Shown: piece by piece, positions 1 to 51,912 of the stretch | Numbering within the stretch: the first letter of the stretch is position 1 | Layout: each line of letters opens with the position of its first letter | NCBI GenBank assembly: GCA_001789725.1 | Contig: MGAM01000004.1 | Span: forward strand, 1-51,912 | Direction: 5' to 3' | DNA length: 51,912 bases | Origin: Candidatus Roizmanbacteria bacterium RIFCSPLOWO2_01_FULL_39_19 | GTDB lineage: Bacteria; Patescibacteriota; Microgenomatia; UBA1406; HO2-37-13b | Program-made: the position numbers and the translations under genes | Notes under the pieces: model-generated | The model's input: only the letters and a program-made list of their open reading frames with translations | Told to the model about the DNA's origin: nothing | The model's database searches: none

Positions 1-118
1 AAAATTGTTTTGCTTTGCTCGCCGAGTTTCGGCGGGCGGAAACGCTGGGGCGGGGTTTCAAATCATTCGAGCGATTGTCGCTCGAAATAGGTTCGAGCTT
101 CGTTCAGCAATTGCGACA

Positions 119-775
119 CTATTTTTTTAAAACAAGAAAATGTTCTTCTTTTGGAAGGTCGGCGGTTAATGATAATACCCTATCAGCATCATGTTTTTGG
201 CTATTGTGGGTATACATAGCTTTAGTTTTTATCTTCCAAACTGGCTTAATATCAACAGTTAAATCTATTTCACTATTATTATATCCTGGCGGGACATATA
301 TAAAATATTTCCCAGCGAATTTATCTCTTTTCGCCTCTGAAAGACAATAATAGTAAAGAGATTTAATATAGTTGGTCCTTTCAAAAATAAATGAAGTCAC
401 CATTGACATAGTAACGTGGTCAATATGCCCCGACACACCGCGGGGTTCGAAAGTTAGAAGCGTATCTGGTTTGATTTTATCAATGTATTCTTTAGCCTTC
501 TCGACAAGTTTATGATAATTTGCATTACAGAGCGCTCCATCTTTAAACCCTAAAAATATCACTTTCTTAACCCCTAGAATTTTGGCTGATCTTTGAAGTT
601 CTTTTTTTCTAATATTGCCAATTTCGCGCTTGCTATATGGGCCGTGTTGTCCAGCCTCACCGGCAGTTGCACAAATAACCGTGATTTCATATTTCTTTGA
701 CCAGAGAGCAATTGTTCCCCCCGGCCCGAATGACTCATCATCAGGATGAGCAAATACACAAACAAGTTTTTTCAT
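119..775 (-). CDS. PIG-L/LmbE family deacetylase
   Basis: N-terminal AHPDDE motif (VFAHPDDESFGPGGT) and later GHIDH motif; -10-like TAAAAT 9 nt before the ATG. Confidence 0.9.
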   Translation of the reverse strand: MKKLVCVFAHPDDESFGPGGTIALWSKKYEITVICATAGEAGQHGPYSKREIGNIRKKELQRSAKILGVKKVIFLGFKDGALCNANYHKLVEKAKEYIDKIKPDTLLTFEPRGVSGHIDHVTMSMVTSFIFERTNYIKSLYYYCLSEAKRDKFAGKYFIYVPPGYNNSEIDLTVDIKPVWKIKTKAMYTHNSQKHDADRVLSLTADLPKEEHFLVLKK

Positions 776-818
776 GATAAGGCTATTTTACCTCAAGTTT
801 GTTAAAATATGGATAAAA

Positions 819-891
819 GGCTGGGTAGCTCAGTGGTTAGAGCATTCGTTTCATAAGCGAGAGGTCGGGAGTTCGATCCTCCCCCCAGCCA
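819..891 (+). tRNA. tRNA-Met(CAT), elongator-type or possibly tRNA-Ile2
   Basis: Cloverleaf read by eye: GGCTGGG/CCCAGCC acceptor, GCTC..GAGC D-arm, TTCGT-TTCATAA-GCGAG anticodon arm, GGGAG-TTCGATC-CTCCC T-arm; G1-C72 pair argues against initiator; CCA not encoded. Confidence 0.93.
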
Positions 892-899
892 CAAATAAG

Positions 900-1445
900 A
901 TGAACCAATCATTAACATTTATCACAGGTAACATCTCCAAAGCTCAGGAGATCAGCTACCACCTAGACTTTCCTTTACTTCACAAAAAACTTGACTTACT
1001 TGAGATTCAATCGGTCAATTTAATTGAAATTGTTACCCATAAGGTCGATAATGCGTTTAAACAAATCAAATTCCCCGTTTTAGTTGAAGACACATCACTC
1101 ACATTTACTGCGTTTGGAAAACTTCCGGGGCCTTTAATAAAATGGTTTCTACAGGAATTAGATAATAAGGGATTATGTAAGATGCTCGATGGCTATTCTG
1201 ATAGATCAGCACAAGCTGAGGTCGTTTTTGCACTTCATACTGGGAGAGCAATAACACTATTTTCAGGAACGATAAGAGGGACAATAGCAAAAACTCCTCG
1301 CGGTGTGCGTGGATTTGGTTGGGATCCAATATTTATTCCTGAGGGATGGACTAAAACATGGGGTGAGATGACTAAAGAGGAGAAGGCTCAAACTTCAATG
1401 AGAAAAATCGCACTGGCAAAACTTGAGAAGTATTTAAAAAAATAG
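900..1445 (+). CDS. Non-canonical purine NTP pyrophosphatase, RdgB/HAM1 family
   Basis: ITGNISKAQE and GFGWDPIFIPEG motifs; ORF-track start at 774 runs through the tRNA, so the start is reset to ATG 900. Confidence 0.85.
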   Translation: MNQSLTFITGNISKAQEISYHLDFPLLHKKLDLLEIQSVNLIEIVTHKVDNAFKQIKFPVLVEDTSLTFTAFGKLPGPLIKWFLQELDNKGLCKMLDGYSDRSAQAEVVFALHTGRAITLFSGTIRGTIAKTPRGVRGFGWDPIFIPEGWTKTWGEMTKEEKAQTSMRKIALAKLEKYLKK

Positions 1446-1467
1446 TTATTTTGTGTACCATCGTATA

Positions 1468-1587
1468 ATGAGGAAATCTTTTGATCGACACGCCAAATCT
1501 AAGACCCTTCCTCTGATGTATAACGGAAAGTTTTTGGCCGGTCCTGGCCAAGACTTACCTTTTGGAATTTTATTTGTAAGAAAGTAA
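1468..1587 (+). CDS. Candidate 39-aa small protein MRKSFDRHAKSKTLPLMYNGKFLAGPGQDLPFGILFVRK
   Basis: Intact ORF filling the gap; its stop abuts the stop of the convergent DUF2130 gene; no recognised family. Confidence 0.35.
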   Translation: MRKSFDRHAKSKTLPLMYNGKFLAGPGQDLPFGILFVRK

Positions 1588-2784
1588 TTAAAATAACTTT
1601 TGCTCTTCAATGTTTTCATCAATTACGGCATCAACATTAATTTGCTTCTTGTCTTCAATATCTGGGAGAGCCTTTCCCATGATCCCCTGAAGAGCGCCGT
1701 GCATAGATAATGTTTGGTCAATCACTCTTCGTATTGAGCGCTCCTGGCGAGCCCATTTAGTTGCAAACCAACGCTTTTCTCGTTCAAGCTCATCCTGCAT
1801 AAATGAAAACGCCTCAACAATTGCTTCAACCTTATGCTTAAACTCAACACCACTAATATATTCATGTAGAACCTCCAATTTCTCTTCCCTGTTAACTTGA
1901 GACGTTTTGACTGATGTGATATCAATTAGATTTGCTCGAAGCGCAGTAGAGAGTCCCACTGCCGATTCAAAATCGCCCACCCAAATCCCATCAACAGTTC
2001 CGAATTTAGCAATTGTTGGAGGGAGGATGTTTGAAATTAATACGGCAATATCGGCACCAACTCGACGTTGATCATCTCTAAGTTTGACAATCCACTCATG
2101 ACTCCATGCTTTAGTACGTTTGAATTCCCAGATAATTTTTCCACAATCGGTGTGAGTTCTATTGCGAACCGTTTGGATAATATCTCCACCTCGCACCCCC
2201 TTGGCAACTGGAGCAATATCGTCTAAGACAAACGTACTTTTGAATTTTTCTTCAAGTTCAAGCTCGAGCACTTCTCCTTGGAGCTGTTGCGAGCCTTGCT
2301 CTATTTTTTGCTTGTATTCGTTAACCAGTTTTAGGGCGTCAGCTAACTTTTTATCTTTCTCAAGGATCTTTAAATCATATTCTTCTTGAATTTTCTTGGT
2401 GGCATTATGTTTAATTTTTTCTTCACTTTCCAGGAATTTTTTTTGAAATTCAAGACGCATCGACTCACTATCAGATCTTATTTGGCGTAGAGTTCTATTA
2501 AGCTCAAGCATTTGTTCTTGAAGTGTTTTGTTTTGATTGCGCAGTTCCCTCGATTCATTTTCTTTATCACGAATCGTCAGCTGAAGCGAATCTTGTGCTT
2601 TTTTTTGGGCGGATTCAATTAGCTGCTTTTCACGCTGCTGTTGGGTTGTTAATATTTCTTGTCTTTGTTTTTCAAGAGCAGCCTCAATCTCTTTTTTTTG
2701 TGTCTCTATCATCTGGTGAGACAGAGCACGGGACAATGGAATAGACTTATTGCAATGAGGGCAAATTATTGTGTCATTAATCAT
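1588..2784 (-). CDS. DUF2130 domain-containing protein with long coiled coil
   Basis: Zn-ribbon-like N-terminus (CPHCNKSIPL), coiled coil, C-terminal IIWEFKRTKAWSHEWIVKLRDDQRRVGADIAVLIS typical of DUF2130; start moved to internal ATG because TATAAT (2791-2796) lies 6 nt upstream. Confidence 0.85.
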   Translation of the reverse strand: MINDTIICPHCNKSIPLSRALSHQMIETQKKEIEAALEKQRQEILTTQQQREKQLIESAQKKAQDSLQLTIRDKENESRELRNQNKTLQEQMLELNRTLRQIRSDSESMRLEFQKKFLESEEKIKHNATKKIQEEYDLKILEKDKKLADALKLVNEYKQKIEQGSQQLQGEVLELELEEKFKSTFVLDDIAPVAKGVRGGDIIQTVRNRTHTDCGKIIWEFKRTKAWSHEWIVKLRDDQRRVGADIAVLISNILPPTIAKFGTVDGIWVGDFESAVGLSTALRANLIDITSVKTSQVNREEKLEVLHEYISGVEFKHKVEAIVEAFSFMQDELEREKRWFATKWARQERSIRRVIDQTLSMHGALQGIMGKALPDIEDKKQINVDAVIDENIEEQKLF

Positions 2785-2806
2785 AGGCAAATTATACAGG
2801 AGTACG

Positions 2807-3736
2807 TTAGCGAGAAGTGACGACAGTAAGTAGCCTCATACTATATTTTTTCCCTGGTTGCAGGTTAATCCGCTGGCTTGGCACGCTTATTGCCCCCGGC
2901 CCCCTTGTCCATGGACCTATACAAAGAAAATTACCCTCCTGAGTTGCATACGCAACAACTCCGGAAAATGGTGTAAGAAATCCCAATTCAACACTGCCAG
3001 TGTTAAGAGGTAAGGTTAGCCCCCAATCATCGGTAAGATTGACTAAATAGTATTTAGGTTTGCCGGGTTGATAGTCTGAAACTCCTATCACTCCAGTGAT
3101 ATTTTCCAAAACGTCCTTTAATTGATCTCTAATCACAGGAAAGAACAAATTAAATCCGGAGGCTACTGGTATTTCTCTATCATCAGTATTTAAAATGTCA
3201 ACTTCCTGCCACAATCTATATTGCTTGTCATCCTTGATATGAGGAGGTTTATCTAAAGAAATACGATAGGTGAGATTGAATCCATGTGGATAGCAGGCAG
3301 TTTGGGCTGGACTGTGACGCAAATCCATCTGGACCGTTCGCTTATGATGTTGTTTTGATAATGCTCGTCTATCTCTATTTAATTGGCGTTGAATACTCTC
3401 AAGTGGATCAACCTCCGGCACAACCCTCCATGGCATGCTTCTTACAATTCCATGATTAGGTAAATCCAAATATTGTGAGTCTGAGTCTAGTGGTCTGCCA
3501 GCTTGGGGAAAGAGCAAAACCGCTCCTCCTCTTTGACGCCTTCTACCGTCTAATCCGACAAACGAAGATCTTGGCATAAAAACATCTTTTCCCCCAACGG
3601 TAAATCTTGTAATTACGGCACCCAGAGGATCAATGGTTAGTGACGCATCGCCCAAAGAAACTTCTACAAGCCCGATATCCCGAGCAACATCGGGATGCCT
3701 TGTATCATCTAACTCTAAAGTCGCAGGAGTGCCCAT
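2807..3736 (-). CDS. Aldose 1-epimerase / galactose mutarotase-like protein
   Basis: Mutarotase-like pattern (LGAVITRFTVGGKDVFMP.., LPNHGIVRSMPW); ATG 3736 chosen because TATAAT (3744-3749) lies 7 nt upstream. Confidence 0.7.
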   Translation of the reverse strand: MGTPATLELDDTRHPDVARDIGLVEVSLGDASLTIDPLGAVITRFTVGGKDVFMPRSSFVGLDGRRRQRGGAVLLFPQAGRPLDSDSQYLDLPNHGIVRSMPWRVVPEVDPLESIQRQLNRDRRALSKQHHKRTVQMDLRHSPAQTACYPHGFNLTYRISLDKPPHIKDDKQYRLWQEVDILNTDDREIPVASGFNLFFPVIRDQLKDVLENITGVIGVSDYQPGKPKYYLVNLTDDWGLTLPLNTGSVELGFLTPFSGVVAYATQEGNFLCIGPWTRGPGAISVPSQRINLQPGKKYSMRLLTVVTSR

Positions 3737-3831
3737 AACATTTATTATATCAGCTTTGAAGTGATAGTGTATACTGAAAGTATAAACATACCCTCCTAGG
3801 TCGGAGGGCAAAAAGGAGGTGAAGAATATTT

Positions 3832-4233
3832 ATGATGTTTACTAGGAAATTTATAACAACTTTTGTCGCGACACTGGCGGTATTTTTTATTGTTAATCAA
3901 ATATTTCCAAACATGTTAGTTTTTGGAATGATTTCAATTCCCTACATTCAGGCTCTTTTAACCGCATCATTTGGAGTGGCGCTGGCAGCGTCTTCCGTCA
4001 AGCCAATTTTCCATGACGATCTAGGATTTGAACTCAATGACCAGCAATGGATGGGCATTTACTTATTAGTTAATATGGGAGTTATCTATCTTATGGCAAG
4101 GACTCCTATTTCAAACTCTGTTGGCGTGGGTGTGATTGGATTTTGGATGTCACTGCTACTTGGATTTTTGGTAACAGGAGCGCAATATCTAATTTTTAGA
4201 GATGCCCTGCATCCAAAAAAGACGAGACGTTAA
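3832..4233 (+). CDS. Hypothetical membrane protein, about 4 TM segments
   Basis: Hydrophobic ORF preceded by a strong Shine-Dalgarno AAGGAGGT (3813-3820). Confidence 0.8.
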   Translation: MMFTRKFITTFVATLAVFFIVNQIFPNMLVFGMISIPYIQALLTASFGVALAASSVKPIFHDDLGFELNDQQWMGIYLLVNMGVIYLMARTPISNSVGVGVIGFWMSLLLGFLVTGAQYLIFRDALHPKKTRR

Positions 4234-5105
4234 AGAATAATACTGGTGTCCGTGTCATCTTGGGTTAATTCTGGAAGGATGTAAACATCCCGATTAAATT
4301 CGTCAACCCCGACATATTGTGCTTGCCCCTTAAGAATTTTTTCAAGGGATTTACAGTTTCTGCATTCACCATAATGACATTTGAATCTGTTTAAACTTCT
4401 TGCAAGTTTAATATCTTTGGCAATTTTGTAAACTTCATTCACACATTCCTGAGAATTTGGGAGCGGTTGCTCCTGAGGCTTATTATTTCTATCCAAGTAC
4501 CAGTAACTTACTCGTGTCACAGGCCGTAACTGACAATTTTGAGCAATTAGAAAGTATATTGGCAGCTGTAATGAATCAGTCGCCTCTTCATTAACTCCCG
4601 TCTTAAAGTCAATAATATGAACGCTATCGGTATCGGGCAAATATTCTAACCAATCCAGTTTCCCGCAAAGAATAATATTATCCTTTTCCGACAACCAGAA
4701 ATGAGGGAGATCCATTTTTATTTTTACTGCAGGCCCGGCAAGTGGCCCTTTATGGACAGTTACGTTCTCAAGCATTTTTTTTGCCCTTTTTTTATATTGC
4801 TCTTCCAGATTTTCATTTGCGAAACCTCCCTTTTCATGCTTAATTTTTTCCCAGACGGTCTCTAGTTGATCGATCAAGGATTCATTGAAGCGGGTCTCCT
4901 TTGGAAGAGAAGATATTGTTTCCAAAACTTCATGCACCGCGCTCCCAAGCGCTAGAGGCGGTGACATGAGTTTAATTTTTCGACCCCGTTTTGGGTCCTT
5001 ATAAACATTCTTAATATAATAGCTTCGGGGGCAAGTTACAAAGTCAGATAATGAGGTGTGTGACACCCAAAGAGCATCGTATGTATCTTTCGCTTGGTCC
5101 TTCAT
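4230..5105 (-). CDS. PD-(D/E)XK (RecB/Cas4/AddB-like) nuclease family protein, putative Fe-S cluster
   Basis: SLSDFVTCPRSYYIKNVY, LALGSAVHEVLE, HIIDFKTG, QLPIYFLIA motifs; C-terminal CHYGECRNC. Confidence 0.85.
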   Translation of the reverse strand: MKDQAKDTYDALWVSHTSLSDFVTCPRSYYIKNVYKDPKRGRKIKLMSPPLALGSAVHEVLETISSLPKETRFNESLIDQLETVWEKIKHEKGGFANENLEEQYKKRAKKMLENVTVHKGPLAGPAVKIKMDLPHFWLSEKDNIILCGKLDWLEYLPDTDSVHIIDFKTGVNEEATDSLQLPIYFLIAQNCQLRPVTRVSYWYLDRNNKPQEQPLPNSQECVNEVYKIAKDIKLARSLNRFKCHYGECRNCKSLEKILKGQAQYVGVDEFNRDVYILPELTQDDTDTSIIL

Positions 5106-5117
5106 AAGCCATTATTT

Positions 5118-5465
5118 TTACATTGAATCGTCTTGTGACATGTCGCTACTGTTGCTATTGTCATAGTTTCTGTTCTCATTGTAGTCACCACGGTTGCCGT
5201 CATTATTATCGCGTTGTTCCATTGGTCTGGCAATATTAACAACTAATTTTCTTCCTTCTGTTTCCTTTTGGTTCATTTCCTCAACGGCACGTTGAGCATC
5301 AGCTTCGTTTTTAAATTCGACAAAACCAAAACCGCGCGAACGACCGGAGTCTTTAAAGACAATAACACGAGCCTCGGTGATCTCACCGTATTGGGCAAAC
5401 ATGTCTTTAAGTCCGTCTGATGTTACAGAATAAGGAAGATTCCCCACGTAGAGCTTGTTTTTCAT
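5118..5465 (-). CDS. RRM-domain RNA-binding protein
   Basis: RNP2 KLYVGNLPYS and RNP1 RGFGFVEF; acidic/Asn-rich tail; SD-like GAGGGGTGA upstream. Confidence 0.95.
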   Translation of the reverse strand: MKNKLYVGNLPYSVTSDGLKDMFAQYGEITEARVIVFKDSGRSRGFGFVEFKNEADAQRAVEEMNQKETEGRKLVVNIARPMEQRDNNDGNRGDYNENRNYDNSNSSDMSQDDSM

Positions 5466-5630
5466 TCTCTTTCACCCCTCTTTCTCACGTATCTCACTAA
5501 TACTTTGGATAAACGTATGCAGTAGTTGCCACAAGCAATTATTGCAGATTACCTCAAAAAACTTGTTAACACGATTATCAGTATACCATACATAATCAAA
5601 ATGCATATTGTCAAGAGTTTTTATCTTGTT

Positions 5631-5658
5631 TTGACCCATAGTATATTAATGGTATAAC
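5631..5658 (+). promoter_or_regulatory. Promoter upstream of the 5666/5724 ORFs
   Basis: TTGACC - 16 nt - TATAAC, extended -10 TGG. Confidence 0.6.
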
Positions 5659-5665
5659 TGCTCCC

Positions 5666-5743
5666 GTGAAAGAAAAACAACCTAATAAAAGAAGGAAGAC
5701 TAAGGAAAAAAGAGCAAGAAGAGATGGCTTTAACCTATCCTGA
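5666..5743 (+). CDS. Candidate 25-aa very basic leaderless peptide (V/M)KEKQPNKRRKTKEKRARRDGFNLS
   Basis: GTG 7 nt after -10 TATAAC; stop overlaps the start of the downstream ORF in another frame. Confidence 0.35.
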   Translation: MKEKQPNKRRKTKEKRARRDGFNLS

Positions 5744-6407
5744 GGCTGTATATTTCACTCCAACTGAAGAAGGACTTTTTGCAACATCATTAACAACAAC
5801 TCGATGGATTAACTTTACTCCGTTACATTTGGATGTAAGAAAGGTCGGAGAAATTATTAATTTCTATGAACAATTTGCCGTTCGGGAAATGAGCGGAAGC
5901 TTTGCTCTACTAACTGGCGAACAAGTTCCATTTGCTGTAACCGTTCCAACTGCGCCATATACCAATAGACTTTTTTTTACTAACCAAACAATGCCAAACC
6001 CTTATTGGGGTAATGTTGATAAAGATGCACTCACCTTAATTGCAAACAATGCCCCTTTGCATCTTACAAGAATCCGTGTTAGTGACTCTTATCAAAAGAG
6101 ATCAATTGAAAGACAGATGTATCACTCGATGAGTGAGTATGCAACCGTTTCATTTTGGACTGAGGCGTGTCAAGCAAGTGTCATGGTTACAACAACCAAT
6201 CCACAGATTCTAAAAGCAGGCCAAGAGGCATTTTGCAATTCTGCAAGTTTAGCAGCTTATATGAGAGTTAATAATAAATCTTATGATGAGTACGTGAACG
6301 CAGCGCAGTCAATGTTAAACGATACAATTCACGGAAAAGTTGGATTTCTCCTTTTTCCGCAAGAAATTTACGAATCTTTCCCGAAAATAGGTTCTATTTT
6401 TAGATAA
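5724..6407 (+). CDS. Hypothetical protein
   Basis: Long intact ORF filling the intergenic space, no recognised motif. Confidence 0.7.
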   Translation: MALTYPEAVYFTPTEEGLFATSLTTTRWINFTPLHLDVRKVGEIINFYEQFAVREMSGSFALLTGEQVPFAVTVPTAPYTNRLFFTNQTMPNPYWGNVDKDALTLIANNAPLHLTRIRVSDSYQKRSIERQMYHSMSEYATVSFWTEACQASVMVTTTNPQILKAGQEAFCNSASLAAYMRVNNKSYDEYVNAAQSMLNDTIHGKVGFLLFPQEIYESFPKIGSIFR

Positions 6408-6414
6408 GGACTTT

Positions 6415-7461
6415 TTAAAATTTCTCCAATTTATCTAAGCTGGCTCTTGGAACTCTATCAAGTGAGTCAATACTTTCAACAAAAAGTCCTTTTTGGGCTT
6501 TGAAATATCCAGCAACGGCAATCATTGCTGCGTTGTCGCCATATAAGCCCTTTAGCGGAAACAAAATTCTCCCGCCGTTTCTTTCAACTAAAATCCGCAT
6601 TTTGTCTCTTAAAAGTTTGTTTACAGCAACACCCCCGGCAACACAAATGTTTTTAACCCCAGTTTTTTTCATTGCTTGCCTCATCTTAATACATAAACTG
6701 TCAATAACCGCCATCTGATAAGACGCAGCAAGATTATTTTGATTGTTAATTCTTTCCCTATCTCCCATCTGTTTTAACGCGTAAAAGAGTGAGGTTTTCA
6801 AGCCAGAGAATGAAAAGTTAAAGTCTGTCGACCTAGCCATTGGTCGGGGAAAATCAATAAATTTAGGGTCCCCTTTTTCCGACATTGCCTCCAATATCGG
6901 ACCTCCAGGGTAGACTTTATTATCTAGAATCAGCCTTGTCCCCTTGTCAATCGCCTCCCCAGCAGCATCGTCAACTGTTTTGCCCAAAATTTCATAATAA
7001 GTGTGATCCTTAAATAAAACCAACTCTGTATGACCCCCCGATACTAGCAACACCAAGTATGGAAATTCAAAATTGATGTCAGACTTTCCACTTTTATTTT
7101 GAGCAAAACACGAGTAAATATGTCCCTCCATGTGATTGACAGCAATCAGTTTTTTATTATATTTCTTGGCAATTTCTTTTGATTTTTTTATTCCAACACC
7201 AAGTGCGATTGAAAGCCCTGGGCCATAGGTCACCGCAATTGTATCGATCGTATTTATTGGGGTTTTAGATTTTTCCAAAGCGGAATTAATTACACTATCA
7301 ATTTTTTCCTCATGCGCTCGCTTGGCGAGATTCGGCACAACACCTCCCCATTGGGCGTGTATGGGAATCTGTGAGAATAATTCATTTGAAAGAATTCTTC
7401 TGCCCTCAACAACCGCTGCTGCAGTTTCATCACAAGAAGTATCAATTCCAAGAATTCTCAT
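6415..7461 (-). CDS. tsaD: tRNA N6-adenosine threonylcarbamoyltransferase TsaD
   Basis: LGIDTSCDETAAAVV, NHMEGHIYS, LVSGGHTELV, GGVAVNKLLR motifs. Confidence 0.97.
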   Translation of the reverse strand: MRILGIDTSCDETAAAVVEGRRILSNELFSQIPIHAQWGGVVPNLAKRAHEEKIDSVINSALEKSKTPINTIDTIAVTYGPGLSIALGVGIKKSKEIAKKYNKKLIAVNHMEGHIYSCFAQNKSGKSDINFEFPYLVLLVSGGHTELVLFKDHTYYEILGKTVDDAAGEAIDKGTRLILDNKVYPGGPILEAMSEKGDPKFIDFPRPMARSTDFNFSFSGLKTSLFYALKQMGDRERINNQNNLAASYQMAVIDSLCIKMRQAMKKTGVKNICVAGGVAVNKLLRDKMRILVERNGGRILFPLKGLYGDNAAMIAVAGYFKAQKGLFVESIDSLDRVPRASLDKLEKF

Positions 7462-7919
7462 TTTAGGTCGAACGCAACTGTTATTTGTCTTTGATCGTTA
7501 ATCATGTGTTTAATTTCAACTTTAACAATACCTGCTTTTTCTTTAATTTCATCAATTATCGAGTCAATGTTTTGACTCCATTCAATACACATCAGTGTAT
7601 TTTTGTTCAAATTTTGCAAAATTCCAAGATGTTTAAATTCTGATTTATCTTCAATTCGATACAAATCAATATGTAGGAACTTTTTGATGATACTGTTTAA
7701 ATCATATTCATGAACTAAAACAAATGTGGGTGAGGAGATATTATTAATTCCCAACTCTTCTCCGACTCCTTTAACAAATACTGTCTTCCCGGCGCCAAGG
7801 TCGCCATATAACAAGATAGCTACAGGCCTGTCGTTAACAAAAGGCTTGAGTTGTTTTATGATTTTTTTTGCCAGTAATTTTGTTTCTCTGCTTGATTTTG
7901 TCGTATAGGTTCTTATCAT
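7458..7919 (-). CDS. tsaE: tRNA threonylcarbamoyladenosine biosynthesis ATPase TsaE
   Basis: LYGDLGAGKTVFVKG, SPTFVLVHEY, HIDLYRIE; overlaps tsaD. Confidence 0.95.
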   Translation of the reverse strand: MIRTYTTKSSRETKLLAKKIIKQLKPFVNDRPVAILLYGDLGAGKTVFVKGVGEELGINNISSPTFVLVHEYDLNSIIKKFLHIDLYRIEDKSEFKHLGILQNLNKNTLMCIEWSQNIDSIIDEIKEKAGIVKVEIKHMINDQRQITVAFDLK

Positions 7920-7946
7920 ACAAGTTCTATTTTATCAGAAATCTGG

Positions 7947-7952
7947 TATAAT
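7947..7952 (+). promoter_or_regulatory. Extended -10 (TGGTATAAT) of ftsH
   Basis: TATAAT 9 nt upstream of ATG. Confidence 0.6.
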
Positions 7953-7961
7953 TAGCCTGAA

Positions 7962-9815
7962 ATGACGGACCTAAAAAAGGATCTTAAATTAAATAAAAAA
8001 GGCCCCATTAAGATTAATATAGGACTTAAACAGATTGTTATTGCAATTGTCGCCCTGTTTTTTATCAGCTCTATACTCATATCTGCCGGGGAAATTGCAA
8101 CAACAACAAATGAAAAGCCCATCAGTAAAATAATTTCTGATATTAAAGCTAAAAAAGTCAAGAAAATCGAAATTGTTGGCAATAAAGTTCTCGTCCATTA
8201 CTCAAAAGATAGAATCGTAACAACTTCAAAAGAGGAGGGAGAAAGTTTTGTTAAAACCTTAACTGACGCTAAAATTGACCCAACTAGTCTTGAAATAAGG
8301 GTTAAATCAACCGACACGGGATCAATGATCGCTAATTTTTTAGCTAATGTCATCCCAACTCTTCTTATGATCGGATTTTTTATATTCATCTTTCGCCAGG
8401 CAAGAGGAACCCAAGACTCGATTTTCTCATTTGGTCAGGCCAGATCAAAACTTTACAACAAAGAAATGTCAAGAATTACATTTGATGACGTTGCAGGAGT
8501 TGATGAGGCTAAGAAAGAATTGGCCGAAATTGTTGATTTTCTGAAAAATCCAAAAAAATACAACAAGCTGGGGGCAAGACCTCCAAAAGGGGTTATATTG
8601 GTTGGCCCGTCAGGTACCGGTAAAACGTTACTTGCCAAGGCTGTAGCTGGAGAGAGCCATGTCCCATTTTTTTCAGTAGCAGGCAGCGAGTTTATGGAAA
8701 TGTTAGTTGGAATTGGAGCTGCAAGAGTTCGAGATTTGTTTAAGACTGCTAAAAAAAATTCTCCGTCAATTATTTTTATTGATGAGATTGATGCTATTGG
8801 CCGAACTAGATCAGTTTCCGCAATGCCTGCCCATGACGAGCGGGAACAGACCTTAAATCAGATTCTAGTTGAAATGGATGGTTTTGAACAAAATGATCGT
8901 GTTATTGTTGTTGCTGCGACAAACAGAGGTGATTTGCTTGACTCGGCTTTACTTCGCCCGGGAAGATTTGATAGACGAGTCCTGGTAGATTATCCTGATA
9001 TTGAAGGTCGAAAGGCAATTCTCAAGATTCACTCACGTGGCAAACCAATGGCTAAGAATGTTTCATGGGAGAAAGTCGCAAAAAGAACAGTTGGATTTTC
9101 CGGCGCTGATATTGAGAATATGCTAAATGAAGCTGCAATACTAGCAGCTACAAGAAATAAAAGCTCGATAAGTATGGACGAAATTGAAGAGGCAGCAACA
9201 AAAGTTAAGCTTGGGCCTGAGAAGAAACGACTGCAAACTGATATGGATAAAAAAATCACCGCCTATCATGAAGCCGGACACGCAATTGTTACCTATTTTC
9301 AAAAAGGCACCGATCCGGTCCATCGAATCTCGATTGTGTCACGCGGTATGGCCCTCGGTTATACTTTAATTCCTCCATCAAGCGACCGGCTGCATGAAAC
9401 CAAAACCCACCTAGTGCAGATGATAACCTCTATGATGGGCGGACGAGCTGCTGAGAACCTTGTATTTAAGGACATTACAACCGGAGCAGCAAATGATTTT
9501 GACCAGGCGACTCGAATAGCAAGGGGTATGGTTATTGACTATGGCATGAGCTCACTAGGGCCTATTAATTACGGACCAACCAGTGATGTAACCGAGTGGG
9601 GAAGTACTTTTTATGCAAGTGAGAATCACTCTGATGCAACCCGTTTAAAGATTGATAATGAAATTAGAAAAATCGTTGAGGATTGTTATGGGCAGGCTAA
9701 GAAAATTCTTAAAACTAATCGAAAAAAATTAGATGCAGTAGCTTTTGCGCTAATTAAAAAAGAAAGTCTTGATGATGAAGAATTCCTCGCCTTAGTTGTG
9801 AATAAGCTGAGATAA
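7962..9815 (+). CDS. ftsH: ATP-dependent zinc metalloprotease FtsH
   Basis: GPSGTGKT Walker [13 protein letters not shown], second region of homology, HEAGH zinc motif, N-terminal TM segments. Confidence 0.97.
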
Positions 9816-9927
9816 GCTTACAGCGCGAAGATACCTTTTACAAGCAACACATTGGGGTCCAAGAGTTGCGAGCAAAATGGTACCGAGCTTATGCGGATCT
9901 GTAAGAATTCTTGTATTATATACTCTT

Positions 9928-10851
9928 ATGAAGTCCCTATTATTGATCGATGGTAATGGCCTAGTTCATAGAGCTTATCACGCTCTTCCTGAGTTTACAT
10001 CCCGAAGTGGCCAACCAACTGGGGCAGTTTACGGTTTTATATCAACTTTAAATAAGGTTATTTCTGACTACAGACCGACTCATGTGATTACTTGTTTTGA
10101 CACTCCTGCCCCAACATTTCGTGATTCTCTGTTTATCAATTATCGCACTCAACGCCCCGAAGCCGATAAAGAACTTAAAGATCAATTTCCACTTGTTAAA
10201 GAGTTTCTTGATGCTGCCGGGGTTGCCCATGTTGAGAAAGAGGGACTTGAGGCGGATGACTTGATTGGTGTTTTGGCAACGCAAGCACACAAGCGGGGAT
10301 TTGTTGTCAATATTTTGACAGGGGACAAGGATATTTTTCAGCTGGTCAACAATAATATTTTCGTCATTACTCCTCAAATTGGATACGGGCACGAAAAAAA
10401 ATATGATCGACGGGCAGTTATAGAAAAATTTGGCATCCCACCAGAGCGTGTAGCTGATCTTAAAGCACTAGCCGGTGACCCGTCTGATAATTACAAAGGA
10501 ATTGTCGGTATTGGTCCAAAAACCGCTTCGCAGCTGATAAATAAGTTTGGACCAATTGAAAACATATATGAGAATATTGACCAAGTTGAAAATCCGATTT
10601 TAAGACAGAAGTTGATCAATGGCAAGGGGGATGCTGAGTTGTCAAAAAAACTGGCTCAATTAGTAATTGAGGCTGATATCCCAGTAAAGGTTGATGATGG
10701 AGAATTTATCCATTACAACGAATCGTTGAAATATTTTTTTAATAAATACAATTTCAGAAGTTTATATAACCGAATTTTTGGAACTTCAACAAAACCAGAA
10801 AAAATTGAAAAACCTAAAAAAAAGGAGAATCAACTGGATCTTTTTAACTAA
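9928..10851 (+). CDS. Stand-alone 5'-3' exonuclease (PolA N-terminal/FEN-like)
   Basis: LLIDGNGLVHRAYHALP, GLEADDLIGVLA, LTGDKDIFQLV, DPSDNYKGIVGIGPKTASQL; start moved from 9877 because TATTAT sits 8 nt before ATG 9928. Confidence 0.92.
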   Translation: MKSLLLIDGNGLVHRAYHALPEFTSRSGQPTGAVYGFISTLNKVISDYRPTHVITCFDTPAPTFRDSLFINYRTQRPEADKELKDQFPLVKEFLDAAGVAHVEKEGLEADDLIGVLATQAHKRGFVVNILTGDKDIFQLVNNNIFVITPQIGYGHEKKYDRRAVIEKFGIPPERVADLKALAGDPSDNYKGIVGIGPKTASQLINKFGPIENIYENIDQVENPILRQKLINGKGDAELSKKLAQLVIEADIPVKVDDGEFIHYNESLKYFFNKYNFRSLYNRIFGTSTKPEKIEKPKKKENQLDLFN

Positions 10852-10854
10852 GTT

Positions 10855-11880
10855 TTAAAGAGTTGACCACCGCTTACTAAGATAAGGATAAAGCTTTAGA
10901 ACTCTTTCAATTAGCCCTTTAGTTCTACTAGCAAATCCTGAAAAGCGGGGATTATTAATAAGCTTAAAATCCTCTTTTTTATGAAAGTCTCCACCTCCAC
11001 CTTTGGCCAAATTATATTTATCACATAAGTGATCAAGATTTTTCATGTCGGCTTCAAACTCATTTTGATTAAATTTTTCAACTCCAAATGCATAAACAGT
11101 TTCTAGTCCATCAATTCTTTTCTCTTGGCAGAACTTTTCAACTAGAGTTAGGGGGAGTTTATCCTTAAAATATGTCCAGTGAGCAATTAACGCAATCCCT
11201 CCGGCGTTCCTGATTAGTGATACCGCATCATCCATATATATCTGATCAACATAATGGACATAGACGTTTTTAATGTAACTATTGTTACTTAAAAACAATG
11301 TAAAAACTTTTTGCCAAAGATCGGCATTCTTTACTTTCTCATATGTTTCTTTTAACTCATCATTTTTTTTTGCTTCTTGAAACAATTTCTTCTCAAGCTG
11401 ACTCATAATTTTAATATTTTTTTCTTTTGACAGGATTGCCTTAGCTATGTGAGGTCTTCCCACAGTTCCAGTTACTTGTTTTTGAACTTCATCGTATGAG
11501 ATGTCCAAACCAAGACTCTTACAATTGGTGATAATTTCTTTCGTACGTTTGATTCTTTTTTGAATCGCATTATCCGAATACTTAAGTAAATTTTTATTTT
11601 CAAGATCAACAAATAGTCCAACAACATGAAAAAGCTCAATTTGATCTTTAATTTCTATCACCCTCGTTGCCGACATTTCAATACCAGTGAAAAATTTTAC
11701 TTCGTGATTAATTTTCTTTAGTCCTTCGATAGTCTCCTGTGTTGGTAGGGTATCATGGTCAGTAAACGCGACAACGCCGATGTTATTTCTTTCACACTCA
11801 TCTAAAACTTGTTTGTGGGTTAAAACACCGTCAGATGTTGTAGTGTGACAGTGAAGAGATTGGTAAGAGATTTGTTTCAT
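10855..11880 (-). CDS. PHP-domain metal-dependent phosphoesterase-like protein
   Basis: SLHCHTTTSDG, FTDHDTL, GGGGDFH motifs. Confidence 0.85.
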   Translation of the reverse strand: MKQISYQSLHCHTTTSDGVLTHKQVLDECERNNIGVVAFTDHDTLPTQETIEGLKKINHEVKFFTGIEMSATRVIEIKDQIELFHVVGLFVDLENKNLLKYSDNAIQKRIKRTKEIITNCKSLGLDISYDEVQKQVTGTVGRPHIAKAILSKEKNIKIMSQLEKKLFQEAKKNDELKETYEKVKNADLWQKVFTLFLSNNSYIKNVYVHYVDQIYMDDAVSLIRNAGGIALIAHWTYFKDKLPLTLVEKFCQEKRIDGLETVYAFGVEKFNQNEFEADMKNLDHLCDKYNLAKGGGGDFHKKEDFKLINNPRFSGFASRTKGLIERVLKLYPYLSKRWSTL

Positions 11881-12608
11881 GGCTTTTCCCAGTGGCCTAA
11901 ATTATAATCAGTTGGATATAGTGTATATTCTACTTCCCTATTTTCATTCTTAATTATTTCAACTAATTTTTCAGCAACCCATCCGGGAGTAAAATATGCC
12001 TTACCACTTTCTGATTCTTTTTTCTTTTCTTCTAAAGTCATAGGGCCAAATTCAGTTAACGTGCTGCCTAATGTAATTAAACAAAAAGAAGGATTAAAAC
12101 CTTTAAATTCTTCTGCTAACGATAATGTCATTCCTCGAAGTGCGAATTTTGTTGCGCAATATAGACTTCGTCCTCTCATTGGAATAACACCCGCACCTGA
12201 CCCAACAGTCAAAACAAGAGAGTCATTACTGTTCATAATGGGAAGCAGCCCTTGTGTTAAGAAATACGGCGCTTTTGTGTTTATATCAAATGATTCATCC
12301 CAATCATCTCTTGTAGTTTCTTCAAATGTTTTATATGCCCCAATGCCAGCAACATGAATTAGCACGTCAATAGATTTATATTTCCCTTTCAGTTGTAATA
12401 TATAATTACTGATACCTTCCTTACTTTTAAAATCAACAACAAAATATTCACATTTATCTCGTAATTCTGATTTTAGTGACTTAAGTTTTTCTTCTCTCCT
12501 CCCTAAAAGAATCAAGTACGAGCATTCCTTATGTAGTCGTCTAGATAACTCTTCACCTATTCCGCCCGTTGCACCAGCAATAATAATAATTTTACCTTGA
12601 AGATTCAT
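11877..12608 (-). CDS. Short-chain dehydrogenase/reductase (SDR)
   Basis: IAGATGGIGEEL glycine motif, HVAGIGAY, YCATKFALRG (YxxxK). Confidence 0.93.
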   Translation of the reverse strand: MNLQGKIIIIAGATGGIGEELSRRLHKECSYLILLGRREEKLKSLKSELRDKCEYFVVDFKSKEGISNYILQLKGKYKSIDVLIHVAGIGAYKTFEETTRDDWDESFDINTKAPYFLTQGLLPIMNSNDSLVLTVGSGAGVIPMRGRSLYCATKFALRGMTLSLAEEFKGFNPSFCLITLGSTLTEFGPMTLEEKKKESESGKAYFTPGWVAEKLVEIIKNENREVEYTLYPTDYNLGHWEKP

Positions 12609-12756
12609 ACCTCCAAGTATAAAACAACTTTGTCGAGTTTGCTAAATGTTGCCGAATCCCGAGGTGTAGCCTCACTTTCACTCCGGGAGTGATATGGTCA
12701 TGATACATTAGGAATTAAGATCAACTCCGAGTGTTGCATTATAACTAAACATTGGG

Positions 12757-15489
12757 TTAATTTGGATAATGACACTTCTTGTATTTTACAGGTTTTCCGT
12801 TTTCATCCACTCTACCACACCAACATGGATCATTTCGACCCAGTTTTTTTTGTGGCGAAGTTGTCCTTGCTGGAGGACTGGTCTTTTCGGGGGATGAAAA
12901 TGGGTCGGTGGCAGACGCTGATTTAAATTGTATTTTTTTCTGTTTAGTTTCTTCAGCTGGTGCTTCTTCAACCCGTTGGACATGAAACAATCTTCGAGCC
13001 GTCTCAAAATCAATACCAGACAGTAGCTTCTCAAACATTGAGAATGCCTCATTTTTGTATTCAGTTAATGGATCAAGTTGGGCATAACCCCGCAGGTTAA
13101 TTCCCTCTCTAAGATCATCTATTGCTGTTAAATGTTCCGTCCAGTACTTATCGATAGTTGACAGATAAATACTCTGGATAACTGCTACCCATAACTCTTT
13201 CCCAAATTCTTTTTCTTTGGATTTATAAAATTCATCAATTGTCTTAAGCAAGTATTCCTCAACTTTAGGCTTATCAATCCCCTCGATATCTTTAAGAATT
13301 TTATTTGGGTCAAGCGGGACAATGGAGCAAAATTCCTCTACAATTTTCCTATATTCCGGAGACGCATCTTCTATATACAAAAACATATTCAAGATATTCT
13401 TGACTTCCTCCCCGTACATATTTGAAATCGTCTCCTCAACTTCCTTCTCGTTCTCTTCTGCCATTAAAATGCGCCTTCGAAGAGAATATAAAATTTCACG
13501 CTGTTTATTGATAACATCATCATATTCAACTAAGTGCTTCCGGGTATCGAAATTAAATCCCTCAACCTTCACTTGTGACTGCTCAAGCGCTTTTGACACC
13601 ATTGCGTGCTCAAGTGGTTGGTCCTCAGGAATTTTGAAAAAGTCCATGAGTTTGCTCACCTGTTCCCCTCCAAAAATTCTCATCAAGTCGTCTTCCAAGG
13701 CTACAAAAAAACGGGATTCTCCCGGATCTCCCTGGCGACCCGCCCGACCTCTGAGCTGATTGTCAATTCTTCGTGACTCATGCCGTTCGGTTCCTATTAC
13801 ATAAAGCCCACCCAATTTCACTACTTCATCATGATTTTTTTGCCATTCAAGCATTTCTTTATTAAATTTTTCTTGTAATCTGCCCTCCGACTCGGAGGGT
13901 TTATTCCCAGTAAACTGCTCTTTGGTTGGCTGCATACCCCCCAATATAATATCAACTCCTCGCCCGGCCATATTAGTTGCAATTGTAATTGCATTTTTCT
14001 TCCCCGCGTTTGAAATTATCATTGCCTCGCGCTCATGGTTTTTAGCATTAAGAAGTTCATGGGGGATACCTTTTTTGATGAGTAAACGTGATACAATTTC
14101 GTTTTTCTCAATACTGGTTGTACCCACCAAAACCGGTCGCCCGACTTTATATGCTGCTGCAATCTCCTCCACTAATGCCTTGAATTTTCCGTTTTCAGTT
14201 TTGTAAATCAAATCAGGATGATCAACTCTCACCATCGGCCGATGAGTAGGGATGGCAAGGACATCAACGTTATAAATCTTATGAAATTCCTCGGCTTCAG
14301 TTGCAGCGGTTCCCGTCATGCCGGCAAGCTTTTCGTACATTCTAAAATAATTCTGCAATGACACTGTTGCCAGCGTCTTTGACTCTCTTTTGATAGCTAC
14401 TCCCTCTTTTGCTTCAATTGCCTGGTGAAGCCCTTCGCTGAACCGTCTCCCCTGAAGAAGTCTGCCAGTAAATTCATCAACAATAATTACTTCATCATCT
14501 TTAACGATGTAATCCTTATCAAGCTTGAATAATGTTTTTGCTTTTAGCGCTGCTTCAACATAAAACAAAGTGTCATAGTCTTTTTCGTAAATATTGGTTG
14601 TCCCCAGTTGTTTCTCAATTGCTGCAATCCCTCCTTCAGTCAAATGGGCAGTTTTGAGTTTTTCATCGACAATAAAATCCGTCTTGAGATCTAATCTCTC
14701 TACAATGCGGGCATATTCGTAATATTTTGATGTATCCTCGTCATATGGGGCTGAGATAATATGAGGAGTACGAGCTTCATCAATTAGTACTGAATCAACC
14801 TCGTCAATAATTGCATAGTGAAAATCTCTTTGGCGAATTTCCGACGAGTGTGTCGCCATATTGTCCCTTAAGTAATCAAATCCAAATTCAGAGTTAATAC
14901 CGTAAGTTATGTCAGCAGCGTATGCCTCATCTCTAGTGACTGGTTTCAGGTTGACAAGTCGCCAATCATAAGCATCGTTATCGCGGTATTCTGTGTCAAA
15001 GATAAATGATTCGTCAGAGATAAGAACTGAGACGGTCATTCCAAGCATTTTGTAAAGCTGGCCATTCCAGCCGGCGCCAATTTTGGCCAAGTAGTCATTT
15101 ACTGTGACCAAATGAACTCCTTTACCTTCTAATGCGTTTAAATAAAGCGGGGCGGTAGCTGACAATGTCTTACCCTCTCCTGTTTTTTGTTCGGCAATCT
15201 TGCCCTCGTGAAGTGCAATTGCTGCAATCATTTGAACGTCATAATGGCGTTGACCCAATGTTCTTCGTGCTGCTTCTCTAACTAGGGCATAACTCCAAGG
15301 CAAAATTTCGTCGAGCGTTTTTTTACCAGATTGGACTTCATCTTTTAACTTTTCAGTAATTTTGGCAAAATCCTGTGTCTTTAGCGCACGAGCTTCTTCC
15401 TCAAGCTCATTAATCTCTTCAACTTTTTTTTGAAGTCGTTGAATATCTTTCTCGTTATAGTCAAAAAACTTTTTAAAGATATTTAGCAT
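12757..15489 (-). CDS. secA: Preprotein translocase subunit SecA
   Basis: GEGKTLSATAPLYLNALEG, DEVDSVLIDEARTP, GTERHESRRIDNQLRGRAGRQGDPG; C-terminal SEC-C metal-binding motif (CWC...CH). Confidence 0.98.
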   Translation of the reverse strand: MLNIFKKFFDYNEKDIQRLQKKVEEINELEEEARALKTQDFAKITEKLKDEVQSGKKTLDEILPWSYALVREAARRTLGQRHYDVQMIAAIALHEGKIAEQKTGEGKTLSATAPLYLNALEGKGVHLVTVNDYLAKIGAGWNGQLYKMLGMTVSVLISDESFIFDTEYRDNDAYDWRLVNLKPVTRDEAYAADITYGINSEFGFDYLRDNMATHSSEIRQRDFHYAIIDEVDSVLIDEARTPHIISAPYDEDTSKYYEYARIVERLDLKTDFIVDEKLKTAHLTEGGIAAIEKQLGTTNIYEKDYDTLFYVEAALKAKTLFKLDKDYIVKDDEVIIVDEFTGRLLQGRRFSEGLHQAIEAKEGVAIKRESKTLATVSLQNYFRMYEKLAGMTGTAATEAEEFHKIYNVDVLAIPTHRPMVRVDHPDLIYKTENGKFKALVEEIAAAYKVGRPVLVGTTSIEKNEIVSRLLIKKGIPHELLNAKNHEREAMIISNAGKKNAITIATNMAGRGVDIILGGMQPTKEQFTGNKPSESEGRLQEKFNKEMLEWQKNHDEVVKLGGLYVIGTERHESRRIDNQLRGRAGRQGDPGESRFFVALEDDLMRIFGGEQVSKLMDFFKIPEDQPLEHAMVSKALEQSQVKVEGFNFDTRKHLVEYDDVINKQREILYSLRRRILMAEENEKEVEETISNMYGEEVKNILNMFLYIEDASPEYRKIVEEFCSIVPLDPNKILKDIEGIDKPKVEEYLLKTIDEFYKSKEKEFGKELWVAVIQSIYLSTIDKYWTEHLTAIDDLREGINLRGYAQLDPLTEYKNEAFSMFEKLLSGIDFETARRLFHVQRVEEAPAEETKQKKIQFKSASATDPFSSPEKTSPPARTTSPQKKLGRNDPCWCGRVDENGKPVKYKKCHYPN

Positions 15490-15549
15490 AACTCTGATAT
15501 TTTACCTTAATTTGCTTTCAAACTAAAATATGATATACTATAAGACATC

Positions 15550-15915
15550 ATGGAAAGTCCAGTCTCAGAAATATATAGTTTGAAGACTCAGGGAAATCGG
15601 AGAGAAGCGCGGTCTCTTATCAGAAACATGAGAGAATCAAGGTCCATAGAGCAAGGAGCACGCTTGAGTTTGCCTGATGTTAATAACGCATTCCTTTGTG
15701 GAGGAATTTTTGGAATAGCACTTACTGCTAGTCTAAGAGCTCTTGGATCGGATACTGCTCAGGCAGCCCACCCATTAGTTATTGGAATGCTGGGATTTAT
15801 GCTAGGCGGATTAGGAGCAATGAGTCATACAGTTACTCATAACATATTTGCTAGATCTAGGATTGAGGCACTCTTAAAAGAAAAAGGCGCCCATTCTAGC
15901 ATAAATAGCAGCTAG
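15550..15915 (+). CDS. Small hypothetical membrane protein
   Basis: Intact ORF with two hydrophobic segments; extended -10 TGATATACT 10 nt upstream. Confidence 0.6.
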   Translation: MESPVSEIYSLKTQGNRREARSLIRNMRESRSIEQGARLSLPDVNNAFLCGGIFGIALTASLRALGSDTAQAAHPLVIGMLGFMLGGLGAMSHTVTHNIFARSRIEALLKEKGAHSSINSS

Positions 15916-15936
15916 TACTTAAACAAAAAAACATTC

Positions 15937-17184
15937 TTATCTAGAGATCTTATCAAATCCGACTAAGGGTCGCAGCACTTTCGGAACTTTGATAGATCCA
16001 TCCTTTTGCTGGTAGTTTTCAAGTAATGGAATTAACACACGTGGAGAGGCAACGGCTGTGTTATTTAAACTAAAACAATAATGAGTTTGACCGCCATCCC
16101 CTCTATAGCGGATCTTCAGCCGTCTTGTTTGGAATGTTCCCATTATTGAGTTTGACCCAACTTCTCCATAACCATTTCTCGATGGCATCCAAGCCTCTGT
16201 GTCATATTTGTAAATTTGTGGCTCCCCCATGTCGCTTGTACACATAAACAGAACTCGGTATGGGATTTCCAGTTCGTCAAAAATCTCTTCGGTATTGGCC
16301 TGAAGTTCAGCATGTAACTCTTTTGCCTCCCCTAAATCATCTTTCCCAATTATTACCTGTTCAATTTTCCAAAATTCATGAAGACGGTATAAACCTTTTG
16401 TGTCTTTACCGTATGATCCCGCCTCACGCCGAAAACAGGGAGAGAATGCGACAAACTTTTTGGGCAAGTCTTTTTCGGCAAGCGTTTCATTTGCAAAATA
16501 GCTTGTAACAGCAACCTCGGCAGTGCCAGCTAAATATGAGTCTTCATCATTAAGTTCATAAACCTCACTTTTTCCCCAAGGGAATTGGCCTGACCCAAAC
16601 AAAGAAAAACCTTTAACAATTGATGGAGCAATCAAAGGTATGTAGTCTTTAGCAATTAATTTTTGAAAAGCAAAACTGAGAATTGCAAAGTGAAGTTGGG
16701 CCAATTGCTTTTTCAAGAAATAACCCCTAAAACCTGATACTTTTGACCCTCTCTCAAAGTCGGCCAAATCATGGATTTTGCACAATTCAATATGCGACTT
16801 TGGCGCAAAGTCAAATTCAGGAATTATTCCCTTTTTATATAATTCAACGTTATCTTTCTCATCACGCCCTACTGGAACATCATCAAGTGGAACATTGGGA
16901 ACCTGGCTTAATAATTTCTCAAGTTGAATGTCAATATCAGACAGTTCTGTTTCAAGACGCTGAATGTCATTTTTAAGCTGCTTGCCTTTCTCGATATTTT
17001 CTGAAGTCGGCTTAGTGGAAGCATTTTTGTTTCTTTTTTCCCGAAGGTGCTGGATTTTAGTCATCAACTCCCGCTTCTGCTCGTCAAGTGATAAAATTCC
17101 ATCCAAATCAACATCTCTCCTCTTGTTTTTTGCAGCGGTTGCTACCTTCTCCCTATTATCCCTGATAAACTGAACATCTAACAT
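15937..17184 (-). CDS. serS: Serine--tRNA ligase
   Basis: N-terminal MLDVQFIRDN coiled coil, class II motifs FSPCFRREAGSYGKDTKGLYRLHEFWKIEQ. Confidence 0.97.
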   Translation of the reverse strand: MLDVQFIRDNREKVATAAKNKRRDVDLDGILSLDEQKRELMTKIQHLREKRNKNASTKPTSENIEKGKQLKNDIQRLETELSDIDIQLEKLLSQVPNVPLDDVPVGRDEKDNVELYKKGIIPEFDFAPKSHIELCKIHDLADFERGSKVSGFRGYFLKKQLAQLHFAILSFAFQKLIAKDYIPLIAPSIVKGFSLFGSGQFPWGKSEVYELNDEDSYLAGTAEVAVTSYFANETLAEKDLPKKFVAFSPCFRREAGSYGKDTKGLYRLHEFWKIEQVIIGKDDLGEAKELHAELQANTEEIFDELEIPYRVLFMCTSDMGEPQIYKYDTEAWMPSRNGYGEVGSNSIMGTFQTRRLKIRYRGDGGQTHYCFSLNNTAVASPRVLIPLLENYQQKDGSIKVPKVLRPLVGFDKISR

Positions 17185-17190
17185 AATTAT

Positions 17191-19278
17191 TTAAAGCCCC
17201 AAGTCGTCGTGAATGCTTTTCATGGCGTCTAGGGTAATTTCAACAAAATCATTTAATTTAATTGCCAATTTTTCCTCGCACATTTTAATTTGGTCTCTGT
17301 CAACTGGAGCAGCAAAAGCCTTTTGGGGAAACTTTTTTATAACAGACTCTGCCGTAACCTGTTCTAATTTTCTGTCCGGACGAACTAACGCAACAGCAAC
17401 TATAAATCCGGTTAACTCGTCACAGGTATATAGTGACCACTCCATTTTCGACTCAGGACCCCTAAAGCCATTGTGATGAAAATTGTGTGAAAGAATACAC
17501 TCAATAAGTTCTTGATTGTTCTCACCAGTTTGTTTTATCCATTCAATAGTTTTAGACGTATGTTCTGATGGGTCGCTTTGTGTTTCTTCCCAATCGGCAT
17601 CATGCAGAAGTCCTGCCATTCTCCAGATGACATCACCTTCTCCAAAATGTTTTGCCAGCGCCCCCATTATGGCTTCAACTGCCAGACAATGACGAATTAA
17701 ATTTTTATTTTTAAGATGCTCATTAACAATAGCGAGGGCTTGATTTTGAGTAAGCTTGAGTTTGGATTTCTTGGTAGATTTTGGTATGGTTGTATTTTCT
17801 GGAATTTCTTTATAAATATCATTTTCGTTAATAGGCTTTTCCGGACGAAGTGTTGGGAATAAAATTACTTCCTTTATTGCCCAAGTATTGGTAAAAAACA
17901 TAACTAATCGATCAATTCCTACTCCAATTCCACCTAAGGGGGGTAAACCATATTCCATAGCTGTCAAAAAGTCCTCATCCGCGTGCTGTGCTTCTTCAAA
18001 ATCGATACGAGTCATTTTTTCATCCCGATTAAATCTTGACCTTTGGATTTCTGGGTCAGTAAGCTCACTCCATCCGTCACAGATTTCTCGCCCTCCAATG
18101 TATCCTTCAAATCTCTGCACCCACTCCGGATTATCAGGATGAGCCTTTGATAGGGGGCTGACATCAGCGGGATAGTCGATAATCCATGTAGGTGACACTA
18201 AAGTTTCAGGAATAGAATGTTCAAAGATTTTGAAAATAAGTTGTCCTTTTGTCTCTCCGCCCAAAAGTTCCATATTTTTTTTCTTGCAGTAGTCAAGAAG
18301 CTCTGCCTCAGTCATTTCTATTACGTCAAGTCCCAACTTATCTTTGATTATGTCAACCATTTTTATCCTTGGCCATTGCCCTGATAAATCGATTACGTGC
18401 TTATCAACTTTTATCTTGAGCCCTCCCGCTACTTCTTTTGCAACGTGCTTAAACATTCCCTCGGCCACATCCATCATACGTTGATAATCTGCATATGATT
18501 CATACCACTCAAGCATTGTAAATTCAGGATTATGTGTTCTATCTAATCCCTCATTACGAAATACCTTTCCAATCTCATACACCCTATCATATCCTCCGGC
18601 AATTAACCGTTTTAAATAAAGCTCTGGAGCAATCCGAAGATACATATTGGCATCCAGCGCGTTAAAGTAAGTCTTAAACGGCTTTGCGTTGGCTCCTCCG
18701 TATAAGTGTTGCAGTATTGGAGTCTCAACCTCTAAAAAACCTTGATTGTCAAGAAAACTCCTGACAGCACGGACAACCTTGGCACGAATACCAAATCTCT
18801 TTTTGACGTCATCATTAAGAAGAAGATCAAGATATCTCTGCCTAAACCGAGTCTCAACGTCGCGTATCCCATACCAGGAGTTAGGCAGGGGACGCAGTGA
18901 TTTTGTCAATAATACGTAATCTGAAGGCATAATAGAAACCTCACCGGCAACAGTTTTTGTAACCTCCCCGACTACTCCAACAAAGTCTCCTATGTCAAGT
19001 AGGTCTAGATTGTCAAACTGCTCGTCTCCCAAAATATCTTTTTTGAAGAAGAGTTGGATTTTACCAGTTTCATCTTTAAGGTCAGCAAAAACTATATTCC
19101 CATGGGTTCTTAGAGAAAATATTTTCCCCGCAGTTTTTACACTCCGACCCAGCATTTCAAGCGTCTCAGAAACTGTCTGTTTTTTATCAAACGAAGGTGC
19201 GTATCCGCTGACGCCAAGTAATTGTAGCTTTTTAAGCTTATCCTGCCTTGCTTGAATTAATTGGTCTTCAGTTTTCAT
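17191..19278 (-). CDS. lysS: Lysine--tRNA ligase (class II) fused to a C-terminal HD domain
   Basis: Residues 1-~480 match class II LysRS (YLRIAPELYLKRLIAGGYDRVYEIGKVFRNEG, GIGVGIDRLVM); residues ~505-695 HD-type (LIRHCLAVEAIM...LLHDADWEE...ILSHNFHH). Confidence 0.95.
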   Translation of the reverse strand: MKTEDQLIQARQDKLKKLQLLGVSGYAPSFDKKQTVSETLEMLGRSVKTAGKIFSLRTHGNIVFADLKDETGKIQLFFKKDILGDEQFDNLDLLDIGDFVGVVGEVTKTVAGEVSIMPSDYVLLTKSLRPLPNSWYGIRDVETRFRQRYLDLLLNDDVKKRFGIRAKVVRAVRSFLDNQGFLEVETPILQHLYGGANAKPFKTYFNALDANMYLRIAPELYLKRLIAGGYDRVYEIGKVFRNEGLDRTHNPEFTMLEWYESYADYQRMMDVAEGMFKHVAKEVAGGLKIKVDKHVIDLSGQWPRIKMVDIIKDKLGLDVIEMTEAELLDYCKKKNMELLGGETKGQLIFKIFEHSIPETLVSPTWIIDYPADVSPLSKAHPDNPEWVQRFEGYIGGREICDGWSELTDPEIQRSRFNRDEKMTRIDFEEAQHADEDFLTAMEYGLPPLGGIGVGIDRLVMFFTNTWAIKEVILFPTLRPEKPINENDIYKEIPENTTIPKSTKKSKLKLTQNQALAIVNEHLKNKNLIRHCLAVEAIMGALAKHFGEGDVIWRMAGLLHDADWEETQSDPSEHTSKTIEWIKQTGENNQELIECILSHNFHHNGFRGPESKMEWSLYTCDELTGFIVAVALVRPDRKLEQVTAESVIKKFPQKAFAAPVDRDQIKMCEEKLAIKLNDFVEITLDAMKSIHDDLGL

Positions 19279-19292
19279 AATTTAATAATACT

Positions 19293-19321
19293 AAAAAACC
19301 CCGCGCTTATTTGGCGGGGTT
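19293..19321 (-). terminator. Intrinsic terminator in the lysS leader (attenuator arms 3:4)
   Basis: Minus strand AACCCCGC-CAAATAAGC-GCGGGGTT then T-run, ending 14 nt before lysS ATG. Confidence 0.88.
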
Positions 19322-19348
19322 GATGTTTAACAAAATCTCCCCGCCTGC

Positions 19349-19396
19349 TCAGGCTTTTTTTGAGGAGAATTTTGAAACTATGTTCTTTGTTGTCAT
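19349..19396 (-). CDS. Putative 15-aa leader peptide MTTKNIVSKFSSKKA of the lysS-serS operon
   Basis: ATG 6 nt after TAAAAT (+ coords 19403-19408); 4 Lys and 3 Ser codons; ends at start of pairing region 2 before the terminator. Confidence 0.7.
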   Translation of the reverse strand: MTTKNIVSKFSSKKA

Positions 19397-19405
19397 TGAT
19401 CTATT

Positions 19406-19870
19406 TTACGAAATATTTATTATTTTGTAAACCACGTTCCCGGAGGGGGTTGCAACCTGTACTTCATCTCCCTTTCCCTTGCCTAACACAGCTTTCCCGA
19501 TAGGTGAGTTGGTAGATAATTTTTTGTTTTCAATATCGGCCTCAAGTTCGCCGACAATTTGGTATTCAAGCTTTTGACCATCTCTCTCGAGTATCACGGA
19601 ATCACCTAGGCTTACAAAATTATTATTTGCATCCTTGGCAACGACCTCTGCATTTCTAAGCCTAAGCTCAATCCAAACTATTCTGCTGTCAATAAACCTT
19701 AAGGACTCTTTGGCTGATGTATATTCACTGTTTTCAGATAAGTCGCCCATTTCCCGAGCTTTTTGCAGGCGCGCAACAACTACGGGTCGCTTTACTTCAC
19801 GAAGTTCCTTAAACTCACTGTTTAATTTATCAAACCCCTCTTGTGTGACTTTGAATTTTTTAGCTTTCAT
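19406..19870 (-). CDS. greA: Transcription elongation factor GreA
   Basis: KVTQEGFDKLNSEFKEL, ARLQKAREMGDLSENSEYTSAKE, SPIGKAVLGKGKGDEV. Confidence 0.97.
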   Translation of the reverse strand: MKAKKFKVTQEGFDKLNSEFKELREVKRPVVVARLQKAREMGDLSENSEYTSAKESLRFIDSRIVWIELRLRNAEVVAKDANNNFVSLGDSVILERDGQKLEYQIVGELEADIENKKLSTNSPIGKAVLGKGKGDEVQVATPSGNVVYKIINIS

Positions 19871-19968
19871 AATAAATGTTAATCGTTAGAAGTGAATTGT
19901 ATCATACAAATTTAAGAGAACAACAAGAGAATTGTTGAAGCTATTGTGCTAAAATTAGGGCTGTAAGC

Positions 19969-20042
19969 GGCGCCTTCGTCTAGCGGTTTAGGACATCAGG
20001 TTCTCATCCTGAAGATCACGGGTTCGAATCCCGTAGGCGTCA
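19969..20042 (+). tRNA. tRNA-Glu(CTC)
   Basis: Cloverleaf: GGCGCCT/AGGCGTC acceptor, TCAGG-TTCTCAT-CCTGA anticodon arm, CGGG-TTCGAAT-CCCG T-arm; CCA not encoded. Confidence 0.92.
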
Positions 20043-20043
20043 C

Positions 20044-20355
20044 ATGCGTATGGGAAACAATATAATCCTGATAGGTTTTTTATTTATCATCTTAGGAATC
20101 CTTTTCAACGTTTTTGGTAAAGTAGGATTACCCACTCTTCCGGGTGATATCTTGATCAAAAAAGAAAACTTCACCTTTTATTTTCCAATTGTCAGTTCAA
20201 TTATCATTAGTATTATTTTGACAATTCTCATAAATATCTTCTTAAGAAAGCGAGACTACTCTATTTCTCCCTTTAGCCATTTAAGGTATCTTGGAGTAAC
20301 ATGTGTGACAGGAATTGAGAAAATACAAGGAGTATTATCTGAATGTATTTTATGA
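20044..20355 (+). CDS. DUF2905 family small membrane protein (start at 20044 or 20050)
   Basis: GNNIILIGFLFIILGILFNVFGKVGLPTLPGDILIKKENFTFYFPI is typical of DUF2905. Confidence 0.85.
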   Translation: MRMGNNIILIGFLFIILGILFNVFGKVGLPTLPGDILIKKENFTFYFPIVSSIIISIILTILINIFLRKRDYSISPFSHLRYLGVTCVTGIEKIQGVLSECIL

Positions 20356-20582
20356 ATCTCGTCCTCAATTTCTTGATATTTTGACTCAATTGTTTTTATA
20401 AACAACACAACTTCTTTTGATTCGTCAATTTTCCCAGATTTTGGTGGCCAGAAAAACATGGGGAGAGTGTCAGGGAAAATATTAACGCAAGCACATAAAC
20501 GCTTATTCATGAGATTCCTGCCAATTTTTTTTGCTTCGTCAATCGAAGGACAGGTTACATAAATCAAAAGCATCTCAGACAT
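20256..20582 (-). CDS. cutA: Divalent cation tolerance protein CutA
   Basis: YVTCPSIDEAKKIGRNLMNKRLCACVNIFP...HSDNTPCIFSIPV. Confidence 0.9.
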   Translation of the reverse strand: MSEMLLIYVTCPSIDEAKKIGRNLMNKRLCACVNIFPDTLPMFFWPPKSGKIDESKEVVLFIKTIESKYQEIEDEIHKIHSDNTPCIFSIPVTHVTPRYLKWLKGEIE

Positions 20583-20591
20583 AGGAATATT

Positions 20592-21548
20592 TTACATTAA
20601 TTTAAAAATTGCCTTAGCTAATTTTTCCGGATCATGCCTCAACAAACTCCGCTTTAGCATATCCCCTTTTTTATTCTTATATTGAGAATATGACAACAAA
20701 TCTTCTCTGACTACTCGTCTGTCGGCTTTAAGATCATCAAGCACCGGGTCCTCCTTGTACTTCTGATAATATAAAACGGCTTTCTGGGGCAGCGTGGCGT
20801 TATTTACAATAATTTTGTTGACAGGTCTATTTAGATATTTTTCAATCTCGCTTACATGGCCAGTTAAAGTGAACCCATCAGTTTGACCAGATTTATTCAT
20901 CAGGTTGGCTACAAAAATAATTTTTAGTTTTGAAAGTGCCTTTACAATTCCATGTGGTAAAAGGCAAGGGATGAGGCTCGTATATAAGTCTCCTGGGCCT
21001 ATGACTACAAAATCAGAATTTTTTAATCTCTTAACAGCATTGGGATTTGCAATTGAAGGGGGTGTTAGCGACAAAGAGATAACTCTGCCAAAATGATTAT
21101 CTTTATCTATTAAAGCTTCACCTTTTATGACTTTTCCTGATTCGTATTTTGCTTTAAGATTGGTTTTTTTAAAAGTGACAGGGAAGATACCACCTTTTAC
21201 ATTTAAGATTGTACTTGCTCTTTTAATAACTTCCCTATAATTTGGAGAAATTTTCTCCAGAACTGAGAGCAAAATATTACCAAAGTTGTGGCCGGCAAAA
21301 TCTCCCTTGTCAAAACGGTAAAGGAATAATTCACGCCAAATTTCATCAGACTGTGAGAGAGCAACCAAACACTGCCTTAAGTCGCCTGGTGGCAGCACGC
21401 CGTATTGATCTCTCAACCTGCCCGTTGAGCCTCCCGAGTCTGTCATGGCAACAACCACTCCCAAATCAATTGGGTATTTTTTAAGACCAGTTAGTGTTAT
21501 AAAGGTACCCGTACCACCGCCGATAACAGCAACCCTTTGTAATTGCAT
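20592..21548 (-). CDS. Gluconeogenesis factor YvcK/CofD-like protein
   Basis: VIGGGTGTFITLTGLKKY, TDSGGSTGRLRDQYGVLPPGDLRQCLVALS; start set to M4 because TATAAT abuts the first ATG. Confidence 0.93.
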   Translation of the reverse strand: MQLQRVAVIGGGTGTFITLTGLKKYPIDLGVVVAMTDSGGSTGRLRDQYGVLPPGDLRQCLVALSQSDEIWRELFLYRFDKGDFAGHNFGNILLSVLEKISPNYREVIKRASTILNVKGGIFPVTFKKTNLKAKYESGKVIKGEALIDKDNHFGRVISLSLTPPSIANPNAVKRLKNSDFVVIGPGDLYTSLIPCLLPHGIVKALSKLKIIFVANLMNKSGQTDGFTLTGHVSEIEKYLNRPVNKIIVNNATLPQKAVLYYQKYKEDPVLDDLKADRRVVREDLLSYSQYKNKKGDMLKRSLLRHDPEKLAKAIFKLM

Positions 21549-21578
21549 GCGTTTCATATTATATACTTAATTTAAACT

Positions 21579-22556
21579 ATGAGGAAAATATATATTCTCT
21601 GGGGATTATTTCTTGTGTCCACGCTATTATTTGGAGCTTTTTTGGGCAAACTTGACTTTTTTGGATTTCTTGATGGGCGTCATGAGGTCAATTCTAGATT
21701 TTTGATTGGAGTACTTTTTACAAGTTATTCCCTTATTTTTACAACCGTATTGATTGATTTATCAAATGACAAAAATGAACACGCTATCTACGCCATATCA
21801 GCAGCCCTTTTTGTTGGTGTCTTTGCTCTATTCAACGGAAATATCCTGGCAGCCTTAGCGTCGGGAGTTCTTTTTATTATTTTTCTGTGGATTATATCAC
21901 GTGAGGCAAGGAAACGGCTCGAATTTTACATACGCCTTGTCCCCTCTGAACTCTTCTTCCCCATTTTGAAGAAAGGTATTTTATTTATCGTTGGAATGTT
22001 TGCTGTCATTAACTTTTTCCATTCTCAAATTAGACTTGAAAGTGATACATTAATCAGCCCCGATTTAGTTAGAACTGTATCAAAACCATTTATCGTTGTT
22101 TTTAATAAACAACTGGAAAGTCAACTAAAAAGTCAGCTGGGCGATCAAGCAAAGTCAACGGAGAACTCAGCAGCCAAACGTCAAATTGTTGAATTTGTGT
22201 TGAAACAGACAATTCAATCAACATTAGGAAAACAGAGTGAAAATCTTGGGATCAACGCAAATGCCGTTCCAGTTGAGAAAGCAGTAATTTATGATAACGG
22301 AGCCATTGATGTTGCGCCAGTTATCAATTTAATGGCTGACGACATTTCCGTATCACTTAATGAAAGATTACAACCTTATTTCTTTATTGCCCCATTTGTT
22401 GTTGCTCTTGCCACGATAGTGATCTTCCAACCGCTTCTTTGGCCAATAGAAGTAATTGAGTCATATTTATCACGGCTTATATTTTTTATATTACTCAAGA
22501 TAAGATTTGTAAACATCAAAAAAGAAACCCGTGAAGTTGAAAGATTATCCCTTTAA
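21579..22556 (+). CDS. Hypothetical multi-pass membrane protein
   Basis: Several TM segments; TATACT 11 nt upstream. Confidence 0.75.
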   Translation: MRKIYILWGLFLVSTLLFGAFLGKLDFFGFLDGRHEVNSRFLIGVLFTSYSLIFTTVLIDLSNDKNEHAIYAISAALFVGVFALFNGNILAALASGVLFIIFLWIISREARKRLEFYIRLVPSELFFPILKKGILFIVGMFAVINFFHSQIRLESDTLISPDLVRTVSKPFIVVFNKQLESQLKSQLGDQAKSTENSAAKRQIVEFVLKQTIQSTLGKQSENLGINANAVPVEKAVIYDNGAIDVAPVINLMADDISVSLNERLQPYFFIAPFVVALATIVIFQPLLWPIEVIESYLSRLIFFILLKIRFVNIKKETREVERLSL

Positions 22557-23270
22557 GAATTCATCCAAAGTTTGTTTGACTGATTCATAAGGAAGTGCTC
22601 CTTCAATAACTCTAGTTTTCCCGGTTGCCACGTTGTACAAGACCGTAGTTGGCGTTGCTCTTACTCCGGCCTTTGTGCCTTCTGCAAGCTGGTCTTTTAC
22701 TTTTTGCTCGTATTTATTGCTGTCAAGACACTGTTGTAGCTTTGCTTTGTTAAGACCGTTTTTAGCTGCCAAGTCGCCCAAGCCCGAAAGTTCAAGTGAT
22801 GGCATCGCTTCAAACACGGCGTCAGCAAACTTAAAGTAGGCAGTATTACCTCTCTGGTCAGCAGCGCATTCTACAGCTTCCGCAGCATCCTGAGCTTTTG
22901 GATGGAATGAAAGCGGAAAATTACGTACGACATGGGCTACGTTTTTATATTCTCCCAAAATCCGTTTTGGAGTTGGGTGGAATTGATTACAAAACGGACA
23001 TTCATAATCAGTGTATTCAACCATAACAACTTTCGCATCTTTTGGACCTTGCCAGTGGTCTTTATTTGCGTCAGGTTTCACTATATCCATTGTTGTTGGT
23101 ATTGTTGGCTCCGGAGGTTGGTTGGTATTTTGAGCTTGTTGAGTAGTTGTATTGGTACCTTTTTCGAGTGTTTGGACTTTATTCCAGAGGTATCCAACAC
23201 CAAAAGCAGCAGCAATTAGTAAAACAACAAGAATGTTGCTCGTTGAAATAGGATTTTTATTGTTTTTCAT
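22545..23270 (-). CDS. DsbA-family (thioredoxin-fold) membrane-anchored oxidoreductase
   Basis: N-terminal TM, VEYTDYECPFCNQFHPTPKRIL (CPFC), GVRATPTTVLYN cis-Pro; start set to ATG 23270 by the promoter. Confidence 0.93.
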   Translation of the reverse strand: MKNNKNPISTSNILVVLLIAAAFGVGYLWNKVQTLEKGTNTTTQQAQNTNQPPEPTIPTTMDIVKPDANKDHWQGPKDAKVVMVEYTDYECPFCNQFHPTPKRILGEYKNVAHVVRNFPLSFHPKAQDAAEAVECAADQRGNTAYFKFADAVFEAMPSLELSGLGDLAAKNGLNKAKLQQCLDSNKYEQKVKDQLAEGTKAGVRATPTTVLYNVATGKTRVIEGALPYESVKQTLDEFLKG

Positions 23271-23279
23271 AACAGACAA

Positions 23280-23308
23280 ACTCTACAGTATGAGGCGTAT
23301 CTTGTCAA
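23280..23308 (-). promoter_or_regulatory. Promoter of the DsbA-like gene
   Basis: Minus strand TTGACA - 17 nt - TAGAGT, then 9 nt to ATG. Confidence 0.75.
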
Positions 23309-23326
23309 GCTATAAAACTAGCGGGC

Positions 23327-25744
23327 TTAATTTACTATATTTTTCTGTCTATTGGAAGCCTGATTTAACAGTGCTGTTTTAAGCACGGCCTGAATATTAT
23401 TGGCAAAAATAAATTTTAGATCTTTTTGAATAAACTGGGGAATATCTTCCAAGTCCTTCTTATTTTCAAAAGGTAAAATAATCGTTTTTATCCCAGCCCG
23501 ATGGGCTGCAATAACCTTCTCTTTTACTCCGCCAATTTCCATGACTCGACCTCTTAAAGTAATTTCGCCAGTCATTCCAACTTCTCTATTAACCGGAACT
23601 TTACTTAAAGCTGAGACCATTGCCGTTGTGATTGCGACTCCCGCCGATGGACCGTCTTTAGGAACAGCGCCTTCCGGGACATGAATGTGGATATCAATAT
23701 CTTTATAAAAGTTTTTCTCAAGCTCTAGTTCCTTATAGCGAGGACGAATATATGAAAGCGCTGCCTGACAAGACTCTTTCATAACATCTCCCAACTGCCC
23801 GGTTAATGTTAAGTTTCCTTTTCCTGGCATCACTGCCACTTCGATAAATAATATATCCCCTCCCGCTTGTGTCCAGGCAAGTCCGGTTGAGATGCCAATT
23901 GCATTTTGCTCCTCAATCATTTGAGACGAATATTTATAAGCTCCCAAATATTTATGAATGTCTGATGATTTGATGTTTTTTGAACGCAACGATTTCTCAA
24001 CAACCTGACGAGCCAGTTTTCTATAGATTGTTGCAACTTGACGTTCTAATTCTCTGACCCCTGCTTCTCGAGTATAACGTTGGATAATCAATTTTAAGGC
24101 ATCGTCGGTTAAATTAATATTTTTTTTCTCAAGTCCATGAACTTCCAGCTGTTTCTTCAAAAGATAATTTTTGGCGATATTAAACTTTTCATCTTCCGTA
24201 TATCCGGCGAAATTAATTATTTCAAGCCTGTCTCTTAGTGCATTTGGAATTGTGTCTAACATATTGGCCGTTGTGATAAACATCACATCAGACAAATCAA
24301 ACGATACTTCAAGATAATGGTCGCCAAAGGCGAAATTTTGCTCCGGGTCAAGCGCTTCCAAAAGAGCGCTTGACGGGTCACCACGATAGTCATGGCCTAT
24401 TTTGTCAATCTCGTCAAGCATAAATATTGGATTTCTTGTTTTAGCCTGTTTTATCCCTTGAATAATACGTCCCGGCATTGCTCCAACATATGTTCTTCTG
24501 TGCCCCCTAATTTCTGCCTCGTCTCGAATACCACCCAAAGACAATTTGACAAATTCCCGTCCTAGGGCTCGGCTGATGGAGCGACCCAATGAAGTTTTAC
24601 CAACTCCAGGAGGTCCAACAAAGCAAAGAATGGTCGGCTGCTTAATTTTCCGAGGTTCCTTACTGCCTTTTTTGTGATCTTCTTTATATCCATTTTGTTT
24701 TTTAAGTTTTAAAACCGCCAGATGTTCAATAATTCTCTCCTTAACTTTTTTAAGACCATAATGGTCTTTATTAAGAACGTCCTCGGCTCGTTTTATATCA
24801 ACCTCACTTTTATCCTCAATATTCCAGGGCAAATCAGCTAACCATTCTAAATAGGTTCTAATATATGAGGACTCAGGATTGTACTGCGACATACGAGCTA
24901 ATCTCTCAAGTTCTTTCATCGCTTTTTCCTCAGCGACATCTGACATTTTAGCCTTCTTAAGTTTGCGCCGTAGATCTTCAATTTCTCTATCCTCCTCAGT
25001 TGCGACTTCTCCTCCCAGCTCTTGCTCGATAGTTTTTAGCTTTTCCCTTAAAACGGCATCTTTCATACCTTTTTCAAATTTCTTTTGAGTTTTCATGTGG
25101 ATATTTTTTTCAAGCTCTAAGACGTGAACCTCACGGGATACATATTCTGAAAGAAGTTTTAGACGATTTGTAAGATCAAGCTCTTCGACCAAAAGCTGGC
25201 GCTCGTTTGGTTTAACATCAACAATCATTGACACCTGTTCAACAAATTGAGCAGTGGTTGCCCCGTTCATGATGTTCATTAAAAAAACAACATCAACGCC
25301 TTTCCCTAAGTTAATTGCCTTCTTGAGTTCTCTATTAATATGTTGAACTAAAGCATTAGTCTCATCAGTTTCATTATTAAGCTCAACGAGTTCGCTCACC
25401 TGAACATTAAAATATGGAGTTTCCTGTAAATAGGATTCAATCCTTACTCGTGATATTCCATGAAGTAAAACCGTCACCTCAGATCTCTCAGCATCAAAAA
25501 TTTTGTTAATTGATGCTACAACACCAACCGGATAGAAGTCTCTGGCAGTTGGATTTTCTATTTTAGAATCCTTTTGCATAACCAAAACAATCTTATTATC
25601 CCTTACTTGAGCTGCTTTCATAGCTTGAATGCTTTTTTCTCTTCCAAAAAGGAGAGCATTTTCTGTTGTTGGGAATATTATGCCGTCACGAAGCGGAATT
25701 AATGGGTAAGCAGACTTGTCCGACACTCTTTTTAAGATATCCAT
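23327..25744 (-). CDS. lon: ATP-dependent protease Lon
   Basis: FVGPPGVGKTSLGRSI, FMLDEIDKIG, catalytic PKDGPSAGVAI, GEITLRGRVMEIGGVKEK. Confidence 0.98.
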   Translation of the reverse strand: MDILKRVSDKSAYPLIPLRDGIIFPTTENALLFGREKSIQAMKAAQVRDNKIVLVMQKDSKIENPTARDFYPVGVVASINKIFDAERSEVTVLLHGISRVRIESYLQETPYFNVQVSELVELNNETDETNALVQHINRELKKAINLGKGVDVVFLMNIMNGATTAQFVEQVSMIVDVKPNERQLLVEELDLTNRLKLLSEYVSREVHVLELEKNIHMKTQKKFEKGMKDAVLREKLKTIEQELGGEVATEEDREIEDLRRKLKKAKMSDVAEEKAMKELERLARMSQYNPESSYIRTYLEWLADLPWNIEDKSEVDIKRAEDVLNKDHYGLKKVKERIIEHLAVLKLKKQNGYKEDHKKGSKEPRKIKQPTILCFVGPPGVGKTSLGRSISRALGREFVKLSLGGIRDEAEIRGHRRTYVGAMPGRIIQGIKQAKTRNPIFMLDEIDKIGHDYRGDPSSALLEALDPEQNFAFGDHYLEVSFDLSDVMFITTANMLDTIPNALRDRLEIINFAGYTEDEKFNIAKNYLLKKQLEVHGLEKKNINLTDDALKLIIQRYTREAGVRELERQVATIYRKLARQVVEKSLRSKNIKSSDIHKYLGAYKYSSQMIEEQNAIGISTGLAWTQAGGDILFIEVAVMPGKGNLTLTGQLGDVMKESCQAALSYIRPRYKELELEKNFYKDIDIHIHVPEGAVPKDGPSAGVAITTAMVSALSKVPVNREVGMTGEITLRGRVMEIGGVKEKVIAAHRAGIKTIILPFENKKDLEDIPQFIQKDLKFIFANNIQAVLKTALLNQASNRQKNIVN

Positions 25745-25753
25745 TGTTTTAGC

Positions 25754-25782
25754 AGTATATCAATGCCACTGCTAATTGTCAA
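25754..25782 (-). promoter_or_regulatory. Promoter of lon
   Basis: Minus strand TTGACA - 17 nt - TATACT, then 9 nt to ATG. Confidence 0.85.
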
Positions 25783-25803
25783 GAGTCATAACAACATGAG
25801 TGT

Positions 25804-26070
25804 TCATTTTGGGTAGATTCTTTTGTCGTTTTCATCTTCAATTATTATTGCTGCTGTGGGACATCCACGAGCCGAGTCAACTATCGTCTCAATTGACTCG
25901 TTATCACAACTGTCAAGAAATATCGCCTTGGCGTCTTTATCAAGTTTATATGCACGAGGCGCAATAGCCAGACAAGTTGCTGCCCCGATACACAAGTCCC
26001 TTTCAATCCACACCTTATATTTACCAATCTTTACCGGACCAGATGGATTTTTCGGATCTTTTAGTTTCAT
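25804..26070 (-). CDS. Ferredoxin, likely single-cluster [3Fe-4S]-like
   Basis: VWIERDLCIGAATCLAIAPRAYKLD...GCPTAAIII; Ala at the usual second Cys position. Confidence 0.85.
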   Translation of the reverse strand: MKLKDPKNPSGPVKIGKYKVWIERDLCIGAATCLAIAPRAYKLDKDAKAIFLDSCDNESIETIVDSARGCPTAAIIIEDENDKRIYPK

Positions 26071-26071
26071 G

Positions 26072-26428
26072 TTATTTAATAACCGATTGAATTCCCTCAA
26101 GAGGCAAAAGCGCACATTTTAGCCGATTTGGAGAAAGATCAATTCCAAGAAGATCAAGCACGAAGTCTTTATCAAGTTCATCTATTTTTCCAACACTTTT
26201 ACCAATTATAAAGTCAGTTAGAAGTGAAGCTGAGGCGATTGAGATGGCACATCCTACCCCAACGTATGAAATATTAACAATAAGATTTTTTTTGATATCG
26301 GCATAGAAAGTTAACTCGTCCCCACATAAAACGTTTTTAACATTGTGAACTTTTGGATTGCCTTTTAACTGTCCATAATGGCGAGGATTTTTATATTCAT
26401 GTAAAATTATTTCCTGATAAATCGACAT
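26072..26428 (-). CDS. sufU: SufU/NifU-like Fe-S scaffold
   Basis: IILHEYKNPRHYG, NVLCGDELTFY, GVGCAISIASASLLTDFI, RLKCALLPL (three conserved Cys). Confidence 0.92.
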   Translation of the reverse strand: MSIYQEIILHEYKNPRHYGQLKGNPKVHNVKNVLCGDELTFYADIKKNLIVNISYVGVGCAISIASASLLTDFIIGKSVGKIDELDKDFVLDLLGIDLSPNRLKCALLPLEGIQSVIK

Positions 26429-26429
26429 G

Positions 26430-27671
26430 TTATGAAAATAATTTTTTAACCTGTTGAAGCGATTCTATTAGCTTGTTGACATCTTGTTTTGTGTTATAGA
26501 TATAAAAGCTGGCCCTTGCGGATGCTGGAACGTTTAACCGCTCATGAAGTGGCATGGCGCAGTGATGCCCTGCCCGAAGCGCGACATTAAAGTCTGAGGC
26601 AACTTGAGCAACATCATGCGGATGAACATTTCTCATACAGAAAGAAACTATTCCTATTTTGAGTGATTTAGAATTTTCTCCTAAAATCGTTACAAAATCT
26701 CCTAAATTTTCTTTAATAGATCTTACTGTGTATTTGTAAAGTTCCTCTTCATGTTTATAAATATCTTCAAAATCAAAAGTCTGGACAAATTTTATACTTG
26801 CACCCATTGCAATGGCGCTGGCAATCGGTGGAGTTCCTGCCTCAAATTTATATGGGGAGTGTTTAAACAACGTTTCTCCTATTGAAACTTTTTCAATCAT
26901 GTCACCTCCGTAAAGAAATGGGGGAAGCTCCTCAAGCCGACTCTTTTTACCCCATAAAACTCCAACTCCGGTTGGTCCGACTATTTTGTGTCCGGAGAAA
27001 GCAATAAAATCCGCATCCAGTGTTTTCACGTCAATCTTAAGGTGGGCTACTGCTTGCGCGCCGTCAATAACAATAATAATTTCGTTGTTGATACGCCTGA
27101 TTGCATCAACGATTTTTTTAATCGGGTTAATAATTCCTAAAACATTAGAAACATAAGTTAGGCAAACTATCTTGGTATTTTTAGAGATATACTCCTCTAT
27201 TTTTTCAAAATTGTCGCCTAAATCAAGATCGCCATCATTTGTAATATCAATAATCTTAAACTGGACACCTTTTTGTTTTGCTATCTGCTGCCAGGGAACA
27301 AAGTTGGCATGGTGCTCCATAACGCTTACCACAACTTCGTCGTTTGTTGATAAGTTGTTGACAAGCGAGTAAGCAAGCAGATTAAGAGACTCTGTTGTGC
27401 TTTTTGTAAAAATTACTTCATCAGTGTCAGCTCCAATAAATTTAGCAACAATTTCCCGACTATTTTCGTATTCCTCACTTGCTGTATCTGCGATTTTATA
27501 GATCCCTCTGTGGATATTTGAGGGATAGACGCTGTAATATTCAACTATTTTATCAATAACAGATTGGGGTTTCAGTTGAGTAGCTGAGGAGTCCAGATAA
27601 ATTATCTCCGGATTATTCTTGAAAACCGGAAAGTCGACTTTAATTTTAAACGGATCTAGTTGAGAACTCAT
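26430..27671 (-). CDS. sufS: Cysteine desulfurase SufS family
   Basis: IYLDSSATQLKPQSV, NIHRGIY, VMEHHANFVPWQ, FSGHKIVGPTGVGVLWG, RAGHHCAMPLHERL. Confidence 0.95.
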   Translation of the reverse strand: MSSQLDPFKIKVDFPVFKNNPEIIYLDSSATQLKPQSVIDKIVEYYSVYPSNIHRGIYKIADTASEEYENSREIVAKFIGADTDEVIFTKSTTESLNLLAYSLVNNLSTNDEVVVSVMEHHANFVPWQQIAKQKGVQFKIIDITNDGDLDLGDNFEKIEEYISKNTKIVCLTYVSNVLGIINPIKKIVDAIRRINNEIIIVIDGAQAVAHLKIDVKTLDADFIAFSGHKIVGPTGVGVLWGKKSRLEELPPFLYGGDMIEKVSIGETLFKHSPYKFEAGTPPIASAIAMGASIKFVQTFDFEDIYKHEEELYKYTVRSIKENLGDFVTILGENSKSLKIGIVSFCMRNVHPHDVAQVASDFNVALRAGHHCAMPLHERLNVPASARASFYIYNTKQDVNKLIESLQQVKKLFS

Positions 27672-28281
27672 TAAGAACGATCTCTAAACTTTTTAAACAC
27701 TCCATTTTACTCTTTTTAGCTTGCATTTCCCAGCCCAAATTATTAATTCTGTTAAAGATATCTTCAATAAATCCTGTCAATAATAATTTTTTTGCGGTAT
27801 TTTCGTCTAATCCCCTCAAGTTTAAAAAATCTATTGAATCATTAGACAACTTTCCGGTTGTTGACCCATGGGTGCAGGCAACATCATCCGCCTCAATCTC
27901 CAAATATGGCCGAGAATCAACAAAAACATTTCTCGACATCAAAATATTTTGGTTTTTCTGGTAGGCGTTAGATTGTTGAGCTTTTTTGTCAATTTTAATT
28001 AATCCTTCATAGTAGAACTTTGATTGATCAAAAAAAACTCCCTTAATCAATAAATCAGAAACGTTTTTACCTTTTTTATGATGTTGAATGGTATTTAGTC
28101 TAAATTCATTTTCATCTGAGCCTATATAAATGCCAAGAATAAAAACAGTCGCTGATTCGTGATTAATATCAACAATGAGATGACCTGAGAAATTAAACAA
28201 TAAGATGCAATACTGCTCTCCCTTGTTACAAGTTATATGTTGCAATGGTTTACTTAACTTTTGAAAAGTAATAAAGTTCAT
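27646..28281 (-). CDS. SufD-like Fe-S assembly protein (short)
   Basis: RNVFVDSRPYLEIEADDVACTHGSTTGKLSNDSIDFLNLRGLDENTAKKLLLTGFIEDI matches the SufB/D core; located in the SUF cluster. Confidence 0.88.
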   Translation of the reverse strand: MNFITFQKLSKPLQHITCNKGEQYCILLFNFSGHLIVDINHESATVFILGIYIGSDENEFRLNTIQHHKKGKNVSDLLIKGVFFDQSKFYYEGLIKIDKKAQQSNAYQKNQNILMSRNVFVDSRPYLEIEADDVACTHGSTTGKLSNDSIDFLNLRGLDENTAKKLLLTGFIEDIFNRINNLGWEMQAKKSKMECLKSLEIVLNEFSTRSV

Positions 28282-28286
28282 AACTT

Positions 28287-29690
28287 TTACCCCACACTTC
28301 CTGACATTTCAAGTTGCATGAGTCGGTTTAACTCAATTGAATACTCAAGAGGAATCTCGCGTGTTACCGGCTCGATAAATCCGTTAACCAACATTCCCTC
28401 ACCCTCTCCTTTACTAATTCCACGGCTTGAGAGATAAAATAATTTCTCCTCTCCTAATTTCTCGACCGTTGCCTCATGTTGGACCTCTGTCTCTTGGTTT
28501 TTAACTTTCATTGTGGGATATGTGTCAGATCTTGATTTCTCGTCCATGAGTAGTGCATCACAGGACACAAATACTTTAGAATTTGACGCCGAGGGATGGA
28601 CCATGATAAGTCCTCGGTATGAAGTTCTACCTCCATTATTTGAAATTGATTTTGAAACGATACGGCTTGATGTGTTGGGTGCTAAGTGAAGCATCTTAGC
28701 TCCAGCATCTTGATGTTGCATTCTGCTGGCATAAGCTATTGATAAAACTTCTCCCCGCGCCCCCTCCCCCATTAAGTAAACTGACGGATATTTCATTGTT
28801 ACTTTTGATCCAATATTACAATCAATCCATTCCATAATGGCCTTTTCATCAGCTCGTGCCCGTTTTGTTACTAGGTTGTAGACATTATTACTCCAATTCT
28901 GAACAGTTGTGTATCTAACCCGTGCGTTTTTGTGAACATATATCTCAACAACCGCACTATGCAGAGAGTCAGTTGTATAGATTGGGGCGGTGCATCCCTC
29001 CACATACGTAACTGATGCGCCCTCCTCAGCAATAATTAAAGTACGCTCAAATTGGCCAAAATTGGCCGAGTTAATTCTGAAATACGCCTGAAGAGGGAGT
29101 TTTACTTCAACTCCAGAGGGCACATAAACGAAAGATCCTCCGGACCAAACTGCGCTGTTTAAAGCTGCAAATTTGTTGTCATGGGGTGGAATCAATTTTC
29201 CAAAATACTCTTTTACTATTTTCGGATGCAACCGCAATCCCGAGTCCATATCACAAAACAAAACCCCTTGCTTGGATAATTCTTTTTGGACACTTTCATA
29301 GACCACTTCACTGTCATATTGAGCCGAGACTCCGCTTAGGAACTTTTTTTCTGCTTCCGGCACCCCAATTTTGTCATAAGTTTGTCTAATCTCTTTAGGC
29401 AAATCCTCCCAGGATGTTCCCTGTTTATCTGTCGGGCGGGCATAGTAAGTGATAGCGTCAAAGTTAATTTTCGACAGATCAGCTCCCCACGAAGGCATTT
29501 TCTTTTGATAGAAAATGTTAAGGCTCTTCAAACGAAATTCAAGCATCCATTTTGGTTCCTTTTTAATATGGGAAATTTCTCTAACTACATTACTAGAAAG
29601 TCCTTTTTGAGTTCTAAATATTGAAGTGTCTGGCATCGAAAATCCATATTTATAGTCAAAATTAAGTGGGCTTTGTTGTGTTTGTTTCAT
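28287..29690 (-). CDS. sufB: Fe-S assembly protein SufB
   Basis: [64 protein letters not shown]. Confidence 0.96.
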
Positions 29691-29737
29691 TATGAAATAA
29701 TATTCTTATTTTTGATTTTTCAATTTTATTTTTTCAT

Positions 29738-30445
29738 TTAGCTACCATATCCATGTTTTTCTATGTGATTTGCCAGTGTCATATTCCCAGTTTTTTCAAT
29801 AGTCCCATTCCTAAGAATCAACACAACATCTGGCCTAAGATATTTCAGCAGCCGGTTGTAATGAGTGATTAAGATAAACGTTTTATTCTTGTTGTGCATC
29901 AACTTGATAAACTTGGCAATTGTCTTTAATGCGTCAATATCAACCCCCGTATCGATCTCATCAAAAATAATCAGTGTTGGATCTAAAATCACCGCCTGTA
30001 AAACTTCCATCTTTTTGCGCTCACCTCCTGAAAATCCTTCATTTAATGAGCGATTTAGAAGTATCTCGGGAACTTTTAGTTTTTCAGCATATTTTTTAAC
30101 TTCGCTTCTTATTACAACAGGATCTTTTTTGCCCTGCATACTATATCTCATAAGTTGATAAATGGTCACGCCAGAGAGAGACGGAGGAGATTGGAAAGTC
30201 ATAAATATTCCCTTTTGAACTCTTTTTTCAGGTTCAAGATCGGTGATATTCTCTTTATTAAAGTAAATTGTGCCATGCCTGATAGCATATGCCGGGTGTC
30301 CGGCTATTACTGACGCCAGCGTTGACTTGCCAGACCCATTTGGTCCCATAACAGCATAGATTTTACCCTTCTCAAAATTAAATGAGATTTTTTTAAGAAT
30401 AGTTTTATCTGCGACACTGGCAGTTAGATTATTAAGACGTAACAT
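29738..30445 (-). CDS. sufC: Fe-S assembly ATPase SufC
   Basis: AVMGPNGSGKSTLASVIAGHPAY, FSGGERKKMEVLQA, IIFDEIDTGVDIDALK; start moved to 30445, just after TATACA. Confidence 0.95.
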   Translation of the reverse strand: MLRLNNLTASVADKTILKKISFNFEKGKIYAVMGPNGSGKSTLASVIAGHPAYAIRHGTIYFNKENITDLEPEKRVQKGIFMTFQSPPSLSGVTIYQLMRYSMQGKKDPVVIRSEVKKYAEKLKVPEILLNRSLNEGFSGGERKKMEVLQAVILDPTLIIFDEIDTGVDIDALKTIAKFIKLMHNKNKTFILITHYNRLLKYLRPDVVLILRNGTIEKTGNMTLANHIEKHGYGS

Positions 30446-30523
30446 TGTTGTGTATAGTTTAGCTAGAGCACTGAACAATTGCAATTGTGTAAGCCATAAT
30501 TTAGGGTACAATTGTAGTGCAAT

Positions 30524-31381
30524 ATGAATGATTTATTGGAGACTTCAAGGAATTCTTGGTCTCGATTGTCTGATCATTTCTCTGATTACATCAAGGTCTA
30601 CATAGTTACTTTAGGTTTATTTGCTGGGTTCGGGTTGCTCTTTACAGGAGTTGCGCTTGGATTTTTTATCATAGCTAAAAATGTTCAAATTGCGTTACTT
30701 TATGTTCTGGTTATACCTTTGCTGGTTGCGTTCATTTTTGCTTTTGTTTATTTATCAACATGGTGCGGGTTGGTAACGATTGACAGTATTATTGGCCATA
30801 TTGGCATTCCCCTCAAAAAAAGATTTAATGCCATTCGTCCAATTGTTATGGGATTTGTTTGGTTTAACGTTTTATTTGGACTGTTTATGTTGGGCCTTTT
30901 CATATTTGGGATTCTGTCTTTAGGAGTTGTTTTTTTATTCTGGATAGTTACATCAAGTTTCGCAGCTTTCGTATATTTGCAACATCAACCAAAAGGTTTG
31001 TGTAGTCTTTGGATAAGTAAGCAAATGATAAGGGGACAGTTCTTTAAGATTCTAGGGTATTTTGTTCTAATTTACGGAGTTATCTTTTCAATAGACGTCA
31101 TACTTCTTCGATCCGATCATATTATTACTAATATCACTTCGTGGCTGATGAATTTCATAGCAGCGCCCTACTTTATTGCATTGAAATATGAAATTTATAA
31201 ACATCTTGAATACCCTAAGAAAATCGAAGTTCCTGAAAAGTGGGTAATAGCTTCAAAGGTTGGATTTGTGATATTGATTATTAGTGGATTTTTACTATTT
31301 AAGAATTTAGTTCAGTCAATGCCATCAAGTACAGACTTCCTGAAATTTTTTCCGAAGGACTTGTTTAATAACTTACCTTAG
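30524..31381 (+). CDS. Hypothetical multi-pass membrane protein
   Basis: Repeated TM segments; TACAAT 11 nt upstream of ATG. Confidence 0.8.
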   Translation: MNDLLETSRNSWSRLSDHFSDYIKVYIVTLGLFAGFGLLFTGVALGFFIIAKNVQIALLYVLVIPLLVAFIFAFVYLSTWCGLVTIDSIIGHIGIPLKKRFNAIRPIVMGFVWFNVLFGLFMLGLFIFGILSLGVVFLFWIVTSSFAAFVYLQHQPKGLCSLWISKQMIRGQFFKILGYFVLIYGVIFSIDVILLRSDHIITNITSWLMNFIAAPYFIALKYEIYKHLEYPKKIEVPEKWVIASKVGFVILIISGFLLFKNLVQSMPSSTDFLKFFPKDLFNNLP

Positions 31382-32356
31382 CAAAAGAAGTCCCATTTTT
31401 TCTTTTACTTCCCGGACGGTTTTGGACGCAATATCACGAGCTTTCTCCGCACCTTCTTTAATAACCTTGTCAACATAAGGAATATTACTCTCAATTTCAT
31501 GTCGCTTTGTTTGGATTGGTTTAAGTTCTTTATAAATAGCGTCGCTTAATGCATCTTTAAGTTCAACAAACTTTAATGTCTGATCATCGTAGGCTTTTTT
31601 AAACTGCGCGCATTCATTTTGAGCTAGCAGTTCTAGCAAAACAAACAGCGTTTTAACTGACGGGGACATTTCTCCGCCGGCAACTGTTGCTGTTGGTACA
31701 CTCCTAATCTTTTTTCGAATTGTGTCAAGATCATCAGTAAGAGCGATATACGAACCCTCTACTGACTTGCTCATTTTGCCCTCGCCGGTAAGAGAAGGGA
31801 TGTATTGTCCCTTCGTGATAAAACGCTGAGGCTCAGGAAAATCCATTCCATAATCAGCATTAAATCGACGCGCCACTTCACGAGCAATCTCCATGTGTGG
31901 CTCTTGATCTAAGCCAACGGGAACATCTGTTGCTTTATACAAAAGAATATCTGAAGTCATCAACATTGGGTAATTTAACATCGCCATAGTCACGTGCTGG
32001 GGATATTGTTTTACTTTTTCTTTGTATGTTGGCAGATGACTGCAACGGGCAACGGTTGACATCATTGCACAAAAAAATGCAAACTCAGCATGTTGTGTCA
32101 CGTGAGATTGCACAAAAAGTGCTGATTTGTCAGGATCAATTCCGCAGGCCAAATAATCAATAATGACGCTGCGTGTGGTATGCTGTAACAACACCTTATC
32201 ATAAGGTGTTGTCATGGCGTGCAAGTCCACCACGCAATAGAGACACTCATGATCGCTCGTCTCCTGAAGAGCAGTCATCCCCTTAGCGCTTCCTAAGTAA
32301 TTTCCCAAATGCAACTTCCCTGTTGCCCGCATCCCGTTTAAAACTCTTTTTTTCAT
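31373..32356 (-). CDS. trpS: Tryptophan--tRNA ligase
   Basis: GMRATGKLHLGNYLGS, GLDQEPHMEIAREVARRFN, GKMSKS; start set to M4 because TATAAT overlaps the first ATG. Confidence 0.97.
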   Translation of the reverse strand: MKKRVLNGMRATGKLHLGNYLGSAKGMTALQETSDHECLYCVVDLHAMTTPYDKVLLQHTTRSVIIDYLACGIDPDKSALFVQSHVTQHAEFAFFCAMMSTVARCSHLPTYKEKVKQYPQHVTMAMLNYPMLMTSDILLYKATDVPVGLDQEPHMEIAREVARRFNADYGMDFPEPQRFITKGQYIPSLTGEGKMSKSVEGSYIALTDDLDTIRKKIRSVPTATVAGGEMSPSVKTLFVLLELLAQNECAQFKKAYDDQTLKFVELKDALSDAIYKELKPIQTKRHEIESNIPYVDKVIKEGAEKARDIASKTVREVKEKMGLLLLR

Positions 32357-32417
32357 GATTCTCATTATACATCAAAGAAAACCCTGAAGTAGTTAAGTAA
32401 TTTGGTATAATTTTTAT

Positions 32418-32720
32418 ATGCCTGAGTATCTATTAATTTTGCTCCTACTTTTAACAGTCACAATATTCATCCATAAAAGAAACAATCTAAAACTTTTTAA
32501 ATCCTCAAAGCACATGTTTATAATATACCTCATCCCAATAGTTGTTGGAATAGCTTGGGACCAGTTTGCAATTTACCGGGGCCATTGGACATTTGGGAAA
32601 GAGTTTTTATTGGGAATATATATTGGATACATGCCCATTGAGGAATTTTTATTTATGATCGTCTGTCTTTACTTTGGCCTAACATTTTACAAACTTATCG
32701 AGAACTTGATTAGAAAATAA
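32418..32720 (+). CDS. Lycopene cyclase-domain small membrane protein
   Basis: AWDQFAIYRGHWTFGKEFLLGIYIGYMPIEEFLFMIVCLYFGLTFYKL resembles CrtYc/CrtYd-type repeats; TATAAT 6 nt upstream. Confidence 0.75.
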   Translation: MPEYLLILLLLLTVTIFIHKRNNLKLFKSSKHMFIIYLIPIVVGIAWDQFAIYRGHWTFGKEFLLGIYIGYMPIEEFLFMIVCLYFGLTFYKLIENLIRK

Positions 32721-32739
32721 AAGGTATATAATCGCATTT

Positions 32740-33825
32740 ATGCAAATTCCTTATTTAACTAAAAACGAGATTGAAAATAAGCGTGTTTTATTAAGAACTG
32801 ATTACAACGTTAGTTTGAACTTACATCATCACATTTCAAACACAGAGCGTATTCAACAAAGCCTGCCAACGATAAAATATCTGCTGAAAGGAAACAATAG
32901 GATTCGCATTATTTCTCATCTAGGTCGTCCTGAAGGTAAAGATGATACCCTTTCCTTAAAGATTGTTGTTGGGACTCTTGAACAATTATTGCCTGACAAT
33001 GAGATAATTTTTGCTAAAGATTTTTTTTCCGAGCAAACCACGATTCAGCTTAATAACCAAACTCCTTCCCAAATTGTTTTATTTGAAAACGTTAGGTTTG
33101 AAAAAGGTGAGATCGAGAATGATGAAAGTTTTTCAAAAATGTTAAGCTCGCTTGGCCAAGTTTTTGTAAATAATGCCTTTGCATGCAGTCACCGCAACCA
33201 TGCTTCAATTGTTAGCTTACCAAAATTCCTCCTCTCGTTTATAGGGCTCCAATTTGAGAAGGAGATAGAAATGCTAAGAAAAATAACAATTAACCCCAAT
33301 CGTCCATTTGTTGCAATAATTGGCGGGTCCAAGACCGACAAAATCAACCTCCTAGAAAAACTTTCCTTACTTTGTGATGACATGCTGATCGGAGGGAAAT
33401 TTATTGAGTTTTTAAACAATAATCCTGAAGAAAAAAACTCGCTTGAAAAAAATACTAATTTAGTAATGTCTGTTGACTTTAAATATCACAAAAAATATAT
33501 TGCCGATATTGGAGAAAAAACAATTTTACTTTTTCGAAAATATATTGAAAAAGCAAAAACTATTTTCTGGAATGGTCCAATGGGAATAGTTGAAAATGAT
33601 AAGTTCCAGCAAGGAACAAGGGAAGTTTTAAACTTAATTTCTTCAAATAAGGCTGCTTATTCTGTTGTTGGCGGGGGAGATACAATAACTGCAATTGCAA
33701 AAGACAGCCATATTCATAACATTTCTTATGTTTCAACATCGGGCGGAGCATTGATTGAATATATAGAGACAGGCACATTACCGGGAATTAAAGCTATCTC
33801 CGCGAGCTTTAATTATAATATTTGA
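32740..33825 (+). CDS. pgk: Phosphoglycerate kinase (compact)
   Basis: LLRTDYNVS, SHLGRPEGK, LFENVRFEKGE, NNAFACSHRNHAS, IFWNGPMGIVE, VGGGDTITA, TSGGALIEYIETGTLPGI. Confidence 0.95.
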   Translation: MQIPYLTKNEIENKRVLLRTDYNVSLNLHHHISNTERIQQSLPTIKYLLKGNNRIRIISHLGRPEGKDDTLSLKIVVGTLEQLLPDNEIIFAKDFFSEQTTIQLNNQTPSQIVLFENVRFEKGEIENDESFSKMLSSLGQVFVNNAFACSHRNHASIVSLPKFLLSFIGLQFEKEIEMLRKITINPNRPFVAIIGGSKTDKINLLEKLSLLCDDMLIGGKFIEFLNNNPEEKNSLEKNTNLVMSVDFKYHKKYIADIGEKTILLFRKYIEKAKTIFWNGPMGIVENDKFQQGTREVLNLISSNKAAYSVVGGGDTITAIAKDSHIHNISYVSTSGGALIEYIETGTLPGIKAISASFNYNI

Positions 33826-36126
33826 AGATTTTGTTGCTTCCTGAGTACAGTCAAGACAAACCATAGCGCCGAGCTTATCAACAATAACTGTTTTCTCCTG
33901 AAAATCAACATCCGGGTCATCGGGTTTAGTCAAAAGTCCGGTAGTTTTATTCACCGGCACTTTTTCTCGTTTTACATCAACGCCAGTATCGTTCTCTGTC
34001 CCTTTGATATAGTATTCAAACCGTGTCTGACAACCGGGCTGATCTCCCGTTTGTGTGTTTGGTTGATCGGCAGGATGTGCCGACTGGTAGATACATCTAC
34101 TTATGCCAATTACCCCGTCAGGCTGGCGCATTTTTAAATCAGGTTGATTTTCAAGTAGTTTTGTCATGATTCGATTCCAAATTGGGGCAGCACCGGTGAT
34201 CCCTGACGCCAGATATGACATTGGCGTATTATCGTTGTTTCCTACCCAAACTGCCACTAAAAAATTTGGCGTATATCCTATCGTCCAGTTATCTTTAAGG
34301 TCATTTGTGGTTCCGGTTTTAACCGATACCATTTTTTTCTTGACAACTAAGTTGGACGATGCTCCAAACGCAGGCGTTCGGGCGCTATTATCGGACAAAA
34401 TATTTGATATCAAAAATGCGGTTTCTTTTGAAATTGCTCGTTTCCCATTAATTTTTAAAACTTTTGGATATTTAATAGGCTTTAAAATATCCTTGACGAA
34501 ATTCGGATCTTTATACTGATAAATAACTTTTCCATTTTTGTCCTCGATTTTCAAAATTGAAACAAGTGGTTTTGGCGTGCCTTCATTTGAAAATGATGAA
34601 AAAGCTTCTGCCATATCGACCATTCTCACTTCTCCACCTCCTAAAGTTAGCGATAGTCCATAACGAGTTGGGTCAATTAATGTAGATAGTCCGAATTTAC
34701 CTGATGATGACGCGACAAAGTCCTCAACAGTATTTAGAGCTAACATTTTAACCGCTGGAATATTATATGAACTTGCAAGTGCACTCCTAAGTGAAACTGG
34801 TCCGTGATATTTGCCGTCATAATTGACCGGACAGTATGGTTTGGGTTGTCCCGCAACAATAAAACATGACGGAGCATCTAAAAATACTGTCCCGGGGCTA
34901 ACCAATTTTCTGTCAATCCCAATTGCGTAGTTAATTGGTTTAATAGATGATCCCGGTTGGCGAGATGCAAGCGTTACATTGAATGATCCTGATGGGGAAG
35001 AAAAAAAATCGTATGACCCAATCATTGCCAAAATTTCTCCCGTTGGGGGGCGTGTAATAAGTGCTGCGCCATTGCCAATTCGAAGCCTTTTCACCTGTTT
35101 GATTTCATCTTTTAATATTGCTTCGGCCGACGCATGAGTCGGGTAGTCGAGGGTTGTTGTGATTTTTAATCCTCCCTCTTCAACAAGTTGTGGAGAGTAT
35201 TGTTTCTCTAAAATCGAGCGGATGTAAAAGACAAAATGAGGAGCCTTGATTGATTTTTCTGATGGTGTAATTTCAAGTTTTTTCTTTTGGGCTTCTTTAC
35301 GTTGTTTCTCAGTAATGTATCCTAAATCTTTCATTCGTTTTAAAACTTCTGTCTGACGTCTTTTAGCCCTTTCAAAGTTGGTAATTGGGGAGTAATTTGA
35401 AGGAGCTCGAGGTAAGCCGGCAAGAAGAGCTGCTTCATGAATTTTTAGATTTTTTGCGTCCTTACCAAAAAAGGTTTGAGATGCTTCTTGTATCCCATAC
35501 GTTACGCCTCCATACGGAACTTGATTCATATATAACTCTAATATTTCCTTCTTGGTTAGAATTTGCTCAGTCCACAACGCCAAGATTACTTCTTTAATTT
35601 TTCTCTGAATAGTACGCTCCGGATAGAGAAGCGCTGATTTAACCAATTGCTGTGTTATTGTTGATCCTCCCTGAAATCCTTTTTTTAAAATGAATGTGTC
35701 TTTTGCAGCTCGAAGCATTCCTCCGATGATTGAGATTCCCCCATGCTTGAAAAAGTCAGCATCTTCAATGGCAATAGTTGATTGCCAAACATAATCGGGC
35801 AAACTATTTAAACGAACTGGCGTGCGGTTCTGTTTTTTGTAAATTTCATACAAAAGCTCACCGTTGCGATCATATATTTTGGAAGATATTGGAATTACTT
35901 TGTAATCCTTTAGCCCTCGAGGATTGGGTAGTCCTTTAAGAATAAATTTATAAAAGAAAATAAGGGCTATAATACCGGCAATACCAAGGACTATCAGTTG
36001 TACTTTAATAAATTTGCTTTTGCGAAATTTATTCAGATTCCGTAGCAAGCCCGATTTAGAAACATTTTCAACTTTAACGGGGAAATCTTCTCTTGGTAGT
36101 TGAGTTTCCTTGGATTTAGCTGGCAT
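33778..36126 (-). CDS. PBP1A-family bifunctional penicillin-binding protein (GT51 + transpeptidase), copy A
   Basis: IAIEDADFFKHGG, QGGSTITQQLVKSAL, SRQPGSSIKPI (SxxK), SSYN, KTGTTN. Confidence 0.96.
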   Translation of the reverse strand: MPAKSKETQLPREDFPVKVENVSKSGLLRNLNKFRKSKFIKVQLIVLGIAGIIALIFFYKFILKGLPNPRGLKDYKVIPISSKIYDRNGELLYEIYKKQNRTPVRLNSLPDYVWQSTIAIEDADFFKHGGISIIGGMLRAAKDTFILKKGFQGGSTITQQLVKSALLYPERTIQRKIKEVILALWTEQILTKKEILELYMNQVPYGGVTYGIQEASQTFFGKDAKNLKIHEAALLAGLPRAPSNYSPITNFERAKRRQTEVLKRMKDLGYITEKQRKEAQKKKLEITPSEKSIKAPHFVFYIRSILEKQYSPQLVEEGGLKITTTLDYPTHASAEAILKDEIKQVKRLRIGNGAALITRPPTGEILAMIGSYDFFSSPSGSFNVTLASRQPGSSIKPINYAIGIDRKLVSPGTVFLDAPSCFIVAGQPKPYCPVNYDGKYHGPVSLRSALASSYNIPAVKMLALNTVEDFVASSSGKFGLSTLIDPTRYGLSLTLGGGEVRMVDMAEAFSSFSNEGTPKPLVSILKIEDKNGKVIYQYKDPNFVKDILKPIKYPKVLKINGKRAISKETAFLISNILSDNSARTPAFGASSNLVVKKKMVSVKTGTTNDLKDNWTIGYTPNFLVAVWVGNNDNTPMSYLASGITGAAPIWNRIMTKLLENQPDLKMRQPDGVIGISRCIYQSAHPADQPNTQTGDQPGCQTRFEYYIKGTENDTGVDVKREKVPVNKTTGLLTKPDDPDVDFQEKTVIVDKLGAMVCLDCTQEATKSSNIIIKARGDSFNSR

Positions 36127-37906
36127 ATAATCTAAAGGTTGACGATCCAATTTTTTTTACATTGTCAATTTTTATTTTACCAATAGCATCCGTATTAATC
36201 ACATGAGGGCCTCCGCAGAATTCTTTGGAATAGGCAACGTCTGGTTGTTCTGCTGACCCACCGATGCAATAAATACTGACCGTATCGGCATATTTCTCCC
36301 TAAAAAATGATAGTGCTCCTAATTTCTCAGCTTCACTTTTAGGAAGTGCTAAATTGTAGACGGGAAGTTTTTCACTAATCTTTTCATTGACAATGTTTTG
36401 AACTTCTTGTATTTCCTCATCTGTTGGTTTGAAAGATGATTGAAAGTCAAATCTTAAGCGCTCGCCGGTAATGTTTGATCCTTCCTGTCGAACACCCGCA
36501 CCTAAAACATCACGTAGCGCCTGATGTATCAAATGAGTTGCGGTGTGGTATATCACCACTTGTTCAGATTGATCAGCAAGACCCCCCTTAAAAAACCCTA
36601 TGGACGCTTTCTTGGATAGTTTTTTATGTGTTTGATTCATCTGGTGAAAGGTATTAGTATCAAGCGTTACCCCTCTTTGTGCGGTTAACTCTTGTGTAAC
36701 CTCAAGCGGAAAACCATATGTTTGATATAGATTAAATGCTTGCTCAGATAATTGATCATTATTGAGCTTATTAAAATATTTCAAGCCTCGTCTCAACGTT
36801 TCATCAAATCGTTCAATTTCGTCTTGAATAGTTTTTGAGATAGTTCCATTATCTTGTTCGGAAAGATCGTATAGACCGTCATATATTGTAAGTATACTTT
36901 TCACAAGCGGCTTAATATCTGGTTTCATAGAACACCCCAAGATGTTCATCTTCACTAAACTTCTCCTAATAAGTCTTCGAAGTACGTATCCTTGTTCCTT
37001 ATTTGATGGAGTAATGCCCGCCTTGCAAATCATAACCGAGGCTTTTATATGATCTGCGATTACTTGAAATTCAGATTTTTGTGATTCGTATTTTTTATTA
37101 GCCAACTCTTCAAGAGAGGTAATTATTTGTGAAAAGAGATCTGTCGTAAACAGATCGGGATTATTTTGTATAGCCGCCATAATGCGATCAAATCCTCCAC
37201 CAAAGTCAACGTTTTTTTGTGGAAGTAGTTGGAGAGAATTATTACTCTTTTTATATTCGACAAACACACTATTTGCTATTTCCACATAGTGTCCACATTC
37301 ACAATTTGGGTGACAGACTGAGCCAAATCGCGGTGTATGAAGTACAGTATCAAATTCAAAAAATAATTCACTGCTTGGACCGCCAACCTCACCCTCTGGC
37401 ATTGATTCGGGAGGTCCTGATCTTGACCACCAGTTTTTTTTAACATCATACTCTCTAATATGTGAAGGGGCGACTCCAAGTTTTTTCCATAAAGTTTCTG
37501 ATTCTATGTCTTTGGGTATTTCTTTATTGCCCTCAAAAATTGTCACATATAACTTTTCCTTTGGAAGTGATAATACTTCTGTAAAAAAGGTCCAATACCA
37601 TTCAATTTGTTCTTTCTTAAAGTAATCACCAAGCGACCAATTTCCCATCATTTCAAAAAAAGTAGTATGACGACCGTCTCCTACTTCATCAATATCAACA
37701 CTTCGAAAACAAGGTTGTATGTCAATAAGTCGAGTTCCCATAGGATGCTTTGCTCCAAGAAGATTTGAAATTAATGGTTGCATTCCTGCTGAGGTAAAGA
37801 GGGTAGTTGGATCATTATAAAGGACAAGTGACGATGGTTCTATCTGTACATGATCTCTTTTTTTAAAAAAATCGATATAACTTTTTCTTAGTTCCCTATG
37901 GGTCAT
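36116..37906 (-). CDS. alaS: Alanine--tRNA ligase lacking the C-terminal (C-Ala/DHHA1) region
   Basis: THRELRKSYIDFFKKRDH, LFTSAGMQPL, ATHLIHQALR (HTATH) and CGGPH editing motifs; TACAAT 7-10 nt upstream of ATG. Confidence 0.94.
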   Translation of the reverse strand: MTHRELRKSYIDFFKKRDHVQIEPSSLVLYNDPTTLFTSAGMQPLISNLLGAKHPMGTRLIDIQPCFRSVDIDEVGDGRHTTFFEMMGNWSLGDYFKKEQIEWYWTFFTEVLSLPKEKLYVTIFEGNKEIPKDIESETLWKKLGVAPSHIREYDVKKNWWSRSGPPESMPEGEVGGPSSELFFEFDTVLHTPRFGSVCHPNCECGHYVEIANSVFVEYKKSNNSLQLLPQKNVDFGGGFDRIMAAIQNNPDLFTTDLFSQIITSLEELANKKYESQKSEFQVIADHIKASVMICKAGITPSNKEQGYVLRRLIRRSLVKMNILGCSMKPDIKPLVKSILTIYDGLYDLSEQDNGTISKTIQDEIERFDETLRRGLKYFNKLNNDQLSEQAFNLYQTYGFPLEVTQELTAQRGVTLDTNTFHQMNQTHKKLSKKASIGFFKGGLADQSEQVVIYHTATHLIHQALRDVLGAGVRQEGSNITGERLRFDFQSSFKPTDEEIQEVQNIVNEKISEKLPVYNLALPKSEAEKLGALSFFREKYADTVSIYCIGGSAEQPDVAYSKEFCGGPHVINTDAIGKIKIDNVKKIGSSTFRLYAS

Positions 37907-38001
37907 CATAGCAACTATTGTATCACACCAGAACAAACCATGACCTCAATTTGACAATGATATTACGCTTGAGTATCATTGACAAAGTCATTTTCAAATC
38001 A

Positions 38002-38418
38002 ATGAAAAGAGAAACACTTATTGCAACAACCCTTGGTGTCACAACTGGAATAATTATTGCTATTTTGATCATTTTTAATACTCAAAAAAATGGAAATCAA
38101 CAGCTTAATACATTTCGGTCTATCATAGTAACCCCCCAAATTACCTTTGAACCCAAAAAAAACGAACCTCTGCTAATAACAGGACCTAAAAACGGCGCAA
38201 CAACAAGTGATAATGAGATAACTATTACCGGAAAAGCCCCAAGAGGTTCCCTTATTGTTTTCCAAAGTGCAACCAATGAGGTGGTTGAGAAAACAAAGTC
38301 ATCACAGTTTAGTGCGTCATTTAAGCTTGAACCGGGAGAAAATGTGATACGAGTTGTTCAATATTTGGGGAAAACAACTGAATCTAGGGAGTTAACTATT
38401 TATAAACTATCTGATTGA
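38002..38418 (+). CDS. Membrane-anchored Ig-like/glucodextranase-B-like domain protein
   Basis: N-terminal TM then LLITGPKNGATTSDNEITITGKAPRGSLI...LEPGENVIRVV. Confidence 0.6.
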   Translation: MKRETLIATTLGVTTGIIIAILIIFNTQKNGNQQLNTFRSIIVTPQITFEPKKNEPLLITGPKNGATTSDNEITITGKAPRGSLIVFQSATNEVVEKTKSSQFSASFKLEPGENVIRVVQYLGKTTESRELTIYKLSD

Positions 38419-38419
38419 C

Positions 38420-39106
38420 ATGAAACGTACGCTATTCTTTTTTATATCTATTCTGGTTTTTATTAGACTTAGTAATATCACGTTTGCTCAAGAAGTATCA
38501 ATGACTCCAATACCAACTAAATCCTCACCTGAAAATAATCTGCTCAACGATCAGATACGGCGTCTTAAAGAGAAAATTGCCACAAAAGTTGCTGAAATTT
38601 CAAAAAACAGCAAACAAGTAGTTGCCGGCAGCGTGCAGACAGTTGACGAGACAGGTTTTACGGTAGTGAGCGAGGATAAGACTATTAAGATTCTCGTTGA
38701 TAGTGAGGTAACAGTTTATAAAAATATTGTTTCCGATAAAAAAATTACTTTAAAAAATCTGAAAAAGAGTAATTACGTAGTTATAACGGGGGTTATGTTA
38801 AATAATGAATTTTCAGCAGAAATAGTATATCTTCAACCTCGATATGAACTTCTTGCTGGCCAGATTAATAATGTTGAGAAAAAAGGTTATTTCATTGAAG
38901 TTACGACACTTGACCAAGAAACAATAACCGTTGATATCGAACAATCAACAATTCAGAAAATGGTTAGTACAACAGACTTCTCAGTTGGAAAATCCGGCTT
39001 TGCTAATTATAAAATTGGCGATTATATTCAGTTGGTAATTCCAAAAAGAGAGAAAGATGCAATAAGAGCGTCAGCAATCCGTACCCTAATTATTGGGGGC
39101 TTATAG
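38420..39106 (+). CDS. Secreted DUF5666-like beta-rich protein
   Basis: Signal peptide FFFISILVFIRLSNITFAQE, repeated VAGSVQTVDETGFTVVSEDKTIKI-like OB strands. Confidence 0.6.
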   Translation: MKRTLFFFISILVFIRLSNITFAQEVSMTPIPTKSSPENNLLNDQIRRLKEKIATKVAEISKNSKQVVAGSVQTVDETGFTVVSEDKTIKILVDSEVTVYKNIVSDKKITLKNLKKSNYVVITGVMLNNEFSAEIVYLQPRYELLAGQINNVEKKGYFIEVTTLDQETITVDIEQSTIQKMVSTTDFSVGKSGFANYKIGDYIQLVIPKREKDAIRASAIRTLIIGGL

Positions 39107-41345
39107 TGGGAGAGTTGAGTTGCTGAGGTTGACAATTAACAGTTTCTTCCGTCCCTTTTATGAAAAATTCGGGACGATTATAAAAGCATTTTTTCTCAAC
39201 AACAGAATCTGGTACGTAAAAACCTTCTTTCGGGACAAACTCATTACTTAAGTCATACCCAAGAATGTAGGTCATAACTCTTCTCCAGATTGGAGCAGCA
39301 CCGGTAACGCCCGATGTTAACTGAGGATCCATTGGAGAATTGTCGTTGTTTCCCACCCACACTGCAGCCAAAAGTGAACGAGTATATCCAATAGTCAGAT
39401 TGTCCCGTTTGCTATTGGTCGTGCCGGTTTTAACTGCAACGGTATGGTCTGATATCTCAAGCTGGGAGTTTGTGCCAAAAGCATTCTCCCTAGCTTTATT
39501 ATCAGACAGAATGTTTGAAATGATAAAGGCAACCGAGTCGGGTAGCACATTTTTGGATCTTGTATCAACTTTTGACTGATAAAGTTGCCTTCCCTGAAAA
39601 TCAACGACATTAATAACAGGATCAAGTTCAACTCTTTTACCATAATTAGCAAACACTCCATAAGCTACTGCCATATCGACCAGTTTTACTTCTCCTCCTC
39701 CCAGTGTAATTGATAATCCGTAACGTTTGGGATTTGTTAGAGTTGACAGCCCCATACTCGCTGCATAATTAACGAAATTTGCTACCCCAAGTGTATTTAA
39801 CACTTTAACTGCTGGAATATTATATGAATTTGCAAGAGCGTATCTAAGAGGTACTTTCCCATGGTAGCGTCCGTCATAATTAACCGGCTTATAAAGCGGT
39901 GAACCGGGAGTGTTAAAAACAACCGGACCATCCTCAATTATCGATGAGGCCGTGTAGCCCCTCTGAAGAGCCAGAGAATACATTATTGGTTTAATTGATG
40001 ACCCCGGCTGACGATTGGCAGTTGTTACATTATATGAACCATAAGGCTCTTTAAAATAATCTCTTGATCCAACCATAGTTAAAATTTCTCCTGTCTCAGG
40101 TTGAGTGATGACAACTCCTCCATTTGTCACGTTAAGACTTAACAAGCTATCAAGCTCTTCCTTTAAAATTTCTTCCACTTTACTTTGTAAATCAAGATCG
40201 AGTGTGGTTGTAACCCTTAAACCCCCTTCCTCAATCATTCTCGTGCCAAACAATTTTTCAAGATAAGATCTGACAAAAAAAACAAAATGGGGGGCTTTGA
40301 TAAAAGTATTTGGATCCTTAACATTAATAACTTCTTGTCGGGATAGATCGTATTGTGAGTTGCTAATATAACCTGTTTTTGACATGGCTTTTAATACTTC
40401 ATTTCGCCGTCTTAGCGCTAATTTGGGGTCCGTGTAAGGTGAATAACTCGATGGAGCTTGGGGAAGACCAGCTAAAAAAGCTGCTTGCGCAATTGACAAA
40501 CTTGAGGCTGATTTTCCAAAGAAAGTTTGTGAGGCAGCTTCAATCCCATATGAGGCCCCACCATAAGGAACTTGGTTTAAGTACATTTCAAGAATCTGCT
40601 TTTTTGAATAGACAGTTTCTGCCCAAAGAGCCAAGATTATTTCTTTTGCTTTTCGGTTAATGGTACGCTCGGGAGTTAAGAGAGCAGTTTTAATAAGCTG
40701 TTGAGTGATTGTTGACCCTCCTTGAATATGACCAGTCTTTATTGAGTCGGCTGCTGCCCTTAAGATTCCATTAACTATCGATATTCCGTTGTGTGAAAAG
40801 AAATTTTTGTCTTCAATCGCGATTGTAGACTGCCAAACATAGTCTGGCAATTGTTTTATTTTTATTGGAGTACGATTCTGATCACTATGAATTTCGTACA
40901 ATAACCTACCTTTCCTGTCAAGAATTTGGGTTGAAACAGGATAATTAACAAGACCTATTAATCTAGGATTAGGGAGGGAGTTAATAAAGGAATAGCCGGA
41001 GTAGATCATTACTGCAAATCCTGCAAATACTACTCCTGCTGTGAAAAACACAATACGGGTTTTTAATTGTGACTTTTTTTTTGAGACTTTAACTTTTTGT
41101 TGTTTTGGCTCTTTTTTTAGTAAAAATTTCAATATTTTTTTAATTTGTTTAATAAATTTCTTTAGAACTTCAACAATCGCCTTTCTGGAGGCTGAGAGAA
41201 TCTCTTGGAGTAGTGAAATTAGGTTTATACTCGCGCTCCCTAAAAGAGCTATAAGAGATAGGACAAAATTCCCAATAATAATTAAGTTACTAGCTAGAAA
41301 ACCAGCCAAAAAAAGAATTTGGTCAGTTGGTTTTATCCTCGACAT
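39090..41345 (-). CDS. PBP1A-family bifunctional penicillin-binding protein, copy B
   Basis: IAIEDKNFFSHNG, IQGGSTITQQLIKTAL, NRQPGSSIKPI, NSYN, KTGTTN. Confidence 0.96.
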   Translation of the reverse strand: MSRIKPTDQILFLAGFLASNLIIIGNFVLSLIALLGSASINLISLLQEILSASRKAIVEVLKKFIKQIKKILKFLLKKEPKQQKVKVSKKKSQLKTRIVFFTAGVVFAGFAVMIYSGYSFINSLPNPRLIGLVNYPVSTQILDRKGRLLYEIHSDQNRTPIKIKQLPDYVWQSTIAIEDKNFFSHNGISIVNGILRAAADSIKTGHIQGGSTITQQLIKTALLTPERTINRKAKEIILALWAETVYSKKQILEMYLNQVPYGGASYGIEAASQTFFGKSASSLSIAQAAFLAGLPQAPSSYSPYTDPKLALRRRNEVLKAMSKTGYISNSQYDLSRQEVINVKDPNTFIKAPHFVFFVRSYLEKLFGTRMIEEGGLRVTTTLDLDLQSKVEEILKEELDSLLSLNVTNGGVVITQPETGEILTMVGSRDYFKEPYGSYNVTTANRQPGSSIKPIMYSLALQRGYTASSIIEDGPVVFNTPGSPLYKPVNYDGRYHGKVPLRYALANSYNIPAVKVLNTLGVANFVNYAASMGLSTLTNPKRYGLSITLGGGEVKLVDMAVAYGVFANYGKRVELDPVINVVDFQGRQLYQSKVDTRSKNVLPDSVAFIISNILSDNKARENAFGTNSQLEISDHTVAVKTGTTNSKRDNLTIGYTRSLLAAVWVGNNDNSPMDPQLTSGVTGAAPIWRRVMTYILGYDLSNEFVPKEGFYVPDSVVEKKCFYNRPEFFIKGTEETVNCQPQQLNSPTISPQ

Positions 41346-41395
41346 CTAACAATAATATCATATTATATAGGATATATCAATTAAGCTAAAAACGG

Positions 41396-42157
41396 CTATT
41401 CTTGCCCTATATTCTTTAATCTCGCTTGTACTATAAGACGACGTGCTGTTTGACCAACCGGCACACAAGTTATGACATTAAGATAAGCATCATCAAGTTT
41501 CTGATCAAGCACTCCAACTTCATTTGGTTTTACTTCAAATTTGCCAAAAACTTCATAGGTGTAATCTATATTGTTGATATTGACTAATATAAGGTCTCCT
41601 TCGCCTAGAGTTGGTAAGTAGGTACAAATACTTTTGTATCGATTTTTACCGTTGGGATTATAAAGTGATGGATGAGTTGAATGACAAAATATCGATGCAA
41701 CACCGTATTCCCCGGGCAAGATTTTAGGTTGATATTGAACCATAGCCTCAGATAAATCCTCTCCTCCAACAATTACTCGCGCAAATTCAATATTCAACTT
41801 AGGAATGGAAAGGGTATATTCTTTTGTTGTGAATAAATTATTGTTGTTATTGCCTCTTTTCTCAAGACTCGGAAACCATGCTGCAGCTTTAGTGTAATTA
41901 ACAAGATTAGTTGAGAAAACGTTTTGATTTTTAATTATCGACTGTGCCTTTATATGCGACAACGCCTGAGTTTGTGAGGGAAGTGGGCTAAAAATCTTCT
42001 TTTGAATGAATAAATAAGAGTAGATTTCGTAAGAAATTACCGGATAAAATGACCAAAACAGAAATAGTGAGCCAATGATAATCAGGCCATATGAAAGGCC
42101 AGCTAGAAGCTTATGCTTAAAAGTTACACGTTTCTTTATATATCGATAAAGGGTCAT
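41396..42157 (-). CDS. Sortase family transpeptidase
   Basis: N-terminal TM; SIFCHSTHPS (His) ; GDLILVNINNIDYTYEVFGKFEVKP; YLNVITCVPVG (Cys); RRLIVQARL (Arg). Confidence 0.88.
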   Translation of the reverse strand: MTLYRYIKKRVTFKHKLLAGLSYGLIIIGSLFLFWSFYPVISYEIYSYLFIQKKIFSPLPSQTQALSHIKAQSIIKNQNVFSTNLVNYTKAAAWFPSLEKRGNNNNNLFTTKEYTLSIPKLNIEFARVIVGGEDLSEAMVQYQPKILPGEYGVASIFCHSTHPSLYNPNGKNRYKSICTYLPTLGEGDLILVNINNIDYTYEVFGKFEVKPNEVGVLDQKLDDAYLNVITCVPVGQTARRLIVQARLKNIGQE

Positions 42158-42175
42158 AGTACTATTCTACCTCAA

Positions 42176-44275
42176 TTATTGGAGAGTCTTGACAATAATG
42201 GTGAGATTTTTTGTAAAAAACGGCAAACGAGATTTTAACATTGGGAGCTCTGTCTCAATCTGATATTCAAAACCGTTTGCTTGATATTGTTTGCTTATCT
42301 CTCCAATTTGACTAACAGATTTCCCCACTAAACTCTTCTTAATACTGTTTGTGTCCACTTTCTGCCTTGGCAATCCTTTAACAGCAAGTTTTATCTTGGG
42401 TCTTCCATTGTCTAATGTTGCACTTTTAATTGAAAAACTAATCGCATTAGTATCCAGTGTTTGATCTTTAGGAATTGATTTTGCCAATTTAGTAGATAAC
42501 ATAACTTGCGCGGTGTCAAGGGGAATGAAATAGTACTTTACTTTTGCAGTTGCGTCTAGTGTAAGGTCGCCTGCCTCCTCGGCAATTTCCTTAGAAAATT
42601 TTTCGTTTATTACTTTAACTTCGGTTAGAGGATCAATAACCTGGTTGTTATTTTCAGATTTCACTCTTTTTTTAGTTTCTGTTTTAATTTTTGAAGTAAC
42701 CTCCTTTCGAAGTTTCTCAAAATCATCACGAGATGCTGTTCTGACTTCTTTTTTTGACCCTCCTGATAATGTCTTTATCGCTTGAGCAACAACGCCAGAA
42801 TTGGCATTTTGAATCTCAAACTTTGTATTTTCTTTTAAGTTATACTCCTCGCCAATATCTGCTGCAGTTACCGAGGTTTTCTCCTTTCCAGTAACTGTTA
42901 ATATATTCCCCTCTGAGGTTAACTGCTCTGAAGCCGAGGCAATTTTAGTCTCCGTATCCAGTGTAAACCTCAAATCTTTTGGACCTAGTAAGATTGTCCC
43001 TTTAGGTAGGATTATTTGATCTTTGTTTTTATTTAAAATTGAAACCTCCCCTCTTGCTTTCTCACCAACAAACTTTGACCCCGTAGTCTCGATTGTGCCT
43101 GTCGCTTTAATTTGATCTGTTTTTGATTTAACTGATAATGTTGCAGCATTAACTATCATCGTCCTTGTTATTGGTTTGGTGTCGTAAAGAAGAGTTATGC
43201 TCGCTTTATGAAATGAGTAGAGTAAGGTATATAGCCCAAACACAACTAAAATAAGTCCCGCGAAAACAATTGCCGTGCTTTTTAATGAAAGACTAAAAAA
43301 TTTAAAACTATTAAAAGGAGTTTTCTTGTTGGTTTGTGCATACATGTTTGTTGGGGCTACAAATTCTGAGTCATCCTCGGGTATCTTTGGGCTAAGTGGT
43401 TCAAAAGACTTATCTTGTATATCAGCTCCAATTACAAACCCTGTATCTGAAACATCAAATTGAGACGATGACTCACCAGAGCTTAGTGTGTCTGCTGATA
43501 AATCAGCCGTTGGGGGAGATATAGAGGTTACTACTGAAGCGTCGTTTACTAAGAGTTGGCTTTTTAGGGAATCGGTCAGCGCCTGAGCTATTTGGTCATT
43601 TGTCATCACTTCAACTTTGGGTAATTGAACAAAAATATCTTTTGACCATCGTTTTGACATAAAGGCAGCAGCGTCGTTTTCAAGCGATCCAATTCCATAA
43701 AGAACTAATCGTAAAGGCAACGTCTTTGTTTTGGCAAGTTCAGACAGTTCTACTTCAATTGTTTCAACGTAATCGGTTGTACGATTGATGGTTTTTGTCA
43801 AATCGAGGTGGCCATTTCGATATACAAAAAACGAAACAAACGACCCGTCAATCTCACATAAAATTCCATTAAATTGACCGGAGCCATTTTTTGAAAAGTA
43901 TGAAGAGAGTATCTCATGATACTCCATAAATCCAGTTGCAACAAGCCCTAATTCGTCTGAAATGGCTTTGATTTTATCAAGATATGGCTCTTTGATTTCT
44001 TTCTTGTTAATGTCAACCAGATGTGAATAGACAAATATAATGCACCTTGTTGCCTTAACGCCCGCTGCCTGCTCAAGGCTATATAGTACTTCATCAACAT
44101 CCTCAACCAATCGTTCCCATGAATTGGTAAAGGAAAAACTTTTTTGCCCCAAAATCACTACACTTGCGGGAACCCCGGTGCATTGCAATAAAAATACTTC
44201 TGCTCCAGCTTCCTGTAGAGATAGAGCAAGATAAATATCACTACTAACTTTTTTCTTATTTAAAAAATCAAGCAT
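42176..44275 (-). CDS. Actin-like (PilM/FtsA-like) N-terminal region - TM - baseplate J/gp47-like extracellular region
   Basis: GILCEIDGSFVSFFVYRNGHL and LVLYGIGSLENDAAAFM resemble actin-fold segments; TM near residue 335; ILPKGTILLGPKDLRFTLDTETKIASASE and LSGGSKKEVRTASRDDFEKLRK resemble Patescibacteria baseplate-J proteins. Confidence 0.6.
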   Translation of the reverse strand: MLDFLNKKKVSSDIYLALSLQEAGAEVFLLQCTGVPASVVILGQKSFSFTNSWERLVEDVDEVLYSLEQAAGVKATRCIIFVYSHLVDINKKEIKEPYLDKIKAISDELGLVATGFMEYHEILSSYFSKNGSGQFNGILCEIDGSFVSFFVYRNGHLDLTKTINRTTDYVETIEVELSELAKTKTLPLRLVLYGIGSLENDAAAFMSKRWSKDIFVQLPKVEVMTNDQIAQALTDSLKSQLLVNDASVVTSISPPTADLSADTLSSGESSSQFDVSDTGFVIGADIQDKSFEPLSPKIPEDDSEFVAPTNMYAQTNKKTPFNSFKFFSLSLKSTAIVFAGLILVVFGLYTLLYSFHKASITLLYDTKPITRTMIVNAATLSVKSKTDQIKATGTIETTGSKFVGEKARGEVSILNKNKDQIILPKGTILLGPKDLRFTLDTETKIASASEQLTSEGNILTVTGKEKTSVTAADIGEEYNLKENTKFEIQNANSGVVAQAIKTLSGGSKKEVRTASRDDFEKLRKEVTSKIKTETKKRVKSENNNQVIDPLTEVKVINEKFSKEIAEEAGDLTLDATAKVKYYFIPLDTAQVMLSTKLAKSIPKDQTLDTNAISFSIKSATLDNGRPKIKLAVKGLPRQKVDTNSIKKSLVGKSVSQIGEISKQYQANGFEYQIETELPMLKSRLPFFTKNLTIIVKTLQ

Positions 44276-44276
44276 C

Positions 44277-45824
44277 TTACTTTATGTTATATTTTTCAAG
44301 TACAGAAGATATGCCTATTTGGGCTTTTTCCATAGCTTCGTCGTATGAAACGCCATTCTGGGCATTATTAACTGCATCTTCTAAATAACTATTTATCTGA
44401 TCATTTAAACCGTTATCAAATGTTCTTGAAATTGTTGGTATTGATTTTAGGTATTTTGCCTGAGAAATAATCGGGGCCAATATTTCATTTTGTAATAAAG
44501 TATCTTTTAAGTCAACACGAGAGGAGACCGAGCCAAGACCACGTGCCTTCACCTGGAGTTCAAATAGTTTTGTTTGTGCTTGTCGGCTTGACAAATATTT
44601 CAAGAATTCCCAAGCCTCTTTTTGATGTTTGCTTGTGCGAGTTACTCCCTCAACCCAATAGTTGGCAATTGAAAAGGGTTCCGACTCCCCCGGTAAGACA
44701 GGAAGTTCGGCAACTTTCATGTCCAAATTACTGTTTGCAGCTTTGATGTTTGCTATTTGCCATGACGGAGCAAAAATCATCGCTACTTTACCCTCCTGAA
44801 ATGCAGCAACGTTATTAGTCATTTTTTCTGACCAAATTGGATTTGGAGCTTCTGCAAACTCACGATATTTCTTCAATACCTGTTCTCCTTCAACTGAAGA
44901 AACATCTTTTAGATCAGCGCCATTCTGAAGCAACATCCAACCTAAGATGTCGGTAAAATGTTCAATATTGCCAGCTGTGCCAAGAGCAATGCCTGATGTC
45001 ACCGGGTCTCCGGTTGCACTGGGCACGGTGAGCTGTTTAGCGTATGTAACAAGTTCATCCCACGTTTTTGGAGGCGAGGTGATACCAACTCTTTTAAAGA
45101 AGTCGTTGTTATATAAGAGGACTAGATCGTCAATATATAGAGGTATTCCATAATAAGCATTTCCTACTTTCATATCCTCTCTAACAATCTCATAAAATGT
45201 TTTTTCAAATTCGTCATTTGTCATAATATTTTTAGGAAGAGGAGAAAGAGTATCGTGCAACATTGGTACCCAAGTATTATGAAATCTAAACAAATCAGGC
45301 CCTCTCCCATCCTTAGTTTGTGTAATTACTTTTTCTCTAAAGCTCTCAGGACTTTGCTTGATGTAATCTATAGTTATATTCTTATGGTCTTTTCGATAGG
45401 CAGTAATAAGAGGATCCATGACTGGTTTATCTTCCCAAAGACTCCAATAAACAAGTTTCACCTGTTTTGGAGTTATTTTTTTTCTTAATGTATTAAATAG
45501 AAAAACGAATGACGCAACAACTATAAAAAAGACAATTCCTAAAACTACATAAACTTTCAGATGGTTTGTTTCTTTCTCTTCAATTTCAGGCAATGGGGTA
45601 AAGTCCTCAGGCGAAGACAATGGTGGAGGAGTGCCGAACGTCTCATCACGAATTATAACTGGTTCAACTTCTATCTTCGACGATGTGTCTTTATCAGCTT
45701 TATCAGCAACAAATACTTCCTTATTTTGTTCCGGGGCGACCGGAATCGTTTCGAATATCGGACGGGGCTGATCATCTTCAATGTCTATTTTGGTAAAATG
45801 TTGAGTCTCTTCTCTGTTGACCAT
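44277..45824 (-). CDS. Membrane-anchored extracellular solute-binding protein (family 1-like)
   Basis: ~95-aa acidic cytoplasmic N-terminus, TM YVVLGIVFFIVVASFVFLF, then KLVYWSLWEDKPVMDPLITAYRKDHKNITIDY...GRGPDLFRFHNTW...WEFLKYLSSRQAQ. Confidence 0.88.
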   Translation of the reverse strand: MVNREETQHFTKIDIEDDQPRPIFETIPVAPEQNKEVFVADKADKDTSSKIEVEPVIIRDETFGTPPPLSSPEDFTPLPEIEEKETNHLKVYVVLGIVFFIVVASFVFLFNTLRKKITPKQVKLVYWSLWEDKPVMDPLITAYRKDHKNITIDYIKQSPESFREKVITQTKDGRGPDLFRFHNTWVPMLHDTLSPLPKNIMTNDEFEKTFYEIVREDMKVGNAYYGIPLYIDDLVLLYNNDFFKRVGITSPPKTWDELVTYAKQLTVPSATGDPVTSGIALGTAGNIEHFTDILGWMLLQNGADLKDVSSVEGEQVLKKYREFAEAPNPIWSEKMTNNVAAFQEGKVAMIFAPSWQIANIKAANSNLDMKVAELPVLPGESEPFSIANYWVEGVTRTSKHQKEAWEFLKYLSSRQAQTKLFELQVKARGLGSVSSRVDLKDTLLQNEILAPIISQAKYLKSIPTISRTFDNGLNDQINSYLEDAVNNAQNGVSYDEAMEKAQIGISSVLEKYNIK

Positions 45825-45870
45825 GGTGTTGATATACTAATACTAATCAATTAAATAATCTTTTGCAAAG

Positions 45871-47280
45871 ATGCATCTAACGAAAATTGCCATCAAAACA
45901 CTTTATAAATCGTTGTTTTTCGCGGTAATATTTTTGTTTATTACGATAGTTTTAATTTTCTTGTATTTAAATTATCAAATTTCCCAAAAATACAACAATA
46001 GATTGTTACCCGGAATTGTTGTTAATGGCGTTGATTTGTCAGGGTCCAACTTCAACCAAATAAAAGAATATGTTGATGGCCAAAATAAGCGTCTTGAAAG
46101 AGATGTTTTAATTACTCTTGAATATCCTGATAGTGAACTGGCTACGTTTTCTGCCCAGATGCTAAGGGTGAAATATAATGATCGGCAGTTATTTTCAAAA
46201 ACATACCCCATCGGCCGTAACTTAGACAATCCTCTGGATTTAATAAGTGCCATTTATCAAATATTACTGGGTCAGAAAATTCATTTAACTGTTATGCCTG
46301 AATATTCAATTTCGAGCCTTGAAGAAAACTTAAAAGTAAAGAAAAAGACGAGCTATGTCGCGCCAAAAAATGCGCTTTTTAAAGTGGTAAACAATAGGGT
46401 TGTTGCTTTCCAAATTGATAAACCTGGAAGCTCTCTTAACATAAAACCGGCATTGTCACAGGCTAAGCAATACTTTGAAACAGACCCAGGCATTAACAAA
46501 AACCAACTTAAAATTTCAGTAGAAGCAAAAATTATGCCTGCAAAATTCTCAATAAGTGAGGCTAATAACTTTGGAATTGTTGAAGAGATTGGCAAAGGCG
46601 TTTCAAACTTTGCTCACAGCGCGCCACCGCGGATTTTTAATATAAGGCTAGTATCATCAAGAATCAACGGGACACTTGTGCCACGCGGAGAAATATTTTC
46701 ATTTAACGACTCTGCTGGTGAAATCTCATCACGAACTGGTTATCAGTCAGGTTATGCCATAATATCTGGGGCAACAGTTTTAAGTGACGGAGGCGGGGTT
46801 TGCCAAGAGTCAACAACGATTTTTAGAGCAGCAATTAATGCAGGACTTCCTATAGTTGCTTGGAAGAATCACTCCTATCGAGTCAGGTATTATGAAAACG
46901 ATAGCAAACCCGGGTTTGACGCAACGGTCTATGCGCCACGTGTTGATTTTAAGTTTAAAAATGACACGCCGGCTCATATTTTAATTCAATCATCAATTGA
47001 GGGGACTATTTTAACTGTAGCACTATACGGCAAGAGGGATAATCGAGAAGTATCGATTTCCCTTGCTCGTGTATGGGGTGTAGTTCCTCCACCTGAGCCG
47101 TTATATAAAGATGATCCGACATTGCCACGTGGCACCACCAAGCAAGTCGACTACACTGCTTGGGGAGCAAAAGCTGCCTTTGATTATAAAGTAACCCGAG
47201 GCAATGAAATACTTCAGGATAGAACGTTTACGTCGGTCTACCAGCCCTGGCAAGCAGTATTTTTAGTAGGAACTCAGTAG
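45871..47280 (+). CDS. VanW family protein
   Basis: N-terminal TM, SRINGTLVPRGEIFSFNDSAGEISSRTGYQSGYAIISG...DGGGVCQESTTIFRAAINAGL...WKNHSYRVRYY. Confidence 0.93.
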   Translation: MHLTKIAIKTLYKSLFFAVIFLFITIVLIFLYLNYQISQKYNNRLLPGIVVNGVDLSGSNFNQIKEYVDGQNKRLERDVLITLEYPDSELATFSAQMLRVKYNDRQLFSKTYPIGRNLDNPLDLISAIYQILLGQKIHLTVMPEYSISSLEENLKVKKKTSYVAPKNALFKVVNNRVVAFQIDKPGSSLNIKPALSQAKQYFETDPGINKNQLKISVEAKIMPAKFSISEANNFGIVEEIGKGVSNFAHSAPPRIFNIRLVSSRINGTLVPRGEIFSFNDSAGEISSRTGYQSGYAIISGATVLSDGGGVCQESTTIFRAAINAGLPIVAWKNHSYRVRYYENDSKPGFDATVYAPRVDFKFKNDTPAHILIQSSIEGTILTVALYGKRDNREVSISLARVWGVVPPPEPLYKDDPTLPRGTTKQVDYTAWGAKAAFDYKVTRGNEILQDRTFTSVYQPWQAVFLVGTQ

Positions 47281-47283
47281 TTG

Positions 47284-47736
47284 TCATCGTTTTGGAGATT
47301 GCTTTTTGCGCCTTGCCCTACCCCCAGTTCCAACTTTGCGCCTTTCTCTTACTCTCGCATCTCTGGTTAGTAGTCCTTCTTTTTTTAGAACTAACCTTGT
47401 TGCGTCGTCAACTTTGAGCATTGCTCTTGAAATACCTAAGCTTACTGCATCAAGCTGACCTTCTTTTCCTCCACCATTAACTTTAACTACAATTGCAAAC
47501 CTATCAAGAGAATTAGTTAGTGACAACGATTTTTCGTAAAAAACCTTTTGATAATCGGCGGGAAAGTAATCTGAAACTTCTTTTTGGTTAATAATAAAAT
47601 CTCCTTTTTTAACTTTTACCTTATCAACTGTTTTTTCTACCTTTGCGTCAATTAAGTACAGTCTCACGCGCGCAATAGCTGATTTTCTTCTTCCTATTCC
47701 TTCAAAATATGAATTTTCTGTTTTTTTCTTTGGCAT
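47284..47736 (-). CDS. rpsI: 30S ribosomal protein S9
   Basis: GIGRRKSAIARVRLY, GGGKEGQLDAVSLGISRAML, C-terminal KVGTGGRARRKKQSPKR. Confidence 0.97.
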   Translation of the reverse strand: MPKKKTENSYFEGIGRRKSAIARVRLYLIDAKVEKTVDKVKVKKGDFIINQKEVSDYFPADYQKVFYEKSLSLTNSLDRFAIVVKVNGGGKEGQLDAVSLGISRAMLKVDDATRLVLKKEGLLTRDARVRERRKVGTGGRARRKKQSPKR

Positions 47737-47737
47737 T

Positions 47738-48175
47738 TTATCCTTGTGCAATTACCTCTTTTTGGTGAGGATGAGTATCCGACTCATAAATAAATAATCT
47801 TTTTATGCGAATCTTTCTGAGCTTATTTTTGGGCAACATACCCCAAACGGCCTTATGAATAATAAAATTTGGTTTGTTTGCCTTGGCTTTTTCCAACGTC
47901 ACTTTTTTAAGTCCTCCCGGATACCCAGAATATCTTGAATAAGTCTTTTGCAATTCCTTATTGCCAGTTAATTTAACATGTCTAGAATTGATAACAACAA
48001 TAAAATCTCCCATATCCGCCTCAGGAGAATAATCGGTTTTATTTTTACCAATAAGGTGAGTCGCTACCTCTGTTGCCAAACGTCCTAACACATGTGACTT
48101 TGCATCAAAAATATGCCAACTGCGTTTAACTAGTTTAGGTCGAGCTGATGGTGTGATGTGAGTTAAATGTGTCAT
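47738..48175 (-). CDS. rplM: 50S ribosomal protein L13
   Basis: WHIFDAKSHVLGRLATEVATHLIGK, VWGMLPKNKLRK. Confidence 0.97.
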   Translation of the reverse strand: MTHLTHITPSARPKLVKRSWHIFDAKSHVLGRLATEVATHLIGKNKTDYSPEADMGDFIVVINSRHVKLTGNKELQKTYSRYSGYPGGLKKVTLEKAKANKPNFIIHKAVWGMLPKNKLRKIRIKRLFIYESDTHPHQKEVIAQG

Positions 48176-48177
48176 AA

Positions 48178-48621
48178 TTATTTTTTAACCTCCTGGATTT
48201 TTTCTTGAGACACTATTGTTACTTTTTCTTTCTCATCAACTAGTGGGAGTTTCATAAATTGTTCAATAGCGACTACCCAGCGAACTTGTGCAATTTTGGC
48301 AGCATCTCCTTGCCGGTGAGGTAACTTTGAAACAGTTGAAAACCCACTGACACGATTTTTAAAACTTTCTGCAACGGTCATTGTCATATAATCAACTAAC
48401 TTTTTATCTCTTAAGGCCGACGTGAGAATATTCCTGTCAGCTTGGGAGTTTTTTATTGCCTTGTGGGTCAACCGATCTATAATTCCCTTAAGATATTTGG
48501 CTTTATTTTCAGTTGTTGTGATATATCCCCACTTAATAAAATTCGTGGTCAATTTATGAACCTCGGATTTTTGGGCGTCACTGCCTTTCTTTAATTGTAT
48601 TTTCTTAATTCTCTTTCGCAT
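48178..48621 (-). CDS. rplQ: 50S ribosomal protein L17
   Basis: KYLKGIIDRLTHKAI, KLPHRQGDAAKIAQV. Confidence 0.93.
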   Translation of the reverse strand: MRKRIKKIQLKKGSDAQKSEVHKLTTNFIKWGYITTTENKAKYLKGIIDRLTHKAIKNSQADRNILTSALRDKKLVDYMTMTVAESFKNRVSGFSTVSKLPHRQGDAAKIAQVRWVVAIEQFMKLPLVDEKEKVTIVSQEKIQEVKK

Positions 48622-48630
48622 GGAAATATA

Positions 48631-49563
48631 TTAATTAAACTCGAGACCGAACTTATGAAGCTCTTTTTCTATAAGATCAATTGACTTTCTGCCAACTCCC
48701 TTAAGATCAACCAAGGATTCTCTACCTCTTTCAATTAAATCCCCTACTGTCTCAATATTTTCTCTTAATAAGGCATTAATTACTCGTGTTGGCAAGTCAA
48801 GTTCATCAATGATTGTTTCTTCAGCTTTTGTATCCTTCTTTTGATTTGTATCAAGGACATTCATTGATTTATTTGAGCTATCCACTTCAGGTTCTTTACC
48901 ATCTACAATATAACTGTAAAAGTCGGCTAAAATACCCGAGGCTTGTTTTAATGAGGTTTCAGGATTAATCGTTCCATCTGTCCAGATCTCCAAAATAAGC
49001 TTATCAAAGTTTGAAACACGTCCTACTCGGGTACCTTCAATCCTAAAATTGGTTTTGATAACAGGCGAAAAGACCGCATCGATTGTCATCATGCCAAATT
49101 CTTTTTCAACTCTGTCTTCACTTGGACTGTAACCTACTCCCTTTTCAATTTGAAGAGTTATGTCAAGAGTTGTTGATGCAACAGTAGCTTCGGCAATAAG
49201 TTGATCTCCGTTGACAACTGAAACATTGTCACCCTTTAAGTCTCTCCCATAAATTTTCCCCTTACCCTTGGCAACCACCTTCAGGGTAAAAGGACCGTCC
49301 CCAACGGCTTGAAATCGCAGTTGCTTAACATTAAGAATCATCTCTAAAACTGACTCCTTAACACCATCTATTGTTGAAAAAGCATGCGTTACGTTATTAA
49401 TTTTCATATATGTAACTGCATATCCGGGAATTGATGACAGCAGTACACGACGTATGGCGTTACCCAAACTCTGTCCGTATCCGTAAGGAAGCGGTGAAAG
49501 TATAAATTGGCCATATGTTGAGTTGACCTTCTCTTTTGCTACTGTGAAATTAGGTCGTAACAT
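48631..49563 (-). CDS. rpoA: DNA-directed RNA polymerase subunit alpha
   Basis: LPYGYGQSLGNAIRRVLLSSIPGYAVT, C-terminal LPTRVINALLRENIETVGDLIERGRESLVDLKGVGRKSIDLIEKEL. Confidence 0.98.
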   Translation of the reverse strand: MLRPNFTVAKEKVNSTYGQFILSPLPYGYGQSLGNAIRRVLLSSIPGYAVTYMKINNVTHAFSTIDGVKESVLEMILNVKQLRFQAVGDGPFTLKVVAKGKGKIYGRDLKGDNVSVVNGDQLIAEATVASTTLDITLQIEKGVGYSPSEDRVEKEFGMMTIDAVFSPVIKTNFRIEGTRVGRVSNFDKLILEIWTDGTINPETSLKQASGILADFYSYIVDGKEPEVDSSNKSMNVLDTNQKKDTKAEETIIDELDLPTRVINALLRENIETVGDLIERGRESLVDLKGVGRKSIDLIEKELHKFGLEFN

Positions 49564-49596
49564 AAAAAAAATATTTTAATAAATTTATAATTTGTA

Positions 49597-50217
49597 TTAT
49601 CGTGAATAAAACTCAACTACTGACTGCAAATTTACATCCTCTTGGAAATGGGTTAAGTCAGGATCTGAAACCACTTTTCCTACTGGTCCTTGCCGTATCA
49701 TCCAGGGCGAAACAATAAAATCTTTTTTTTCAAGAATTTGAGCAATGTAGGGAATTTTAATTGACTTTTTCCGTCTAAACGAGATTTCATCTCCTTGTGA
49801 CACTATATAAGATGGGATGGTTGTTTTCTTATCGTTAATTAATATGTGTCCGTGAGCAACAAGCTGTCTAGCAGCAGCCCGTGTCGGAGCAAAGCCCAAT
49901 TTAAAAACAGCATTGTCTAGTCGCTTTTCAAGAATATTAATCAAATGTTCTGCCGTATTTCCGACTTTTTTACTAGATGCAAGAAAAAAAATTTTCATTT
50001 GTTTCTCTGTCATTCCATATATCCTTTTAAGTTTTTGTTTTTCACGAAGCTGGATTCCATAGTCGCTGGGTTTTGACATACGTGAATGCCCGTGCTGGCC
50101 TGGAATTATGCTAAGCTTCCTAAGCAAATTACTTTGGGCTTTTGACCCGACAGATTTCAAGCCTAAATCGATCCCTTCCCTGCGTGCTAATCTATTTCTT
50201 GGTCCTGTATATCTCAT
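49597..50217 (-). CDS. rpsD: 30S ribosomal protein S4
   Basis: RYTGPRNRLARREG, LEKRLDNAVFKLGFAPTRAAARQLVAHGHILIN. Confidence 0.97.
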   Translation of the reverse strand: MRYTGPRNRLARREGIDLGLKSVGSKAQSNLLRKLSIIPGQHGHSRMSKPSDYGIQLREKQKLKRIYGMTEKQMKIFFLASSKKVGNTAEHLINILEKRLDNAVFKLGFAPTRAAARQLVAHGHILINDKKTTIPSYIVSQGDEISFRRKKSIKIPYIAQILEKKDFIVSPWMIRQGPVGKVVSDPDLTHFQEDVNLQSVVEFYSR

Positions 50218-50222
50218 ATTTT

Positions 50223-50600
50223 TTAACCTTTGCGTTGTTTTGGCGGGCGCACTCCATTGTGGGGAACAGGAGTAATGTCTAATATTTTTCCAACTTCTAC
50301 ACCCAATGCTTTTATGGCCCTGAGTGAAGCTTCACGTCCTGGCCCAATGCCTTTAACATAAACTTGGGCTGATCTTAGTCCATATGTGTCAATTGCCTTC
50401 TTTAGAGTATTTTGGACTGTTACTGTAGCTGCATAGGGAGTTGATTTACGAGTGCCAGAAAATCCGCTCATCCCGCATGACCCCATAACAACTGGATTGC
50501 CTTTATAGTCGGTAACAGTTATAAGGGTATTATTAAATGTTGTTGCGATATAAATTCTTCCCTTGTCAATTGTAGTATTTGCTGTTTTCTTTTTTTTCAT
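50223..50600 (-). CDS. rpsK: 30S ribosomal protein S11
   Basis: IYIATTFNNTLITVTDYKGNP, GPGREASLRAI, DITPVPHNGVRPPKQRKG. Confidence 0.98.
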   Translation of the reverse strand: MKKKKTANTTIDKGRIYIATTFNNTLITVTDYKGNPVVMGSCGMSGFSGTRKSTPYAATVTVQNTLKKAIDTYGLRSAQVYVKGIGPGREASLRAIKALGVEVGKILDITPVPHNGVRPPKQRKG

Positions 50601-50612
50601 ATCAATGTATGT

Positions 50613-51020
50613 TTATGCACCAGGAGTAGGTCTTTGCATTTTCGCTGCATCTTCTTTCTTTAAGGCTCCAACTGTTTTTCTTTTACCGCGCTTTGTGCGG
50701 GCATTGGAACGAGTACGCTGTCCACGAACTGGTAAATTATGAAAATGTCTCAAACCACGGTATGATCCAATTTCTTTTAGTCTTTTTATATCTTGCCTTG
50801 TCTCTTCTCTTAAATCTCCTTCCACTTTGATATTATTTTCAACATACTCCTGAATCTTTTTGATCTCATTTTCCGTCAGTGTATCAGCAGCAACGTTTGG
50901 GTTAATTGAAATCTCATTAAGAATTTTTCTGGCTCTGCTAAAACCTATACCATAAATACCAGTCAGCGCATATTCAATACGATCGTTATCTGCAATTTGT
51001 ACTCCAAGTAGACGTATCAT
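50613..51020 (-). CDS. rpsM: 30S ribosomal protein S13
   Basis: [51 protein letters not shown]. Confidence 0.98.
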
Positions 51021-51130
51021 CCTTGACGTTGTTTATGTTTAGGATTTTTACATGTAATAAATAACATCCCCCGTCTTTTAACTACGGAACATCCCCCGCA
51101 CATTCTTTGAATTGACGCTCTAACTTTCAT
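51017..51130 (-). CDS. rpmJ: 50S ribosomal protein L36 (C+ zinc-ribbon form)
   Basis: Not in the ORF track; minus strand reads [37 protein letters not shown]; stop overlaps rpsM start (ATGA). Confidence 0.96.
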
Positions 51131-51143
51131 GCTTTGTTGATAG

Positions 51144-51365
51144 TTACAATCTGTAAATTATTCGCCCTCTCTCTGGATCATATTTGGTAAGTTCAGCTCT
51201 TACTTTATCACCAGGCATAATTTTAATATAATTTTTCCTCATCCTGCCCGACAAATAACACAAAATTACTTTTTCCTGATAATCAGAGCCTAATTTTACC
51301 CGAAATAGTGTGTTTGGTAAATTTTCAACAACTTCTCCTTCCACAACTAGTATGTCCTCATCCAT
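51144..51365 (-). CDS. infA: Translation initiation factor IF-1
   Basis: [18 protein letters not shown]...[39 protein letters not shown]. Confidence 0.98.
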
Positions 51366-51387
51366 AGGCTCTATATTTTATCAAAAA

Positions 51388-51912
51388 TTATGCCAAAATT
51401 AAAGTAGATTGTGGCAAAACCGCAATTGTATGCTCAAAGCATGCTGAGTATGACCCGTCAGCTGTCACCAATGACCAATCCTGGGAGTCCTCTGCAGTTA
51501 TTTCATGCGTAGACTCAGCGTAAATAACTTCAATTGCCAGTGTCATCCCCGCCTTAATTTGTGGCGTTCCCTTACGTTCACCTTTTAAAAAACCCGGAAT
51601 TGCCGGATCTTCATGAAGTATTTTACCAACTCCATGGCCCGTTAGCTCATGAATAACATGATAACCGGCCCCTTCAATGACATGTTCTATTTCCAAGGAA
51701 ATGTCGCCAATATAATTTCCCGAGATTGCTTTTTCAATCCCTTTCTTCAGAGCAAATCTCCCAGTATCAAGAAATTGAGATATACGACCATTACTGGTAA
51801 GTCCTATATAATAAGTATTAGCTTTATCTGTATTAAACCCTTTGTAAAACATACCTATATCAACAGTTACTATATCCCCATCCAAGATAATTCGACTTGA
51901 AGGAGGAGTATG
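51388..51912 (-). CDS. map: Type I methionine aminopeptidase, 5' end truncated by the window edge
   Basis: Frame open to the edge: HTPPSSRIILDGDIVTVDIGMFYKGFNTDKANTYYIG...HELTGHGVGKILHEDPAIPGF...ACFEHTIAV. Confidence 0.93.
   Translation of the reverse strand, partial: HTPPSSRIILDGDIVTVDIGMFYKGFNTDKANTYYIGLTSNGRISQFLDTGRFALKKGIEKAISGNYIGDISLEIEHVIEGAGYHVIHELTGHGVGKILHEDPAIPGFLKGERKGTPQIKAGMTLAIEVIYAESTHEITAEDSQDWSLVTADGSYSACFEHTIAVLPQSTLILA

Follow-up and report, generated by a model that had tools for sequence, protein, structure and literature searches.

The lysS–serS operon in the window, the whole stretch of 51,912 nucleotides analysed here, is probably preceded by a ribosome-mediated transcription attenuator of trp/his/pheST logic. 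The entire element lies at 19293-19396 of the minus strand and comprises a short leader ORF, a 1:2 protector hairpin, a 7-bp 2:3 antiterminator and a 3:4 terminator. The genome carrying the window (G000) is represented by 658 kb in 22 contigs, is 77% complete and has a GC content of 38%. The genome collection contains no other species of its genus and seven in its family.

Organization of the lysS–serS locus

The sequence and the coordinates reported for the region between greA and lysS in the initial annotation match ours letter for letter. The features of the locus are the following.

19406..19870, minus strand: greA (Pfam GreA_GreB_N and GreA_GreB), the upstream gene, with its stop codon overlapping the leader -10 box
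19426..19431, minus strand: -35-like TTTACA of the predicted promoter P1 (consensus scan; 10/12 overall, 17-nt spacer to TAAAAT)
19403..19408, minus strand: -10-like TAAAAT of the predicted P1, overlapping the greA stop codon
19349..19396, minus strand: leader ORF MTTKNIVSKFSSKKA followed by TGA, 15 codons, with an alignable leader in the relative G003
19362..19378, minus strand: region 1, 5′ arm of the protector hairpin in the MFE fold, inside the Ser/Lys codons
19325..19346, minus strand: region 2, 3′ arm of the protector, with GGCGGGG (19339-19345) as the antiterminator 5′ arm
19313..19319, minus strand: region 3, CCCCGCC, the antiterminator 3′ arm, overlapping the terminator 5′ arm
19293..19321, minus strand: intrinsic terminator AACCCCGC/GCGGGGTT and T-run (3:4 hairpin and U-run)
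19285..19290, minus strand: -10-like TATTAT of the predicted lysS promoter P2, past the terminator and 6 nt ahead of the ATG of lysS
17191..19278, minus strand: lysS, class II LysRS with a C-terminal HD domain (Pfam tRNA-synt_2, tRNA_anti-codon, HD)
15937..17184, minus strand: serS, seryl-tRNA synthetase (Pfam Seryl_tRNA_N, tRNA-synt_2b), 6 bp after lysS

The leader ATG is separated from lysS by 118 nt. Nine nucleotides lie between the greA stop codon and the leader. The TAAAAT box is located 6 nt before the leader ATG, as the initial annotation had stated. The greA–lysS neighbourhood was found again in many relatives. No second copy of the leader DNA exists in G000, showing that it is not a repeat element. 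The genome is poor in well-scoring terminators, with only 24 in 653 kb, and the one upstream of lysS is among them. Only three places in G000 bring together a leaderless-type short ORF (-10 match of 5/6 or better), a terminator and a gene behind them: lysS, rplC and, on contig C15, an AlaX operon.

Leader codons and RNA pairings

The 15-codon leader contains four Lys and three Ser codons, the numbers given in the initial annotation, and is followed by the genes for the two matching synthetases, as expected of a trp/his/pheST-type attenuator. Seven or more Lys and Ser codons occur in 0.35% of the short ORFs (16 codons or fewer) of G000. Codons 8-13 of MTTKNIVSKFSSKKA, the putative control codons, read Ser-Lys-Phe-Ser-Ser-Lys.

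The MFE fold of the 118 nt RNA combines the 1:2 and 3:4 hairpins (-31.5 kcal/mol, z = -3.7), and the pairing of regions 1 and 2 claimed earlier is thus part of it. The two other pairings of the initial annotation were also recovered. The match of GGCGGGG to CCCCGCC is perfect, and region 3 doubles as the 5′ arm of the terminator. The 2:3 and 3:4 hairpins share CCCCGC and are mutually exclusive. In isolation the 1:2, 2:3 and 3:4 hairpins have energies of -15.5, -14.9 and -13.9 kcal/mol, respectively. As a control, the terminator was kept and the leader was shuffled by dinucleotides (n = 2000). The antiterminator energy was reached in 3 of the 2000 shuffles and the 1:2 energy in 29; a single shuffle reached both.

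The ribosome was mimicked by barring all pairing up to approximately 12 nt beyond the A-site codon. The window RNA folded into the antiterminator when the A site was placed at codons 8-13, and into the terminator when it was placed at codon 14 or the stop codon. The 2:3 hairpin therefore competes successfully at equilibrium when region 1 is masked by a stalled ribosome. In the masked folds of the window and of two analogues from other families, G101 and G372, region 2 is exposed by stalling and covered once the ribosome has reached the stop codon. Being equilibrium calculations with an assumed ribosome footprint, these folds support the proposed order of events, not its rates.

Occurrence of the element in other genomes

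An alignable element was found after greA in one genome of the same family, G003, whose LysRS is approximately 50% identical to that of the window over 124 residues; the G003 contig ends inside lysS. Here the leader MVLKNVTSKSKSSLM (ATG GTA CTC AAA AAT GTT ACA TCA AAA TCT AAA TCA TCC TTA ATG TAA) contains three Lys and four Ser codons and starts 4 nt after the greA stop codon. The three-way pairing is present as well: 1:2 is formed by ACATCAAAA/TTTTGATGT, 2:3 by GGGGTGTTT/AAACGCCCC, and 3:4 by CCCCGC/GCGGGG with a T-run. The alignment of the two elements shows CAAAA/UUUUG and CCCCGC/GCGGGG unchanged; sequence differences occur in the outer pairs of 1:2 and in the extension of the antiterminator, where pairing is preserved. 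The isolated 2:3 hairpin of G003 (-13.0 kcal/mol) is more stable than its 3:4 hairpin (-11.0 kcal/mol). In the masked folds of G003 the terminator remains the best equilibrium structure wherever the ribosome stalls, so that switching in this genome would need to be kinetic.

We screened 188 lysS-upstream stretches, taken from a sample of one phylum in which some genomes are present twice, with a terminator/leader detector. The screen revealed two analogues beyond the window and G003, one in G101 and one in G372, each belonging to another family. Both have Lys-rich leaders before lysS and follow the logic of the window, and their sequences are unrelated to it. The G101 element consists of the leader MQLHTNLKKAAKKQNS, the pairings ATACCAAC/GTTGGTAT and GGAGGT/ACCTCC, and the terminator ACCTCC-TAAAA-GGAGGT-TTTTTT. 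The G372 element, from the third family, has the leader MQIELLVKRNNKKSLLGG, an antiterminator of -16.2 kcal/mol and a CCCTC/GAGGG terminator, which is followed by approximately 190 nt before lysS. It lacks an upstream greA and has its own TATAAT before the leader. The masked folds of both switch in the same codon range as those of the window. Each of the two leaders contains one Ser codon. In G000, G101 and G372, serS and lysS are neighbours or lie close together on one strand; the G101 operon encodes a lysS-DUF2000 fusion, NIF3-like, HD and HAM1-like proteins, and serS, the names other than serS, lysS and HD being judged by eye.

When the four leaders are pooled, 18 of the 24 codons at positions 8-13 specify Lys or Ser, compared with an average of approximately 16% in the short ORFs of G000. 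The tail probability is about 1e-8 and assumes independence and a codon range fixed in advance, neither of which is strictly true. Counting the three lineages alone gives 12/18 (2e-5).

The initial annotation had made its proposal depend on conservation of the leader and the pairings in relatives. Both are present in G003, with analogues in G101 and G372. The element is missing before lysS in most of the 188 stretches, including that of G002 (the genus of G003), in G004, G007 and G079, and in G783, whose LysRS is 75% identical to that of G372, its nearest relative. No further cases were found among the relatives of G372 or those of G101, whose family and order comprise only three genomes. The element is thus sporadic, which may reflect fast turnover, or the analogues may partly be coincidence.

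Two candidates were rejected. At locus L169 the detector called a Lys/Ser ORF, and the fold did not contain matching pairings. In G783 (L273) an ORF that begins MIIATVISSSLSLRADGLNLSRR and has several Ser codons lies together with a strong 13-bp hairpin approximately 180 to 20 nt before lysS, and no competing antiterminator accompanies them. A separate observation concerns G002: its SerRS (G002:C15:3752-5029) is only 39% identical to that of the window, and those of the other family members are 57-61% identical. It is possible that serS has been replaced in this genome, which is also devoid of the attenuator.

Predicted promoters and probable leaderless mRNAs

Exact TATAAT sequences peak 6-9 nt before the start codons of 582 G000 genes, with 19 at distance 6 compared to approximately one per position farther out. 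Shine-Dalgarno-like sequences are hardly raised in the same genes (25 versus 16 in the control). For these two reasons leaderless mRNAs are probably common in G000. Both the leader ORF (TAAAAT-N6-ATG) and lysS (TATTAT-N6-ATG) fit this genome-wide pattern. The lysS box, P2, had escaped the initial annotation. Its geometry also occurs before lysS in G002, G003 and others, and a -10-like box lies between the terminator and lysS in G003, G101 and G372 as well.

The presence of the predicted P2 after the terminator is the chief weakness of the model in the initial annotation, in which the attenuator was described as complete. The ORF and the pairings hold, and the logic is supported. Full control of lysS–serS is unlikely, since lysS probably has its own leaderless promoter. 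Because P2 is placed beyond the terminator, the attenuator probably gates an additional, inducible input, derived from P1 and greA readthrough, above a basal lysS promoter, and not all of lysS expression.

Proposed mechanism and alternative explanations

We propose the following sequence of events, in which promoter activity, stalling, readthrough and the response to Lys or Ser starvation are predictions from the features described above. The predicted 5′ end of the P1 RNA is the leader AUG or a position beside it, so that this RNA would be leaderless; readthrough from greA probably contributes, and the leader AUG would be translated. With ample Lys-tRNA and Ser-tRNA the ribosome would reach the UGA beside region 2 and cover it, the 3:4 terminator would form and transcription would stop. 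A shortage of either charged tRNA would make the ribosome stall at codons 8-13 and cover region 1; region 2 would then pair with region 3, and RNA polymerase would continue into lysS–serS. Without translation, the 1:2 hairpin would protect region 2 and termination would follow. P2 would provide basal lysS mRNA, to which the attenuator would add inducible expression. The contribution of readthrough may be small, given the predicted leaderless lysS promoter after the terminator in all four positive genomes. The readthrough mRNA would offer lysS without a 5′-terminal AUG or a Shine-Dalgarno sequence, which is a point against the model.

The same arrangement could be read as an intrinsic greA terminator of the ordinary kind, with P2 behind it as a separate leaderless promoter of lysS; the short ORF and the additional pairings would then be incidental. 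Many relatives (L004, L051, L064, L066 and L068) indeed have a plain terminator, then a -10 box and ATG, between greA and lysS with no leader ORF, and the TATTAT-N6-ATG before lysS agrees with the genome-wide leaderless pattern. We nevertheless regard this explanation as unlikely. It does not account for antiterminator and protector helices exceeding those of the shuffled leaders, for their recurrence in G003 with compatible pairing, or for the analogous Lys-codon leaders in two unrelated families; moreover, the plain terminators of other genomes come without such a leader. Alternatively, the hairpins might act without amino-acid specificity, the translation of the leader coupling transcription from greA or P1 to the general translation rate or aiding re-initiation, and the richness in Lys and Ser arising from A-rich sequence and pairing constraints. 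The position of the leader just after the greA stop codon in the window and G003 would suit such coupling, AAA codons come easily in AT-rich DNA, and re-initiation roles for leader ORFs have been argued (PMC4833913). The excess of Lys and Ser among the control codons, matching the synthetases encoded downstream, and the G372 element, which stands behind its own TATAAT and not behind greA, make non-specific coupling quite improbable.

A catalogued RNA regulator, such as a T-box or a lysine riboswitch, is highly improbable. Some Firmicutes do control lysS and serS by T-boxes. An Rfam scan of the window at the gathering score returned nothing but tRNAs, and a scan of the four positive loci with E up to 0.5 returned only tRNAs and one spurious miRNA match. 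Neither a T-box/specifier-loop consensus nor a lysine aptamer (L box) was matched in these scans, and a T-box would not fit into so short a leader. Ribosome-mediated attenuation remains the preferred explanation.

Comparison with known systems

The classic attenuated aminoacyl-tRNA synthetase operon is E. coli pheST. Classical attenuators have also been predicted before trpS and leuS in Streptomyces (PMC1262725). The element described here shares with these systems a leader rich in the cognate residues, protector, antiterminator and terminator hairpins, a stop codon beside region 2 and a synthetase gene downstream. It differs from them in leader codons for two amino acids that match two synthetases, in a leader predicted to be translated from a leaderless mRNA without a Shine-Dalgarno sequence, in its very short length (118 nt), in the second predicted promoter past the terminator, and in its reduced-genome, probably Patescibacteria-type host. 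Similar to the enterobacterial trp and his attenuators, it has the three-hairpin logic with predicted ribosome stalling on control codons; however, its target is tRNA charging enzymes and not amino-acid biosynthesis, and its control codons are mixed Lys/Ser and not a one-residue run. The physiological input and the kind of target gene are those of the T-box riboswitches of synthetase genes, whereas sensing here would proceed via the translating ribosome and not through direct tRNA binding.

The type of switch is known; the target, the dual sensing and the host lineage look new. Full-text searches of open-access papers found leader-peptide attenuation described neither for the candidate phyla radiation nor for lysS or serS, and this silence is weak evidence of novelty. 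As a tentative generalization, reduced-genome Patescibacteria-type bacteria, which are without most other amino-acid regulation, might tune their tRNA-synthetase operons by repeatedly re-invented leaderless leader-peptide attenuators; in the present case one leader would read both Lys and Ser for an operon that encodes just the two synthetases concerned, and a basal promoter would lie between attenuator and gene. If the attenuation model is true, ribosome-sensing attenuation works in very reduced, largely uncultured bacteria, does so without Shine-Dalgarno initiation, can read two amino acids at once and has evolved repeatedly upstream of one gene. The system would also offer a directly testable handle on how these dependent bacteria sense their amino-acid supply.

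Additional observations

The C-terminal HD domain of the window LysRS (17191-19278) was not recorded in the initial annotation. In G101 and G372 LysRS is fused to a DUF2000-like domain, as judged by eye (L244 3743-5629; L245 3955-5895). A DUF2000 gene is also present in the AlaX operon of G000, which suggests that DUF2000 is connected with the charging or editing of tRNA. This operon is preceded by a second attenuator-like element (L257; contig C15, minus strand 53500-53710), with TATAAT-N6-ATG and the leader MLTQGYIKGINNFFTLLTRGD. Its 1:2, 2:3 and 3:4 hairpins have energies of -11.0, -16.9 and -11.7 kcal/mol, respectively, and are followed by a second terminator in tandem. Downstream are a 95-aa ORF, the DUF2000 gene and the gene of an AlaX-like editing protein; the candidate sensed residues are Asn, Phe, Thr and Leu. 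No such element was found in relatives of AlaX. Outside the window, on the minus strand of contig C4 (63353-63435), the leaderless-type mini-ORF MLKREALTSI (TATAAT-N8-ATG) is accompanied by a terminator-like hairpin 19 nt upstream of an rplC-like gene for ribosomal protein L3.
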